Source: Alphaproteobacteria bacterium (GTDB lineage: Bacteria > Pseudomonadota > Alphaproteobacteria > Micropepsales > Micropepsaceae). Taken from it: a DNA stretch of 41,445 nucleotides. The number at the start of each line of letters is the position of its first letter. The first letter of the stretch is position 1. Both the position numbers and the translations under genes were made by a program. Below the pieces are notes generated by a model. It saw only the letters and a program-made list of their open reading frames with translations. It was not told where the DNA came from and made no database searches. The stretch is from contig PLJH01000013.1 of the NCBI GenBank assembly GCA_003139615.1, forward strand, positions 1-41,445. The letters run 5' to 3'. Below, piece by piece: positions 1-41,445 of this stretch.

Positions 1-112
1 CCCCCGCGAGGGGGGAAGGTTAAAAGGAGATCGCGTTTTGCTTATTTTTTTCTAACCTTCCCCCCTCGCGGGGGAAGGTGCCGAGCGTAGCGAGGCGGAA
101 GGGGGCCCGCGA
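1..112. repeat. GC-rich intergenic inverted repeat downstream of rnhA
   Basis: Positions 1-20 and 55-74 are perfect 20-base inverted copies of each other around a 34-base AT-rich spacer. The right arm runs on into a GC-rich tail containing GAGCGTAGCGAG up to about 112. This looks like the short dispersed hairpin repeats that sit between genes in many alphaproteobacteria. It lies just past the rnhA stop codon, so a role in 3'-end formation is possible. The window edge cuts the element, so its true left limit is unknown. Confidence 0.7.
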
Positions 113-118
113 AAATTC

Positions 119-553
119 TCACCCCCCGATCGCACCTCTTGCCAACGCATCGGCCCTTTCGTTTTCGGCGTGGCCGTTGTGGCCGCGGACCCAGCGCCAG
201 GTCACTTCGTGCCGCGCGCATTCGGCTTCCAGTGCGCGCCACAGATCTTCGTTTTTGACCGGTTTCTTGTCGGCGGTTTTCCAGCCGTTCCTTTTCCAGC
301 GCGGCAGCCATTGCGTGATGCCGTCCATCACATATTTCGAATCCGTGTGGAGGATGACCGTAGAGGGCTTCGATAGCGCCTCCAGCGCGCGGATCGCAGC
401 CATCAGTTCCATGCGGTTGTTGGTCGTCATGCGTTCGCCGCCGGAGATTTCTTTCTCATGCGCGCCCGAACGCAGGATTGCGCCCCAGCCGCCCGGTCCC
501 GGATTGCCGGAGCAGGCGCCGTCCGTGAACACATCGACTTGCGGCGTGGTCAT
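119..553 (-). CDS. rnhA: Ribonuclease HI
   Basis: A 144-residue protein of normal RNase HI length. It cuts the RNA strand of RNA-DNA hybrids (R-loops, Okazaki primers) in the cytoplasm with two bound metal ions. The family's catalytic DEDD set is visible: D11 in [15 protein letters not shown]49 in NNRMELMA, D71 in HTDSKYV and D135 in NERADALA. A longer reading frame continues upstream, but the ATG at 551-553 gives the standard N-terminus and overlaps the thrB stop codon by four bases (ATGA). That implies translational coupling as the last gene of the ispH-thrB-rnhA operon. The order is common in alphaproteobacteria. Confidence 0.97.
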
Positions 554-1509
554 GCTCCGTACTCCGCAGCGTTTTTGGTTTGCAGGTGAAAGCGCAAACG
601 TTTCACGAAATCGCGCGGGTCCTTGGGACGCACGAGCGCATTCGGATCGCGGTTCTGCCAATCGGCAAGACGCGTGAGGAGGAAGCGCAACGCTGCGCCT
701 TGCGCCAGAAGAGGCAGGCTCGCGCATTCTTCTGCGCTCAACGGGCGTTTCTGGCGATACGCCGAAATCAGGCTCTTGCCCTTGGTGATGTTGTAGGCGC
801 CGTCGACCTCGAAGCACCAGGCATTGAGCATCACGGCAAGGTCGTAAGCATAGGCATCGTTACAGGCGAAATAGAAATCAATCAGGCCCGACACCTTGTC
901 GTTCATGAACAGCACATTGTCGGGAAACAGATCGGCATGGACCACGCCTGACGGCAGGTTGCGCGGCCAAGCCGATTCCAGCGATTGCAGCGTGGTCGAA
1001 ATAAGTTCCGCCAGATCGCGCTGGATTTCGTCGGCGCCGGACAGCGTTGTGTCCGCGAGCGTGCGCCAGCCCGCGACGCTCAGGGAATTCTCGCGCACGA
1101 GTGCGAACCCTTTGCCGGCTTCGTGCAATCCCGCGAGTGCCGCGCCTGCAGATGCGCAGTGATGCGGCTCGGGCCGCCGCAGCGAGAGGCCGTTGAGGTA
1201 GGTCAGGATCGCGGCGGGCCTGCCGTTGAGTATGGTCCATTGTGCGCCGGACCTGCTTCTCACAGGCAGCGGGCAGGCGACGCCGCGCGAAGCCAGATGG
1301 TCCATCAACCCCAGGAAAAACGGCAGGTCTCCCGCACTCACGCGTTTTTCATAGAGTGTCAGGATGAAGCCGGCGCGGTCGGTCTGCAGCAGGAAGTTGG
1401 AATTCTCCACGCCTTCCGCGATGCCCTTGAAGCTGCGCGGCTCGCCGATGTCGTAATCGGCGAGCAGAATCTCCAGATCTTCGAATGCGACGTCGGTATA
1501 GACGGCCAT
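550..1509 (-). CDS. thrB: Homoserine kinase (type II, APH-fold)
   Basis: A 319-residue kinase of the aminoglycoside-phosphotransferase fold, as used for homoserine phosphorylation in alphaproteobacteria and pseudomonads (not the GHMP-type ThrB of E. coli). It makes O-phosphohomoserine for threonine synthesis. The catalytic loop HADLFPDN is at residues 191-198, and the metal-binding D211 follows in [11 protein letters not shown]. The N-terminal stretch [15 protein letters not shown] matches the family's nucleotide-binding region. It starts 7 bases after the ispH stop and its stop overlaps the rnhA start, so the three genes are one operon. Confidence 0.95.
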
Positions 1510-1516
1510 GTGCGGC

Positions 1517-2488
1517 TCAGGACGCCAGCACGCGCGGGACGTTGAAGGTGACGTCTTCGCGCGTCACGGTGATTTCGTCGATCTTGAGATCGTAATGCGC
1601 GCGCAAGGCTTCCACGACATCCTCGACCAGCATTTCGGGCGCGGACGCGCCGGCCGAAAGCCCCAGGATGCGGACATTCGCAAGCCGCGACCAATCGATG
1701 TCTTGGGCGCGCTGAATCAAAGTGGCGTCTTTGGCGCCGGCGCGGATCGCCACTTCGACGAGGCGGCGCGAATTCGAGGAATTGGGCGCGCCGATCACAA
1801 GCACAAGATCGGCGTGCTGCGAGATGGCCTTGATCGCGCTCTGGCGGTTCGTCGTGGCGTAGCAGATGTCGTCCTTGTGCGGACCGGCGATCTGGGGAAA
1901 GCGGCGGCGCAGGATGTTCACGATGCCGCTGGTGTCGTCCACCGAGAGTGTCGTCTGGGTAATGTAGGCGAGATTGGACGGGTCGCGCGGTTCGAAGCTT
2001 TCGGCGCCGGCTGCATCCTCCACCAGCGCGATCGCGCCGTCCGGCAATTGCCCCAGGGTCCCTTCGATTTCGGGATGTCCCGCATGGCCGATCAGCACGA
2101 TTTCATGGCCGGCGCGATAGTGGCGTTCGGCCTCGACATGAACCTTGGAGACGAGCGGGCAGGTGGCGTCGAGATAGGAGAGCTGCCGGCGCTGCGCTTC
2201 GACGGGCACCGATTTCGGAACGCCATGGGCGGAAAAGATCACATGCGCGCCCGTCGGCGCTTCGTCGAGTTCTTCGATGAAGCGGGCGCCCAGCCTTTCG
2301 AGCCGCTCGACGACGACGCGGTTGTGGACGATCTCGTGACGGACATAGACGGGCGCGCCGTATTTCTGCAGCGCCAGTTCGACGATCCGGATGGCCCGGT
2401 CCACGCCCGCGCAAAAGCCCCGCGGCGCGGCCAAAAGGAGGGTCAATTGCGGCTTTTCGGCCCGCCCGGTGTCCACTCCGCTTCCCAT
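1517..2488 (-). CDS. ispH: 4-hydroxy-3-methylbut-2-enyl diphosphate reductase (IspH/LytB)
   Basis: The last enzyme of the MEP isoprenoid pathway; it reduces HMBPP to IPP and DMAPP with a [4Fe-4S] cluster. The three cluster cysteines are visible at about C26 ([11 protein letters not shown]), C110 ([11 protein letters not shown]) and C209 ([11 protein letters not shown]). The active-site glutamate E140 lies in GHPEIEG, and TQTTLS follows. The length of 323 residues is normal. I chose the ATG at 2486-2488; a TTG two codons upstream is also in frame. It is the first gene of the ispH-thrB-rnhA operon and is divergent from the CDGSH gene, with a promoter region of about 90 bases between them. Confidence 0.96.
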
Positions 2489-2579
2489 GCCCAATCCGCT
2501 TGGCTACAGTCCGGCGCCGCTTCGACGCCGATGGGACAAGTCGACTTCGGCAGTCAAAATGTCAAGCGGAGGCAGGTGT

Positions 2580-2819
2580 ATGACCACGCCGGAAATCGCC
2601 CAGAAGGCGCCGTTTCAAGTCGACGTGGAAGCAGGCAGGTCCTATTGGTGGTGCGCCTGCGGTCAGTCGAAGCGTCAGCCCTTCTGCGACGGAAGCCACA
2701 AGGCGGGGCCGTTCGTGCCTGTCGAATACAAGCCCGCCGAAACCGGTACGGTGTGGATGTGCGGTTGCAAACGGACCGGAAATCAGCCGCTTTGCGACGG
2801 CACCCACAACACATTCTGA
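2580..2819 (+). CDS. CDGSH-type iron-sulfur domain protein (two CDGSH motifs)
   Basis: A 79-residue protein with two complete CDGSH motifs (C-x-C-x2-[ST]-x3-P-x-C-D-G-[ST]-H). The ligands are C25, C27, C36 and H40, then C61, C63, C72 and H76. Each motif normally binds a labile [2Fe-2S] cluster with three Cys and one His, so the single chain should carry two clusters, as in bacterial tandem-CDGSH (MitoNEET/Miner2-like) proteins. The start at 2580 follows GGAGG at 2568-2572. The in-frame upstream extension overlaps ispH and looks non-coding. It is the first gene of a compact unit with the lipoprotein and argS. The cellular partner is unknown; redox or Fe-S transfer is inferred. Confidence 0.9.
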   Translation: MTTPEIAQKAPFQVDVEAGRSYWWCACGQSKRQPFCDGSHKAGPFVPVEYKPAETGTVWMCGCKRTGNQPLCDGTHNTF

Positions 2820-2825
2820 GCGATC

Positions 2826-3362
2826 ATGCACAAATTCCTACTTCGTAGCGCGGGCATTGCGGCAGCCTTTGCACTCCTCGCAGGTTGTGTCGGCGTCAAG
2901 ACCGACAATTGTCCGACATTGGCCGCGCTTCTCGATGCCTCGTCGCTGACGGTTTTCCGTCAGGGCACAACGCCGGACCCGGCCAACGTGCTTTACACCG
3001 TGCGCATCATCGATGTGACGGGCAAATGCGACTTCGACAAGAAGAAGCGTTCGGCCGATTCCGACGTCACGGTGACGTTCCGGGCGACGCGCGCGCCGAC
3101 AGGCGATGCCGCGCAATATACCGCGCCCTATTTCATGGGGATCACGGAAGGCAGCGACCGCATCCTCGCCCGCCAGGCCTTCTCGGTTCCGTTCGAGTTT
3201 GCGCCCGGGCAGGCATCGGTGACATTCACGGATGACATCAAGTCCGCCTACGTCGCTGCCAAATACGGTTCGTTGCCCTACGATTATCAGGTCCTGGTCG
3301 GTCTGCAGATCACCAAGGAGCAGCTCGAGTACAACCGGAACAAGGGAAATTACGACAGATGA
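2826..3362 (+). CDS. Predicted lipoprotein of unknown function
   Basis: A 178-residue protein with a clear lipoprotein signal: basic MHKFLLR, a hydrophobic stretch, and lipobox LLAGC at residues 18-22, so it should be anchored through Cys22. The mature part is rich in beta-type segments (VLYTVRIIDVTGKC, SDVTVTFRATRAP, QASVTFTD), which suggests a single beta-sandwich domain. Two more cysteines (in DNCPTL and GKCDF) could pair in the periplasm. It starts 6 bases after the CDGSH stop and overlaps the argS start by four bases (ATGA), so it is translated with argS. I do not recognise the family. Confidence 0.85.
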   Translation: MHKFLLRSAGIAAAFALLAGCVGVKTDNCPTLAALLDASSLTVFRQGTTPDPANVLYTVRIIDVTGKCDFDKKKRSADSDVTVTFRATRAPTGDAAQYTAPYFMGITEGSDRILARQAFSVPFEFAPGQASVTFTDDIKSAYVAAKYGSLPYDYQVLVGLQITKEQLEYNRNKGNYDR

Positions 3363-5122
3363 TTCCGCTGACGGCGGAATTGTCGGCGCGCGCCGGGCGC
3401 GCCTTCGCCGCCGAAGGATTCGCCGCGGAGCTTGGCTCGGTCCAGGCGTCCGACAGGCCAGATCTCGCGCAATTTCAGTGTAACGGCGCGCTTGCGGCTG
3501 CAAAGGCCGCGAAAGCCAATCCGCGCGCGATCGCGGAAAAGATCGCGGTCCATCTGAAGGCCGATCCGCTGTTTTCGAAAATCGAAATCGCCGGCCCCGG
3601 CTTCATCAATCTTGATGTCACCGATGCCGCGTTGGCCCAACGCGTGAGCGCGATGGCGAGCGACGCGAGGCTGGGCGCGCCGGAAACCGGCAAGGGCAAG
3701 AAGCTCGTCATCGACTTCGGCGGACCCAATGTCGCCAAGCCCATGCATGTGGGCCACCTGCGTTCCGCGATCATCGGGGATTCGCTGCAGAAGCTTTTTC
3801 GCGCCAATGGCTGGGATGTCGTGAGCGACGTGCATCTCGGCGATTGGGGCCTGCAGATGGGCCAGCTCATTTCGGAGATCGATCATCGCGGTATCGCGCC
3901 GGAATATTTCGATGCGAACTCCAGTGGTCCCTATCCCGAACAATCGCCCGTGACGATGGACGATCTGGAAGATATTTACCCGGCGGCGTCGGCTGCCTGC
4001 AAAGCCGATCCGGCGCGTCTCGAAGAGGCACGTCTCGCCACAGCCGAACTGCAGGCGGGACGCGCCGGTTATCGCGCGTTGTGGAAGCATTTCGTGACTG
4101 TCTCCGAATATGGTCTCACGCGCGAATATGCGAGTCTCGGCGTGCGGTTCGATCTGTGGAAGGGCGAGGCGGCCGTCGATCATCTGATTGCGCCGATGAT
4201 CGACGATCTGAAAGCGCGCGGATTGGCCGAGATGAGCGAAGGCGCACTCGTCATTCCGGTGGCCGAGCCCGCCGACAAGAAGGAAATGCCGCCACTCATC
4301 CTGCTCAAATCCGACGGCGCGGTGCTCTACGGCACGACCGATCTCGCGACCATTATCGATCGCGTGCAGACGCAGAATCCCGATTTCATCCTCTATGTCG
4401 TCGACCAGCGCCAGCACGGGCATTTCGAGCAGGTGTTTCGTGCCTCGAAAAAAGCAGGCCTGAACGGCCATGCCGGCCTCGAACATGCGGGCTTCGGCAC
4501 GATGAACGGCATCGACGGCAAGCCGTTCAAGACGCGCGAAGGCGGCGTGCTCAAGCTCTACGATCTGATCGCGATGGCAACGGAGGAGGCGGGCAAGCGG
4601 CTCGCGGAGCAGGGTCTCGCCGAGGAATATCCCGCCGAGGAACGCGCGGCGATCGCCAAGATCGTCGGCATCGCGTCGATCAAATTCGCCGATCTCTCGA
4701 ATCATCGGATCTCGAATTACATTTTCGATCTGTCGCGCTTCACGCGCTTCGAGGGCAAAACGGGCCCCTATCTGCAATACGCGGCCGTGCGCATCCAGTC
4801 GATCCTGCGCAAGGCGGAGGCGGAACGCTACGCATCGGCCGCGCCGGTGGTGCGCTCGCCCGAAGAGCGCAGGCTTGCGCTGCTGCTGCTCTCCACCACC
4901 GAAGCGATGGAAGGCGCGGAGTTCAAGCGCGCCCCGAATATTCTCTGCGATTTTGCATTCACGCTCGCCCAGGAATTCAGCCGCTTCTATGCCGAGCATC
5001 ACATCATGTCGGAAAGTGATGCGGAATTACGCGCCGCGCGGCTGGGGCTATGTGCGCTCACCCTGCGTACGTTGAGCAAAGTGCTCGATCTGCTGGGCAT
5101 CGAAATTCCGGCAAGGATGTAG
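3359..5122 (+). CDS. argS: Arginyl-tRNA synthetase
   Basis: A 587-residue class I aminoacyl-tRNA synthetase. The order is an ArgS-specific N-terminal additional domain (about 1-95), a catalytic Rossmann core with the class I signature HVGH at 130-133 (in KPMHVGHLRSAIIGD), the FKTREGGVLKLYDL segment in place of a strict KMSKS as is usual in ArgS, and a C-terminal helical anticodon-binding domain ending in TLSKVLDLLGIEIPARM. It attaches Arg to tRNA-Arg. Its ATG overlaps the preceding lipoprotein stop. It is the last gene of its operon; a large hairpin repeat follows. Confidence 0.97.
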   Translation: MIPLTAELSARAGRAFAAEGFAAELGSVQASDRPDLAQFQCNGALAAAKAAKANPRAIAEKIAVHLKADPLFSKIEIAGPGFINLDVTDAALAQRVSAMASDARLGAPETGKGKKLVIDFGGPNVAKPMHVGHLRSAIIGDSLQKLFRANGWDVVSDVHLGDWGLQMGQLISEIDHRGIAPEYFDANSSGPYPEQSPVTMDDLEDIYPAASAACKADPARLEEARLATAELQAGRAGYRALWKHFVTVSEYGLTREYASLGVRFDLWKGEAAVDHLIAPMIDDLKARGLAEMSEGALVIPVAEPADKKEMPPLILLKSDGAVLYGTTDLATIIDRVQTQNPDFILYVVDQRQHGHFEQVFRASKKAGLNGHAGLEHAGFGTMNGIDGKPFKTREGGVLKLYDLIAMATEEAGKRLAEQGLAEEYPAEERAAIAKIVGIASIKFADLSNHRISNYIFDLSRFTRFEGKTGPYLQYAAVRIQSILRKAEAERYASAAPVVRSPEERRLALLLLSTTEAMEGAEFKRAPNILCDFAFTLAQEFSRFYAEHHIMSESDAELRAARLGLCALTLRTLSKVLDLLGIEIPARM

Positions 5123-5128
5123 CTTTTA

Positions 5129-5281
5129 CCTCCCTCCCTTCCGGGAGAGAGGTCGAGGATGCGCAGCATCCGAGGGTGAGTGGGTGCGCGTGCAGGATCA
5201 GATCTTTCGAGAGCAGCGCGCTGCACGCGCACCCACTCACCCTGACCCTCTCTCCCGAAGGAGAGAGGGAATTTTCTCTTG
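5129..5281. repeat. Large nested hairpin repeat between convergent genes
   Basis: A compound inverted repeat. The 22-base arms at 5174-5195 and 5221-5242 are perfectly complementary. The outer arms, CTCCCTTCCGGGAGAGAGG near 5131-5150 and CCTCTCTCCCGAAGGAGAGAGG near 5246-5268, also pair. It fills the gap between argS (plus) and the Hsp70 gene (minus). The sequence type (GAGGGTGAGTGGGTGC... CTCACCCTGACCCTCTCTCCC) is a recurrent intergenic repeat in proteobacterial genomes. It could act as a bidirectional transcription end or mRNA-stabilising structure; that role is inferred. Confidence 0.8.
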
Positions 5282-5287
5282 GAGTAC

Positions 5288-6541
5288 TTATCCAAACTTT
5301 CTTTCCGCCTCGCGCGTCAGCCCGAACGCCACCGACAGGAAATCCGAGCCGGTTGCCATGTGTGCGTTGGGTGCTGCCGCGGCGACGGCTTTGCGCACGG
5401 CAGGCACGCGGCTCGAGCCGCCCGTGAGAAAGATGGTGTGGATCGCTTCCGGCTTGACGCCCGCGCGCGCCACACAATCGAGCGCCACGCCGCGCAAACG
5501 ATGCATCTTTTCGCCGATTGCACCGTCGAAGCCTTCTTGCGTCGCATTGGCCGCCAGACCGCGTTCGAGAAATTCCAGCGCAAGCGCTATCTCCGCCGCA
5601 TCGCTCAGCGCGATCTTTGCGTCTTCGACCGCGAACGCGATGCGGTGGCCCAGATGTTTGCGCAAGGTGCGCAGCAGGCGCCGCACCTTTTCCGGTTCGC
5701 AGGATTGCTTGAGCAGATCGGCCGTATCGCGCTCGGTGCGGTAATTGTAGGCGAAGTTGATCGTCGACCACGTCGCGAGTTCGAAATAGGTCGCCCGCGG
5801 CATCGGCAAATCCTTTTCGGTGAGTTGGGTGCCGAGCCCGAGCAACGGCATCACCGCATCGAGGCTCAGCAGGCTGTCGAAATCCGTGCCGCCGATGCGC
5901 GCGCCGGCATTGGCGAGGATGTCATCGCGGCGGTCGGGACGGTTGCGCCGTTCGGGACCGATGCGGATCACCGAAAAGTCCGACGTGCCGCCGCCGATAT
6001 CGGCGACCAACACAAGCTCTTCGCGCGTGACGCTGTCTTCATAGTGATAGGCGGCCGCGAGCGGCTCATATTCGAAAATCACGTCGCGGAAGCCGACCCT
6101 TTTTGCGATGCCTTCCAGCACCGATTGCGCCTTCGCATCCGCCGCATCGTCACGGTCGACGAAGCGCACGGGGCGGCCATGCACCACCTGATCGATCTCG
6201 CGGCCGAGAAAAGTCTCGGCGCGCTGCTTCAAATGGCGCACGAACATCTCGACCACTTCGGTCAGCCTGATTCGCCGGTGGCCCACGGCCGTCGATTCGT
6301 CGATCAGGGGCGAGCCCAGGATCGATTTGAGGGCGCGCATGAGCCGGCCTTCATGCTGCGAGATATAGGTGTCGATGGCCTCGCGGCCGAACAGGATTCG
6401 GCCCTTGTTTTCAAAGTCGAAGAAGATCGCGCTGGGGATCAGCGTTTCGTCGCCTTCGACGGGGGCGAGCGCCAAGGCCCCGTCCTTGACGACGCCCAGC
6501 GCCGAGTTCGATGTCCCGAAATCCAGTCCGCACGCCGCCAT
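5288..6541 (-). CDS. Hsp70-family protein, YegD-like (ATPase domain only)
   Basis: A 417-residue actin/Hsp70-fold ATPase. Visible landmarks are phosphate-1 LDFGTSNSALG near the N-terminus, phosphate-2 VADIGGGTSDFSVIRIG in the middle and the adenosine motif FLTGGSSRVPAVRKAV near the C-terminus. The protein stops after the nucleotide-binding domain, with no DnaK-type substrate-binding domain, like E. coli YegD. The chosen ATG (6539-6541) has AAGGGG just upstream. A longer in-frame start at 6637 adds 32 residues that do not resemble the family. It probably acts as an atypical chaperone or regulator; the client is unknown. It stands alone, with merR upstream on the same strand across a hairpin. 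Confidence 0.88.
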   Translation of the reverse strand: MAACGLDFGTSNSALGVVKDGALALAPVEGDETLIPSAIFFDFENKGRILFGREAIDTYISQHEGRLMRALKSILGSPLIDESTAVGHRRIRLTEVVEMFVRHLKQRAETFLGREIDQVVHGRPVRFVDRDDAADAKAQSVLEGIAKRVGFRDVIFEYEPLAAAYHYEDSVTREELVLVADIGGGTSDFSVIRIGPERRNRPDRRDDILANAGARIGGTDFDSLLSLDAVMPLLGLGTQLTEKDLPMPRATYFELATWSTINFAYNYRTERDTADLLKQSCEPEKVRRLLRTLRKHLGHRIAFAVEDAKIALSDAAEIALALEFLERGLAANATQEGFDGAIGEKMHRLRGVALDCVARAGVKPEAIHTIFLTGGSSRVPAVRKAVAAAAPNAHMATGSDFLSVAFGLTREAERKFG

Positions 6542-6638
6542 GAAAAGCCCCTTTCGCACCACAATGGGGCTCCCACCTAATACACATAAAGTGCTCTTGC
6601 CAGTCTGTTCGACACCCCCTAAACTGTAGCAACGCATA

Positions 6639-6668
6639 AGGGATCGCCGGAAACGGCGGTCCCTTTTT
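6639..6668 (+). terminator. Intrinsic terminator hairpin (plus-strand polarity)
   Basis: An 11-bp stem (AGGGATCGCCG paired with CGGCGGTCCCT, one G-T wobble), a GAAA tetraloop and then TTTTT, a textbook rho-independent terminator read on the plus strand. No plus-strand gene lies upstream; the flanking genes merR and Hsp70 are both on the minus strand. Read on the minus strand, the same stem is followed only by TTATGCG, so it would be a weak terminator for merR. A promoter-like TTGCCA-N17-TAAACT (6597-6625) sits just before it on the plus strand. Confidence 0.6.
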
Positions 6669-6712
6669 GTTGAAAGAAGTCCGTATACGGAATATCAGAA
6701 TTTGCGGCGCTG

Positions 6713-7108
6713 CTATCGGCAGCGCTTCGCGGCAATAGCGCGTTCGCAATCCGCGATCTCGTGGCAATCGCAGCGAAATCGCGTTTCGAGCGACGCCTTC
6801 ATCCGGCGCGCCGTTTGGATCACTGCTTCGATCTCCACCAGCTTGCGGGCCGCCAGTGCCTGCCAGCGCGCCGATGGTTTGGTCCCGGCCGGAAAACCTG
6901 TGAGAAAGGTTTTCGTCTCGGCAACAGTGAACCCCGAGATACGCGCGATCCTGATCATTTCGAGGCGGCCGAGAATTTCCGGATCGTAGCGCCGTTGCCC
7001 GGAAACGCGCATGGGCTTCGGAAGAAGTCCCGCGCGCTCGTAATAGCGAATGGCAGAGGCCGCGAGTTCGGCTTTCTTGCCGACTTGTCCGATGCTCAGG
7101 CCGCGCAT
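6713..7108 (-). CDS. MerR-family transcriptional regulator
   Basis: A 131-residue MerR regulator with an N-terminal winged helix-turn-helix (IGQVGKKAELAASAIRYYERAGLLP, then RRYDPEILGRLEMI) and a long dimerisation helix. The effector region contains C113, C115, C121 and C130. The spacing C-x7-C between C113 and C121 resembles CueR-type metal sites, and C-x-C-x5-C matches the last three of SoxR's four cluster cysteines, but the first SoxR Cys is absent. A thiol- or metal-sensing role is therefore plausible but unproven. The start at 7108 is supported by GGGAGG at 7116-7121. It is divergent from the DJ-1/PfpI gene, whose promoter has MerR-type geometry. Confidence 0.9.
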   Translation of the reverse strand: MRGLSIGQVGKKAELAASAIRYYERAGLLPKPMRVSGQRRYDPEILGRLEMIRIARISGFTVAETKTFLTGFPAGTKPSARWQALAARKLVEIEAVIQTARRMKASLETRFRCDCHEIADCERAIAAKRCR

Positions 7109-7172
7109 TTTGATACCTCCCGAATTGAAAATCGCCGAATTGCGTGCCACATGCGAACACGCAATCGTGAGC

Positions 7173-7203
7173 TTGTGTTAAAGCGCACTTCAAGTTGTAG
7201 CGT
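7173..7203 (+). promoter_or_regulatory. Candidate MerR-controlled promoter with 19-bp spacer
   Basis: TTGTGT (7173-7178) and TAGCGT (7198-7203) are separated by 19 bases, the long spacer that MerR regulators untwist. Within the spacer lies an imperfect dyad, TTAAAG-N4-CTTCAA (7178-7193), where a MerR dimer would bind. It faces the DJ-1/PfpI gene that starts at 7237. The hexamers match the consensus only partly, so this is an inference from geometry and from the neighbouring merR. Confidence 0.45.
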
Positions 7204-7236
7204 TCTCGCGTTTCAATGCAACAAGGCGAGGACTCC

Positions 7237-7917
7237 ATGATGAATTTCTTTGCATTTCGCGAATGTTTGCCTGCGCTCGCGGGCGTCGTTCTCTTGTGTG
7301 GCGGCGCTACGGCGGCCATCGCGCAGCCTGTGCCGGACCGCCCGCTGGTGATCGAGATCGTGGCCACGCCCGGTGCGACGCTGCTCGATTTCGCCGGACC
7401 TTCCGAAGTGTTCGGGGTGATGCCGGGTCACGCGGTCGAATATGTCGTCTCGGAGAGCACCGTGCCTTTCAAGCTCGAAAACGGCGTCAAAATTGCGCCG
7501 GATTACACATTCGACGACGCACCGAAGCCAGACATTGTCGTCATCGGGTCGCAAGCGGCGAAGGGAAGCGACAAGGCCATGGCGTGGTTGCGCCGCGTTC
7601 ATTCCGATGGCGGGCTCGTGATGTCCGTCTGCACGGGGGCAGACTGGCTTGGGCAATCCGGGTTGCTGGCGGGGCTTGAAGCCACGACGCATCACCATGC
7701 CTATTCCAGTTTCCAGAAGACTTTCGCCGACGTAAAACTCGTTCGCGGTCGACGCTATGTCGAGAGCGACGCAAATCTGTTCACGGCCGGCGGCTACACG
7801 GCCGGCCTCGACCTCGCGCTGCATCTTGTCGATCAACGCTACGGGCGCAAAGCGGCGCAAGAAGTGGCCGCGCGACTCGAATACCAGGGTAACGGTTGGA
7901 TCACGAACGAACTCTGA
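7237..7917 (+). CDS. Exported DJ-1/PfpI-family protein
   Basis: A 226-residue protein of the class I glutamine amidotransferase-like (DJ-1/PfpI, ThiJ) fold. After an N-terminal signal peptide (about 28 residues, ending ATAAIAQ) comes VIEIVATPGATLLDFAGPSEVFG, typical of the AraC-associated/isonitrile-hydratase-like branch. The reactive nucleophile elbow is SVCTGADWLG with C132. A signal peptide is uncommon in this fold and suggests a periplasmic enzyme or thiol sensor. The start at 7237 follows GGCGAGGA; a 7-codon upstream ATG at 7216 is less likely. It lies divergently from merR and probably under its control. The substrate is unknown. Confidence 0.85.
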   Translation: MMNFFAFRECLPALAGVVLLCGGATAAIAQPVPDRPLVIEIVATPGATLLDFAGPSEVFGVMPGHAVEYVVSESTVPFKLENGVKIAPDYTFDDAPKPDIVVIGSQAAKGSDKAMAWLRRVHSDGGLVMSVCTGADWLGQSGLLAGLEATTHHHAYSSFQKTFADVKLVRGRRYVESDANLFTAGGYTAGLDLALHLVDQRYGRKAAQEVAARLEYQGNGWITNEL

Positions 7918-7976
7918 GATACCGCGTGTCGGTCGTCGGGCTCGCGCCCGGCGACCCCAACGGCCGTCATGGATTG

Positions 7977-8756
7977 TCAGAACACCGTGTATCCACCATC
8001 CACGATGAACAGATCGCCCGTGTGATAGGCGGACGCATCGCTCGCGAGATAGACGGCGATGCCGCCGAAATCCTCCGGCTTGCCCCAGCGACGCATCGGA
8101 ATGCGCGGAATGACCTTTTCGGCAAAGGCGGGATTATCCTGCGCGCGCTGCGTCATGTCGGTGGCGATCCAGCCTGGCGCGATCGTGTTGGCGCGCACGC
8201 CATAACGCGCGAGCTCCACAGCAATGCCGCGCATCATGGAAATGACGGCGCCCTTGCTCGCGCCGTAATGCTGGTTGCGGCCGGCGCCCTCGATGCCGGC
8301 GAGGCTGGCCACTCCTACCAGTGAACCGCCCGGATCGCCCTTCTTCGCGCGCTCGGTCATATGCTTCGCCGCTTCGCGCAAGGTGTAAAACACGCCGTCC
8401 TCGTTGACCGCATGAACCTTGCGGAACGCCTCTGCCGTGATCTCGGTAAACGAGGGAACGGCCGAACCGATACCGGCGTTCGCGAACACGGAATCGATCC
8501 TGCCCATTTGGGTGACCGCGTCGCGCATGCCGTCCACGACTTCGGCTTCTTTCGACACGTCGATGCGGGCGGCCGAAACCCGCGTGCCGTGCGCCTTCAG
8601 GCTCTTCACGGCCTCGGCATTGCGTTCTGCGTTGGTGCCCCAGATGACGATGTCGGCGCCGGCCTGGGCGAGGGCGTCGGCCATGCCGAGCCCGATGCCG
8701 CGATTTCCCCCCGTCACGAGGGCAGTTTTTCCCGAAAGATCGAATGGCTTGTACAT
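7977..8756 (-). CDS. Short-chain dehydrogenase/reductase (SDR), classical type
   Basis: A 259-residue NAD(P)-dependent oxidoreductase with the full classical SDR set: cofactor motif TGGNRGIGLG near residue 15, NAG in FANAGIG, Ser in VASLAGIEG, and YGASK as the catalytic Tyr-Lys pair. The end VDGGYTVF is typical of FabG-like enzymes. It resembles gluconate 5-dehydrogenase or 2-deoxy-D-gluconate 3-dehydrogenase-type SDRs, but the substrate cannot be read from sequence. It is a single gene with no obvious partners, facing the exported DJ-1 gene tail to tail about 59 bases away. Confidence 0.9.
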   Translation of the reverse strand: MYKPFDLSGKTALVTGGNRGIGLGMADALAQAGADIVIWGTNAERNAEAVKSLKAHGTRVSAARIDVSKEAEVVDGMRDAVTQMGRIDSVFANAGIGSAVPSFTEITAEAFRKVHAVNEDGVFYTLREAAKHMTERAKKGDPGGSLVGVASLAGIEGAGRNQHYGASKGAVISMMRGIAVELARYGVRANTIAPGWIATDMTQRAQDNPAFAEKVIPRIPMRRWGKPEDFGGIAVYLASDASAYHTGDLFIVDGGYTVF

Positions 8757-8928
8757 GCCGGGTTCCCGCTTGGATTGCCTGTTTCCCGGAACCTAGCCGG
8801 GCCCCATCCGGGCCACAAATGCCACGGCGCCGCGCGGGCATCGTAACCATCCCGGAAAACCCGTCTCCCCATCGCAGCAAGCCTATGACATGCTCCGGCC
8901 GACAGGGGTAAAGGCCGGGCAGGCGGGA

Positions 8929-10176
8929 ATGACATCCGAGATTGCGGTGATGAACCAGCGCGCCGTGGCGCTGGCCGCGGATTCCGCGGTGACGCTCGTC
9001 GATGGCGGGCTTATCGCCGTGCGCAACGACCAGCGCAAGCTGTTCAATTTGGTCGAGGGCCGGCCCATCGGCATCATGTTCTTCGGCCTGGCCGACATGA
9101 TGGGCCATCCCTGGGACCAGCTGATCCTGCATTATCAGACGAAGGTGAAGCCCGCGTCTTTCGCCCATGTGCGCGACTACGCGACGAGCTTCACCGGCAT
9201 GCTCGACAATCTGACGGAATTCTTTCCGCGCGACCGTTATGCGGAGGAATACCGCCGACTGCTTGCTTCCGTGTTCCGCTATGTGTTCCATCTGGCGCAA
9301 TTCCTGCGCGACAGCGCGGAAGGCGATCTGGCGCAGGCGAGCGACACCGCGATCCTCGAGCGCGCGATCGAGCAGATCTGGCGCGATTACCAGTTCAAGG
9401 ATGACGGCAGCCCGCGGCCCGACCTCTCCTGTTTCCCGAAAGATTTCGGCCGCAAGATCGCGGTCGATTATGCGGCCCAGATCGACGAGCTGATCGCGTA
9501 TGGTTTTGCGCCGTTCGGCTTGAGCAAACAGGCCGTCCAGCGGTTGCGCGAAATCGGCGTTTATTGCGGCGTGAAGGATCTGTTTCTCGAAGACGTTGCA
9601 GGGCTCGTGTTTGCCGGCTTCGGCGCCGACGACCGCTATCCCTCCGTCGTCACCTGTTTCGTCTCCGCGGTGGTGGGCGGCATCGTCAAGCGGGCGGAAG
9701 CGACGGTCGATGCGATCGACGGCGAAGTGCGCTCGAAAATCCGCGTCTTCGCCGACAGTGAGGTGACGAACGCGTTCATCCGCGGCATCGATTTCAATCT
9801 CGAGCGGCGCATCTACGGCGGCTTTCGCATGATGATGCACGGACTTGTGGATCAGGTTGTGGGTGCGTTCGGCAACGCGGATGCCGCGATGCGCGACGGC
9901 GTGCGCGAGCGGTTCAACCGCGATTTCGTGCCGCGGTATTTCGCGGCGTTCCACCACATGATCGCGGAATACCAGCAGCACGCTTTCATCAACCCGATCC
10001 TGCGGGTGATGGAGATCGCGGGCCGCGACGAGCTTGCGAATACCGCGCGCGATCTCGTGACGCTCAACATCTTCAAAAAGCGTATCATGGCGCAGAAGGA
10101 AACCGTGGGCGGGGCCGTCGATGTGGCCGTGATCAGCCGCGACGGCGGGTTCCACTGGGCATCGAAAAAGGGATAG
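8929..10176 (+). CDS. Proteasome-like N-terminal-nucleophile hydrolase homologue (uncharacterised)
   Basis: A 415-residue protein. After removal of Met1 the chain would begin TSEIAVM, and the next part reads AVALAADSAVT. This aligns without gaps with proteasome beta subunits (T-T-T-x-A-V... GVVLAADSRAT): Thr1 as nucleophile and Asp at mature position 17. A Lys in QRKLFNL at mature position 36 could replace Lys33, and IGIMFFGLADM matches the beta-subunit core strand before the SGxxAD turn. The rest, from about residue 70, is mostly helical and much longer than HslV or Anbu. The start at 8929, rather than the ATG at 8890, is favoured because it exposes the Thr. No ATPase partner is adjacent. 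A second gene follows 4 bases later. Protease activity is inferred, not shown. Confidence 0.75.
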   Translation: MTSEIAVMNQRAVALAADSAVTLVDGGLIAVRNDQRKLFNLVEGRPIGIMFFGLADMMGHPWDQLILHYQTKVKPASFAHVRDYATSFTGMLDNLTEFFPRDRYAEEYRRLLASVFRYVFHLAQFLRDSAEGDLAQASDTAILERAIEQIWRDYQFKDDGSPRPDLSCFPKDFGRKIAVDYAAQIDELIAYGFAPFGLSKQAVQRLREIGVYCGVKDLFLEDVAGLVFAGFGADDRYPSVVTCFVSAVVGGIVKRAEATVDAIDGEVRSKIRVFADSEVTNAFIRGIDFNLERRIYGGFRMMMHGLVDQVVGAFGNADAAMRDGVRERFNRDFVPRYFAAFHHMIAEYQQHAFINPILRVMEIAGRDELANTARDLVTLNIFKKRIMAQKETVGGAVDVAVISRDGGFHWASKKG

Positions 10177-10180
10177 CTCC

Positions 10181-10621
10181 ATGGCCGATCAAAAGAGATT
10201 GTCCGACACAGCACCGCGCGGCGCGCTGGCGGAAGGCGCAGAACGGCTCGATCGCATCGCGCGCTCCGCGACGACGCAACCGGCGAACGCCACGGCGGGC
10301 AATTCCATCGACGATAACAATCGCATGCTCGCGATCAGCCCGGATGAAATGTGGGCGCGAAACTATATGAGCCACGGCATCGGACCGAAGCTCGAAGCGA
10401 GCCCGCTCCTCGGCATGGCGCCCATCGCCCATCTCGTCTCAATGCCGAAATTCGTGCCGCCGACGGAATTGGGCCCCGAACCGATCGTGACCCGGACGGC
10501 TCCCATTGCCGAACAACCGATGATCCGCGATGTGAAACCAAACGGCCCTATCGGCGCGCATATCGGCAAACCGATGCGCAAACGTTCGTGGCTGGGGCGG
10601 ATGCTAATGGGGCGGAGTTAG
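10181..10621 (+). CDS. Uncharacterised partner of the proteasome-like protein
   Basis: A 146-residue protein starting 4 bases after the stop of the proteasome-like gene, so almost certainly co-transcribed. It has no signal peptide or membrane segment. The N-terminal 50 residues are Ala/Thr/Asn-rich (LAEGAERLDRIARSATTQ). The centre has many prolines (PKFVPPTELGPEP, VKPNGPIGAHIGKP), and the C-terminus is basic (MRKRSWLGRMLMGRS). It therefore looks largely disordered, which would fit a substrate, adaptor or regulator of the upstream protein. I do not recognise a family. Confidence 0.7.
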   Translation: MADQKRLSDTAPRGALAEGAERLDRIARSATTQPANATAGNSIDDNNRMLAISPDEMWARNYMSHGIGPKLEASPLLGMAPIAHLVSMPKFVPPTELGPEPIVTRTAPIAEQPMIRDVKPNGPIGAHIGKPMRKRSWLGRMLMGRS

Positions 10622-10636
10622 AGCGCGACTTGGAAG

Positions 10637-11053
10637 ATGGTTAAAGTGATACGCGCTGTTTTTTTCATTTTTCTCGCGAGTGTATGCGCCCTGAATGCCG
10701 CGGTTGCAGATGACAGGATTGGGGTACCGATATCGAATCTTTCAGAGGTATTTGAACATCCTCTGGATTGTGACGGCAAAGAATTCCGCGGTTACGTCTA
10801 TGTGCTTTTTGGCGACGGATTCTATGCGTTTTATCCACGACCAATCTCAAACGAGTCCGAGCTGGGGAAGTTTGATATCACCGTGCTTCCGGGAACCGGG
10901 CAGCAGCTTGCTTCACTGAGTGGGCTTAAGCCGGGGGAAAAACTTCTAATTCGCGGCAGGTTCACTGCTGCGCGGCGCTGTTTTGCTGACAGCAGGTGTG
11001 TCCCATTCGCTCATCCGGTTAATATTGACGATCTGCAAATCCTTGGCAGGTAG
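10637..11053 (+). CDS. Small exported protein, possible OB-fold
   Basis: A 138-residue protein with a signal peptide (MVKVIRAVFFIFLASVCALNAAVA, cleavage before DDR). The mature part is short and beta-rich: CDGKEFRGYVYVLFGDGFYAFYP, LKPGEKLLIRGRFTAARR and VNIDDLQILGR. That pattern resembles periplasmic OB-fold proteins that start with a strand carrying 'L-D-G-K-x-V-x-V-x-G'; this is only a fold-level guess. Base composition is visibly more AT-rich than the upstream genes, marking the edge of the accessory patch. The ATG has GGAAG directly abutting it, so a GTG at 10646 with better spacing is a possible alternative start. Confidence 0.65.
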   Translation: MVKVIRAVFFIFLASVCALNAAVADDRIGVPISNLSEVFEHPLDCDGKEFRGYVYVLFGDGFYAFYPRPISNESELGKFDITVLPGTGQQLASLSGLKPGEKLLIRGRFTAARRCFADSRCVPFAHPVNIDDLQILGR

Positions 11054-11084
11054 CCTGCAGCATTTGTCTGGGGTGAACTCCAGC

Positions 11085-11210
11085 ATGACGTCGCTGGGTT
11101 TAGCAGGAGTAGCAGGATTGATTCGCGAGCTTGCCAAACTAGCCTTAGCCGCCGCTGTGTTGGCGGGGACGTACACTATCGTCGGATTCTTGCTCGGCTC
11201 TTGGCCGTAA
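11085..11210 (+). CDS. Possible 41-residue membrane microprotein
   Basis: A short frame (MTSLGLAGVAG...) with one convincing membrane helix (LALAAAVLAGTYTIVGFLLG) near the C-terminus. The upstream GGGGTGA is a weak ribosome-binding site. It lies just after the exported OB-like protein. It could be real but may be chance; composition and position are the only support. Confidence 0.3.
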   Translation: MTSLGLAGVAGLIRELAKLALAAAVLAGTYTIVGFLLGSWP

Positions 11211-11417
11211 GAAATTTCAAACTGAGACACTACCGAGCGGCATCTCGGTCGCCCCGTCGCCCGGCGTGTGCCGGAAGCCCAAATCCCCGAGAGCATTCGG
11301 ACTTGCTGTGATCCGTCGCGAGTGCATTAACTGCCACACATAACCTGTCGCCGCATTCATACCGCATTCGATCAGCTGACACAGTCTCCGTGGATTTGGG
11401 ATATGGATTGCAGACAC

Positions 11418-12065
11418 CTAGTTTTCTGTTGCTTCACCCTCCGTGTGTCCCGCCCAAACAACGTAAACGCGTTCCGGGTGATCGAAGTCGATCAGCTTAC
11501 AAAAAATGACGCCGCTCTTGTCGTGAAGCATGATTCTGTGAACGTCGACGAGGCGAGTGATTTTTGCGGCCCACGCTTGGATTATTGGGAAGTCTTTCTG
11601 AATAATTATGTCGTTTGTCATGTATTTCTTGAGGTTGCTGCGATGCAACGAATCTCCGCATCGTCCATAGAGAGCGCCGAGGTCACTTTTCGTAAGGAAT
11701 CCGTCTTTTAATTCTTTCTGATCCCACTGTGTTGGCGAAATTTTTTGCATTGTAATCGGCACGGGATAGAAGTCGGAGTTAAGGTCCGTCAACATTTTCA
11801 TTAATTTTGTTGCCGATGCCTCTTTTCGGAATGCTTTGGTATCGGTTTTCTTTATATCTCCGTGGGCGACCAGGCACCCGAGCGCGATCAGTTCGCACAT
11901 CATGCGGAGCTGTAAATAGCAGAATTCTTTTGTGTAATGACTATTTACGCCCTTGTCCCCACCGATGAGGTTGTTAAGCAACCACAAGCGCCCCCTTATC
12001 TCCTGAAGGGCATTGGCGTAGATTCCCATAGCCGCTTTTTGCTTTTCGGTAGGTAGGATGACCAC
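11418..12065 (-). CDS. Orphan protein of unknown function, AT-rich gene
   Basis: A 215-residue, probably cytosolic, largely helical protein with no signal peptide or membrane segment. It starts at GTG 12065 behind GAGGAGAAGGG, a strong ribosome-binding site. Codon use is much more AT-rich and Lys/Asn-rich than the flanking genes (for example KKTDTKAFRKEASATKLMKMLTDLNSD), which points to recent acquisition. The N-terminal part (ALQEIRGRLWLLNNLI, QLRMMCELIALGCLVAHGD) resembles helical bundles of HEPN or DUF-type accessory proteins, but I see no catalytic R-x4-6-H motif, so I assign no function. It sits beside the group II intron remnant. Confidence 0.75.
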   Translation of the reverse strand: MVILPTEKQKAAMGIYANALQEIRGRLWLLNNLIGGDKGVNSHYTKEFCYLQLRMMCELIALGCLVAHGDIKKTDTKAFRKEASATKLMKMLTDLNSDFYPVPITMQKISPTQWDQKELKDGFLTKSDLGALYGRCGDSLHRSNLKKYMTNDIIIQKDFPIIQAWAAKITRLVDVHRIMLHDKSGVIFCKLIDFDHPERVYVVWAGHTEGEATEN

Positions 12066-12194
12066 AGACCCTTCTCCTCACGAGAAAAAATGCCCCACGC
12101 TCATTTCGAACGAGTAATCAATGTAGCATGGTAAGCGCGACGACGTTCTAAATCGCATGCTAAGCACGCCACCCCCCATGACGGGTAAATCCGG

Positions 12195-12300
12195 TGACAG
12201 CGGCAACGTCCCCCAGCCTGTCAAATGAATTGCGGCCGATCGGGCGGCTGCTGTTTGGGTTTGCGCCTCGTGCAGCGCGAGAGAAACGTTGCCGCTGTCA
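12195..12300. repeat. Stem-loop with perfect 15-bp arms abutting the intron 5' end
   Basis: TGACAGCGGCAACGT at 12195-12209 is the exact reverse complement of ACGTTGCCGCTGTCA at 12286-12300. The 76-base loop contains further short pairings (GCGGCC... GGCGGC; CTCG...CGAG). The right arm ends at the last base before the intron's GTGCGCC. Some bacterial group II introns choose target sites next to hairpins (terminators or attC sites). The arms do not contain a recognisable attC core (GTTRRRY), so I do not call it attC. Confidence 0.7.
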
Positions 12301-12654
12301 GTGCGCCAGGAAGTTGGCGCGATCCAGCCGGTGAAAGTCCGGCCCGGGTAAGGAGTAGCGTCCGCCCGGTAGCGAGTGTTGCGAGGTGGAAGGTGACGAC
12401 CATCGCGAAGCGTACACAGCAATTGTGCAGGGTGAGCTATTGAGCCGCGAAAGAGCAACTCGAACGCAGAGGCCGAGGCGGTCGACAGCGCCGAAGGCAA
12501 CATGAGCAGCGCCGTCACACGAGGTGCTGTCACTCTGCCGTGGTCGCAGACCTCATCACGCACGAAGGGATCGTGTCGGAACCTGGGAGAGCTTGTTTCC
12601 GACCGGGGAGTGCATGCCGGTCCGCGTTGGGAAGGTGATGAGCCGTAGCCGACG

Positions 12655-12849
12655 ATGAACGGACGCAAGCAGTCAGACGCTGCCATAGTAGCTGCGAAGT
12701 CGTCGAACGACGCCGCGCGAGCGGTCGAGGAGGCGATGGAGCCAAGGGCCGGGGCCGAGGAGAACGCGAGCCGGCAAAGCACGCACCGGACTTTGAGCCG
12801 GGAACGCGTGACCCAGGCGCTGGCGCGCGTACGACAAAGAGCAACAAAC
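12655..12849 (+). pseudogene. N-terminal remnant of group II intron reverse transcriptase/maturase
   Basis: About 65 codons from MNGRKQSDAAIV through RQSTHRTLSRERVTQALARVRQ match the usual variable leader of intron-encoded reverse transcriptases ahead of RT motif 0. Where the polymerase domain should start, the sequence goes straight to a small hairpin (ACGACAAAG 12831-12839 with CTTTGTCGT 12851-12859) and then to domain V. All RT, maturase and endonuclease domains are missing, so the gene is dead. The frame stays open to 12966 but runs through intron RNA domains. Confidence 0.7.
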
Positions 12850-12875
12850 GCTTTGTCGTCAGACATCCGAGGTGG

Positions 12876-12908
12876 GAGCGGTATGCGGGAAAGCCGCACG
12901 TACGGTTC
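12876..12908 (+). ncRNA. Group II intron domain V
   Basis: The catalytic hairpin of the intron. The AGC triad is present in GAGC, the upper stem-loop is GCGG-GAAA-GCCGC and the closing strand is GTACGGTTC. Against the usual GAGCCGTATG start, the fifth base is G rather than C, which leaves a G-G mismatch in the lower stem. That change and the missing maturase suggest an element that has decayed. Confidence 0.8.
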
Positions 12909-13096
12909 TGTGCGGGGCGCGCGTAGCAATACGCGTCCCTACCGCGATCCGTATTCTGACCGATAGAAATTCGGTTAGTATGTCTGTTGGGAGAGCACGA
13001 TCATTACAATCCGCGAACCCAATTCTGTCATTCCGAGGCGATACTCGGCGGCAGAGATTATCGAGCTAGTTGAAGCTTTTCGTGATAAAAAAATTA

Positions 13097-13187
13097 GGTG
13101 ATGGGGTGGACGGCTCCTCTCGATGAAGTCCCAATGACCTCATCCTGGCACATCGATGCCGTTGCAGTGGCCGTCCACCCCATCACC
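13097..13187. mobile_element. MITE-like element with perfect 18-bp terminal inverted repeats
   Basis: Arms of 18 bp (13097-13114 and 13170-13187) are perfect reverse complements, GGTGATGGGGTGGACGGC and its complement, around 55 bases with no coding potential. The total of 91 bases with exact terminal repeats fits a miniature transposable element or the remains of an insertion sequence. No target-site duplication is clear: left flank AAATTA, right flank GTATTAG. The parent transposase is not in the window. Confidence 0.5.
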
Positions 13188-13221
13188 GTATTAGACGTCA
13201 CCGTATTAGTCACCGTATTAG
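13184..13221 (+). repeat. Short tandem repeat of CACCGTATTAG
   Basis: Three copies of CACCGTATTAG at 13184-13194, 13199-13209 and 13211-13221. The last two form a 12-base tandem (GTCACCGTATTA). The first copy overlaps the right arm of the inverted-repeat element, so the array may have grown by slippage from its edge. It lies just upstream of the gene at 13237 and may contribute to its promoter region. Confidence 0.85.
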
Positions 13222-13236
13222 AAGGTAGTTGCTGAG

Positions 13237-13767
13237 ATGAATATTCACAGACGCGGATTTATGGCTGGCCTCCTCATTGCCGGTATTGCCGACACAGGCG
13301 TGCTCGCCGAGCCCGGCACGCCGATAGACGAACGATTGGCCTGCGCAGTGTGGATAGATAATGCCGATCTGCGGTTAGGCGAAAGATTTAAGCTGACTGC
13401 CGCAATCGAATGCAAAAAGGGAACCTGTTTCGTTTATGCCCCGATTGGCTTCGGATCATTGGGGTTCTTGACAACAATCAAGACGTCGAGTGGCGATCTT
13501 GTTCTGCCTCCATTCGAATTATCCGCGCATTCGTTTGCGACGAAGTTTCTTTCGGACGAGCATGATTTTTTGAAGCTATACGCCGGAATGATCGAGGGGG
13601 CTTACATAGAGCGCAATGTCAGCGACTTCTTTCCGACCGCTGGCGAATACACCGTGGGTGCGTCATACGAGTCGCCCATAATCAGATTGGCGACGGCGGT
13701 TACAGATGCGATTGTTCGGGAAGACGGTCGAATATTTTCACCTCTATTGAAAATTCAAGTGCGTTAA
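13237..13767 (+). CDS. Exported protein of unknown function with Tat-like signal
   Basis: A 176-residue protein. The N-terminus MNIHRRGFMAGLLIAGIADTG has twin arginines followed by Phe in a twin-arginine-type context and cleavage near LAEPG, so export by Tat (or Sec) is likely. The mature region is beta-rich (ACAVWIDNADLRLGERFKLTAAIECKKG, PTAGEYTVGASYESP), which suggests an immunoglobulin-like or C2-like sandwich, perhaps with a disulphide between Cys residues. The AAGG at 13222 is a modest ribosome-binding site. The gene is more AT-rich than the backbone and sits behind the tandem repeats. No family recognised. Confidence 0.7.
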   Translation: MNIHRRGFMAGLLIAGIADTGVLAEPGTPIDERLACAVWIDNADLRLGERFKLTAAIECKKGTCFVYAPIGFGSLGFLTTIKTSSGDLVLPPFELSAHSFATKFLSDEHDFLKLYAGMIEGAYIERNVSDFFPTAGEYTVGASYESPIIRLATAVTDAIVREDGRIFSPLLKIQVR

Positions 13768-14687
13768 TTCGGAAAACCCGGGCTAGCTCAGGGTGAACTT
13801 GCGGGCCGCAAGACCGATATGAGCGATCCCGATATGGGGAGTTGAGCACGAAGAATACCGGGACCGCTACTGCATTTCCGCACACCGTATTTCGTTCTAT
13901 TCCAGCGACTATTCCAGTGACAGGCGATGTGTTGCAGCTTGTGGCGGACGAGCATTCCGAGGGCCGAGCTGTGTTGGCTGGTTCGCAAGCGCAGGTGATG
14001 GTCATCCGGCGATGTTTCATCAGGATTCTGAAAACTCGCCTGCACCATAACCTCCCGACCCACCAATAAATTCGCGCTGCAAATTCGCCAAGGATTCGTT
14101 TTTTGTTCCAACTATTTTTTCGAATCGAACATTTGTTCGATTGTGCGCGACGAAATCCATTGCCATGTTGAACGGTTGCCACGCGCAGGAGCGCGCAGAT
14201 GGAATCGAAAGACGTGAGCGTCTACATGCATGTGATGTCGGGACAATCGGGCGGAGCGTACGGGTATGTGTTGCATACGCAACGGCGTGTGGCCGGGTTG
14301 TCGCGCGCGCTTTGCTTTGTCGATCCGTCGGGTGTCTCACCGTTGCCGAACAAAGATCAGGCGAAAACAGGCGAAATATCAGGTGGAATAACAGGTAAAA
14401 TAACAGGCGAAAAAGCTCTGTTTCGCGGTATTAAACGGTTGAATTACGTGGAAATTTTTCGGCCCGAAAAAATTACGAAAAAACGCTGCGGTCGCCGTGG
14501 CACAAAGGACCGCACATATGCAGATCAGACACAGGGAATTTCGCAGGGCGCAAAAAGCCCTGTTCCGGAGGTTCAAGTGATTGAATCTGCGGCAAATTTA
14601 GGAGTGAAAAATTTTTCGCCGATTTTTGCGCGCCGCAACATGCGGATCGGGGCGCGTTTCGGCCGCCGCAAAGGCGTTGGCGCGAAC
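13768..14687. other. Gene-poor AT-rich stretch with dispersed repeats
   Basis: 920 bases without a gene I can support. A 75-codon frame opens at TTG 13842 (ends 14069) with natural-looking codons but no properly spaced ribosome-binding site. Another opens at ATG 14199 behind AGGAGCG but runs without a stop antisense through the Nudix gene. Between about 14352 and 14412 a degenerate ACAGGYRAAAT-type unit recurs five times (CAGGCGAAAA, CAGGCGAAAT, CAGGTGGAAT, CAGGTAAAAT, CAGGCGAAAA). A related ACAGGGAATTTCGCAGG lies near 14531-14547. Such units are common as interspersed debris in alphaproteobacterial accessory DNA. Confidence 0.6.
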
Positions 14688-15143
14688 CTAGACGACCGCC
14701 ATTCTCCTGTGCCGTTCCACGCTCAGCGCGATGATGCGGTGCATTTCGGACCAGAGGGGCAGGGTGTCGAGTTCTTCGAGCGCGAACCAGCGCGCCTCCG
14801 CGGCATCGGAAGCGGCCACGGCCGTGCCGGAGATCACCCGGGCGCTGTAATCGATCAGCACGAAATGGTCGTTGGCCGCGCCCGCCTCGGCATCGCGGAT
14901 CGTCTCGGCCACGTCGATCAGGCCGAGGATTTCGACCTCGAGGCCCGTCTCCTCGCGGACTTCGCGCCGCACGCCCTCGATCAGGGTTTCGCCGAATTCC
15001 AGCTTCCCGCCCGGCAGGCTCCATTGGCCTTTGCGGGGCTCCTTGGCGCGGCGGATGAGCAGTACATCGCCCCGGCCGTTCCAGATGACGGCCGCGACGC
15101 CCAGCACAATCCGGCCTGCAATTTTAAGAGAGGTCTCGTCCAT
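14688..15143 (-). CDS. Nudix hydrolase
   Basis: A 151-residue protein with a complete Nudix box, G-x5-E-x7-R-E-x2-E-E-x-G, seen as GKLEFGETLIEGVRREVREE followed by TGL, at about residues 46-68. It should hydrolyse a nucleoside diphosphate linked to another group with Mg2+. The preceding VAAVIWNGRGDVLLIRRAKEPRKGQWSLPGG is typical of the MutT/ADP-ribose pyrophosphatase-like branch, with WSLPGG placing the substrate base. It is a single gene on the minus strand, divergent from the FKBP gene. The specific substrate (oxidised nucleotide, ADP-ribose or other) cannot be read from sequence. Confidence 0.92.
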   Translation of the reverse strand: MDETSLKIAGRIVLGVAAVIWNGRGDVLLIRRAKEPRKGQWSLPGGKLEFGETLIEGVRREVREETGLEVEILGLIDVAETIRDAEAGAANDHFVLIDYSARVISGTAVAASDAAEARWFALEELDTLPLWSEMHRIIALSVERHRRMAVV

Positions 15144-15328
15144 TCGGTCTCACAGGGGCCAGGGGCCGACTGGTTAAGCATGAAACCGGTTGAATTCAAT
15201 GCGTTGGAGGCTATTCCTGTATCCTTGCGGTATCTCGATCACCCCGGCCTGGGCGTGCTAATCTCGGGTGCCTCAGTTTTGCCGTGGATGCGCTTCAGCT
15301 CCGCGGGCCTTCAGGGAGTGACTCCAGC

Positions 15329-15853
15329 ATGATGCGTCTTGGAATTCTCGTGGCCGCCTTCCTGGCCTTTGCCGTCCCGGCCCATGCGGCCGACAGCGCG
15401 CTCAGCGCCGCGGCCAATGCGAAGTTTCTCGCCGATTATGCGAAGAATCCCGGCGTGAATGTGCGCCCCAGCGGCCTCGAATACCGCATCATCCACAATG
15501 GTTTCGGCATGCGGCCGGGCCCCCGGGACACGGTCACCGTCTATTACAAAGGCACGTTGATCAACGGCTCGGTGTTCGATTCGACCGAGCCCGGATTTCC
15601 GGCGCAGCTGAAGGTGAACCAGGTGATTTCGGGCTGGACGGAAGCGCTGGAGAACATGCGCGTCGGCGATCACTGGGAACTCGTGATCCCTCCCAACCTT
15701 GCCTATGGCATTCGCGGCGCCGGAAACGGGGCGATCCCGCCGAACCAGACCCTTGTCTTCGATCTGGAACTTGTTTCCGCCACGCCGCCCACTCCGCAGG
15801 AACTGCAGGAGGAGCAGGAGGAAGAGGATAAGCACAGCAGCTCGCCGCAATAA
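15329..15853 (+). CDS. Exported FKBP-type peptidyl-prolyl cis-trans isomerase
   Basis: A 174-residue protein with a signal peptide (MMRLGILVAAFLAFAVPAHA, cleaved before ADSA). An FKBP domain follows: DTVTVYYKGTLINGSVFDST, VISGWTEALENMRVGDHWEL, IPPNLAYGIRGAG and IPPNQTLVFDLELV. It catalyses proline isomerisation in exported proteins, in the manner of E. coli FkpA or FklB-like enzymes. The short N-terminal spacer (AAANAKFLADYAKNPGV) is the usual linker, and a Glu/Asp-rich tail ends the chain. The start at 15329 is supported by GGGAG at 15314-15318; the upstream frame from 15284 lacks a signal-peptide-like start. Confidence 0.92.
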   Translation: MMRLGILVAAFLAFAVPAHAADSALSAAANAKFLADYAKNPGVNVRPSGLEYRIIHNGFGMRPGPRDTVTVYYKGTLINGSVFDSTEPGFPAQLKVNQVISGWTEALENMRVGDHWELVIPPNLAYGIRGAGNGAIPPNQTLVFDLELVSATPPTPQELQEEQEEEDKHSSSPQ

Positions 15854-15984
15854 ACTGCGCGGGCGCTTGTTAAACGTGCGGCGTCTCGTGCGGGCCGGCT
15901 GTGGCCTGATATATTGGATTTGGCCGCGCCGCATTTGCCCGCATTGACGCGAGCGGCGGCCTAGCTGGAGAGAGTTTGATCCGC

Positions 15985-18633
15985 ATGTTGAGGAAGTGGC
16001 GCCGCGGCAGCTCCGGCGGAACGGTGCGGATTGCATTGGCGCTGAGCCTTGTGGTGGGCGCGTGCGTGCTGTTCTGGGCGAGCCGCGATTACGCGGTCAT
16101 CGCGCCCAACTGGGACGGGCAGGTGCGGGGCATCGCCTACAGCCCCAGTCACATGTTCACCGAAAAAGACAATGAGTGGGTGACGCCGGACCAGATCGAC
16201 AGCGATCTCACGCAGCTCTCGCAGCTCACGGCGCATATCCGCACCTATACCGTTTCGAACGGCATGGATGCCGTGCCGGAGATCGCGCGCCGGCACGGGC
16301 TGACGGTCTCTCTCGGGATCTGGATCGGGTCCGATCTCGACAAGAACGAGAAGGAGATCGATCTCGGCATCCGCACGGCGCTCGCAAACCGGCGCGTGAT
16401 CGACCGCGTGTTCGTCGGCAGCGAGACGATCCTGCGGGGCGACGTCTCGTCGGATCAGTTGAACGATTACATCAGGCGCGTACGTGCGGCTCTCCCGAAC
16501 CGCATCAAGGTATCGACGGCCGAGCCCTGGTCGACTTGGTTGTTGAGCCCGGAGATCGGCCAGTATGTCGACTTTATCTCGGTGCACCTGTTCCCGTTCT
16601 GGGAAGGCATTCCGGTCAAGAATTCGCTGGGCTCGCTGCAGCGTTTTTATGACGACGTGCAGAACGAATTTCCCGACAAGCCCATCGTGATCGGCGAAGT
16701 GGGTTGGCCGTCGCAGGGGCGCCAGCACAAGGGCGCCGGCGCATCGCTGGCCGACGAAGCTTCGTTCGACCGCAACTTCGTGCAACTCGCGCTTGACAAA
16801 GGTTACGACTATTACCTCGAAGAAGCTTACGACCAGCCCTGGAAGGGCGGCGCCGAGGGATCGGTCGGGGCCTATTGGGGCCTGTTCGACGCCAACGGCA
16901 ACGCCAAATTCCAGTTCACGGGTTTGCTGCGCTCATTCCCCGAATGGCGGAGTTATTCGTTCGGCGCGGCGGTTTTCAGTTTTCTTCTGGGCTTGCTGAT
17001 CCTGGGCCAGATGCCGCGCGTGCGGCAGCTGGGCTATCTCGTGATGGCCGCTCTCGTCGGCCTCGTGACGACCGGCCTCCTGATGCTGCTAGACGCGACG
17101 ACGTTGCAATATATCCAGCCCAGCGATGTCGCGATGACGGTAGCGATGATTCCGCTCGTCTTTCTCGCGGCTATCGTGATCCTCACCGAAGGGATCGAGC
17201 TGGCCTCGAGTCTCTGGCGGGTGGAGCGGCGGGTTTTGCGCGTATCGATCCCGGAGAAGTCGCCACGCGTATCCATTCATGTGCCCAGTTATAACGAGCC
17301 AGCGGCGATGCTGATCCAGACGCTCGATGCGCTGGCGAAGCTCGACTACGACAATTTCGAAGTGATCCTGCTGGACAACAACACGCCCGATGAATCGGTG
17401 TGGCGGCCCGTCGAAGCGCATTGCGCGACCCTGGGTCCCAATTTCCAATTCCATCATCTGGACGGCGTGAAGGGCTTCAAGGCCGGCGCGCTCAACGAGG
17501 CGTTGCGGCTGACCGACCCCGACGCGAGCTTCATTGCGGTGATCGACAGCGATTACTGCGTGGAGCCCGGCTGGTTGCGGCGCGCGTTGCCCTATTTCGC
17601 ATCGCCCGAAATCGCGCTGGTGCAGGGGCCGCAGGATTATCGCGACGCCCACGACAATGCGTTCAAGTTCATGTGCTACGAGGAATATCGCGGCTTCTTC
17701 CATATCGGCATGGTGGAGCGCAACGAATATGACGCGATCATCCAGCACGGCACGATGATGGTGGTGCGCAAGGATGCGCTTACGGCGGTGGGCGGCTGGA
17801 GCACATGGTGCATCACCGAAGACACCGAACTCGGGCTTAGGCTGTTCGAAGCGGGCTACAGCGCCGCCTATATTCCCGAGACCATGGGCAAGGGCCTGAC
17901 GCCCGATACGCTATCCGCCTACATGACGCAGCGCTATCGCTGGGTCTATGGCGCGATGCAGATCATGAAGCGCCATGCCGGCGCGATCTTCTTCGGACGC
18001 ACGCGGCTCGATTGGGCGCAGCGCTATCAATTCCTGTCCGGCTGGCTGCCCTGGATCTCCGACGGGCTCGGATTGATCATCACGTTCTTTGCGCTGATCT
18101 GGACCGCGCTGATGACGGCCGCGCCCAACATTTTCGACATGCCGATGGGCGCGCTTTCGGCCGCGGCGATCGCACTGTTCGCGGCAAAGACCTTGAAGAC
18201 GCTGCTCCTGCATCCGCAGAAAGTGGGTTCCGGTATCGCGGGCACGCTTGCTGCGTCCACGGCGGGCCTCGCGCTCACCTACACGGTGGGCAAGGCCGTC
18301 ATTGCGGGCATCTTCACGTCGAAGAAGCCGTTCCTGCGCACGCCCAAATGCGAAGACCCCGCCGATATCCGCCAGGTGTTACGGCTCGCCTGGCAGGAGG
18401 CGACGCTGATGTCGCTGCTGTTCCTGGCGATTCTGACGATGGCTTTCGATCGCGGATTCGACGATCCCGCCGTCATTTTATGGATGTCGATGCTCGCGAT
18501 CCAGAGCCTGCCCTATGTCGCCACCGTGATCACGGCCGGCCTCAGCGCGTTCTCGAACGCGAAAATGCTGCGCGCCCCCGGCGCATCGGCGTCGAAATCC
18601 GCCACCGATCCGGTGCTGCCCAAGGCGGCGTGA
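15985..18633 (+). CDS. GH17-GT2 fusion, probable beta-glucan synthase (NdvB/NdvC-like)
   Basis: An 882-residue membrane protein with two enzyme parts. Residues about 1-310 hold one membrane anchor and a glycoside hydrolase family 17-like barrel, with acid/base E147 in FVGSET and nucleophile E238 in IGEVGWPS. After two or three membrane helices (about 320-420) comes a processive family 2 glycosyltransferase: VPSYNEP, D521-S-D523 for UDP-sugar, TED in CITEDTELGLRL, and the Q649-x2-R-W653 motif. More membrane helices follow. The arrangement matches rhizobial proteins tied to cyclic beta-1,3/1,6-glucan; the GH17 part may act as a transglycosylase. A TTG at 15976 is an alternative start. It is a single gene; product identity is inferred. 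Confidence 0.88.
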   Translation: MLRKWRRGSSGGTVRIALALSLVVGACVLFWASRDYAVIAPNWDGQVRGIAYSPSHMFTEKDNEWVTPDQIDSDLTQLSQLTAHIRTYTVSNGMDAVPEIARRHGLTVSLGIWIGSDLDKNEKEIDLGIRTALANRRVIDRVFVGSETILRGDVSSDQLNDYIRRVRAALPNRIKVSTAEPWSTWLLSPEIGQYVDFISVHLFPFWEGIPVKNSLGSLQRFYDDVQNEFPDKPIVIGEVGWPSQGRQHKGAGASLADEASFDRNFVQLALDKGYDYYLEEAYDQPWKGGAEGSVGAYWGLFDANGNAKFQFTGLLRSFPEWRSYSFGAAVFSFLLGLLILGQMPRVRQLGYLVMAALVGLVTTGLLMLLDATTLQYIQPSDVAMTVAMIPLVFLAAIVILTEGIELASSLWRVERRVLRVSIPEKSPRVSIHVPSYNEPAAMLIQTLDALAKLDYDNFEVILLDNNTPDESVWRPVEAHCATLGPNFQFHHLDGVKGFKAGALNEALRLTDPDASFIAVIDSDYCVEPGWLRRALPYFASPEIALVQGPQDYRDAHDNAFKFMCYEEYRGFFHIGMVERNEYDAIIQHGTMMVVRKDALTAVGGWSTWCITEDTELGLRLFEAGYSAAYIPETMGKGLTPDTLSAYMTQRYRWVYGAMQIMKRHAGAIFFGRTRLDWAQRYQFLSGWLPWISDGLGLIITFFALIWTALMTAAPNIFDMPMGALSAAAIALFAAKTLKTLLLHPQKVGSGIAGTLAASTAGLALTYTVGKAVIAGIFTSKKPFLRTPKCEDPADIRQVLRLAWQEATLMSLLFLAILTMAFDRGFDDPAVILWMSMLAIQSLPYVATVITAGLSAFSNAKMLRAPGASASKSATDPVLPKAA

Positions 18634-18758
18634 TCCTTCGCGCCTGCCGGCCGCGCAGCACCAAATATTTTCGCAAGCCCCGCAACGAACACGCGCGCGC
18701 CCAAAATGCGACATGATTGACCGCCTAGCATCGCGCGCCTGATGTCGGAGGGATACGT

Positions 18759-20093
18759 ATGGCGCTCGACTCCGTGATTTCGCACCCGGCCACGCGTTCG
18801 CCTGGATTGAAATTCATCATCGTCATCGTATTGACCGCCGCGATGGCCGTTCCGCTGTTCCTGATCCAATTGGCGCTTTCCGACCGGGAGAGCACGGCCA
18901 GCCAGGCAGCACAGGATGTGGCCTCGGGGTGGGGCGGACCGCAGACGGTCGCGGGCCCCATGCTCTTCGTGCCTTACACGATCATTTCCAACACCATCGT
19001 CAATGGTGGGCCTGTCCAGCAACAGATACGCGAGACAGCCGTGCTCCTGCCGGAAACGTTAGATGTCAGGGCCGATGCGACGGCCGGCGAGCGCTGGCGG
19101 GGCATATTCAAGGTGCCGGTCTATCGCGCCAACATCGCAATGCGCGCCAAATTCAGCCGCGCCGCAATCTCCACGCTGATGCCCACGGGCGCTGTGCCGC
19201 TCTGGAATCAGGCGTTCGTTGCCATCTCATTTTCCGATGCACACGGTGTGGCAGACAACGTGACCCTGCAGGCGAACGGGCGCAGCATCGCATTCCAGCC
19301 CGGGCTGGGCTCGGGTTCCGCCGCGGGCATCCACGCGCCGGTCGATCTGTCTGCGATTACACAGGATATCGATCTTCAAACGAACTTCGTGTTGCGCGGC
19401 TCGCGCGAATTGAGCGTCGTTCCGCTTGGGCAGAGAACCACTGCGGCGATTAATTCTCCCTGGACATCGCCCAGCTTTTTCGGAACCTTTCTTCCGACCG
19501 AACATGAGATCGGCGGCAACGGATTTCGCGCCGGCTGGACCGTGCCCTATCTCGCGCGCGGCTTCGGCCAATCTTTCGCGACCAGTGAGGAAGCGCTGCA
19601 GACGATTCCCGGATCGGCGTTCGGCGTGCGGTTTTACCAGCCGGTCGATCACTACCAGCTTGTCCAGCGCTCGCTGAAGTATGCGGTGCTGTTCGTGGCG
19701 CTGGCGTTCCTGATCTTCTTCGTGGCCGAAACGGTTTCAGTCCGGCGTCTGCATGCCATTCAGTATGCGCTTGTGGGCGCGGCACAGGTATTGTTCTACC
19801 TGCTGCTGCTTTCCTTCTCTGAGCATATCGGCTTCGCGCTGGCCTATGGGATCGGCGCCTGCGCCACTGTCGCTCTCACGGGGCTTTACTCGCTGAGCGT
19901 TCTGGGAAGCGCCGTGCGCTCGGCCGTCCTGACGGTCATGCTGGGAACGCTTTATGCATTGCTCTACGTGATCCTGAATGCCGAGGATTACGCGCTTCTG
20001 ATCGGTTCCAGTGTGCTCTTTGCCGCTCTCGCGATAACGATGTACCTGACGCGTAACATCGATTGGTACCGCGCGGCCCCATCTCCGGCATGA
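18759..20093 (+). CDS. creD: CreD-family inner membrane protein
   Basis: A 444-residue protein of the CreD (cell envelope integrity/inner membrane) family. It has one N-terminal membrane helix (FIIVIVLTAAMAVPLFLIQLAL) and a large periplasmic domain (about 45-300) starting SQAAQDVASGWGGPQTVAGPML, with the family hallmark LPETLDVRA. At the C-terminus a cluster of about six helices begins at YAVLFVALAFLIFFVAETVS and includes HAIQYALVGAAQVLFYLLLLSFSEHIGF. In E. coli the gene belongs to the CreBC regulon, but no two-component genes are adjacent here. It ends 21 bases from the convergent FAD dehydrogenase. Its biochemical role is not known. Confidence 0.92.
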   Translation: MALDSVISHPATRSPGLKFIIVIVLTAAMAVPLFLIQLALSDRESTASQAAQDVASGWGGPQTVAGPMLFVPYTIISNTIVNGGPVQQQIRETAVLLPETLDVRADATAGERWRGIFKVPVYRANIAMRAKFSRAAISTLMPTGAVPLWNQAFVAISFSDAHGVADNVTLQANGRSIAFQPGLGSGSAAGIHAPVDLSAITQDIDLQTNFVLRGSRELSVVPLGQRTTAAINSPWTSPSFFGTFLPTEHEIGGNGFRAGWTVPYLARGFGQSFATSEEALQTIPGSAFGVRFYQPVDHYQLVQRSLKYAVLFVALAFLIFFVAETVSVRRLHAIQYALVGAAQVLFYLLLLSFSEHIGFALAYGIGACATVALTGLYSLSVLGSAVRSAVLTVMLGTLYALLYVILNAEDYALLIGSSVLFAALAITMYLTRNIDWYRAAPSPA

Positions 20094-20114
20094 CGTTGCC
20101 GAAAGGGACCCGGC

Positions 20115-21515
20115 TCAGACGACCTTTCCCGGATTGAGGATGTTGTTGGGATCGAGAGTGCGCTTGAGCGTGCGCATGAGGTCGATCTCGGTGGCGCTCT
20201 TGTAGCGCACGATGTCGTCGCGCTTCATCACGCCGACACCATGTTCGGCGCTGATCGAGCCGCCGAAACTGTTCACCAGATCGTGGACGGCACGCGCGAC
20301 CGCACTCCATTGCGCGAGAAAGGCCTCGCCGTCGCCGCCTTTGGGCACCGAAAAATTGAAATGGATGTTGCCGTCGCCCAGATGGCCGAACGGAACGGGG
20401 CGAACGCCGGGAACCATCGCGGCGACCATGGCCATGCCTTTTTTCAGGAAGGCGGGGATATCTTTCACCGGTACGGAGATGTCGTGTTTGATCGAGGCGC
20501 CTTCGCGCTTCTGGGCTTCCGAAATGTTCTCACGCAGACGCCACAGATCGTGGCGTTGAGTCTCGTTCGTCGCAATCGCGGCATCGGTTACGATGCCGGC
20601 CTCGATAGCCTTGGCGACGGTGTCCTGGAATGCTTCGCGCAACGAGACTTTTCCGGCGCTGATGGCCTCGGCCAACACATACCAGGGCACAGGTGATGCG
20701 AGCGGGTCGCGTGTGCCGGGTATAAGCGCAAGCACCAATTCCAGCGCGATGCGCGGAATGAGTTCGAAGGCCGAGACGAGCCCGCCCGTTGCCGTCTGCA
20801 TCCGGTCGAGAAGTTCGACGGCTGCAGCCGGGTCGCGCACGGCGATGAACGCCGTCTCATAGGATGCGGGCGCGGGGTAAAGTTTCAGCGTCGCGGCCGT
20901 GATCACGCCCAGCGTCCCTTCCGCGCCGATGAAAAGTTGCTTGAGATCGTAGCCCGTATTGTCCTTGTGCAGGCTTCGCATCAGGTCGAGCACGCGCCCG
21001 TCGGGCAGCACGACTTCGAGCCCCAGCACGAGATTGCGCGCCGAGCCATAACGCAGCACGTCCACACCGCCCGCATTGGTCGAAAGATTGCCGCCGATGG
21101 TGCAGGAACCTTCGGACGCGAGACTGAGCGGGAAGAATTTTCCGATGTTGCTCGCGGCACGATGAACCTCGTCGAGAATGACGCCGGCTTCGGCGACGAG
21201 GCTCGCATTGGAGGCATCGACGTTGCGAATTTTGTTCATACGCGCGAGGCTGAGCAGCACTTCGCCGTTGAGCGGAATCTGTCCGCCGACGAGCCCTGTA
21301 TTGCCGCCCTGGGGCACGATGGCTGTGTGTGTTTCGTTGCAGATCGCGAGGACCGCCGAGGTTTCGGCTGTGCTCTGCGGCTTGAGCAGCAGGGGCGTGT
21401 GGCCCTGATATTTGCTGCGCCATTCGACGAGATGCGGCGCGATCTCGTTCGGGTCTTCACTGAAGCCTTTTGCGCCGACTGCCCGCTTGAGGCGCGCGAA
21501 TGTGTCGGCGTTCAT
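20115..21515 (-). CDS. FAD-linked 2-hydroxyacid dehydrogenase (D-lactate/D-2-hydroxyglutarate type)
   Basis: A 466-residue flavoprotein of the vanillyl-alcohol-oxidase fold (FAD_binding_4 plus FAD-oxidase C-terminal domain). The FAD-binding half shows VPQGGNTGLVGGQIP and FPLSLASEGSCTIGGNLSTNAGG. The C-terminal half has the metal and substrate residues in PFGHLGDGNIHFNFS and SAEHGVGVMKR, and ends in LDPNNILNPGKVV. These features are shared by D-lactate dehydrogenase (cytochrome), D2HGDH and GlcD, and the exact substrate is not decided. It overlaps the end of the Sua5 gene by four bases (ATGA), so the two are co-translated. Confidence 0.93.
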   Translation of the reverse strand: MNADTFARLKRAVGAKGFSEDPNEIAPHLVEWRSKYQGHTPLLLKPQSTAETSAVLAICNETHTAIVPQGGNTGLVGGQIPLNGEVLLSLARMNKIRNVDASNASLVAEAGVILDEVHRAASNIGKFFPLSLASEGSCTIGGNLSTNAGGVDVLRYGSARNLVLGLEVVLPDGRVLDLMRSLHKDNTGYDLKQLFIGAEGTLGVITAATLKLYPAPASYETAFIAVRDPAAAVELLDRMQTATGGLVSAFELIPRIALELVLALIPGTRDPLASPVPWYVLAEAISAGKVSLREAFQDTVAKAIEAGIVTDAAIATNETQRHDLWRLRENISEAQKREGASIKHDISVPVKDIPAFLKKGMAMVAAMVPGVRPVPFGHLGDGNIHFNFSVPKGGDGEAFLAQWSAVARAVHDLVNSFGGSISAEHGVGVMKRDDIVRYKSATEIDLMRTLKRTLDPNNILNPGKVV

Positions 21516-22474
21516 GATGCATTCTCGCGCGGTGCCGCGGCGCGGCGCAGACGATCGTTGATCGCTTCGCCCAGCCCCTGTTCGGGAATCGGCATCGCCG
21601 CAATGGACGCAGCGCCGGACGCGTCGAGGTCGCGCAGCATCGCGAACAGATTGGCCGCCGCTTCGACGAGATCGCCGCGCGCGCTCAGATTGCGCGTCAC
21701 GCGTGCGCCGGCGGGAACATGGGGGCCAAACGCCAGCAATGCTTCGTCCGCGCGCGCATCCGTCGCGTCGAGGCGCATTCGGGCACGTGGCGCATAGTGG
21801 CTGCGCATCTGCCCGGGCGACGAAATCTTTTCGCCGGCGGGTTGCGAAAGCTTTCCGACGACCGCTTCGATCTCCTGACGGGAGATTGCGCCGGGTCGCA
21901 GCAGCACGGGTTTCTCGCCGTCGAATCCGACAATGGTAGATTCCAAGCCCAACTGCGTCGCGCCACCATCGAGGATCAGATCGACGTTCAATCCCTCGGC
22001 GACATGCGCGGCCGTCGTGGCGCTCACCCGGCCGGAGGGATTGGCGCTGGGCGCTGCAATCGGAATTCCAGCCGCAGCAAGAAGGCGTTGCGCGATCGGT
22101 TGCGACGGCATGCGAAGTGCGATTGTCTCCAACCCGGCGCTCACGAGATCGGACAAGCCCGCATCGGCCTTGCGCAGCAGAACCAGCGTCAATGCTCCGG
22201 GCCAGAAGCGCTCGGCCAGCGCGCGCGCCGGTTTTGAGAACCCCGCAAGCTTTTCGGCCTGATCCATGTCGCGGACATGCACGATGAGTGGATTGAACCG
22301 CGGCCGCCCCTTGGCGGCGAAAATCGCGGCAACCGCACGACCGTTACGTGCATCCGCGCCGAGCCCATATACGGTCTCGGTCGGGAACGCGACGAGCCCG
22401 CCCCGGCGCAGAATCTCGGCCGCCTCTTCGATGGCGGCGTCTTCGGCGGGGAGGATAAGGGATGCGGCGATCAT
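21512..22474 (-). CDS. tsaC: L-threonylcarbamoyladenylate synthase (Sua5/TsaC)
   Basis: A 320-residue protein, so the long Sua5 form: a YrdC/TsaC domain (about 1-200) plus a C-terminal Sua5 domain. It makes threonylcarbamoyl-AMP from Thr, bicarbonate and ATP for t6A37 in ANN-decoding tRNAs. Landmarks are GLVAFPTETVYGLGADA, IFAAKGRPRFNPLIVHV, SANPSGRVSAT and DGGATQLGLESTIV. The linker SPGQMRSHYAPRARM is the conserved segment entering the Sua5 domain. Two ATGs (22483, 22474) are possible; neither has a good ribosome-binding site. It overlaps the FAD dehydrogenase start and follows the MFS gene by about 50 bases. Confidence 0.95.
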   Translation of the reverse strand: MIAASLILPAEDAAIEEAAEILRRGGLVAFPTETVYGLGADARNGRAVAAIFAAKGRPRFNPLIVHVRDMDQAEKLAGFSKPARALAERFWPGALTLVLLRKADAGLSDLVSAGLETIALRMPSQPIAQRLLAAAGIPIAAPSANPSGRVSATTAAHVAEGLNVDLILDGGATQLGLESTIVGFDGEKPVLLRPGAISRQEIEAVVGKLSQPAGEKISSPGQMRSHYAPRARMRLDATDARADEALLAFGPHVPAGARVTRNLSARGDLVEAAANLFAMLRDLDASGAASIAAMPIPEQGLGEAINDRLRRAAAPRENAS

Positions 22475-22524
22475 ACGTCGCATCGTAACGCAATGTTTGC
22501 GCCGGGTCAGCCCGTCTCGGATCG

Positions 22525-23874
22525 CTAGTTCGGGGTCGCAAGAACCGCTGCGCTCGAGGCGCCGGACCGCCGGCGCGCAATTTTCGCCGGCGCACTTTCC
22601 GGGATCATCATCATCGCGACTTGCGCCACCGCTGTGGCAGCGAGCAGATACCATGCGGGCGCCAGCGCGCTTCCCGTCACATGAATGAGCCAGGTCACGA
22701 CAAACTGGGTCGTCCCGCCGAACACGGAAATCGCAACGGAATAGACCACGGCAAATCCGCTGCCGCGAATGGGTTTCGGCAGGCCTTCGGCCAGGGTCGC
22801 GCACACGCAACCGAAGGTGAAATTCGCAATGCCTGCCAGCAAGGTCATGCCGGCGATGAGCGCGAAGGCCGAATGCGTCGCAACCACCCAATAAAATGAC
22901 GGATAGATCAGCACGAGAAACAGCAGATTGCCGTAAACATTCACGGGCCAACGACCATAGCGATCCGACAACCAGCCGCCATACAGTACGGTGATTGCGC
23001 CCAGCACATAGCCGCCCGTTTCCGCTACAAAACCCAATATGGGTTTCATATGCAGCGTGTTCTGCGCATAGGTGACGATATAAGTGAAAATGTAACTGCC
23101 GATCGTGCCGCAAGCGAGCACCACAAGGCCCAGGATCATGATGCGGATCGAGTTCTGCGCGAGGCGCAAACGCGACGTGCCCTGCGCGGGCGCAACCGCG
23201 ACCGTTTCGGGCTGGTGCAATGTCTCGGGCAAAGAATTGCGCAGCCACAATCCGAAAGGCAAGGTTGCGGCACCGAGCAGAAAGGCGATGCGCCAGCCAT
23301 ACGTGTCGAGCAGATCGTGCGGCATCAGGGCGGTGAGGATCGTGCCGACCACGCCTCCGACTGTGAGCGCGATTAGCTGGCTTGAACCCTGCCAGGATAC
23401 GGTGAACCCTCGCCTCTCTGGAGCAACGCCCTCCAGCAGGAAGGCGGTGTTGGAGCCCACTTCGCCGCCCAGCGAGAAACCCTGCACCATGCGAGCCACG
23501 ACCGCCAGAATCGGCGCCGCCAGGCCGATGGATGCGTAGGTCGGAATCAGCGCCATCGCGATAATCGAAGCGCCGATCATCGTGTAGCTCAGGATCATTG
23601 CGGGCTTGCGCCCCACACGGTCGGCATAGGCGCCAAGCACAATTGCGCCGATTGGTCGCGTGGCGAAGCCGACGCCGAAGGTGGCGAGAGACAGCATCAG
23701 GCTGCCATAGGCGCTCTGCGCCGGGAAAAAGGCGTGTCCGATCTGGATCGCGAAAAAGGTGTAAGTGAGGAAATCATAGAATTCGAGGGCATTGCCGAGC
23801 GTAGCGGCGGCGATATGGCGGCGCTTCAGCCCGGCGAACGGCTGCGCAATTATTCCACCTGGACCTTCGGCCAT
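22525..23874 (-). CDS. MFS transporter, metabolite:proton symporter family
   Basis: A 449-residue, 12-helix major facilitator. The family signature between helices 2 and 3 is GAYADRVGRKPAMILS, and the MHS-type loop RMVQGFSLGGEVGSNTAFLLEGVAPERRG is clear. The N-terminus AATLGNALEFYDFLTYTFFAIQIG is characteristic of the metabolite:H+ symporter (citrate/alpha-ketoglutarate/proline) branch. The second-half repeat GGWLSDRYGRWPV is present. It likely takes up a carboxylate or zwitterion; neighbouring tsaC and the hydroxyacid dehydrogenase gene suggest, but do not prove, a 2-hydroxyacid. It starts at 23874 behind GGGGGA and is divergent from the DUF1800 gene. Confidence 0.92.
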   Translation of the reverse strand: MAEGPGGIIAQPFAGLKRRHIAAATLGNALEFYDFLTYTFFAIQIGHAFFPAQSAYGSLMLSLATFGVGFATRPIGAIVLGAYADRVGRKPAMILSYTMIGASIIAMALIPTYASIGLAAPILAVVARMVQGFSLGGEVGSNTAFLLEGVAPERRGFTVSWQGSSQLIALTVGGVVGTILTALMPHDLLDTYGWRIAFLLGAATLPFGLWLRNSLPETLHQPETVAVAPAQGTSRLRLAQNSIRIMILGLVVLACGTIGSYIFTYIVTYAQNTLHMKPILGFVAETGGYVLGAITVLYGGWLSDRYGRWPVNVYGNLLFLVLIYPSFYWVVATHSAFALIAGMTLLAGIANFTFGCVCATLAEGLPKPIRGSGFAVVYSVAISVFGGTTQFVVTWLIHVTGSALAPAWYLLAATAVAQVAMMMIPESAPAKIARRRSGASSAAVLATPN

Positions 23875-24088
23875 AAATGCGGTCCCCCGACGCGCATCGG
23901 AACAATGCGCAACTTACGTTAAGGGCACGCGGAAACCCTGTCTATTGTGTAATTCCGGCGCAGACCCGGTTGCAACGGGATACGAATATCGAAAGTGAGG
24001 TCGTTCTCTATCGGGATGGAATATCTTTAATCGAACAATTCTAGCGATTGCGGCATCATGGTGTGAACGCCTTTGTTCTCAATATCGG

Positions 24089-25663
24089 ATGCAAATGCGC
24101 GCCGCTCGACTCCGTCTGATAGTTGCCGGCTCCTTCCTGGGGGCCGTGGCTGCTTGCGCGCCGACGCCGCCTCCGGCACCGCACTACGCGCCTGTTGCAG
24201 AAAGCGCTGCACCCCTGGACACGAACCCTTCGGATATCGCGGTGCTCAACCGGATCAGCTGGGGCGCCGATACGTCGAGTGCGCAGACGCTCGCGGCAGA
24301 AGGTCTCGACCGCTATTTGCAAAGCCAGCTTCATCCCGCCGCCGATGATGGTTTGCCGAAGGACGTGCAGATCGAAATCGCGGCGATGGATATCTCGCAA
24401 AAGACTCTGCCTGAAATCAATGACGATGTCCGCGCATTGCGCGATACCGCAAAATCGATCAAGGGCACGCCCGATTACGAAGTGGCGCAGAAAGCCTATC
24501 AGCACCGGCTGACGGATTATGCCCGTCAGGCCGCGATGCGTTCGCTGCTGCGCGACCTCTACTCGAAGAACCAACTGAAGGAGCAACTGACATGGTTCTG
24601 GATGAACCATTTCAATGTCAGCCAGAACAAGTCGGAGATTCGCGCGCTTGTGGGCGATTACGAAGAAAACGCGATCCGTCCGCACGTTCTCGGCAAATTC
24701 CGCGATCTGCTCGCCGCGACCGTCTTTCACCCGGCGATGCTGCAATATCTGGACAACGCCCAGAATGCCTCCGGACACATCAATGAGAACTACGCCCGCG
24801 AAATCATGGAGCTCCACACGATGGGCGTGGGCTCCGGCTATACGCAAAAGGACGTGCAGGAGCTGGCGCTCATCCTGACCGGCCTCGGAGTCAATCTGTC
24901 GGGTAAACCGCCGAATGTGCGGCCGGATCTGCGCGGGCAATATCGCGCGGGCAATCTGTTCGAATTCAATCCGAACCGTCACGACTATGGCGACAAGCTC
25001 TTTCTCGGCACACCCATCAAGGGTGAGGGCTTCAAGGAGGTCGCCGAGGCAATCGCCATTCTGAGCGCCGAGCCGGCCACGGCGCATCACATCAGCATGC
25101 AGCTCGCACAGTTTTTCTGTTGCGACACGCCGCCGGACTCGCTGGTCGATGCAATGACCGCGACCTTCCGGAGCAGTGACGGCGATATTTCTGCCGTGTT
25201 GCAGACAATGTTCGCCGCGCCCGAATTCCGGGCGTCGCTCGGCCGGAAATTCAAGGATCCGATCCATTACGCGGTTTCCGCCTTCCGCGCTGCCTATGGC
25301 GACACGGTCATTCTCAACGCGCAGCCGCTCCTGACCTGGCTGAACCGCATGAGCGAACCGCTCTACGGCCATGAGACGCCGGACGGCTACGCCGCCACCG
25401 AAGCGGCATGGTCGGGGCCCGGCGAGATGGAAATGCGGTTTGAAATCGCGCGTCAGATCGGGCTTGGCCATTCGGGCTTGTTCAAGCTGCCGGACGATAC
25501 GGCGAAGGAGCCCGCGCCGCCGCCTGACGTCCGCGAGACGCGTTATTACCAGGCAATCGCGTCCGACCTCGGTCCGGCGACCGCGAGTGCGCTCGCCCAG
25601 GCGAAATCGCCGACGGATTGGAATATGCTGTTCCTGTCTTCGCCCGAGTTCATGCACCGCTAG
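24089..25663 (+). CDS. Exported DUF1800-domain protein (lipoprotein signal)
   Basis: A 524-residue protein. The N-terminus RLRLIVAGSFLGAVAACAPTPPPAP reads as a lipoprotein signal with VAAC as lipobox, so it should be membrane-anchored outside the cytoplasm. The DUF1800 hallmarks are visible: AVLNRISWGADT, QLTWFWMNHFNVS, NENYAREIMELHTMGVGSGYTQKDVQELALILTG (split here by position), FNPNRHDYGDKLFLG, and the end HISMQLAQFFC. The family is regularly encoded beside DUF1501 proteins, as here (17 bases downstream). The function of the pair is not established. A second ATG at 24095 is possible. The divergent spacer with the MFS gene is 214 bases. Confidence 0.9.
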   Translation: MQMRAARLRLIVAGSFLGAVAACAPTPPPAPHYAPVAESAAPLDTNPSDIAVLNRISWGADTSSAQTLAAEGLDRYLQSQLHPAADDGLPKDVQIEIAAMDISQKTLPEINDDVRALRDTAKSIKGTPDYEVAQKAYQHRLTDYARQAAMRSLLRDLYSKNQLKEQLTWFWMNHFNVSQNKSEIRALVGDYEENAIRPHVLGKFRDLLAATVFHPAMLQYLDNAQNASGHINENYAREIMELHTMGVGSGYTQKDVQELALILTGLGVNLSGKPPNVRPDLRGQYRAGNLFEFNPNRHDYGDKLFLGTPIKGEGFKEVAEAIAILSAEPATAHHISMQLAQFFCCDTPPDSLVDAMTATFRSSDGDISAVLQTMFAAPEFRASLGRKFKDPIHYAVSAFRAAYGDTVILNAQPLLTWLNRMSEPLYGHETPDGYAATEAAWSGPGEMEMRFEIARQIGLGHSGLFKLPDDTAKEPAPPPDVRETRYYQAIASDLGPATASALAQAKSPTDWNMLFLSSPEFMHR

Positions 25664-25680
25664 CGTGAAGGAGTGTCGTG

Positions 25681-26856
25681 ATGAACCGCCGCGAAATTCT
25701 CAAAGCTGCCGCAGCAGCGTTGCCGTTGACCGCTATTGCGGGCCGGCTTTACGCAACACCGCTCACAAACGCGCCACGGCTTCTGGTCGTGTTCCTGCGT
25801 GGAGCTTATGACGCCGCGAACATCGTGATCCCCGCCTCGAGCGATTTCTATTATTCGGCGCGTCCCACGCTCGCGGTTCCCAAAACGGCATCCCTTCCTC
25901 TGGACTCCGATTGGGCGCTGCATCCCGCGCTGAAGGAGTCCATTTATCCGCTGTGGCAGGCAAAGCAAATTGCCTTCGTGCCGTTCGCCGGCACGGACGA
26001 CACGAGCCGCAGCCATTTCGAGACGCAGGACACGATCGAGCTGGGCCGGCCGCTCGATGGCCCGCGCGATTATCGTTCGGGCTTCATGAGTCGCATCGCG
26101 CTGACGCTTTCGGGCGACCGGCCGATTTCCTTTACCAATCAGCTTCCGTTGACGTTCCGCGGCGGCGCGGCCGTGCCCAACATCGCTCTCAACTACACGG
26201 GCAAGTCGGGCGTTGCCGGAAAAAATGCGGAACTGATTCAGGCGATGTATCAGGGCCAGGATCTTGCGCCGGCCGTCGCCGAAGGCTTTGCAGTGCAGGA
26301 TGAAGTCTATCAGGCGCTGTCGGCCCAGATGCAGGCGGCCAACCGGAACGCGGTGAGCCCAAAGGGCTTCGAGCTATCCGCGCAGCGCATCGGCATTCTG
26401 ATGCGGGACAAATTCGATCTGGGCTTCGTCGATGTCGGCGGCTGGGACACCCATGTCAATGAAGGCGGCGCAGGCGGCTATCTCGCCAATCGCATTGGAG
26501 AGTTGGGCCGCGGACTCGCCACTCTGGCGAATGAACTCGGGCCGCAATGGAACAACACGCTGGTCATCGTCGTCAGCGAATTCGGGCGCACCTTCCGGGA
26601 GAACGGCGACCACGGCACCGATCATGGCCATGGCAGCGTCTATTGGGTGCTGGGAGGCGGCATCAACGGCGGCCGCATCGCAGGACGCCAGCTCGCGGTG
26701 ACTCAAGCCAATCTGTTTCAAGACCGCGATTATCCGGTCTTGAACGACTACCGCGCGCTCATCGGCGGCGTGCTGAAAAAAAGCTACGGCCTCAACGGCA
26801 CGCAACTCGGACAAATATTCCCATCGGCACAGCCGGAGAACCTGTCGCTGATCTAG
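25681..26856 (+). CDS. DUF1501 protein, Tat-exported, alkaline-phosphatase-like fold
   Basis: A 391-residue protein with a twin-arginine signal (MNRREILKAAAAALPLTAIAG), so it is folded before export. The DUF1501 family shares the metal-binding fold of sulfatases and alkaline phosphatases. Visible elements are LVVFLRGAYDAANIVIP, DVGGWDTHVNEGG and VIVVSEFGRTFRENGDHGTDHGHGSVYWVLGGG (read in parts), with Asp and His residues placed as in the family. The ATG at 25681 has GAAGGAG eight bases upstream; a GTG one codon before is also possible. It forms an operon with the DUF1800 gene. The substrate is unknown. Confidence 0.9.
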   Translation: MNRREILKAAAAALPLTAIAGRLYATPLTNAPRLLVVFLRGAYDAANIVIPASSDFYYSARPTLAVPKTASLPLDSDWALHPALKESIYPLWQAKQIAFVPFAGTDDTSRSHFETQDTIELGRPLDGPRDYRSGFMSRIALTLSGDRPISFTNQLPLTFRGGAAVPNIALNYTGKSGVAGKNAELIQAMYQGQDLAPAVAEGFAVQDEVYQALSAQMQAANRNAVSPKGFELSAQRIGILMRDKFDLGFVDVGGWDTHVNEGGAGGYLANRIGELGRGLATLANELGPQWNNTLVIVVSEFGRTFRENGDHGTDHGHGSVYWVLGGGINGGRIAGRQLAVTQANLFQDRDYPVLNDYRALIGGVLKKSYGLNGTQLGQIFPSAQPENLSLI

Positions 26857-26866
26857 CGGCGCGAAG

Positions 26867-27421
26867 TTACGACCTTGTTGCCGTGAGATCGACGGTCACC
26901 GTCACCGCGTGCGAAACGGGTTTGTCTCCCGCCCACTCGCCTTCGCCCACGCCAAAATCCAGGCGCATGATCTGCGTTGTGCCGATCATATGCGCGGTCT
27001 TGCCGGAGATGGTCAGCGTGAAGGGCAGGGTCACCGGCTTCGTGACTCCGCGGATCGTCAAGGTTCCTGTCGCGACATAATCGTTGCCGGATTTGTGCGT
27101 GAAGCTCGTGGCGAGGAATTGCGCCGTCGGAAATTTCGAGACTTCGAAGCCGAAGACTCCGCGCAGACCACTGTCCAATTCGTCCGCGTCGGACGCTTCG
27201 CTCGCCATATCGATCGACACCGCGGCGCGCGCATGGGCGAGATCGGCGGGGTCGAAATCGATGTCCGTCTTCCAGGATTTGAACGACGCCGAGAAAGGCT
27301 CGTTGCTCCATTGCACGGTGAAGCCGAGCCGGCTCTTCGTATAATCCACCGCCCACCCGGCGGCCCAGGCCGGTGTCGCGAGAAGCGACGCGAACAGAAG
27401 GGCCGTGAGGAGCCGTCTCAT
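26867..27421 (-). CDS. YceI-family periplasmic protein (1)
   Basis: A 184-residue protein with a signal peptide (MRRLLTALLFASLLATPAWA). A YceI lipocalin-like barrel follows: WAVDYTKSRLGFTVQWSN, FSASFKSWKTDIDFDPADLAHARAAVSIDM, FPTAQFLATSF, YVATGTLTIRGVTKPVTLPFTL and LDFGVGEGEW. YceI proteins bind amphiphiles or isoprenoid/quinone-like molecules. It overlaps the cytochrome b561 stop by four bases and is the last gene of a yceI - b561 - yceI unit. It differs from the upstream copy, so it is not a recent duplication. Confidence 0.92.
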   Translation of the reverse strand: MRRLLTALLFASLLATPAWAAGWAVDYTKSRLGFTVQWSNEPFSASFKSWKTDIDFDPADLAHARAAVSIDMASEASDADELDSGLRGVFGFEVSKFPTAQFLATSFTHKSGNDYVATGTLTIRGVTKPVTLPFTLTISGKTAHMIGTTQIMRLDFGVGEGEWAGDKPVSHAVTVTVDLTATRS

Positions 27422-28029
27422 GCGGGTTCCGCGACCTTTGTTCCCGGGATCATGCGCTTCAACACGTCGTCGCGGCGCAGGAACTGGTGATACAGCGCAC
27501 CGAGGACGTGAATCGGGATCAGGACGATCGCCGACCAGGCCAGAACGGTATGTGTCAGCGCCAGCGTAGGATGTAGCGCGTGCTTGGTGGCGCCCGGCAG
27601 ATCGGCGAGGAACCACAGATTGGGCCAATGAAAAATGCCGAAATAGGGCGTGGGCAATCCAAGACGCGACGCCGAGACGAGAGCCCAGCCGGACAACGGA
27701 ATTGCGATGATCAGGACATAAAGCAGGAAATGCGTCGCATGCGCCACGACGCGCAGTGCCGGGCTCATTCCGTCGGGCAGTGGCGGGATAGGATTGACCA
27801 GCCGCCACAGCAGGCGTGCGATGCTCAGCACCAGAACGGTAAGCCCAATCGATTTGTGCAGCTGGATGATCTGGAATGCGAATTTCTGCATGTCGGGCGG
27901 CGCGTTATCGGGAATGAAATCGGCATGATAGAGCCCGAGACAGATATTGGTCAGCACCGCGAGCGCGATCAGCCAATGCAATGTCATCGCGACGGTGCCG
28001 TAGCGCGACCGCGTGTTCGCAATTGCCAT
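27418..28029 (-). CDS. Cytochrome b561 family protein
   Basis: A 203-residue, four-helix membrane cytochrome b561 (CybB type). Haem-ligand histidines are visible in MTLHWLIALAVL (helix 1), QLHKSIGLTVL (helix 2), VAHATHFLLYVLI (helix 3) and TLALTHTVLAWSAIVLIPIHVLGALYH (helix 4). It oxidises or reduces quinone and passes electrons across or along the inner membrane. The ATG is at 28027-28029; the longer frame upstream is shadow of the second yceI. It sits between two YceI genes, a frequent association, and its stop overlaps the start of yceI (1). Confidence 0.93.
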   Translation of the reverse strand: MAIANTRSRYGTVAMTLHWLIALAVLTNICLGLYHADFIPDNAPPDMQKFAFQIIQLHKSIGLTVLVLSIARLLWRLVNPIPPLPDGMSPALRVVAHATHFLLYVLIIAIPLSGWALVSASRLGLPTPYFGIFHWPNLWFLADLPGATKHALHPTLALTHTVLAWSAIVLIPIHVLGALYHQFLRRDDVLKRMIPGTKVAEPA

Positions 28030-28033
28030 GTTG

Positions 28034-28651
28034 TCAGTCTTTCCGTCGTTCGAACATTGCTTGGATGATGAGACTAACGTCGTCACCGACCAGCGGCTCC
28101 CATTCCATTCCGGTGAGGCCGAAATCGGTGCGCTTGATCGTGCCGGTTGCCTTGAAGCCAAGCGCAAAGTCGCCGTTCAAGGGATCTTCTTCGCCGCCTG
28201 AAAACACCACGTCCAGGCTCACGGGTTTCGTCACCCCTTTGATCGTGAGCGTTCCATCCATGCGCCCCGTGTCCGGCCCCGTACGCGTCACGGATGTCGA
28301 CTTGAACGTCGCCGTGGGAAACGCGCGGATGCCGAAAACCGTGCCCTTGAGTTCGTCGTTGATCCCGCCGCTGGGCGTGTCGACGCTCGAGGTATCGATG
28401 GCGACCGAGACGCTGCTCTTTTCGGGCGCCTTGGGGTCGAAATTGAGCGCGCCGGAGAGCCGGTCGAAGCGGCCGTAATAATCCGTCAGCCCCAGATGGG
28501 CGATCGAGAACAGCAATTGGCTGTGGGCGGGCTCGAGCGCATAGGTGCCGGCCGGCGCCGCCGAAACATCCTTCGAGACGCTTTGCGCTGCCGCCGGCAA
28601 AGGCCCGGCCAGTCCCAGCACAAGGGAAACAGCGGCAACGCGGCGCAGCAT
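28034..28651 (-). CDS. YceI-family periplasmic protein (2)
   Basis: A 205-residue protein with a signal peptide (MLRRVAAVSLVLGLAGPLPAAAQ). The YceI barrel shows YALEPAHSQLLFSIAHLGLTDYYGRF, GALNFDPKAPEKSSVSVAID, FPTATFKSTSVTRTG, GTLTIKGVTKPVSLDVVFSG and RTDFGLTGMEW. It is the first gene of the unit; the start at 28651 is backed by GGAGGG just upstream, and b561 begins 4 bases after its stop. It is closer to the E. coli YceI pattern than the partner copy. Confidence 0.93.
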   Translation of the reverse strand: MLRRVAAVSLVLGLAGPLPAAAQSVSKDVSAAPAGTYALEPAHSQLLFSIAHLGLTDYYGRFDRLSGALNFDPKAPEKSSVSVAIDTSSVDTPSGGINDELKGTVFGIRAFPTATFKSTSVTRTGPDTGRMDGTLTIKGVTKPVSLDVVFSGGEEDPLNGDFALGFKATGTIKRTDFGLTGMEWEPLVGDDVSLIIQAMFERRKD

Positions 28652-28743
28652 AAAGGCCCTCCAGGCAAGGCGGGCGGCCACTATATCGTGCGCCGCGCGG
28701 ACCGCCATCTCGCGCCTTGGCAAAGCCGTTCGGCCACACGGAT

Positions 28744-28774
28744 TTGACAATGGACCATTGATAGTCCAAATTAT
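28744..28774 (+). promoter_or_regulatory. Promoter and operator-like dyad of the toxin-antitoxin operon
   Basis: TTGACA (28744-28749) is a perfect -35; the best -10 is AATTAT (28769-28774) with a 19-base gap. An inverted repeat TGGAC (28751-28755) / GTCCA (28764-28768) lies between them, as expected for a Phd-type antitoxin that represses its own operon. With this -10, transcription would begin at about 28781, three bases before the ATG at 28784, so the message could be leaderless. Confidence 0.45.
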
Positions 28775-28783
28775 TGAGCCATT

Positions 28784-29056
28784 ATGGACAGAGACGCCAT
28801 GCGGGTGACCGTCAGCGACGCAAAGGGACAGCTCACCGAGCTCGTGCGCAAGGCCGAAGCGGGTGAGGATATCGTTCTCACGCGACATGGAAAGGCGGCG
28901 GTGCGTCTCGTGCCGGTTGGTGCCCGTCCGTCTGCCGCCGACCGAAAGGCGCTTCTGGATGGCGTTTGCACCTCCGGCCCGTTGTCCGCCGCGCCCGGCG
29001 CCAATGCAGCCCGAAGCCAGGATTTCCTCTATCGCGAGGACGGCCTTCCCAAATGA
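28784..29056 (+). CDS. Phd/YefM-family antitoxin
   Basis: A 90-residue antitoxin. The N-terminal DNA-binding fold is clear: MRVTVSDAKGQLTELVRKAEAGEDIVLTRHGKAAVRLVPV (read in parts). The Ala/Pro/Gly-rich C-terminus ending SQDFLYREDGLPK is the toxin-wrapping tail, normally unfolded when free. It neutralises the downstream PIN toxin and should repress the promoter together with it. The ATG at 28784 gives five extra residues; the ATG at 28799 (MRVTVSDAK) is the usual family start and equally possible. The stop overlaps the toxin start by four bases (ATGA). Confidence 0.92.
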   Translation: MDRDAMRVTVSDAKGQLTELVRKAEAGEDIVLTRHGKAAVRLVPVGARPSAADRKALLDGVCTSGPLSAAPGANAARSQDFLYREDGLPK

Positions 29057-29436
29057 TCGCCGTCGATACCTCGGCACTCATGGCCATCATTCTCAATGAG
29101 CCGGAAGCTGCGGCGTGTGTGCAGGTCCTGCAGATCGAGCCGGAACTTGTGATTTCGGCGGTCACCGCTACGGAGGCGTTGATCGTGGCCGAAATGCGCA
29201 ATGTATCGGCTGAAATGACCAAACTCCTCGACGGTTTGGGATTCGAGGTCGTCTCCGTCACGCCGGCGACCGCACGAAGGGTGATGGATGCCTATCGAAA
29301 ATGGGGCAAAGGCCGGAATCTCGCGAGCCTCAATTTCGGGGATTGCTTCTCCTACGATACGGCCAAAATTAATGCGTGCCCGCTGCTGTTCGTAGGCGAC
29401 GATTTTCGCAAGACGGATCTGCCGAGCGCGATCTGA
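29053..29436 (+). CDS. vapC: PIN-domain toxin (VapC family)
   Basis: A 127-residue PIN-domain ribonuclease. The acidic metal site is complete: D5 (IAVDTSALMAI), E41 (AVTATEALIVAE), D97 (NFGDCFSYDTA) and D116/D117 (FVGDDFRKTD). VapC proteins cut tRNA or rRNA when released from the antitoxin. The start overlaps the antitoxin stop, so the two are translationally coupled. No neighbouring mobile element is visible, so this is either a chromosomal stabiliser or old cargo. Confidence 0.94.
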   Translation: MIAVDTSALMAIILNEPEAAACVQVLQIEPELVISAVTATEALIVAEMRNVSAEMTKLLDGLGFEVVSVTPATARRVMDAYRKWGKGRNLASLNFGDCFSYDTAKINACPLLFVGDDFRKTDLPSAI

Positions 29437-29472
29437 TTGGGCGATGGCTTTCGCGCTGGGTATATTCACAGC

Positions 29473-29500
29473 TTGACGGGCAGGGCTCCGGCTTCATAGT
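29473..29500 (+). promoter_or_regulatory. Candidate promoter of the MBL-SDR operon
   Basis: TTGACG (29473-29478) and CATAGT (29495-29500) with a 16-base spacer lie 29 bases before the TTG start at 29529. This is a reasonable housekeeping-type promoter, judged by eye only. Confidence 0.4.
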
Positions 29501-29528
29501 CGGAAGGACAGCCATTCGAGGGTTCGAT

Positions 29529-30584
29529 TTGTCCGAAGCAGAAGCATCGACGCGGCCCGGCCGCAACCTGGATTATCCGTGGCAGACCTATCCTGACCTC
29601 GGCCAAAGCATCGAGGTCGCTCCCGGATTGCTGTGGGTGCGCATGCGCCTGCCGATGCAGCTCAATCACATCAATCTGTGGCTGTTGGAGGACGGCGACG
29701 GCTGGACGGTGGTGGATACCGGCATACGCGACGAGCCCACGGCCGATGCTTGGAAGCTGCTTTTCGCCGGCCCCATGAAGGGGCGGCCCGTCAAGCGCGT
29801 GATCGTCACCCATCTGCATCCCGACCATGTGGGCATGGCGGGTTGGCTGGTGCGCCGCTTTGGCGTGCAGCTGTGGATGACGCGCACAGACTATCTGATG
29901 TGCCGCAATCTCGTGGCCGATACCGGACAGGAAGCGCCCGAAGAAGGCATGCGGTTCTATCGCGCTGCCGGGTTCCCCGACGACGCGCTCGAAGCCTATC
30001 GCACGCGCTTCGGCGGTTTCGGACGTGGCGTCTATCACCTGCCGAATTCCTACCGCCGCATCGAGGAAGGCGAACGCATCCCGATCGGCAATCGCATCTG
30101 GGAAGTTGTCATCGGCCGCGGCCATGCGCCGGAACATGCATGCCTGTGGTGCCGCGAGGACAACATCTTCATCTCGGGCGATCAGATCCTGCCGAAGATC
30201 TCGTCGAATGTGAGCCTGTTTCCGACCGAGCCGGATGCGAACCCGTTGCAGGATTGGATCGATTCCTGCGTGAAGCTGCGCGACATGCTACCGGGAAGCA
30301 TGCTGGTGTTGCCTTCCCACAACGAACCGTTTCGCGGTGCGCCGTTGCGGCTGCAGGAGCTGATCGACGGCCATGAAAGCGGCCTCGAAAAATTGCTCAC
30401 GCTGTGCGAGACGCCGAAGCGTGCGGTCGATGTGTTCCCTGCGCTGTTCCGCGCCAAGATCACCAGCGGCAATTTCGGGATGGCGACGGGCGAAAGCCTC
30501 GCCCATCTCAATTGCCTGCGCGCGCGGGGCCGCATCGAGCGCAACGCGGATTCGGACGGCATCGACTGGTACAAGACAATCTGA
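29529..30584 (+). CDS. Metallo-beta-lactamase-fold hydrolase with winged-helix tail (LACTB2-like)
   Basis: A 351-residue protein. The metal site begins with THLHPDHVG (H95, H97, D99, H100); further ligands are H in GRGHAPEH and D in FISGDQIL, with SHNEPFRG near the end of the fold. The C-terminal 70 residues (LLTLCETPKRAVDVFPALF... HLNCLRARGRI) match the winged helix that follows the fold in LACTB2-like hydrolases. Reported relatives act on thioesters or RNA; the substrate here is open. I chose TTG at 29529 because GAGGG lies 7 bases upstream and the preceding frame is not protein-like. The SDR gene follows 11 bases later. Confidence 0.88.
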   Translation: MSEAEASTRPGRNLDYPWQTYPDLGQSIEVAPGLLWVRMRLPMQLNHINLWLLEDGDGWTVVDTGIRDEPTADAWKLLFAGPMKGRPVKRVIVTHLHPDHVGMAGWLVRRFGVQLWMTRTDYLMCRNLVADTGQEAPEEGMRFYRAAGFPDDALEAYRTRFGGFGRGVYHLPNSYRRIEEGERIPIGNRIWEVVIGRGHAPEHACLWCREDNIFISGDQILPKISSNVSLFPTEPDANPLQDWIDSCVKLRDMLPGSMLVLPSHNEPFRGAPLRLQELIDGHESGLEKLLTLCETPKRAVDVFPALFRAKITSGNFGMATGESLAHLNCLRARGRIERNADSDGIDWYKTI

Positions 30585-30595
30585 AGGAAACGACC

Positions 30596-31468
30596 ATGAG
30601 CCTCGCGGGCAAGACGCTGTTCATCACAGGCGCGAGCCGCGGCATTGGGCTTGCGATCGCGCTGCGCGCCGCGAAAGACGGCGCGAACATCGCGATTGCC
30701 GCCAAGACGGCCGAGCCGAATCCGAAACTGCCGGGCACGATCTATACGGCGGCCGAAGAAATCGAGAAGGCGGGCGGCAAGGCGTTGCCGCTGGTCTGCG
30801 ATATCCGGTTTGAAGAGCAGGTTGTCGATGCAGTCGAGAAGACCGTCGCGCGCTTCGGCGGCATCGATATCTGCGTCAACAATGCCAGCGCGATTTCGCT
30901 GACCGGCACTTTGCAGACCGACATGAAGCGTTTCGACCTGATGCAGCAGATCAATGCGCGGGGCACCTATCTCGTGTCGCGCACCTGCATCCCGCATCTG
31001 AAGCGGGCGGCCAATCCGCATGTGCTGATGCTGTCTCCTCCGCTGGACATGAACGCGAAATGGTTTCGCGGCCACACAGCTTACACGATGGCAAAATTCG
31101 GCATGTCGATGTGCGTGCTGGGTATGGCGGCCGAGTTCGCCGATGACGGCATCGCGTTCAACGCGTTGTGGCCGCGCACAGGCGTGGCGACGGCCGCAAT
31201 CCGCAATGCGCTGGCGGGTGACGAGGGCATGAAGCATTGCCGCACGACCGACATCCTGTCCGATGCGGCCTATCTGATCTTCAACAAGCCGGCGAAGAGA
31301 TTTACGGGCCGCTTTCTGATCGACGACACATTTCTGGCCGAGAACGGCGTCACGGATTTCGACAAATACCGCGTCGATCCGACGAAAGACCTGATGCCGG
31401 ATTTCTTCGTGCCGGACAGCGTGCCGCCGCCGGCGGGCGTGAGTCTCAAAGCGTCGAAATCAGCGTAG
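30596..31468 (+). CDS. Short-chain dehydrogenase, HSDL2-like
   Basis: A 290-residue SDR with TGASRGIGLAIA for cofactor binding and NNAS instead of the usual NNAG. Catalytic residues lie in LMLSPPLDM and TAYTMAKFGMSM (Tyr-x3-Lys). The long C-terminal extension after FLIDDTFLAENGVTDFDKYRVDP and the phrase AAKTAEPNPKLPGTIYTAAEEI are diagnostic of the hydroxysteroid dehydrogenase-like 2 group, linked to fatty acid metabolism. The SCP2 domain of the animal protein is absent. It has AAGGAA before the ATG and is co-transcribed with the MBL-fold gene. Its stop overlaps the end of the convergent gene at 31460 by nine bases. Confidence 0.9.
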   Translation: MSLAGKTLFITGASRGIGLAIALRAAKDGANIAIAAKTAEPNPKLPGTIYTAAEEIEKAGGKALPLVCDIRFEEQVVDAVEKTVARFGGIDICVNNASAISLTGTLQTDMKRFDLMQQINARGTYLVSRTCIPHLKRAANPHVLMLSPPLDMNAKWFRGHTAYTMAKFGMSMCVLGMAAEFADDGIAFNALWPRTGVATAAIRNALAGDEGMKHCRTTDILSDAAYLIFNKPAKRFTGRFLIDDTFLAENGVTDFDKYRVDPTKDLMPDFFVPDSVPPPAGVSLKASKSA

Positions 31469-31672
31469 GCGGTGGACGAACTCCACGAAGGCGAGCGAGA
31501 CCTTGGCGCTGGTGCGCAGGACGACGACTTCGACCTCGGTCGCCGCGCCATAATGCAGATGCGCCATCGAGGATCGCATGTCGCCTTTCGGCGCGGAGAT
31601 GCCGGTCCACGCCACAATGCCGAGCCCCAGCAGCACCAGGGCTATTTTGATTCCGTAATAGCGGCGATCCAT
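31460..31672 (-). CDS. Small membrane-anchored protein, 70 residues
   Basis: MDRRYYGIKIALVLLGLGIVAWTGISAPKG has one membrane helix with a basic N-terminus; the short outer part ends in EVEVVVLRTSAKVSLAFVEFVHRLR. GAGGGGAG upstream of the ATG is a strong ribosome-binding site, which is the main reason to accept it. It overlaps the convergent SDR stop by nine bases. No family recognised. Confidence 0.6.
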   Translation of the reverse strand: MDRRYYGIKIALVLLGLGIVAWTGISAPKGDMRSSMAHLHYGAATEVEVVVLRTSAKVSLAFVEFVHRLR

Positions 31673-31790
31673 GTCGGACTCCCCTCGACACGGCGAGCAT
31701 AGCAGGCCGCGGAAAAGTGGCCAATCCATGGCAATGATCGCGTGGTGGGTCAGTTTGAATTTAGTGGGCCGTTCCGTCCATGCCTGGGAC

Positions 31791-32312
31791 CTAGCTGCAC
31801 TTTTCCAAAATGTCATCCACGACGCGTTCAATCGGCGCAGTGGCATCGATTGCGACACCACCCTTCGGGACATCCTCTTTCGTTGCATGCAATCGCCCAA
31901 TCAGCTCTCGTTCACTCGGCTTTCCACCAAACTCGTCTTCTGGTCTCCCGGCAAGCCGCCGATTCAACGTGTCGAGATCGACGTTGAGAACGAAAACCTC
32001 GTCGAACAAATCAATGAAGCGGTGAAGATTTCTTGATCCGCCGCAGAAGAATGACTTCCCATAACGCTGATCGGCGAGCAGGGATTTGACTTTGTCTACA
32101 TGCCAAATGTGGTGCTCGTGCCTCCATGTGACGCTGTCCGTCACGCTCTCATCGGCAAGCCCATCCAGCGGTTCACCAGTCTCGGGATCACCAACATAAG
32201 ACAACTCCCGGTCACCGTGGACGACGTGGTAACCGCGCCGCTGCAGTTCTTCAGCCACCGTGGTTTTGCCGGTGCCGGAAACGCCTTCGATCAAATAGTT
32301 TCTGATGCCCAC
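31791..32312 (-). CDS. P-loop nucleotide kinase-like protein
   Basis: A 173-residue P-loop NTPase of the AAA_33/shikimate-kinase-like group. Walker A is GVSGTGKT at residues 10-17 of MGIRNYLIEGVSGTGKTTV. A segment HGDRELSYV follows (possible substrate Asp), then FFCGGSRN and VLNVDLDTLNRRLAGRPEDEFGG, which looks like the lid. GTG at 32310-32312 is preferred because GAGGA is six bases upstream; the longer frame to 32351 is not needed. It is a single gene. Its AT content is a little higher than that of the backbone. The phosphate acceptor is unknown. Confidence 0.85.
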   Translation of the reverse strand: MGIRNYLIEGVSGTGKTTVAEELQRRGYHVVHGDRELSYVGDPETGEPLDGLADESVTDSVTWRHEHHIWHVDKVKSLLADQRYGKSFFCGGSRNLHRFIDLFDEVFVLNVDLDTLNRRLAGRPEDEFGGKPSERELIGRLHATKEDVPKGGVAIDATAPIERVVDDILEKCS

Positions 32313-32351
32313 CCTATGTCCTCGACCACGTATTGGAACGGCAGCGGACAC

Positions 32352-32453
32352 CTAGCCAAGATTTTGCGTCGCTTCCCACTCTTCGATCATTGCAACCATA
32401 TCAGAGATTTCCCAACAACGGTTATCCATTCCGGCAGCTTGGGCTGGCGTCAT
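32352..32453 (-). pseudogene. Possible C-terminal scrap of an IS1-type transposase
   Basis: A 33-codon frame reading MTPAQAAGMDNRCWEISDMV then AMIEEWEA resembles the C-terminal 'TPAMAAGLTD... W... D-[IL]-V-x-[LM]-[IL]' end found in IS1-like transposases of rhizobia. The start of the gene is absent. It lies between the P-loop gene and a small membrane gene, in a stretch otherwise without coding. This is a weak identification from one motif. Confidence 0.3.
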
Positions 32454-32563
32454 GCGACGCGCAGATCGAGGCGGCCGTGCTATTGTCCAAGGGCCGTGGA
32501 CTGTCGACATCGTTTCAACGCGCAAATTCGCTGCTGAAGCCAAAGGCGCAATCGGAGGGAAAC

Positions 32564-32755
32564 ATGAAAACCGTTTTGTCGATCGTTGGGTTGATCGCAA
32601 TCCTTTTCGGGCTGCATTGGATCGGGCAGGGGACCGGAGTTTTTATCTGGCCGGCCAATCCGGTCATGGACAACCACATCGCCTGGGCCTATGGCGGCGC
32701 GGCCGTCGCGATCCTGGGTGTCCTGATCGTCCTCTATGCGCGCCGCCGGGCTTAG
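32564..32755 (+). CDS. Small two-helix membrane protein
   Basis: A 63-residue protein with two membrane helices (TVLSIVGLIAILFGLHWIGQ and WAYGGAAVAILGVLIVLYA) joined by a short loop, ending in RRRA. GGAGGGA at 32554-32560 lies four bases before the ATG. The pattern VGLIAILFGLHWIGQGTGVF is frequent in small uncharacterised alpha- and betaproteobacterial membrane proteins. No specific function. Confidence 0.8.
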   Translation: MKTVLSIVGLIAILFGLHWIGQGTGVFIWPANPVMDNHIAWAYGGAAVAILGVLIVLYARRRA

Positions 32756-32954
32756 GTTGAAGTCTCTCTCGCGTGTCGCGCGCGGGAGTCTCGCAGGCGC
32801 GTGGCGCGATCGACCTCCGGCGCGCGAATTAACCGATCCGGCGGCATCGACTTTCCGTTTTCGGGGATCGTGGTCTAAATCCAGCGCGCCGCGGGAGCAT
32901 TCCCGGCGCGTCAATTGTGAGCAAGTGCCCGTCTTGCCGGTCCCAGGGGGTTGA

Positions 32955-33764
32955 ATGCCTGTTGAGGGAATCTGTCGCGTGGCATTCGTGCTCGGCGCGC
33001 TGCTGGCGCCGCTGCCTGCCTGGGCCGCGGCGCTTCCCACCACATGCGCGCCAACCATCGAAGCGTCCGATATGCAGGTGGTACGCGCCGAAAAGAACGG
33101 CGTGCTCGTGCTCATCGACGGCCGTGCGGTGCATCTTGAAGGCATCCTGCTGCCGCAGGGCACAAAGGATCATGCGCCGGCGTTTCTCGCCGAGCAGGCG
33201 ATCAGCACCTTGTCCGATCTTTCGCGCGGCCGCACCGTTTCGCTGGCCGTGAATATCCCGAAGGAAGACCGCTATGGCCGTCTGCGCGCGCAGGTCGAGT
33301 TTCCGCAGGACAATGACGAACCCTGGCTGCAGATCGCGATGCTGCGCCGGGGTCTCGCACGCGTCGATATCGCGCCCGATCGTCGCGAATGCGCCGCAGC
33401 GTTGTATGCGGCAGAAGCCGAAGCGCGCAAAAACAAGAACGGCATCTGGACGCAGGCCGCCTACACGATCCGCAACCCCGATCAGCTGGCGGGAACCGCC
33501 GGCACGTTCCAGGTCGTGGAAGGCAAAGTGCTTACCGCGAACGTCAAGAACGGCCGGGCCTACCTCGATTTCGGCACGGATTGGGGCCGCGATTTTACGG
33601 CAACGATCTCGCCGGACGACATGCCGATCTTCCGCGATGCCGGAATCGATCCCCGCAACTACGCCGGCAAGATGGTGCGGGTGCGCGGCTTCGTCGATCA
33701 GATGAATGGACCGGAGATCGAGTTACCGAGCCCGGACATGGTGGAAGTGCTGGTCGCACCGTAG
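32955..33764 (+). CDS. Exported staphylococcal-nuclease-fold protein
   Basis: A 269-residue protein with a signal peptide (about 1-25, ending WAAALP). An SNase (thermonuclease) domain spans about 35-165: VLVLIDGRAVHLEGILLP, KEDRYGRLRAQVEF, LQIAMLRRGLARVDI, then YAAEAEARKNKNGIW. The Arg of RYGR is kept, but the N-terminal catalytic Asp/Arg context is weaker, so nuclease activity is uncertain. A C-terminal OB-like domain (about 175-269: FQVVEGKVLTANVKNGRAYLDFGTDW, GKMVRVRGFVD) follows, an arrangement known in alphaproteobacterial SNase proteins. It begins with AGGGGG before the ATG. It is a single gene. Confidence 0.87.
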   Translation: MPVEGICRVAFVLGALLAPLPAWAAALPTTCAPTIEASDMQVVRAEKNGVLVLIDGRAVHLEGILLPQGTKDHAPAFLAEQAISTLSDLSRGRTVSLAVNIPKEDRYGRLRAQVEFPQDNDEPWLQIAMLRRGLARVDIAPDRRECAAALYAAEAEARKNKNGIWTQAAYTIRNPDQLAGTAGTFQVVEGKVLTANVKNGRAYLDFGTDWGRDFTATISPDDMPIFRDAGIDPRNYAGKMVRVRGFVDQMNGPEIELPSPDMVEVLVAP

Positions 33765-33813
33765 CTTCAGCGAAGTCGAGCTGCGCGGCGAAGGACTTCC
33801 CGTCGGCAGGTAA

Positions 33814-34197
33814 TTATTTGTCCCTTCCAGTCATGCTCGATGCATTCGTTCTGCCGACAAGAGCGGCGGCGATTAGCAGCAGACCGAGTCCGAAATGCAG
33901 CCAGTTCCCGGCAGTGTCGATCTTGACGAAACTCGACAGTGACTTGGTCGCTACCAGAGTAATGAGGACGTTCAGAGCATAAAGGGCAGCCAGGATTCTC
34001 AGCCACAATACGGCGCGCAACGGCGCCCAAACCCCAATTCCCATCAGGACCGACCCCATGATAACGCGCTCCCAATCCAATCCTGTCGTCTCTTCAAAGA
34101 GAGCATGGTGGCCGATCAGGGGGTTCGGCACGAAGCCCAGCAATCCGATGATGAGGAAAATCGCACCGAGCGCGACAGCAGCAGTTTTTCCCGACAT
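33814..34197 (-). CDS. Four-helix membrane protein (DUF4383-like)
   Basis: A 127-residue protein with four membrane helices: AVALGAIFLIIGLLGFVPN, VIMGSVLMGIGVWAPLRAVL, LRILAALYALNVLITLVATK and WLHFGLGLLLIAAALVG. The first-helix exit (GFVPNPLIGHHALFE) and WLHFGLG are like those of DUF4383 proteins; that link is by motif only. The ATG is at 34195-34197. It is a single gene with no obvious partner. Confidence 0.75.
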   Translation of the reverse strand: MSGKTAAVALGAIFLIIGLLGFVPNPLIGHHALFEETTGLDWERVIMGSVLMGIGVWAPLRAVLWLRILAALYALNVLITLVATKSLSSFVKIDTAGNWLHFGLGLLLIAAALVGRTNASSMTGRDK

Positions 34198-34499
34198 GGC
34201 AGTCGTTTTCCTGACAGAGCGGACAAATGACTGTCCTGCGTTCCCCGGTAGAATTCCCGGTCTTGCGCCGGCGCGCCACATTAGCCGACTTTTGTCGGAT
34301 AACTCCAGGTTGGAGTCGACAATCGCGTTGTCCTGAAGTCGGTTGAAGCGAGCGTACGGAGCGGGGAAATATCGCGCACAAGAAGCCGATTTGGCCTGGT
34401 TTTCGTGGCGTACCGACACACTCCTTCCGGCATTGCTCCAGCCCAAACAAAAAGGCCCGGGCGATGCGGGGCCTTTTCGCATACCAAATGTGAAAGCGC
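34198..34499. other. Intergenic stretch between the four-helix gene and carD
   Basis: About 300 bases. The only feature I can support is the carD terminator at 34450-34477. The in-frame upstream extension of the four-helix gene through this stretch is rich in Arg/Cys/Gln and looks non-coding. The promoter of the four-helix gene presumably lies here, but no clear hexamers stand out. Confidence 0.5.
34450..34477 (-). terminator. Intrinsic terminator of carD
   Basis: On the minus strand AAAAGGCCC pairs with GGGCCTTTT around a 10-base loop, and TTTGTTTG continues after the stem. It lies 23 bases beyond the carD stop codon, as expected for its terminator. Confidence 0.8.
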
Positions 34500-35063
34500 T
34501 TACGCGGCCTTCTTCAGCAGCTGTGTTTCCACGCGCTTGACCGCAGCCTGTTCGTCGATGCGTTCGACAGCAGCCACTTCGCGCGCCATGCGGGCGAGAG
34601 CTGCTTCATAAAGCTGACGCTCGGAATAGGACTGCTCCGGCTGGCCGCTGGCGCGGTGCAGGTCGCGCACGACTTCCGCGATCGAAACGAGATCGCCGGA
34701 ATTGATCTTGGCTTCGTATTCCTGGGCGCGGCGGCTCCACATCGTGCGCTTGATGCGGGCGCGGCCCTTCAGCGTGTTGAGCGCGGTCGCGACGATATCC
34801 GGCGACGACAACTTGCGCATGCCGACGGCCTTCGCCTTCGCGGTGGGAACGCGCAAGGTCATCTTGTCCTTCTCGAAGGTGATGACGAACAGTTCCAGCC
34901 TCGAACCGGCCACGTCCTGCTCTTCGACGCGCGTGATGCGGCCGACGCCGTGGGTGGGGTACACGACGTGATCGTTTGCCTTGAAATCGAGCTTGCGGTT
35001 CGAATTCGCGGGCGCTTTCTTCTTCTCGGGAACCAAAGGCGGCTTGGCAGGGGAGCTCATCAT
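34500..35063 (-). CDS. carD: CarD-family RNA polymerase-binding regulator
   Basis: A 187-residue protein. After a basic, disordered N-terminus (AKPPLVPEKKKAPANSNRK) comes the CarD/Mfd-like RNA polymerase-interacting domain: DHVVYPTHGVGRITRVEEQDVAG, LELFVITFEKDKMTLRVP. The helical DNA-binding domain follows (TALNTLKGRARIKRTMWSRRAQEYEAKINSGDLVSIAEVVRDLHR). CarD stabilises open promoter complexes, notably at rRNA promoters. Two ATGs (35063 and 35060) are adjacent. It has a long upstream region with a 9-bp palindromic hairpin, and its own terminator. It lies downstream of fdxA on the same strand, a common order in alphaproteobacteria. Confidence 0.95.
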   Translation of the reverse strand: MMSSPAKPPLVPEKKKAPANSNRKLDFKANDHVVYPTHGVGRITRVEEQDVAGSRLELFVITFEKDKMTLRVPTAKAKAVGMRKLSSPDIVATALNTLKGRARIKRTMWSRRAQEYEAKINSGDLVSIAEVVRDLHRASGQPEQSYSERQLYEAALARMAREVAAVERIDEQAAVKRVETQLLKKAA

Positions 35064-35457
35064 GGGGATCCGTTTCTCTCGACTATTGACATACCATCCG
35101 GCGCCAAACTCGCGCCCACACACCGCAACACCGTTGCGGTGCAACAATTCAGCCCCGATTTGAAGGCGGCGGGCGCTCCGTCCGAAGACCGAACTCCAGA
35201 ATCTCGGGGTATCCTGGACCGGGTTTCGGGCAATACGGAGGCCGAACGTTCTATGCCGCTTGGCGAGCCTTTCTTGGCCTGACGGACGGAAAGCACCCTA
35301 TACCAAAATCGGGCAATTGTGAAGGAAAATCTGCCAACCGCTTGAAATATCGCGACTTATTTCAATCGGAATGAGAATTTGTCATAGATTACAAGCCCCT
35401 ATTGTGACGGAAAGCTTACGACTCGGGGCAGGTTTGCTTGGCGGCAGTTCGTTAATT
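35064..35457. other. 394-base region between fdxA and carD
   Basis: No gene is seen. On the minus strand, TTCACA (35318-35323) and TATAGG (35297-35302) with a 15-base spacer could form a carD promoter, giving a leader of about 225 bases. That is a weak call because the spacer is short. A hairpin at 35121-35141 lies within this leader. Confidence 0.35.
35121..35141. promoter_or_regulatory. Perfect 9-bp hairpin/palindrome in the carD leader
   Basis: CACCGCAAC (35121-35129) and GTTGCGGTG (35133-35141) are exact reverse complements around a 3-base loop, about 58 bases upstream of the carD start. There is no T-run after it on the minus strand, so it is not a terminator. It could be an operator or an mRNA leader hairpin. 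Confidence 0.4.
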
Positions 35458-35796
35458 CTACGTGCCGGAACCGGGTTTATCGGTAAAGAACTTCTCGAAC
35501 TTGTCCGGGACGGTGTCCCAATCTTTCGCGTCCGCCGGAGGTTCGCCCTTCAAGGTGATGTTTGGCCATTTCTTGGCGTAATCGGCATTAACCGTGAGCC
35601 ACTTTTCCAGACCGGTCTCGGTGTCCGCCTTGATGGCATCGACGGGGCATTCCGGCTCACAGACCCCACAGTCAATGCAGACGTCCGGATCGATGACGAG
35701 CATGTTCTCGCCTTCATAGAAGCAATCGACCGGGCAGACCTCTATGCAGTCCATGTATTTGCATTTGATGCAGGCTTCGGTGACGACGTAAGTCAT
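35458..35796 (-). CDS. fdxA: Seven-iron ferredoxin (FdxA)
   Basis: A 112-residue 7Fe ferredoxin. Cysteines match Azotobacter ferredoxin I: C9, C17 and C50 for the [3Fe-4S] cluster and C21, C40, C43 and C46 for the [4Fe-4S] cluster, with the family stretch [20 protein letters not shown]. The C-terminal 50 residues wrap the core as in FdxA. It carries single electrons at low potential in the cytoplasm. The start ATG is at 35794-35796, with 42 bases to the S4 gene upstream, so it is likely co-transcribed with the helicase and S4 genes. Confidence 0.96.
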
Positions 35797-35838
35797 GGCT
35801 TGCTCCGGTCGCGCGGCAGGTTCCGCACGCAACGTCAA

Positions 35839-36132
35839 TTAAGGCGCTACGGCCGGGGGATCAAGCACACTTTCGCTGAGGATTTGATAGAGCGTCTGCG
35901 CCTCGCGCGCGGGGCCGCGCCGAACGGCGAGCGCCTCGATGCGGACCGCCACGACCGCGCGCCCGCGCGGCAAGGTTAAGACGTCGCCGGGACCGACGCC
36001 TGCGCTGGCCTTTTCCACGCGCGCGCCGTTCAGCCTGATGAGTCCGGACGCGGCTGCATGCTGCGCGAGCGCGCGGGATTTGTAGAAGCGCGCGTGCCAG
36101 AGCCATTTGTCGATGCGGATGCGTTCGCCCAT
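35839..36132 (-). CDS. S4-domain RNA-binding protein (Hsp15-like)
   Basis: A 97-residue protein: IRIDKWLWHARFYKSRALAQ begins an S4 RNA-binding motif, followed by SGLIRLNGARVEKASAGVGPGDVLTL, the Hsp15/YabO pattern. E. coli Hsp15 binds the free 50S subunit carrying nascent chain; this may do likewise. It starts 4 bases after the helicase stop, so an operon of helicase - S4 - fdxA is clear. The longer frame upstream is antisense shadow of the helicase. Confidence 0.93.
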   Translation of the reverse strand: MGERIRIDKWLWHARFYKSRALAQHAAASGLIRLNGARVEKASAGVGPGDVLTLPRGRAVVAVRIEALAVRRGPAREAQTLYQILSESVLDPPAVAP

Positions 36133-36136
36133 CGCG

Positions 36137-38707
36137 TCAATCCGCCGCGATGAGGGCAGCCAGACCTGCGAAGGGCGAGTCGGGCGAATGACGGGGTGCA
36201 GGCAGCGTGCGAGTCCTGCGGCGGCGGCTTTGCGCGCGCGGGACGGATTGGCGCCAGACGGTAGCCGTTGCGTCCTTGCCGACGACGGCCACCCGGCTCC
36301 AGCCCAGGGCAGCCAAAACGTCATCGAGTGTGGCCCGGTCGCAACCGAGCAGCGATACGAGCTTCGGCACGGCCGCGTCGGCAACCTGGCCGGTTGTGGC
36401 GGCTGCTTCGAGCTCCTGTTCAAGCCGGTCGAGCATATCGAGGCGGATTGCACGCGGTCCCACCACATGAAAGCCCGCAGCCGAGAGAAAGCCATCCGGC
36501 GCGGCATCGTCCGCGTCGAACGACGTGATGCCAGCAGTTGGCGGAGACGGAATTTGATCGAGCTTCGCGCGCACGCCCCAGAGCAAGGCCAGCAGAGACG
36601 CTGCATCGGGCCGCAGCAATTTCGGCATGAAGACCGCGCGTCGCCCGAATTTCACGCCGAAGGAGCGGAGCGCGCGCATCGCGACGCGAAGATCGGGCGG
36701 CAAGGTCGCACGCGTCCGATCCAGCGAGCCCAGCGCCTCGCAAAGCTGATGCGCGGTTCCGCGCGCTTCGGAAGGCAGCGCACGCGCCGTGCCGGGCTTC
36801 GCATCGGCAGCCGTCCGCAGCGCGAGCAGCGGCTCAAGACGCGTCGCAATGCGATTGGTCATCCATGTGTCGAGCCGCTTCTGGACGCGCTCGCGTAATT
36901 CGGCGGGCAGATGTTCGTCGGCGAAGAGCAAAACCGCAGGCTGCAATGCGCTCGGTCCCGGAACGAGTTGCGCCACGATCGCCCCGTCCCACCAAAACCG
37001 CCCGTGTTCGCTGAGCGTAATGGCCGCATCGTCGGAGTGTGCAATCTTGCGGGCACGCGCCGCGAATTCGCCTTCGAGACCTTTCAGTGCAGCAGCACGC
37101 AGCGTGCGTCCATGAATTCCTTCCGCGCGTGGATCGGGCGAGAAGCGAAAACCTTCCAGCTTGCCCACGACCTCGCCGCCGATCGCCACCGCGCCGGAAT
37201 CGTCGAGCACGATATTGACGACATCGTCGTCGCGCAGCCGCCGCATCAGGATCGCGGTGCGGCGATCGATGAAGCGCTGCGTCAGTCTTTCATGCAGCGC
37301 ATCGGAGAGCCGATCCTCAACCGCGCGCGTCTGCTCCTGCCAATGGCCGGCATCTTTCACCCAGCCGGGACGATGCGCGGCGTAAGTCCAGGTGCGGATC
37401 TGCGCGAGGCGGCCGGACAAGGTCGCCACGTCGCCTTCGATCTCGTCGAGCCGCGAAACCTGGCGCGCGAGCCAATCTTCCGGCAACACGCCTTCGTCGC
37501 TCATCAGGTGACGATAGATCTGGCCCACAAGACGCACATGCTCGTCGGGTGTGAGCTTGCGGAAATCGGGAAGCTGGCATGCTTCCCATAGGCGCTTCAC
37601 ATTTCCGGGCGTGCTCGCAAGCGCGCGGAATTCGTCCTGTCCCGCGAGAATGCGCAGGCTCGCGAAATCCATCGCCGGCCGCGCCCTCGCAAGTCCGCGC
37701 AAAGGCGGCGGCTCCTCGAGGCTTTCGATCAGCGCCCCCAGCGAGCGAAAGCTCAGCGCCGAATTGCGCCATTGCAGGATGCGCACGGGCTCGTAGCGAT
37801 GGCCTTCGATGCGCGCGACGGTTTCTTCATCGAGCGGTTCCGCTTCTGCCGTCACGCCGAACGTGCCGTCATTCATGTGGCGTCCGGCGCGTCCTGCGAT
37901 CTGACCCATTTCGTCGGGCCGCAACGGCCGCACGCCCATGCCGTCGAACTTCGTCAGTTCCGCAAACGCGACATGGTCGACATCCATGTTGATGCCCATG
38001 CCGATCGCATCCGTCGCGACGAGGAAATCCACTTCGCCCGATTGATAGAGCGCGACCTGGGCATTGCGGGTGCGGGGGCTCAACGCGCCGAGCACGACGG
38101 CCGCGCCTCCGCGTTGGCGGCGCACGAGATCGGCGATGCCGTAAACGTCTTCCGCTGAAAACGCGACGATGGCGGAGCGGCGGGGCAGGCGTGTGAGCTT
38201 CTTGGCGCCCGTATAAGCGAGATCGGAAAAGCGCGGCCGCGTGATGAAATGCGCCTCGGGGACGAAACGCTGAATCGTGGCGCGCATCGTCTCCGCGCCG
38301 AGGAATAGCGTCTCCTCGTCGCCGCGGGCGTTGAGCAGCCGGTCGGTGAAGACATGCCCGCGCTCGGGATCGCCGCAAAGCTGGATCTCGTCGATGGCGA
38401 GAAACGCCACGCCCAGATCGACCGGCATGGCCTCGACCGTGCAGACGAAATACCGCGCCTCAGCCGGCACGATCTTCTCTTCGCCGGTGATGAGGGCCGC
38501 CAGCTTCGGGCCTTTGATCCGCGCGACCTTGTCATAGACCTCCCGGGCGAGGAGCCGGAGCGGCAGGCCGATCATGCCCGAGCGATGCGCGAGCATCCGC
38601 TCGATCGCAAAATGGGTCTTGCCGGTGTTGGTCGGTCCCAAGACCGCGGCGACCCTGCCGCCATCGGACGGCCGGGGCGTGCCGCGTGGCGCGCGCGTCG
38701 GGTTCAT
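36137..38707 (-). CDS. Suv3/MgpS-like ATP-dependent RNA helicase
   Basis: An 856-residue superfamily 2 helicase. Motif I is AVLGPTNTGKTH (24-32), motif II is FLAIDEIQL, and motifs V/VI read LVATDAIGMGINMDVDHVAF and QIAGRAGRH. These match human SUPV3L1 and alphaproteobacterial homologues (MgpS). The C-terminal 400 residues are helical with a basic tail (RRTRTLPAPRHSP) and may bind RNA. The start at 38707 (MNPTRAPRG) is more family-like than an in-frame upstream start at 38791. It is the first gene of the helicase - S4 - fdxA unit, divergent from the mutase. Its role in RNA decay is inferred from relatives. Confidence 0.93.
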   Translation of the reverse strand: MNPTRAPRGTPRPSDGGRVAAVLGPTNTGKTHFAIERMLAHRSGMIGLPLRLLAREVYDKVARIKGPKLAALITGEEKIVPAEARYFVCTVEAMPVDLGVAFLAIDEIQLCGDPERGHVFTDRLLNARGDEETLFLGAETMRATIQRFVPEAHFITRPRFSDLAYTGAKKLTRLPRRSAIVAFSAEDVYGIADLVRRQRGGAAVVLGALSPRTRNAQVALYQSGEVDFLVATDAIGMGINMDVDHVAFAELTKFDGMGVRPLRPDEMGQIAGRAGRHMNDGTFGVTAEAEPLDEETVARIEGHRYEPVRILQWRNSALSFRSLGALIESLEEPPPLRGLARARPAMDFASLRILAGQDEFRALASTPGNVKRLWEACQLPDFRKLTPDEHVRLVGQIYRHLMSDEGVLPEDWLARQVSRLDEIEGDVATLSGRLAQIRTWTYAAHRPGWVKDAGHWQEQTRAVEDRLSDALHERLTQRFIDRRTAILMRRLRDDDVVNIVLDDSGAVAIGGEVVGKLEGFRFSPDPRAEGIHGRTLRAAALKGLEGEFAARARKIAHSDDAAITLSEHGRFWWDGAIVAQLVPGPSALQPAVLLFADEHLPAELRERVQKRLDTWMTNRIATRLEPLLALRTAADAKPGTARALPSEARGTAHQLCEALGSLDRTRATLPPDLRVAMRALRSFGVKFGRRAVFMPKLLRPDAASLLALLWGVRAKLDQIPSPPTAGITSFDADDAAPDGFLSAAGFHVVGPRAIRLDMLDRLEQELEAAATTGQVADAAVPKLVSLLGCDRATLDDVLAALGWSRVAVVGKDATATVWRQSVPRAQSRRRRTRTLPAPRHSPDSPFAGLAALIAAD

Positions 38708-39070
38708 AGCCTGGCAACTTGGTGGTTTCGGCGAGGGTCGACAAGCTGCGTTTTGGGAAATCAACAGGCCTGTGGATGGGGCGAATTCCACCCTGAACGG
38801 GCAATGAACGAATCAGGCCCGAATCGCTAACCGAATCGATATCGTGCTTTGTTCTCATACTATGACTGGTTTGTCAAGATATCGGAGCAACCACATCCTG
38901 TGGGTAAGCCAACGAATGGAGTCCGGATTCAACGCACGGACCACATCCTCCGTAGGCGGAGCATATGTGACGCAACGGCGACGGGCCTGTGACGCCTTCG
39001 AGTGGCCCGCTTTGACCGTCAATTCGCACCTGCGATACTGAGGGTCGATCGCATTGGAAAGACCGGCAGG
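38708..39070. other. Divergent promoter region of helicase and methylmalonyl-CoA mutase
   Basis: 363 bases without a supported gene. On the minus strand a perfect TTGACA (38872-38877) could be the helicase -35, but no good -10 sits at 17 bases. Small hairpins CCACA-TCC-TGTGG (near 38890) and CTCCG...CGGAG (near 38947) face the mutase. I looked for a cobalamin riboswitch (B12 box) before the B12-dependent mutase and did not find one. Confidence 0.4.
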
Positions 39071-41212
39071 ATGACTGCGAAAGACCCCAAGGCCTGGGCC
39101 GCGCTGGCGGCGAAGGAACTGAAGACCCGGCCTCTCGAAAGCCTCATCTGGCATGCGCCCGAAGGCTTCGACGTGAAGCCGCTCTACACGGCGGCCGACC
39201 TGGAGGGCATCGAGGCCATCGACAGCGTGCCCGGCATCGAGCCGTTCCTGCGGGGCGTGCGCGCCACGATGTATGCGGGGCGGCCCTGGACCGTCCGCCA
39301 ATATGCCGGCTTCTCGACGGCCGAAGAGTCCAACGCCTTCTACCGGAAGAATCTGGCCGGCGGCCAGATGGGCCTCTCGGTGGCCTTCGATCTCGCCACC
39401 CATCGCGGTTACGACAGCGATCATCCCCGCGTGACGGGCGATGTGGGCAAGGCGGGGGTCGCGATCGATTCCGTCGAGGACATGAAAATCCTGTTCTCCG
39501 GAATCCCGCTGGAGAAGATGTCCGTCTCGATGACCATGAACGGCGCGGTGATCCCGATCCTCGCCAACTTCATCGTGGCCGCCGAAGAGCAGGGTGTGCC
39601 GCCGGAGAAACTCTCCGGCACGATCCAGAACGACATCCTCAAGGAATTCATGGTGCGCAACACCTATATCTATCCGCCCGCGCCTTCGATGCGCATCGTC
39701 GCCGACATCATCGAATACACGGCGAAGAAGATGCCGAAATTCAATTCGATTTCGATCTCCGGCTATCACATGCACGAGGCCGGCGCGACGGCCACGCAGG
39801 AGCTCGCCTATACGCTGGCGGACGGCATCGAATATGTGCGCGCGGCGCTGGCGAAGGGGCTTGCGGTGGACGAATTCGCGCCGCGGCTGTCGTTCTTCTT
39901 CGGTATCGGCATGAATTTCTTCATGGAAGTGGCGAAGCTGCGCGCGGCGCGGCTGTTGTGGTCGCAGATCATGGCGGGGTTCGGCGCGAAGAATCCGGAA
40001 TCGCTGATGCTGCGCACCCATTGCCAGACGTCCGGTGTATCGCTCACCGAACAGGATCCTTACAACAACATCGTTCGCACGGCCTATGAGGCGCTCGCCG
40101 CCGTGCTGGGCGGCACGCAATCGCTGCACACCAACTCCTTCGACGAGGCGATCGCATTGCCGACGGAATTCTCCGCCCGCATCGCGCGCAACACGCAGCT
40201 CATCCTGCAGCATGAAGTGCAGGTGACGAAGGTGGTCGATCCGCTGGGCGGGTCTTTCTACGTCGAGGCGCTGACGCATTCGCTTGCGCAAGCCGCGAAA
40301 GCGATCATCGACGATGTGGAAGCGATGGGCGGCATGACCAAGACGGTCGAGGCCGGCATACCCAAGCTGCGCATCGAGGAAGCCGCTGCGCGCCGCCAGG
40401 CGCGTGTGGATCGCGGCGAAGACGTGATCGTGGGCGTCAACAAGTTCGAGACCGAACAGGATTCGCATGTCGAGGTGCGCGACATCGACAATGCGTCGGT
40501 GCGCAACTCCCAGATCGCGCGGTTGAAGGACGTGCGCACGAAACGCGATCCGGATAAGGTCGAAGCCGCGCTGGCCGCGCTCGGCAATGGCGCAGCCGGC
40601 GACGGAAATCTGCTGGCGCTCGCCGTTGATGCCGCACGCGCCCGCGCGACCGTCGGCGAGATTTCGGAAGCGATGGAAAAGGTGTTCGGCCGCTATCGCG
40701 CGCAGATCCGTTCCATATCGGGCGTCTATGGCGGCGCCTATGAGGGCGACAACGAGTTCGCGGCGCTGCGCGACGACATCGAAGCATTCGAGAAGGAAGA
40801 GGGCAGGCGGCCGCGCATCCTCGTCGCCAAGATGGGCCAGGACGGCCATGACCGGGGCGCCAAAGTGATCGCGACCGCGTTTGCCGATCTCGGCTTCGAC
40901 GTCGATATCGGCCCGCTGTTTCAAACACCGGAAGAAGTGGCGAAGGACGCCATCGAATCCGACGTGCATGTGATCGGCGTATCGAGCCAGGCGGCCGGCC
41001 ACAAGGCGCTGGTGCCGCAACTGATCGAGGCGCTGCGCAAGCAGAAGGCCGACGACATTCTCGTGATCTGCGGAGGCGTCATCCCCGCGCAGGATTACGC
41101 CTTCCTCGAACGCGAAGGCGTCGCTGCGATCTTCGGCCCCGGCACCAACATCCCCGAAGCCGCGCGCAAGGTTCTCAATCTGATCCGCGCGCGGACGAAA
41201 GCGGCAGCTTGA
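39071..41212 (+). CDS. scpA: Methylmalonyl-CoA mutase, single-chain form
   Basis: A 713-residue adenosylcobalamin enzyme that interconverts (R)-methylmalonyl-CoA and succinyl-CoA. The substrate-binding barrel (about 1-560) contains [57 protein letters not shown] and [14 protein letters not shown]. The C-terminal B12 domain has D591-x-H593-x2-G596 in [13 protein letters not shown], and [12 protein letters not shown]. Catalytic and cobalamin-binding parts are in one chain, as in E. coli ScpA and human MUT. ATG 39071 gives the normal start; the upstream frame from 39002 is not conserved-looking. No epimerase or MeaB gene is in the window, so partners lie elsewhere. Confidence 0.97.
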
Positions 41213-41289
41213 AGATTCGAATTCGCCCGGCCGATCTGCGGGCGATTGCGCGCCGGGACGATGTCGAGGACGAGAGCAGGCGTGCGTCA

Positions 41290-41445
41290 TCATCGTCCTT
41301 CGGGGCGCGCGAAGAGCGCGCACCTCAGGATGACGAGCACCGACATCGTCATGCTGAGGTGCGAGCGCAGCAAAGCGGAGCGAGCCCCGTGCTTCGGGGC
41401 GCACCTCAGGATGACGCACATCAGCGTTCGTCATGCTGAGGTGCG
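41290..41445. repeat. Cluster of CGTCATNCTGAGGTGCG hairpin repeats
   Basis: Alternating inverted units: CGCACCTCAGGATGACG at 41321-41337 and 41401-41417, and CGTCATGCTGAGGTGCG at 41349-41365 and 41429-41445. The spacing is exactly 80 bases in each case. Between them lies GAGCGCAGCAAAGCGGAGCGAG. This is a widespread intergenic repeat type in alphaproteobacteria, probably able to form long hairpins in RNA. The last unit runs into the window end, so the cluster may continue. Confidence 0.85.

Follow-up and report, generated by a model that had tools for sequence, protein, structure and literature searches.

A predicted proteasome-like hydrolase nearly always encoded beside a small, probably unstructured protein

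In 2021, Fuchs, Alva and Lupas described 22 new proteasome-like families, for which their paper offers few clues to function (PMC8665760). One of these families, PMI-4 (Proteasome homolog with Multiple Insertions 4), is characterized by insertions after H1/H2 and between H3/H4. It comprised 501 sequences after a 90% identity filter and probably ranks among the largest families of the group, with members in many phyla and in phages. Genomic context and co-occurrence gave the authors no functional hint for PMI-4 (PMC8665760). Two other relatives are Anbu, a bacterial protein without a known unfoldase that ends with an extra helix H5, and connectase, an archaeal protein ligase that is a monomeric relative of the proteasome (PMC8665760).

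The locus analyzed here lies in a stretch of 41,445 nucleotides (hereafter the window) from an alphaproteobacterial genome assembly of 4.6 Mb. The initial annotation had proposed two open reading frames on the + strand, 8929-10176 (415 aa, gene 1) and 10181-10621 (146 aa, gene 2), separated by 4 bases, and both were recovered as proposed. The closest relatives of gene 1 were found in metagenome assemblies titled Rhizomicrobium sp., Alphaproteobacteria bacterium and Proteobacteria bacterium. By its features, gene 1 would not be an isolated protein but a member of a described, uncharacterized family.

Active site, fold and family of gene 1

The features of gene 1 are as follows.

8929..10176, + strand: gene 1, predicted proteasome-like N-terminal-nucleophile (Ntn) hydrolase, 415 aa (open reading frame, AlphaFold2, fold match, conservation)
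8932..8934, + strand: codon of Thr2, the mature Thr1 and putative nucleophile (38/38; model residue 2 opposite residue 1 of the matched chain in most alignment rows)
8980..8982, + strand: codon of Asp18, corresponding to 20S Asp17 (38/38; 99/99, partly pattern-selected)
9037..9039, + strand: codon of Lys37, putatively in the role of 20S Lys33, three residues later (38/38; 99/99; weakly aligned with the 20S beta Lys by the profile)
9085..9087, + strand: codon of Gly53, likely 20S Gly47 of the oxyanion hole (our own assignment, from the alignment of 99)
9229..9573, + strand: predicted helical insertion after H1/H2, residues 101-215 (AlphaFold2 secondary structure)
9760..10089, + strand: predicted four-helix expansion of the H3/H4 region, residues 278-387 (AlphaFold2 model)
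10117..10164, + strand: predicted C-terminal core strands, residues 397-412 (AlphaFold2; profile match to 20S beta)

The protein begins with Met-Thr. In the window, an alternative ATG lies 39 nt upstream of position 8929 and would give a protein of 428 aa. In several homologues, an in-frame stop codon is located at or just 5' of the MTSEI/MTAEI start: no open codon precedes the start in two of them (L003 and L033), one in L034, and three in L016 and L036. These stops rule out an upstream start that would make the Thr internal, and they place the Thr at residue 2. The ATG at 8929 is therefore very probably the start codon, as judged from the sequences of the relatives.

Thr2, Asp18 and Lys37, which the initial annotation had read as a proteasome-type signature and whose invariance it had taken as a check, were identical in 38 of 38 homologous sequences. 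These were placed by BLAST coordinates and represent 35 distinct loci, L002-L004 being duplicates of L006, L008 and L009. The three residues were also identical in 99 of 99 non-redundant sequences, a set for which the start pattern used in collection partly fixed T2 and N9, and in which D18 lay inside one of the two search patterns in each of two collection searches. K37 was absent from every search and start pattern, so its 99/99 is unaffected by them. The position of Gly53 was occupied by Gly in 76 and by Asn in 19 of the 99 sequences, with Gly in the window; in our reading, this variable position is the likely counterpart of the oxyanion-hole Gly47.

The AlphaFold2 model of gene 1, built from a 49-sequence alignment, showed a pLDDT of 91.5 and a pTM of 0.87, with no segment below 50. 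In a Foldseek search of the PDB with this model, 20S proteasome chains were at the top of the list (best E 1.2e-4). With VIA-align 2, the model was superposed on the 20S chain 8ypk_C with a Z of 16.3 (rmsd 3.4 over 183 residues) and on Anbu 5nyw_I with a Z of 16.1 (rmsd 3.3 over 193 residues). In most rows of the structural alignment, residue 2 of the model falls on residue 1 of the matched chain. Among viral predicted structures, the best Foldseek match was a phage model named 'proteasome beta type-2 subunit' (E 3.8e-4). The Ntn fold that the initial annotation had assumed, with Thr2 in the place of Thr1, is thus supported by the model. At the sequence level, a search of the PDB with the single gene 1 protein gave no match, and the family profile reached the Thermoplasma 20S beta subunit with weak significance (full-sequence E 0.008). 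The stretch from Thr1 to Lys33 contributed 2 bits, which is very weak, and the C-terminal 'SGGxIDVAVI' strand contributed 15 bits, the profile stretch TVGGxIDVAVISxxxGF being aligned to Thermoplasma residues 176-193.

The order of elements in the model is strands (4-54), two helices (62-72 and 81-91), a helical block (101-215), core strands (224-274), helices (278-387) and two terminal strands (397-403 and 407-412). The initial annotation had described a proteasome core followed by a helical tail of 250-300 residues. This layout was rejected on the basis of the model, which ends in strands, and of the family profile, which matches 20S beta near the C-terminus. Since both ends of gene 1 match 20S beta and the chain closes with strands, the model points to a core of the proteasome type that is interrupted by helical insertions. 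On this predicted structure, gene 1 is a proteasome-like Ntn hydrolase in which helices are inserted inside the core. A 20S-type double ring would be less likely because of these insertions; such insertions have been argued against a double ring before, with a caveat on their angle (PMC8665760).

The architecture agrees with PMI-4 as described. The long insertion after H1/H2 would correspond to residues 101-215, which are helical in the model, and the H3-H4 insertion to residues 278-387, where four helices are predicted in place of H3 and H4 of 20S. The occurrence in phages and several phyla is matched by homologues from Pseudomonadota, Streptococcus, Enterococcus and Porphyromonas, on phages, satellites and plasmids. 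PMI-4 and gene 1 also share the proteasome-like core and the lack of a known AAA+ partner. We therefore consider that gene 1 is best filed with PMI-4, by architecture and features rather than by comparison with the representative HDY66466.1.

Gene 1 resembles 20S beta subunits in its predicted fold, Thr1, Asp17, a Lys in the role of Lys33 and the C-terminal SGGxIDVAVI-like strand. It differs in its length of 415 residues, compared with roughly 200 in the matched chains, in the lack of a propeptide and in the helical insertions. Neither an alpha subunit gene nor an ATPase gene was found among the neighbours of gene 1 examined; as the initial annotation had remarked, no AAA+ unfoldase gene was seen there. 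Membership in Anbu was rejected, in spite of the similar fold, because the model ends in strand 407-412 and lacks the C-terminal helix H5 described for Anbu (PMC8665760). HslV was rejected as well, the immediate neighbours being an SDR gene and gene 2, with no HslU ATPase.

Neither gene matched any model of Pfam, NCBIfam or PADLOC-DB at E values up to 1, so that neither was assigned to a known defence family. In PHROGs, gene 1 gave a full-length match to phrog_5990 (E 1e-62), to which no function is assigned, and one weak short match; gene 2 gave nothing. One locus, L208 (G172), encodes a different, shorter proteasome-like protein starting MTIAIAVQVHDGVVLASDSAT, which was weakly matched and probably belongs to another family of the proteasome-like group.

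The small downstream gene

The features of gene 2 are as follows.

10181..10621, + strand: gene 2, small, predicted mostly disordered partner, 146 aa (open reading frame, conserved downstream position, purifying selection, pLDDT 56)
10337..10354, + strand: central motif SPDEMW, residues 53-58 (Pro54 and Trp58 in 28/28 of the genus alignment)
10583..10612, + strand: basic-aromatic C-terminal motif RSWLGRMLMG (echoed in distant alphaproteobacterial gene 2s)

An open reading frame of at least 30 aa starting between -20 and +45 nt from the gene 1 stop was found in 91 of 97 homologues, compared with 191 of 344 control ORFs. The 97 are the non-redundant homologues with room downstream, and the 344 are other long ORFs from the same loci; the control is a plain ORF count that includes false ORFs. 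For downstream ORFs of 30-75 aa in the same placing, the figures were 71/97 and 105/344. Each of the six exceptions has a candidate by eye outside this rule: an ORF of 26 aa at +7 (L166), starts at about +50 (L197), +65 (L200) and +151 (L198), an ORF that runs off the contig (L204) and one that spans the stop (L032), those of L198 and L032 being the weakest. In 14 further loci, several of them from lineages already counted, the ORF was in place in 11, and only more distant ORFs were present in 3. The proteasome-like gene is thus nearly always encoded beside a small, probably unstructured protein.

The 91 gene 2 proteins range from 30 to 197 aa, with a median of 60. Pooled over 26 pairs of best-matching ORFs, which overlap in that several share a member, pS was 0.62 and pN 0.25, and dN/dS was 0.06-0.53 where unsaturated. 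In 23 of the 26 pairs, pN was higher in gene 2 than in gene 1. Gene 2 is fast-evolving, yet it is under purifying selection.

The AlphaFold2 model of gene 2, from four sequences, showed a pLDDT of 56 and a pTM of 0.16, with three short helices at conserved blocks only, and the protein contains 11% Pro. These values agree with the description of gene 2 as apparently disordered in the initial annotation, and its idea of a dedicated partner found support in the co-occurrence described above. Conservation among the gene 2 proteins of the genus is found in three blocks, namely a helix at the N-terminus, a motif of the SP(D/E)ExW type in the centre and a basic-aromatic C-terminus. C-termini like that of the window occur in gene 2 proteins of distant alphaproteobacteria (for example L195, L202 and L203) and are absent in L033, L207 and L210. 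In the last 12 residues of the 30 large gene 2 proteins (at least 100 aa) we counted 46 aromatic residues, against a shuffle mean of 19.7 and a maximum of 35 (2000 shuffles, kinship ignored). An aromatic C-terminus as a universal mark of gene 2 fails in the 61 small proteins (62 against a shuffle mean of 54.2). No shared recognition motif was found across the gene 2 families, W-x2-3-F/Y occurring in 37 of 91. Because no gene 2 family spans all lineages, the grounds for speaking of the same partner are its position, size and selection, which support, at the level of sequence, the view that gene 2 belongs to one unit with gene 1.

Pup is a small disordered tag that ends in Gly-Gly-Glu/Gln. A Pup-like tag was ruled out for gene 2, none of the 91 proteins ending in GGE or GGQ.

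It is worth considering whether gene 1 might be a connectase-like protein ligase, with gene 2 as the donor of a recognition peptide that is joined to a target. Connectase belongs to the same superfamily, is a monomeric and specific protein ligase, and combines a helical insertion with the conserved active site of the superfamily (PMC8665760); the gene 2 protein of the genus resembles a peptide chain and carries conserved linear motifs. The insertion of connectase, however, lies between S3 and S4 (PMC8665760), whereas those of gene 1 would lie elsewhere, and the taxonomic range differs, the two proteins being compared by description. The gene 2 families, moreover, have no recognition motif in common. 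We therefore regard a ligase of this type as quite unlikely.

Resident and mobile copies of the pair

In the genus of the window, 28 of 69 genomes gave a strong match to gene 1, and one more a weak match. In all 27 distinct genus loci besides the window, the pair is followed by a gene for what appears, from our reading of its sequence, to be a secreted, FKBP-like protein, and in 15 of the 27 it is preceded by an SDR gene. An Hsp70-like gene is located near the pair in several of these loci; both the Hsp70-like and the SDR genes are on the strand opposite to the pair. Six genus genomes contain the SDR gene and lack gene 1. The site was readable in five of them, the contig of the sixth being too short, and in all five the SDR gene was followed by the FKBP-like gene and then by a large ORF (about 885 aa); neither gene 1 nor gene 2 had a significant match there. 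Since both genes are missing together at the five empty sites, the pair in this genus is a resident cassette that is gained or lost as a unit.

Some details of the window may be added. A short Hsp70-family gene (449 aa) lies at 5288-6637 on the opposite strand, as in several genus members, and a MerR regulator and a DJ-1/PfpI gene at 6713-7917 separate it from the SDR gene; the two genes are closer together in several relatives than in the window. Gene 2 is separated by about 4.7 kb (10622-15337) from the FKBP-like gene (match 15338-15796), whereas in relatives this gene follows the pair closely.

The conserved site raises the possibility of a housekeeping or stress role, such as specific processing or quality control, perhaps together with Hsp70, in which case phages would only be vehicles. 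The constant FKBP-like neighbour, the frequent SDR gene and the nearby Hsp70-like gene are consistent with this idea, as are the mostly housekeeping neighbours elsewhere: of ten chromosomal neighbours scanned, six were metabolic or housekeeping proteins, one was a membrane protein, one matched an IS1 transposase weakly and two were unmatched. The occurrence of the pair, however, is patchy. Besides the 28 of 69 genus genomes, homologues were found in 16 of 385 genomes of the class sample and 10 of 398 of the phylum sample, the genome of the window being counted in both, so that the pair is not core. The position of the Hsp70-like and SDR genes on the other strand and the persistence of the SDR gene without the pair in six genomes also argue against a housekeeping role, which we therefore consider improbable.

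Homologues covering at least 80% of the query were present in 13 of 50,697 phage records: two streptococcal phages, seven streptococcal satellites, two Stenotrophomonas phages, one Providencia phage and one Porphyromonas phage. In the satellites Javan103 and Javan468, the homologue and its small gene are the final two genes. It is not always terminal, since seven annotated genes lie 3' of the homologue in Javan421. In one Stenotrophomonas phage, the homologue is inverted relative to its neighbours. In IMG/VR, 173 candidate stretches encode relatives, of which 80 were kept. A partial DNA match was obtained in 22 of 5,426 E. coli genomes; of two such loci viewed, one is a prophage copy between a methyltransferase and the Q gene, and in the other, also in a prophage, the homologue directly follows an HTH gene. 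The repressor family phrog_4 was matched by 13 of 36 same-strand upstream ORFs, taken from 51 loci. Ten plasmid records also contained a match. Homologues of the pair travel as prophage, satellite and plasmid cargo, often adjoining a CI-type repressor. Frameshifted or split homologues were noted at L087, L091 and L205/L209; these loci belong to viral contigs and to a single alphaproteobacterial genome.

There is another possible interpretation of this mobility. Gene 1 might be a protease that damages the cell, held in check by gene 2 as an inhibitor whose loss is lethal, so that the pair would be a toxin-antitoxin or addiction system with anti-phage effects as a secondary consequence. The carriage on plasmids and prophages would fit, as would the joint absence at all five empty sites and a gene 2 that is small, fast-evolving and transcribed in the same direction. 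In classical toxin-antitoxin pairs, however, the antitoxin gene is usually first, while here the partner gene is second. An addiction pair seems to us a rather unlikely account.

Proposed role and neighbouring systems

We favour the explanation that gene 1 is a protease or ligase with a Thr nucleophile and that the small protein is its dedicated partner, the two genes forming an accessory module that is probably used in phage conflict. The activity and the defence role are put forward as proposals, and we give this explanation as a whole a probability of about 0.5. Gene 1 would be a propeptide-free Ntn enzyme, the Thr of which is exposed at once by methionine aminopeptidase. Thr, Asp and Lys, conserved and placed in a predicted proteasome fold, would form a proteasome-type active site acting on amide bonds. 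The enzyme would probably be a smaller assembly that acts on specific peptides; a protease or amidohydrolase activity is plausible on the model, with a connectase-like ligation as an alternative. Gene 2, from its position and selection, would be the cognate, mostly disordered partner that binds gene 1, most likely a peptide inserted into the active-site cleft, be it as a substrate, an inhibitor or a targeting adaptor.

Because the prophage and satellite copies are often next to a CI-type repressor, the unit would probably be expressed in the lysogen, where it may act against other phages. More specifically, the disordered partner could sit in or close to the active site as a cognate bait, inhibitor or tag. 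Interference would then be triggered when infection disturbs this partner, or when the partner is transferred to a phage protein. We offer this phage-conflict mechanism tentatively. In the genus of the window, a chromosomal copy of the pair is kept at one site, and such a resident single site would fit a housekeeping role too. Few or single matches to defence families were obtained among 125 viral-contig neighbours and among 103 chromosomal neighbours, and no enrichment was visible in either set; these counts have no matched control, and one protein may be counted several times in them. The lack of a defence family in the unit, the lack of visible enrichment nearby and the mostly housekeeping chromosomal neighbours count against the anti-phage step.

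Apart from the 2021 description, the literature searches made gave papers that looked unrelated, with no function or defence role for the family of gene 1 and no account of the two-gene organization and mobile context of the pair. The downstream gene as part of the unit and the mobile-element context are thus new here; the small partner, the position next to a repressor and the carriage by satellites go beyond the account of PMI-4, which reports no telling genomic context (PMC8665760). The partner gene, the cargo position and the clean presence or absence of the pair provide a testable handle on the function of the family. The carriage of relatives of the pair by prophages and phage satellites hints at a two-gene system, so far unstudied, with a part in the conflict between phage and host. 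If this is true, the proteasome fold would extend into phage-host conflict or specific peptide processing, and a ligase or protease that depends on Thr and has a defined peptide as its partner would make a useful tool.

A link to the bacterial ubiquitin system was seen on some plasmids. A translated search with ubiquitin-system proteins matched no other locus of L034-L259, so that such a linkage was rejected as a general rule, being confined to four plasmids of this set. On these four rhizobial plasmids (L218, L234, L236 and L237), out of seven plasmids viewed, the homologue lies within about 1-2 kb of genes for a multiubiquitin-domain protein and a ThiF E1. The occurrence near such operons in two arrangements, one common to three Rhizobium plasmids and another in a Mesorhizobium plasmid, suggests that the proteasome homologue and the bacterial ubiquitin system may share islands on rhizobial plasmids. 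DUF6527 was found in all four, by annotation or translated match, and ClpP in the three Rhizobium plasmids.
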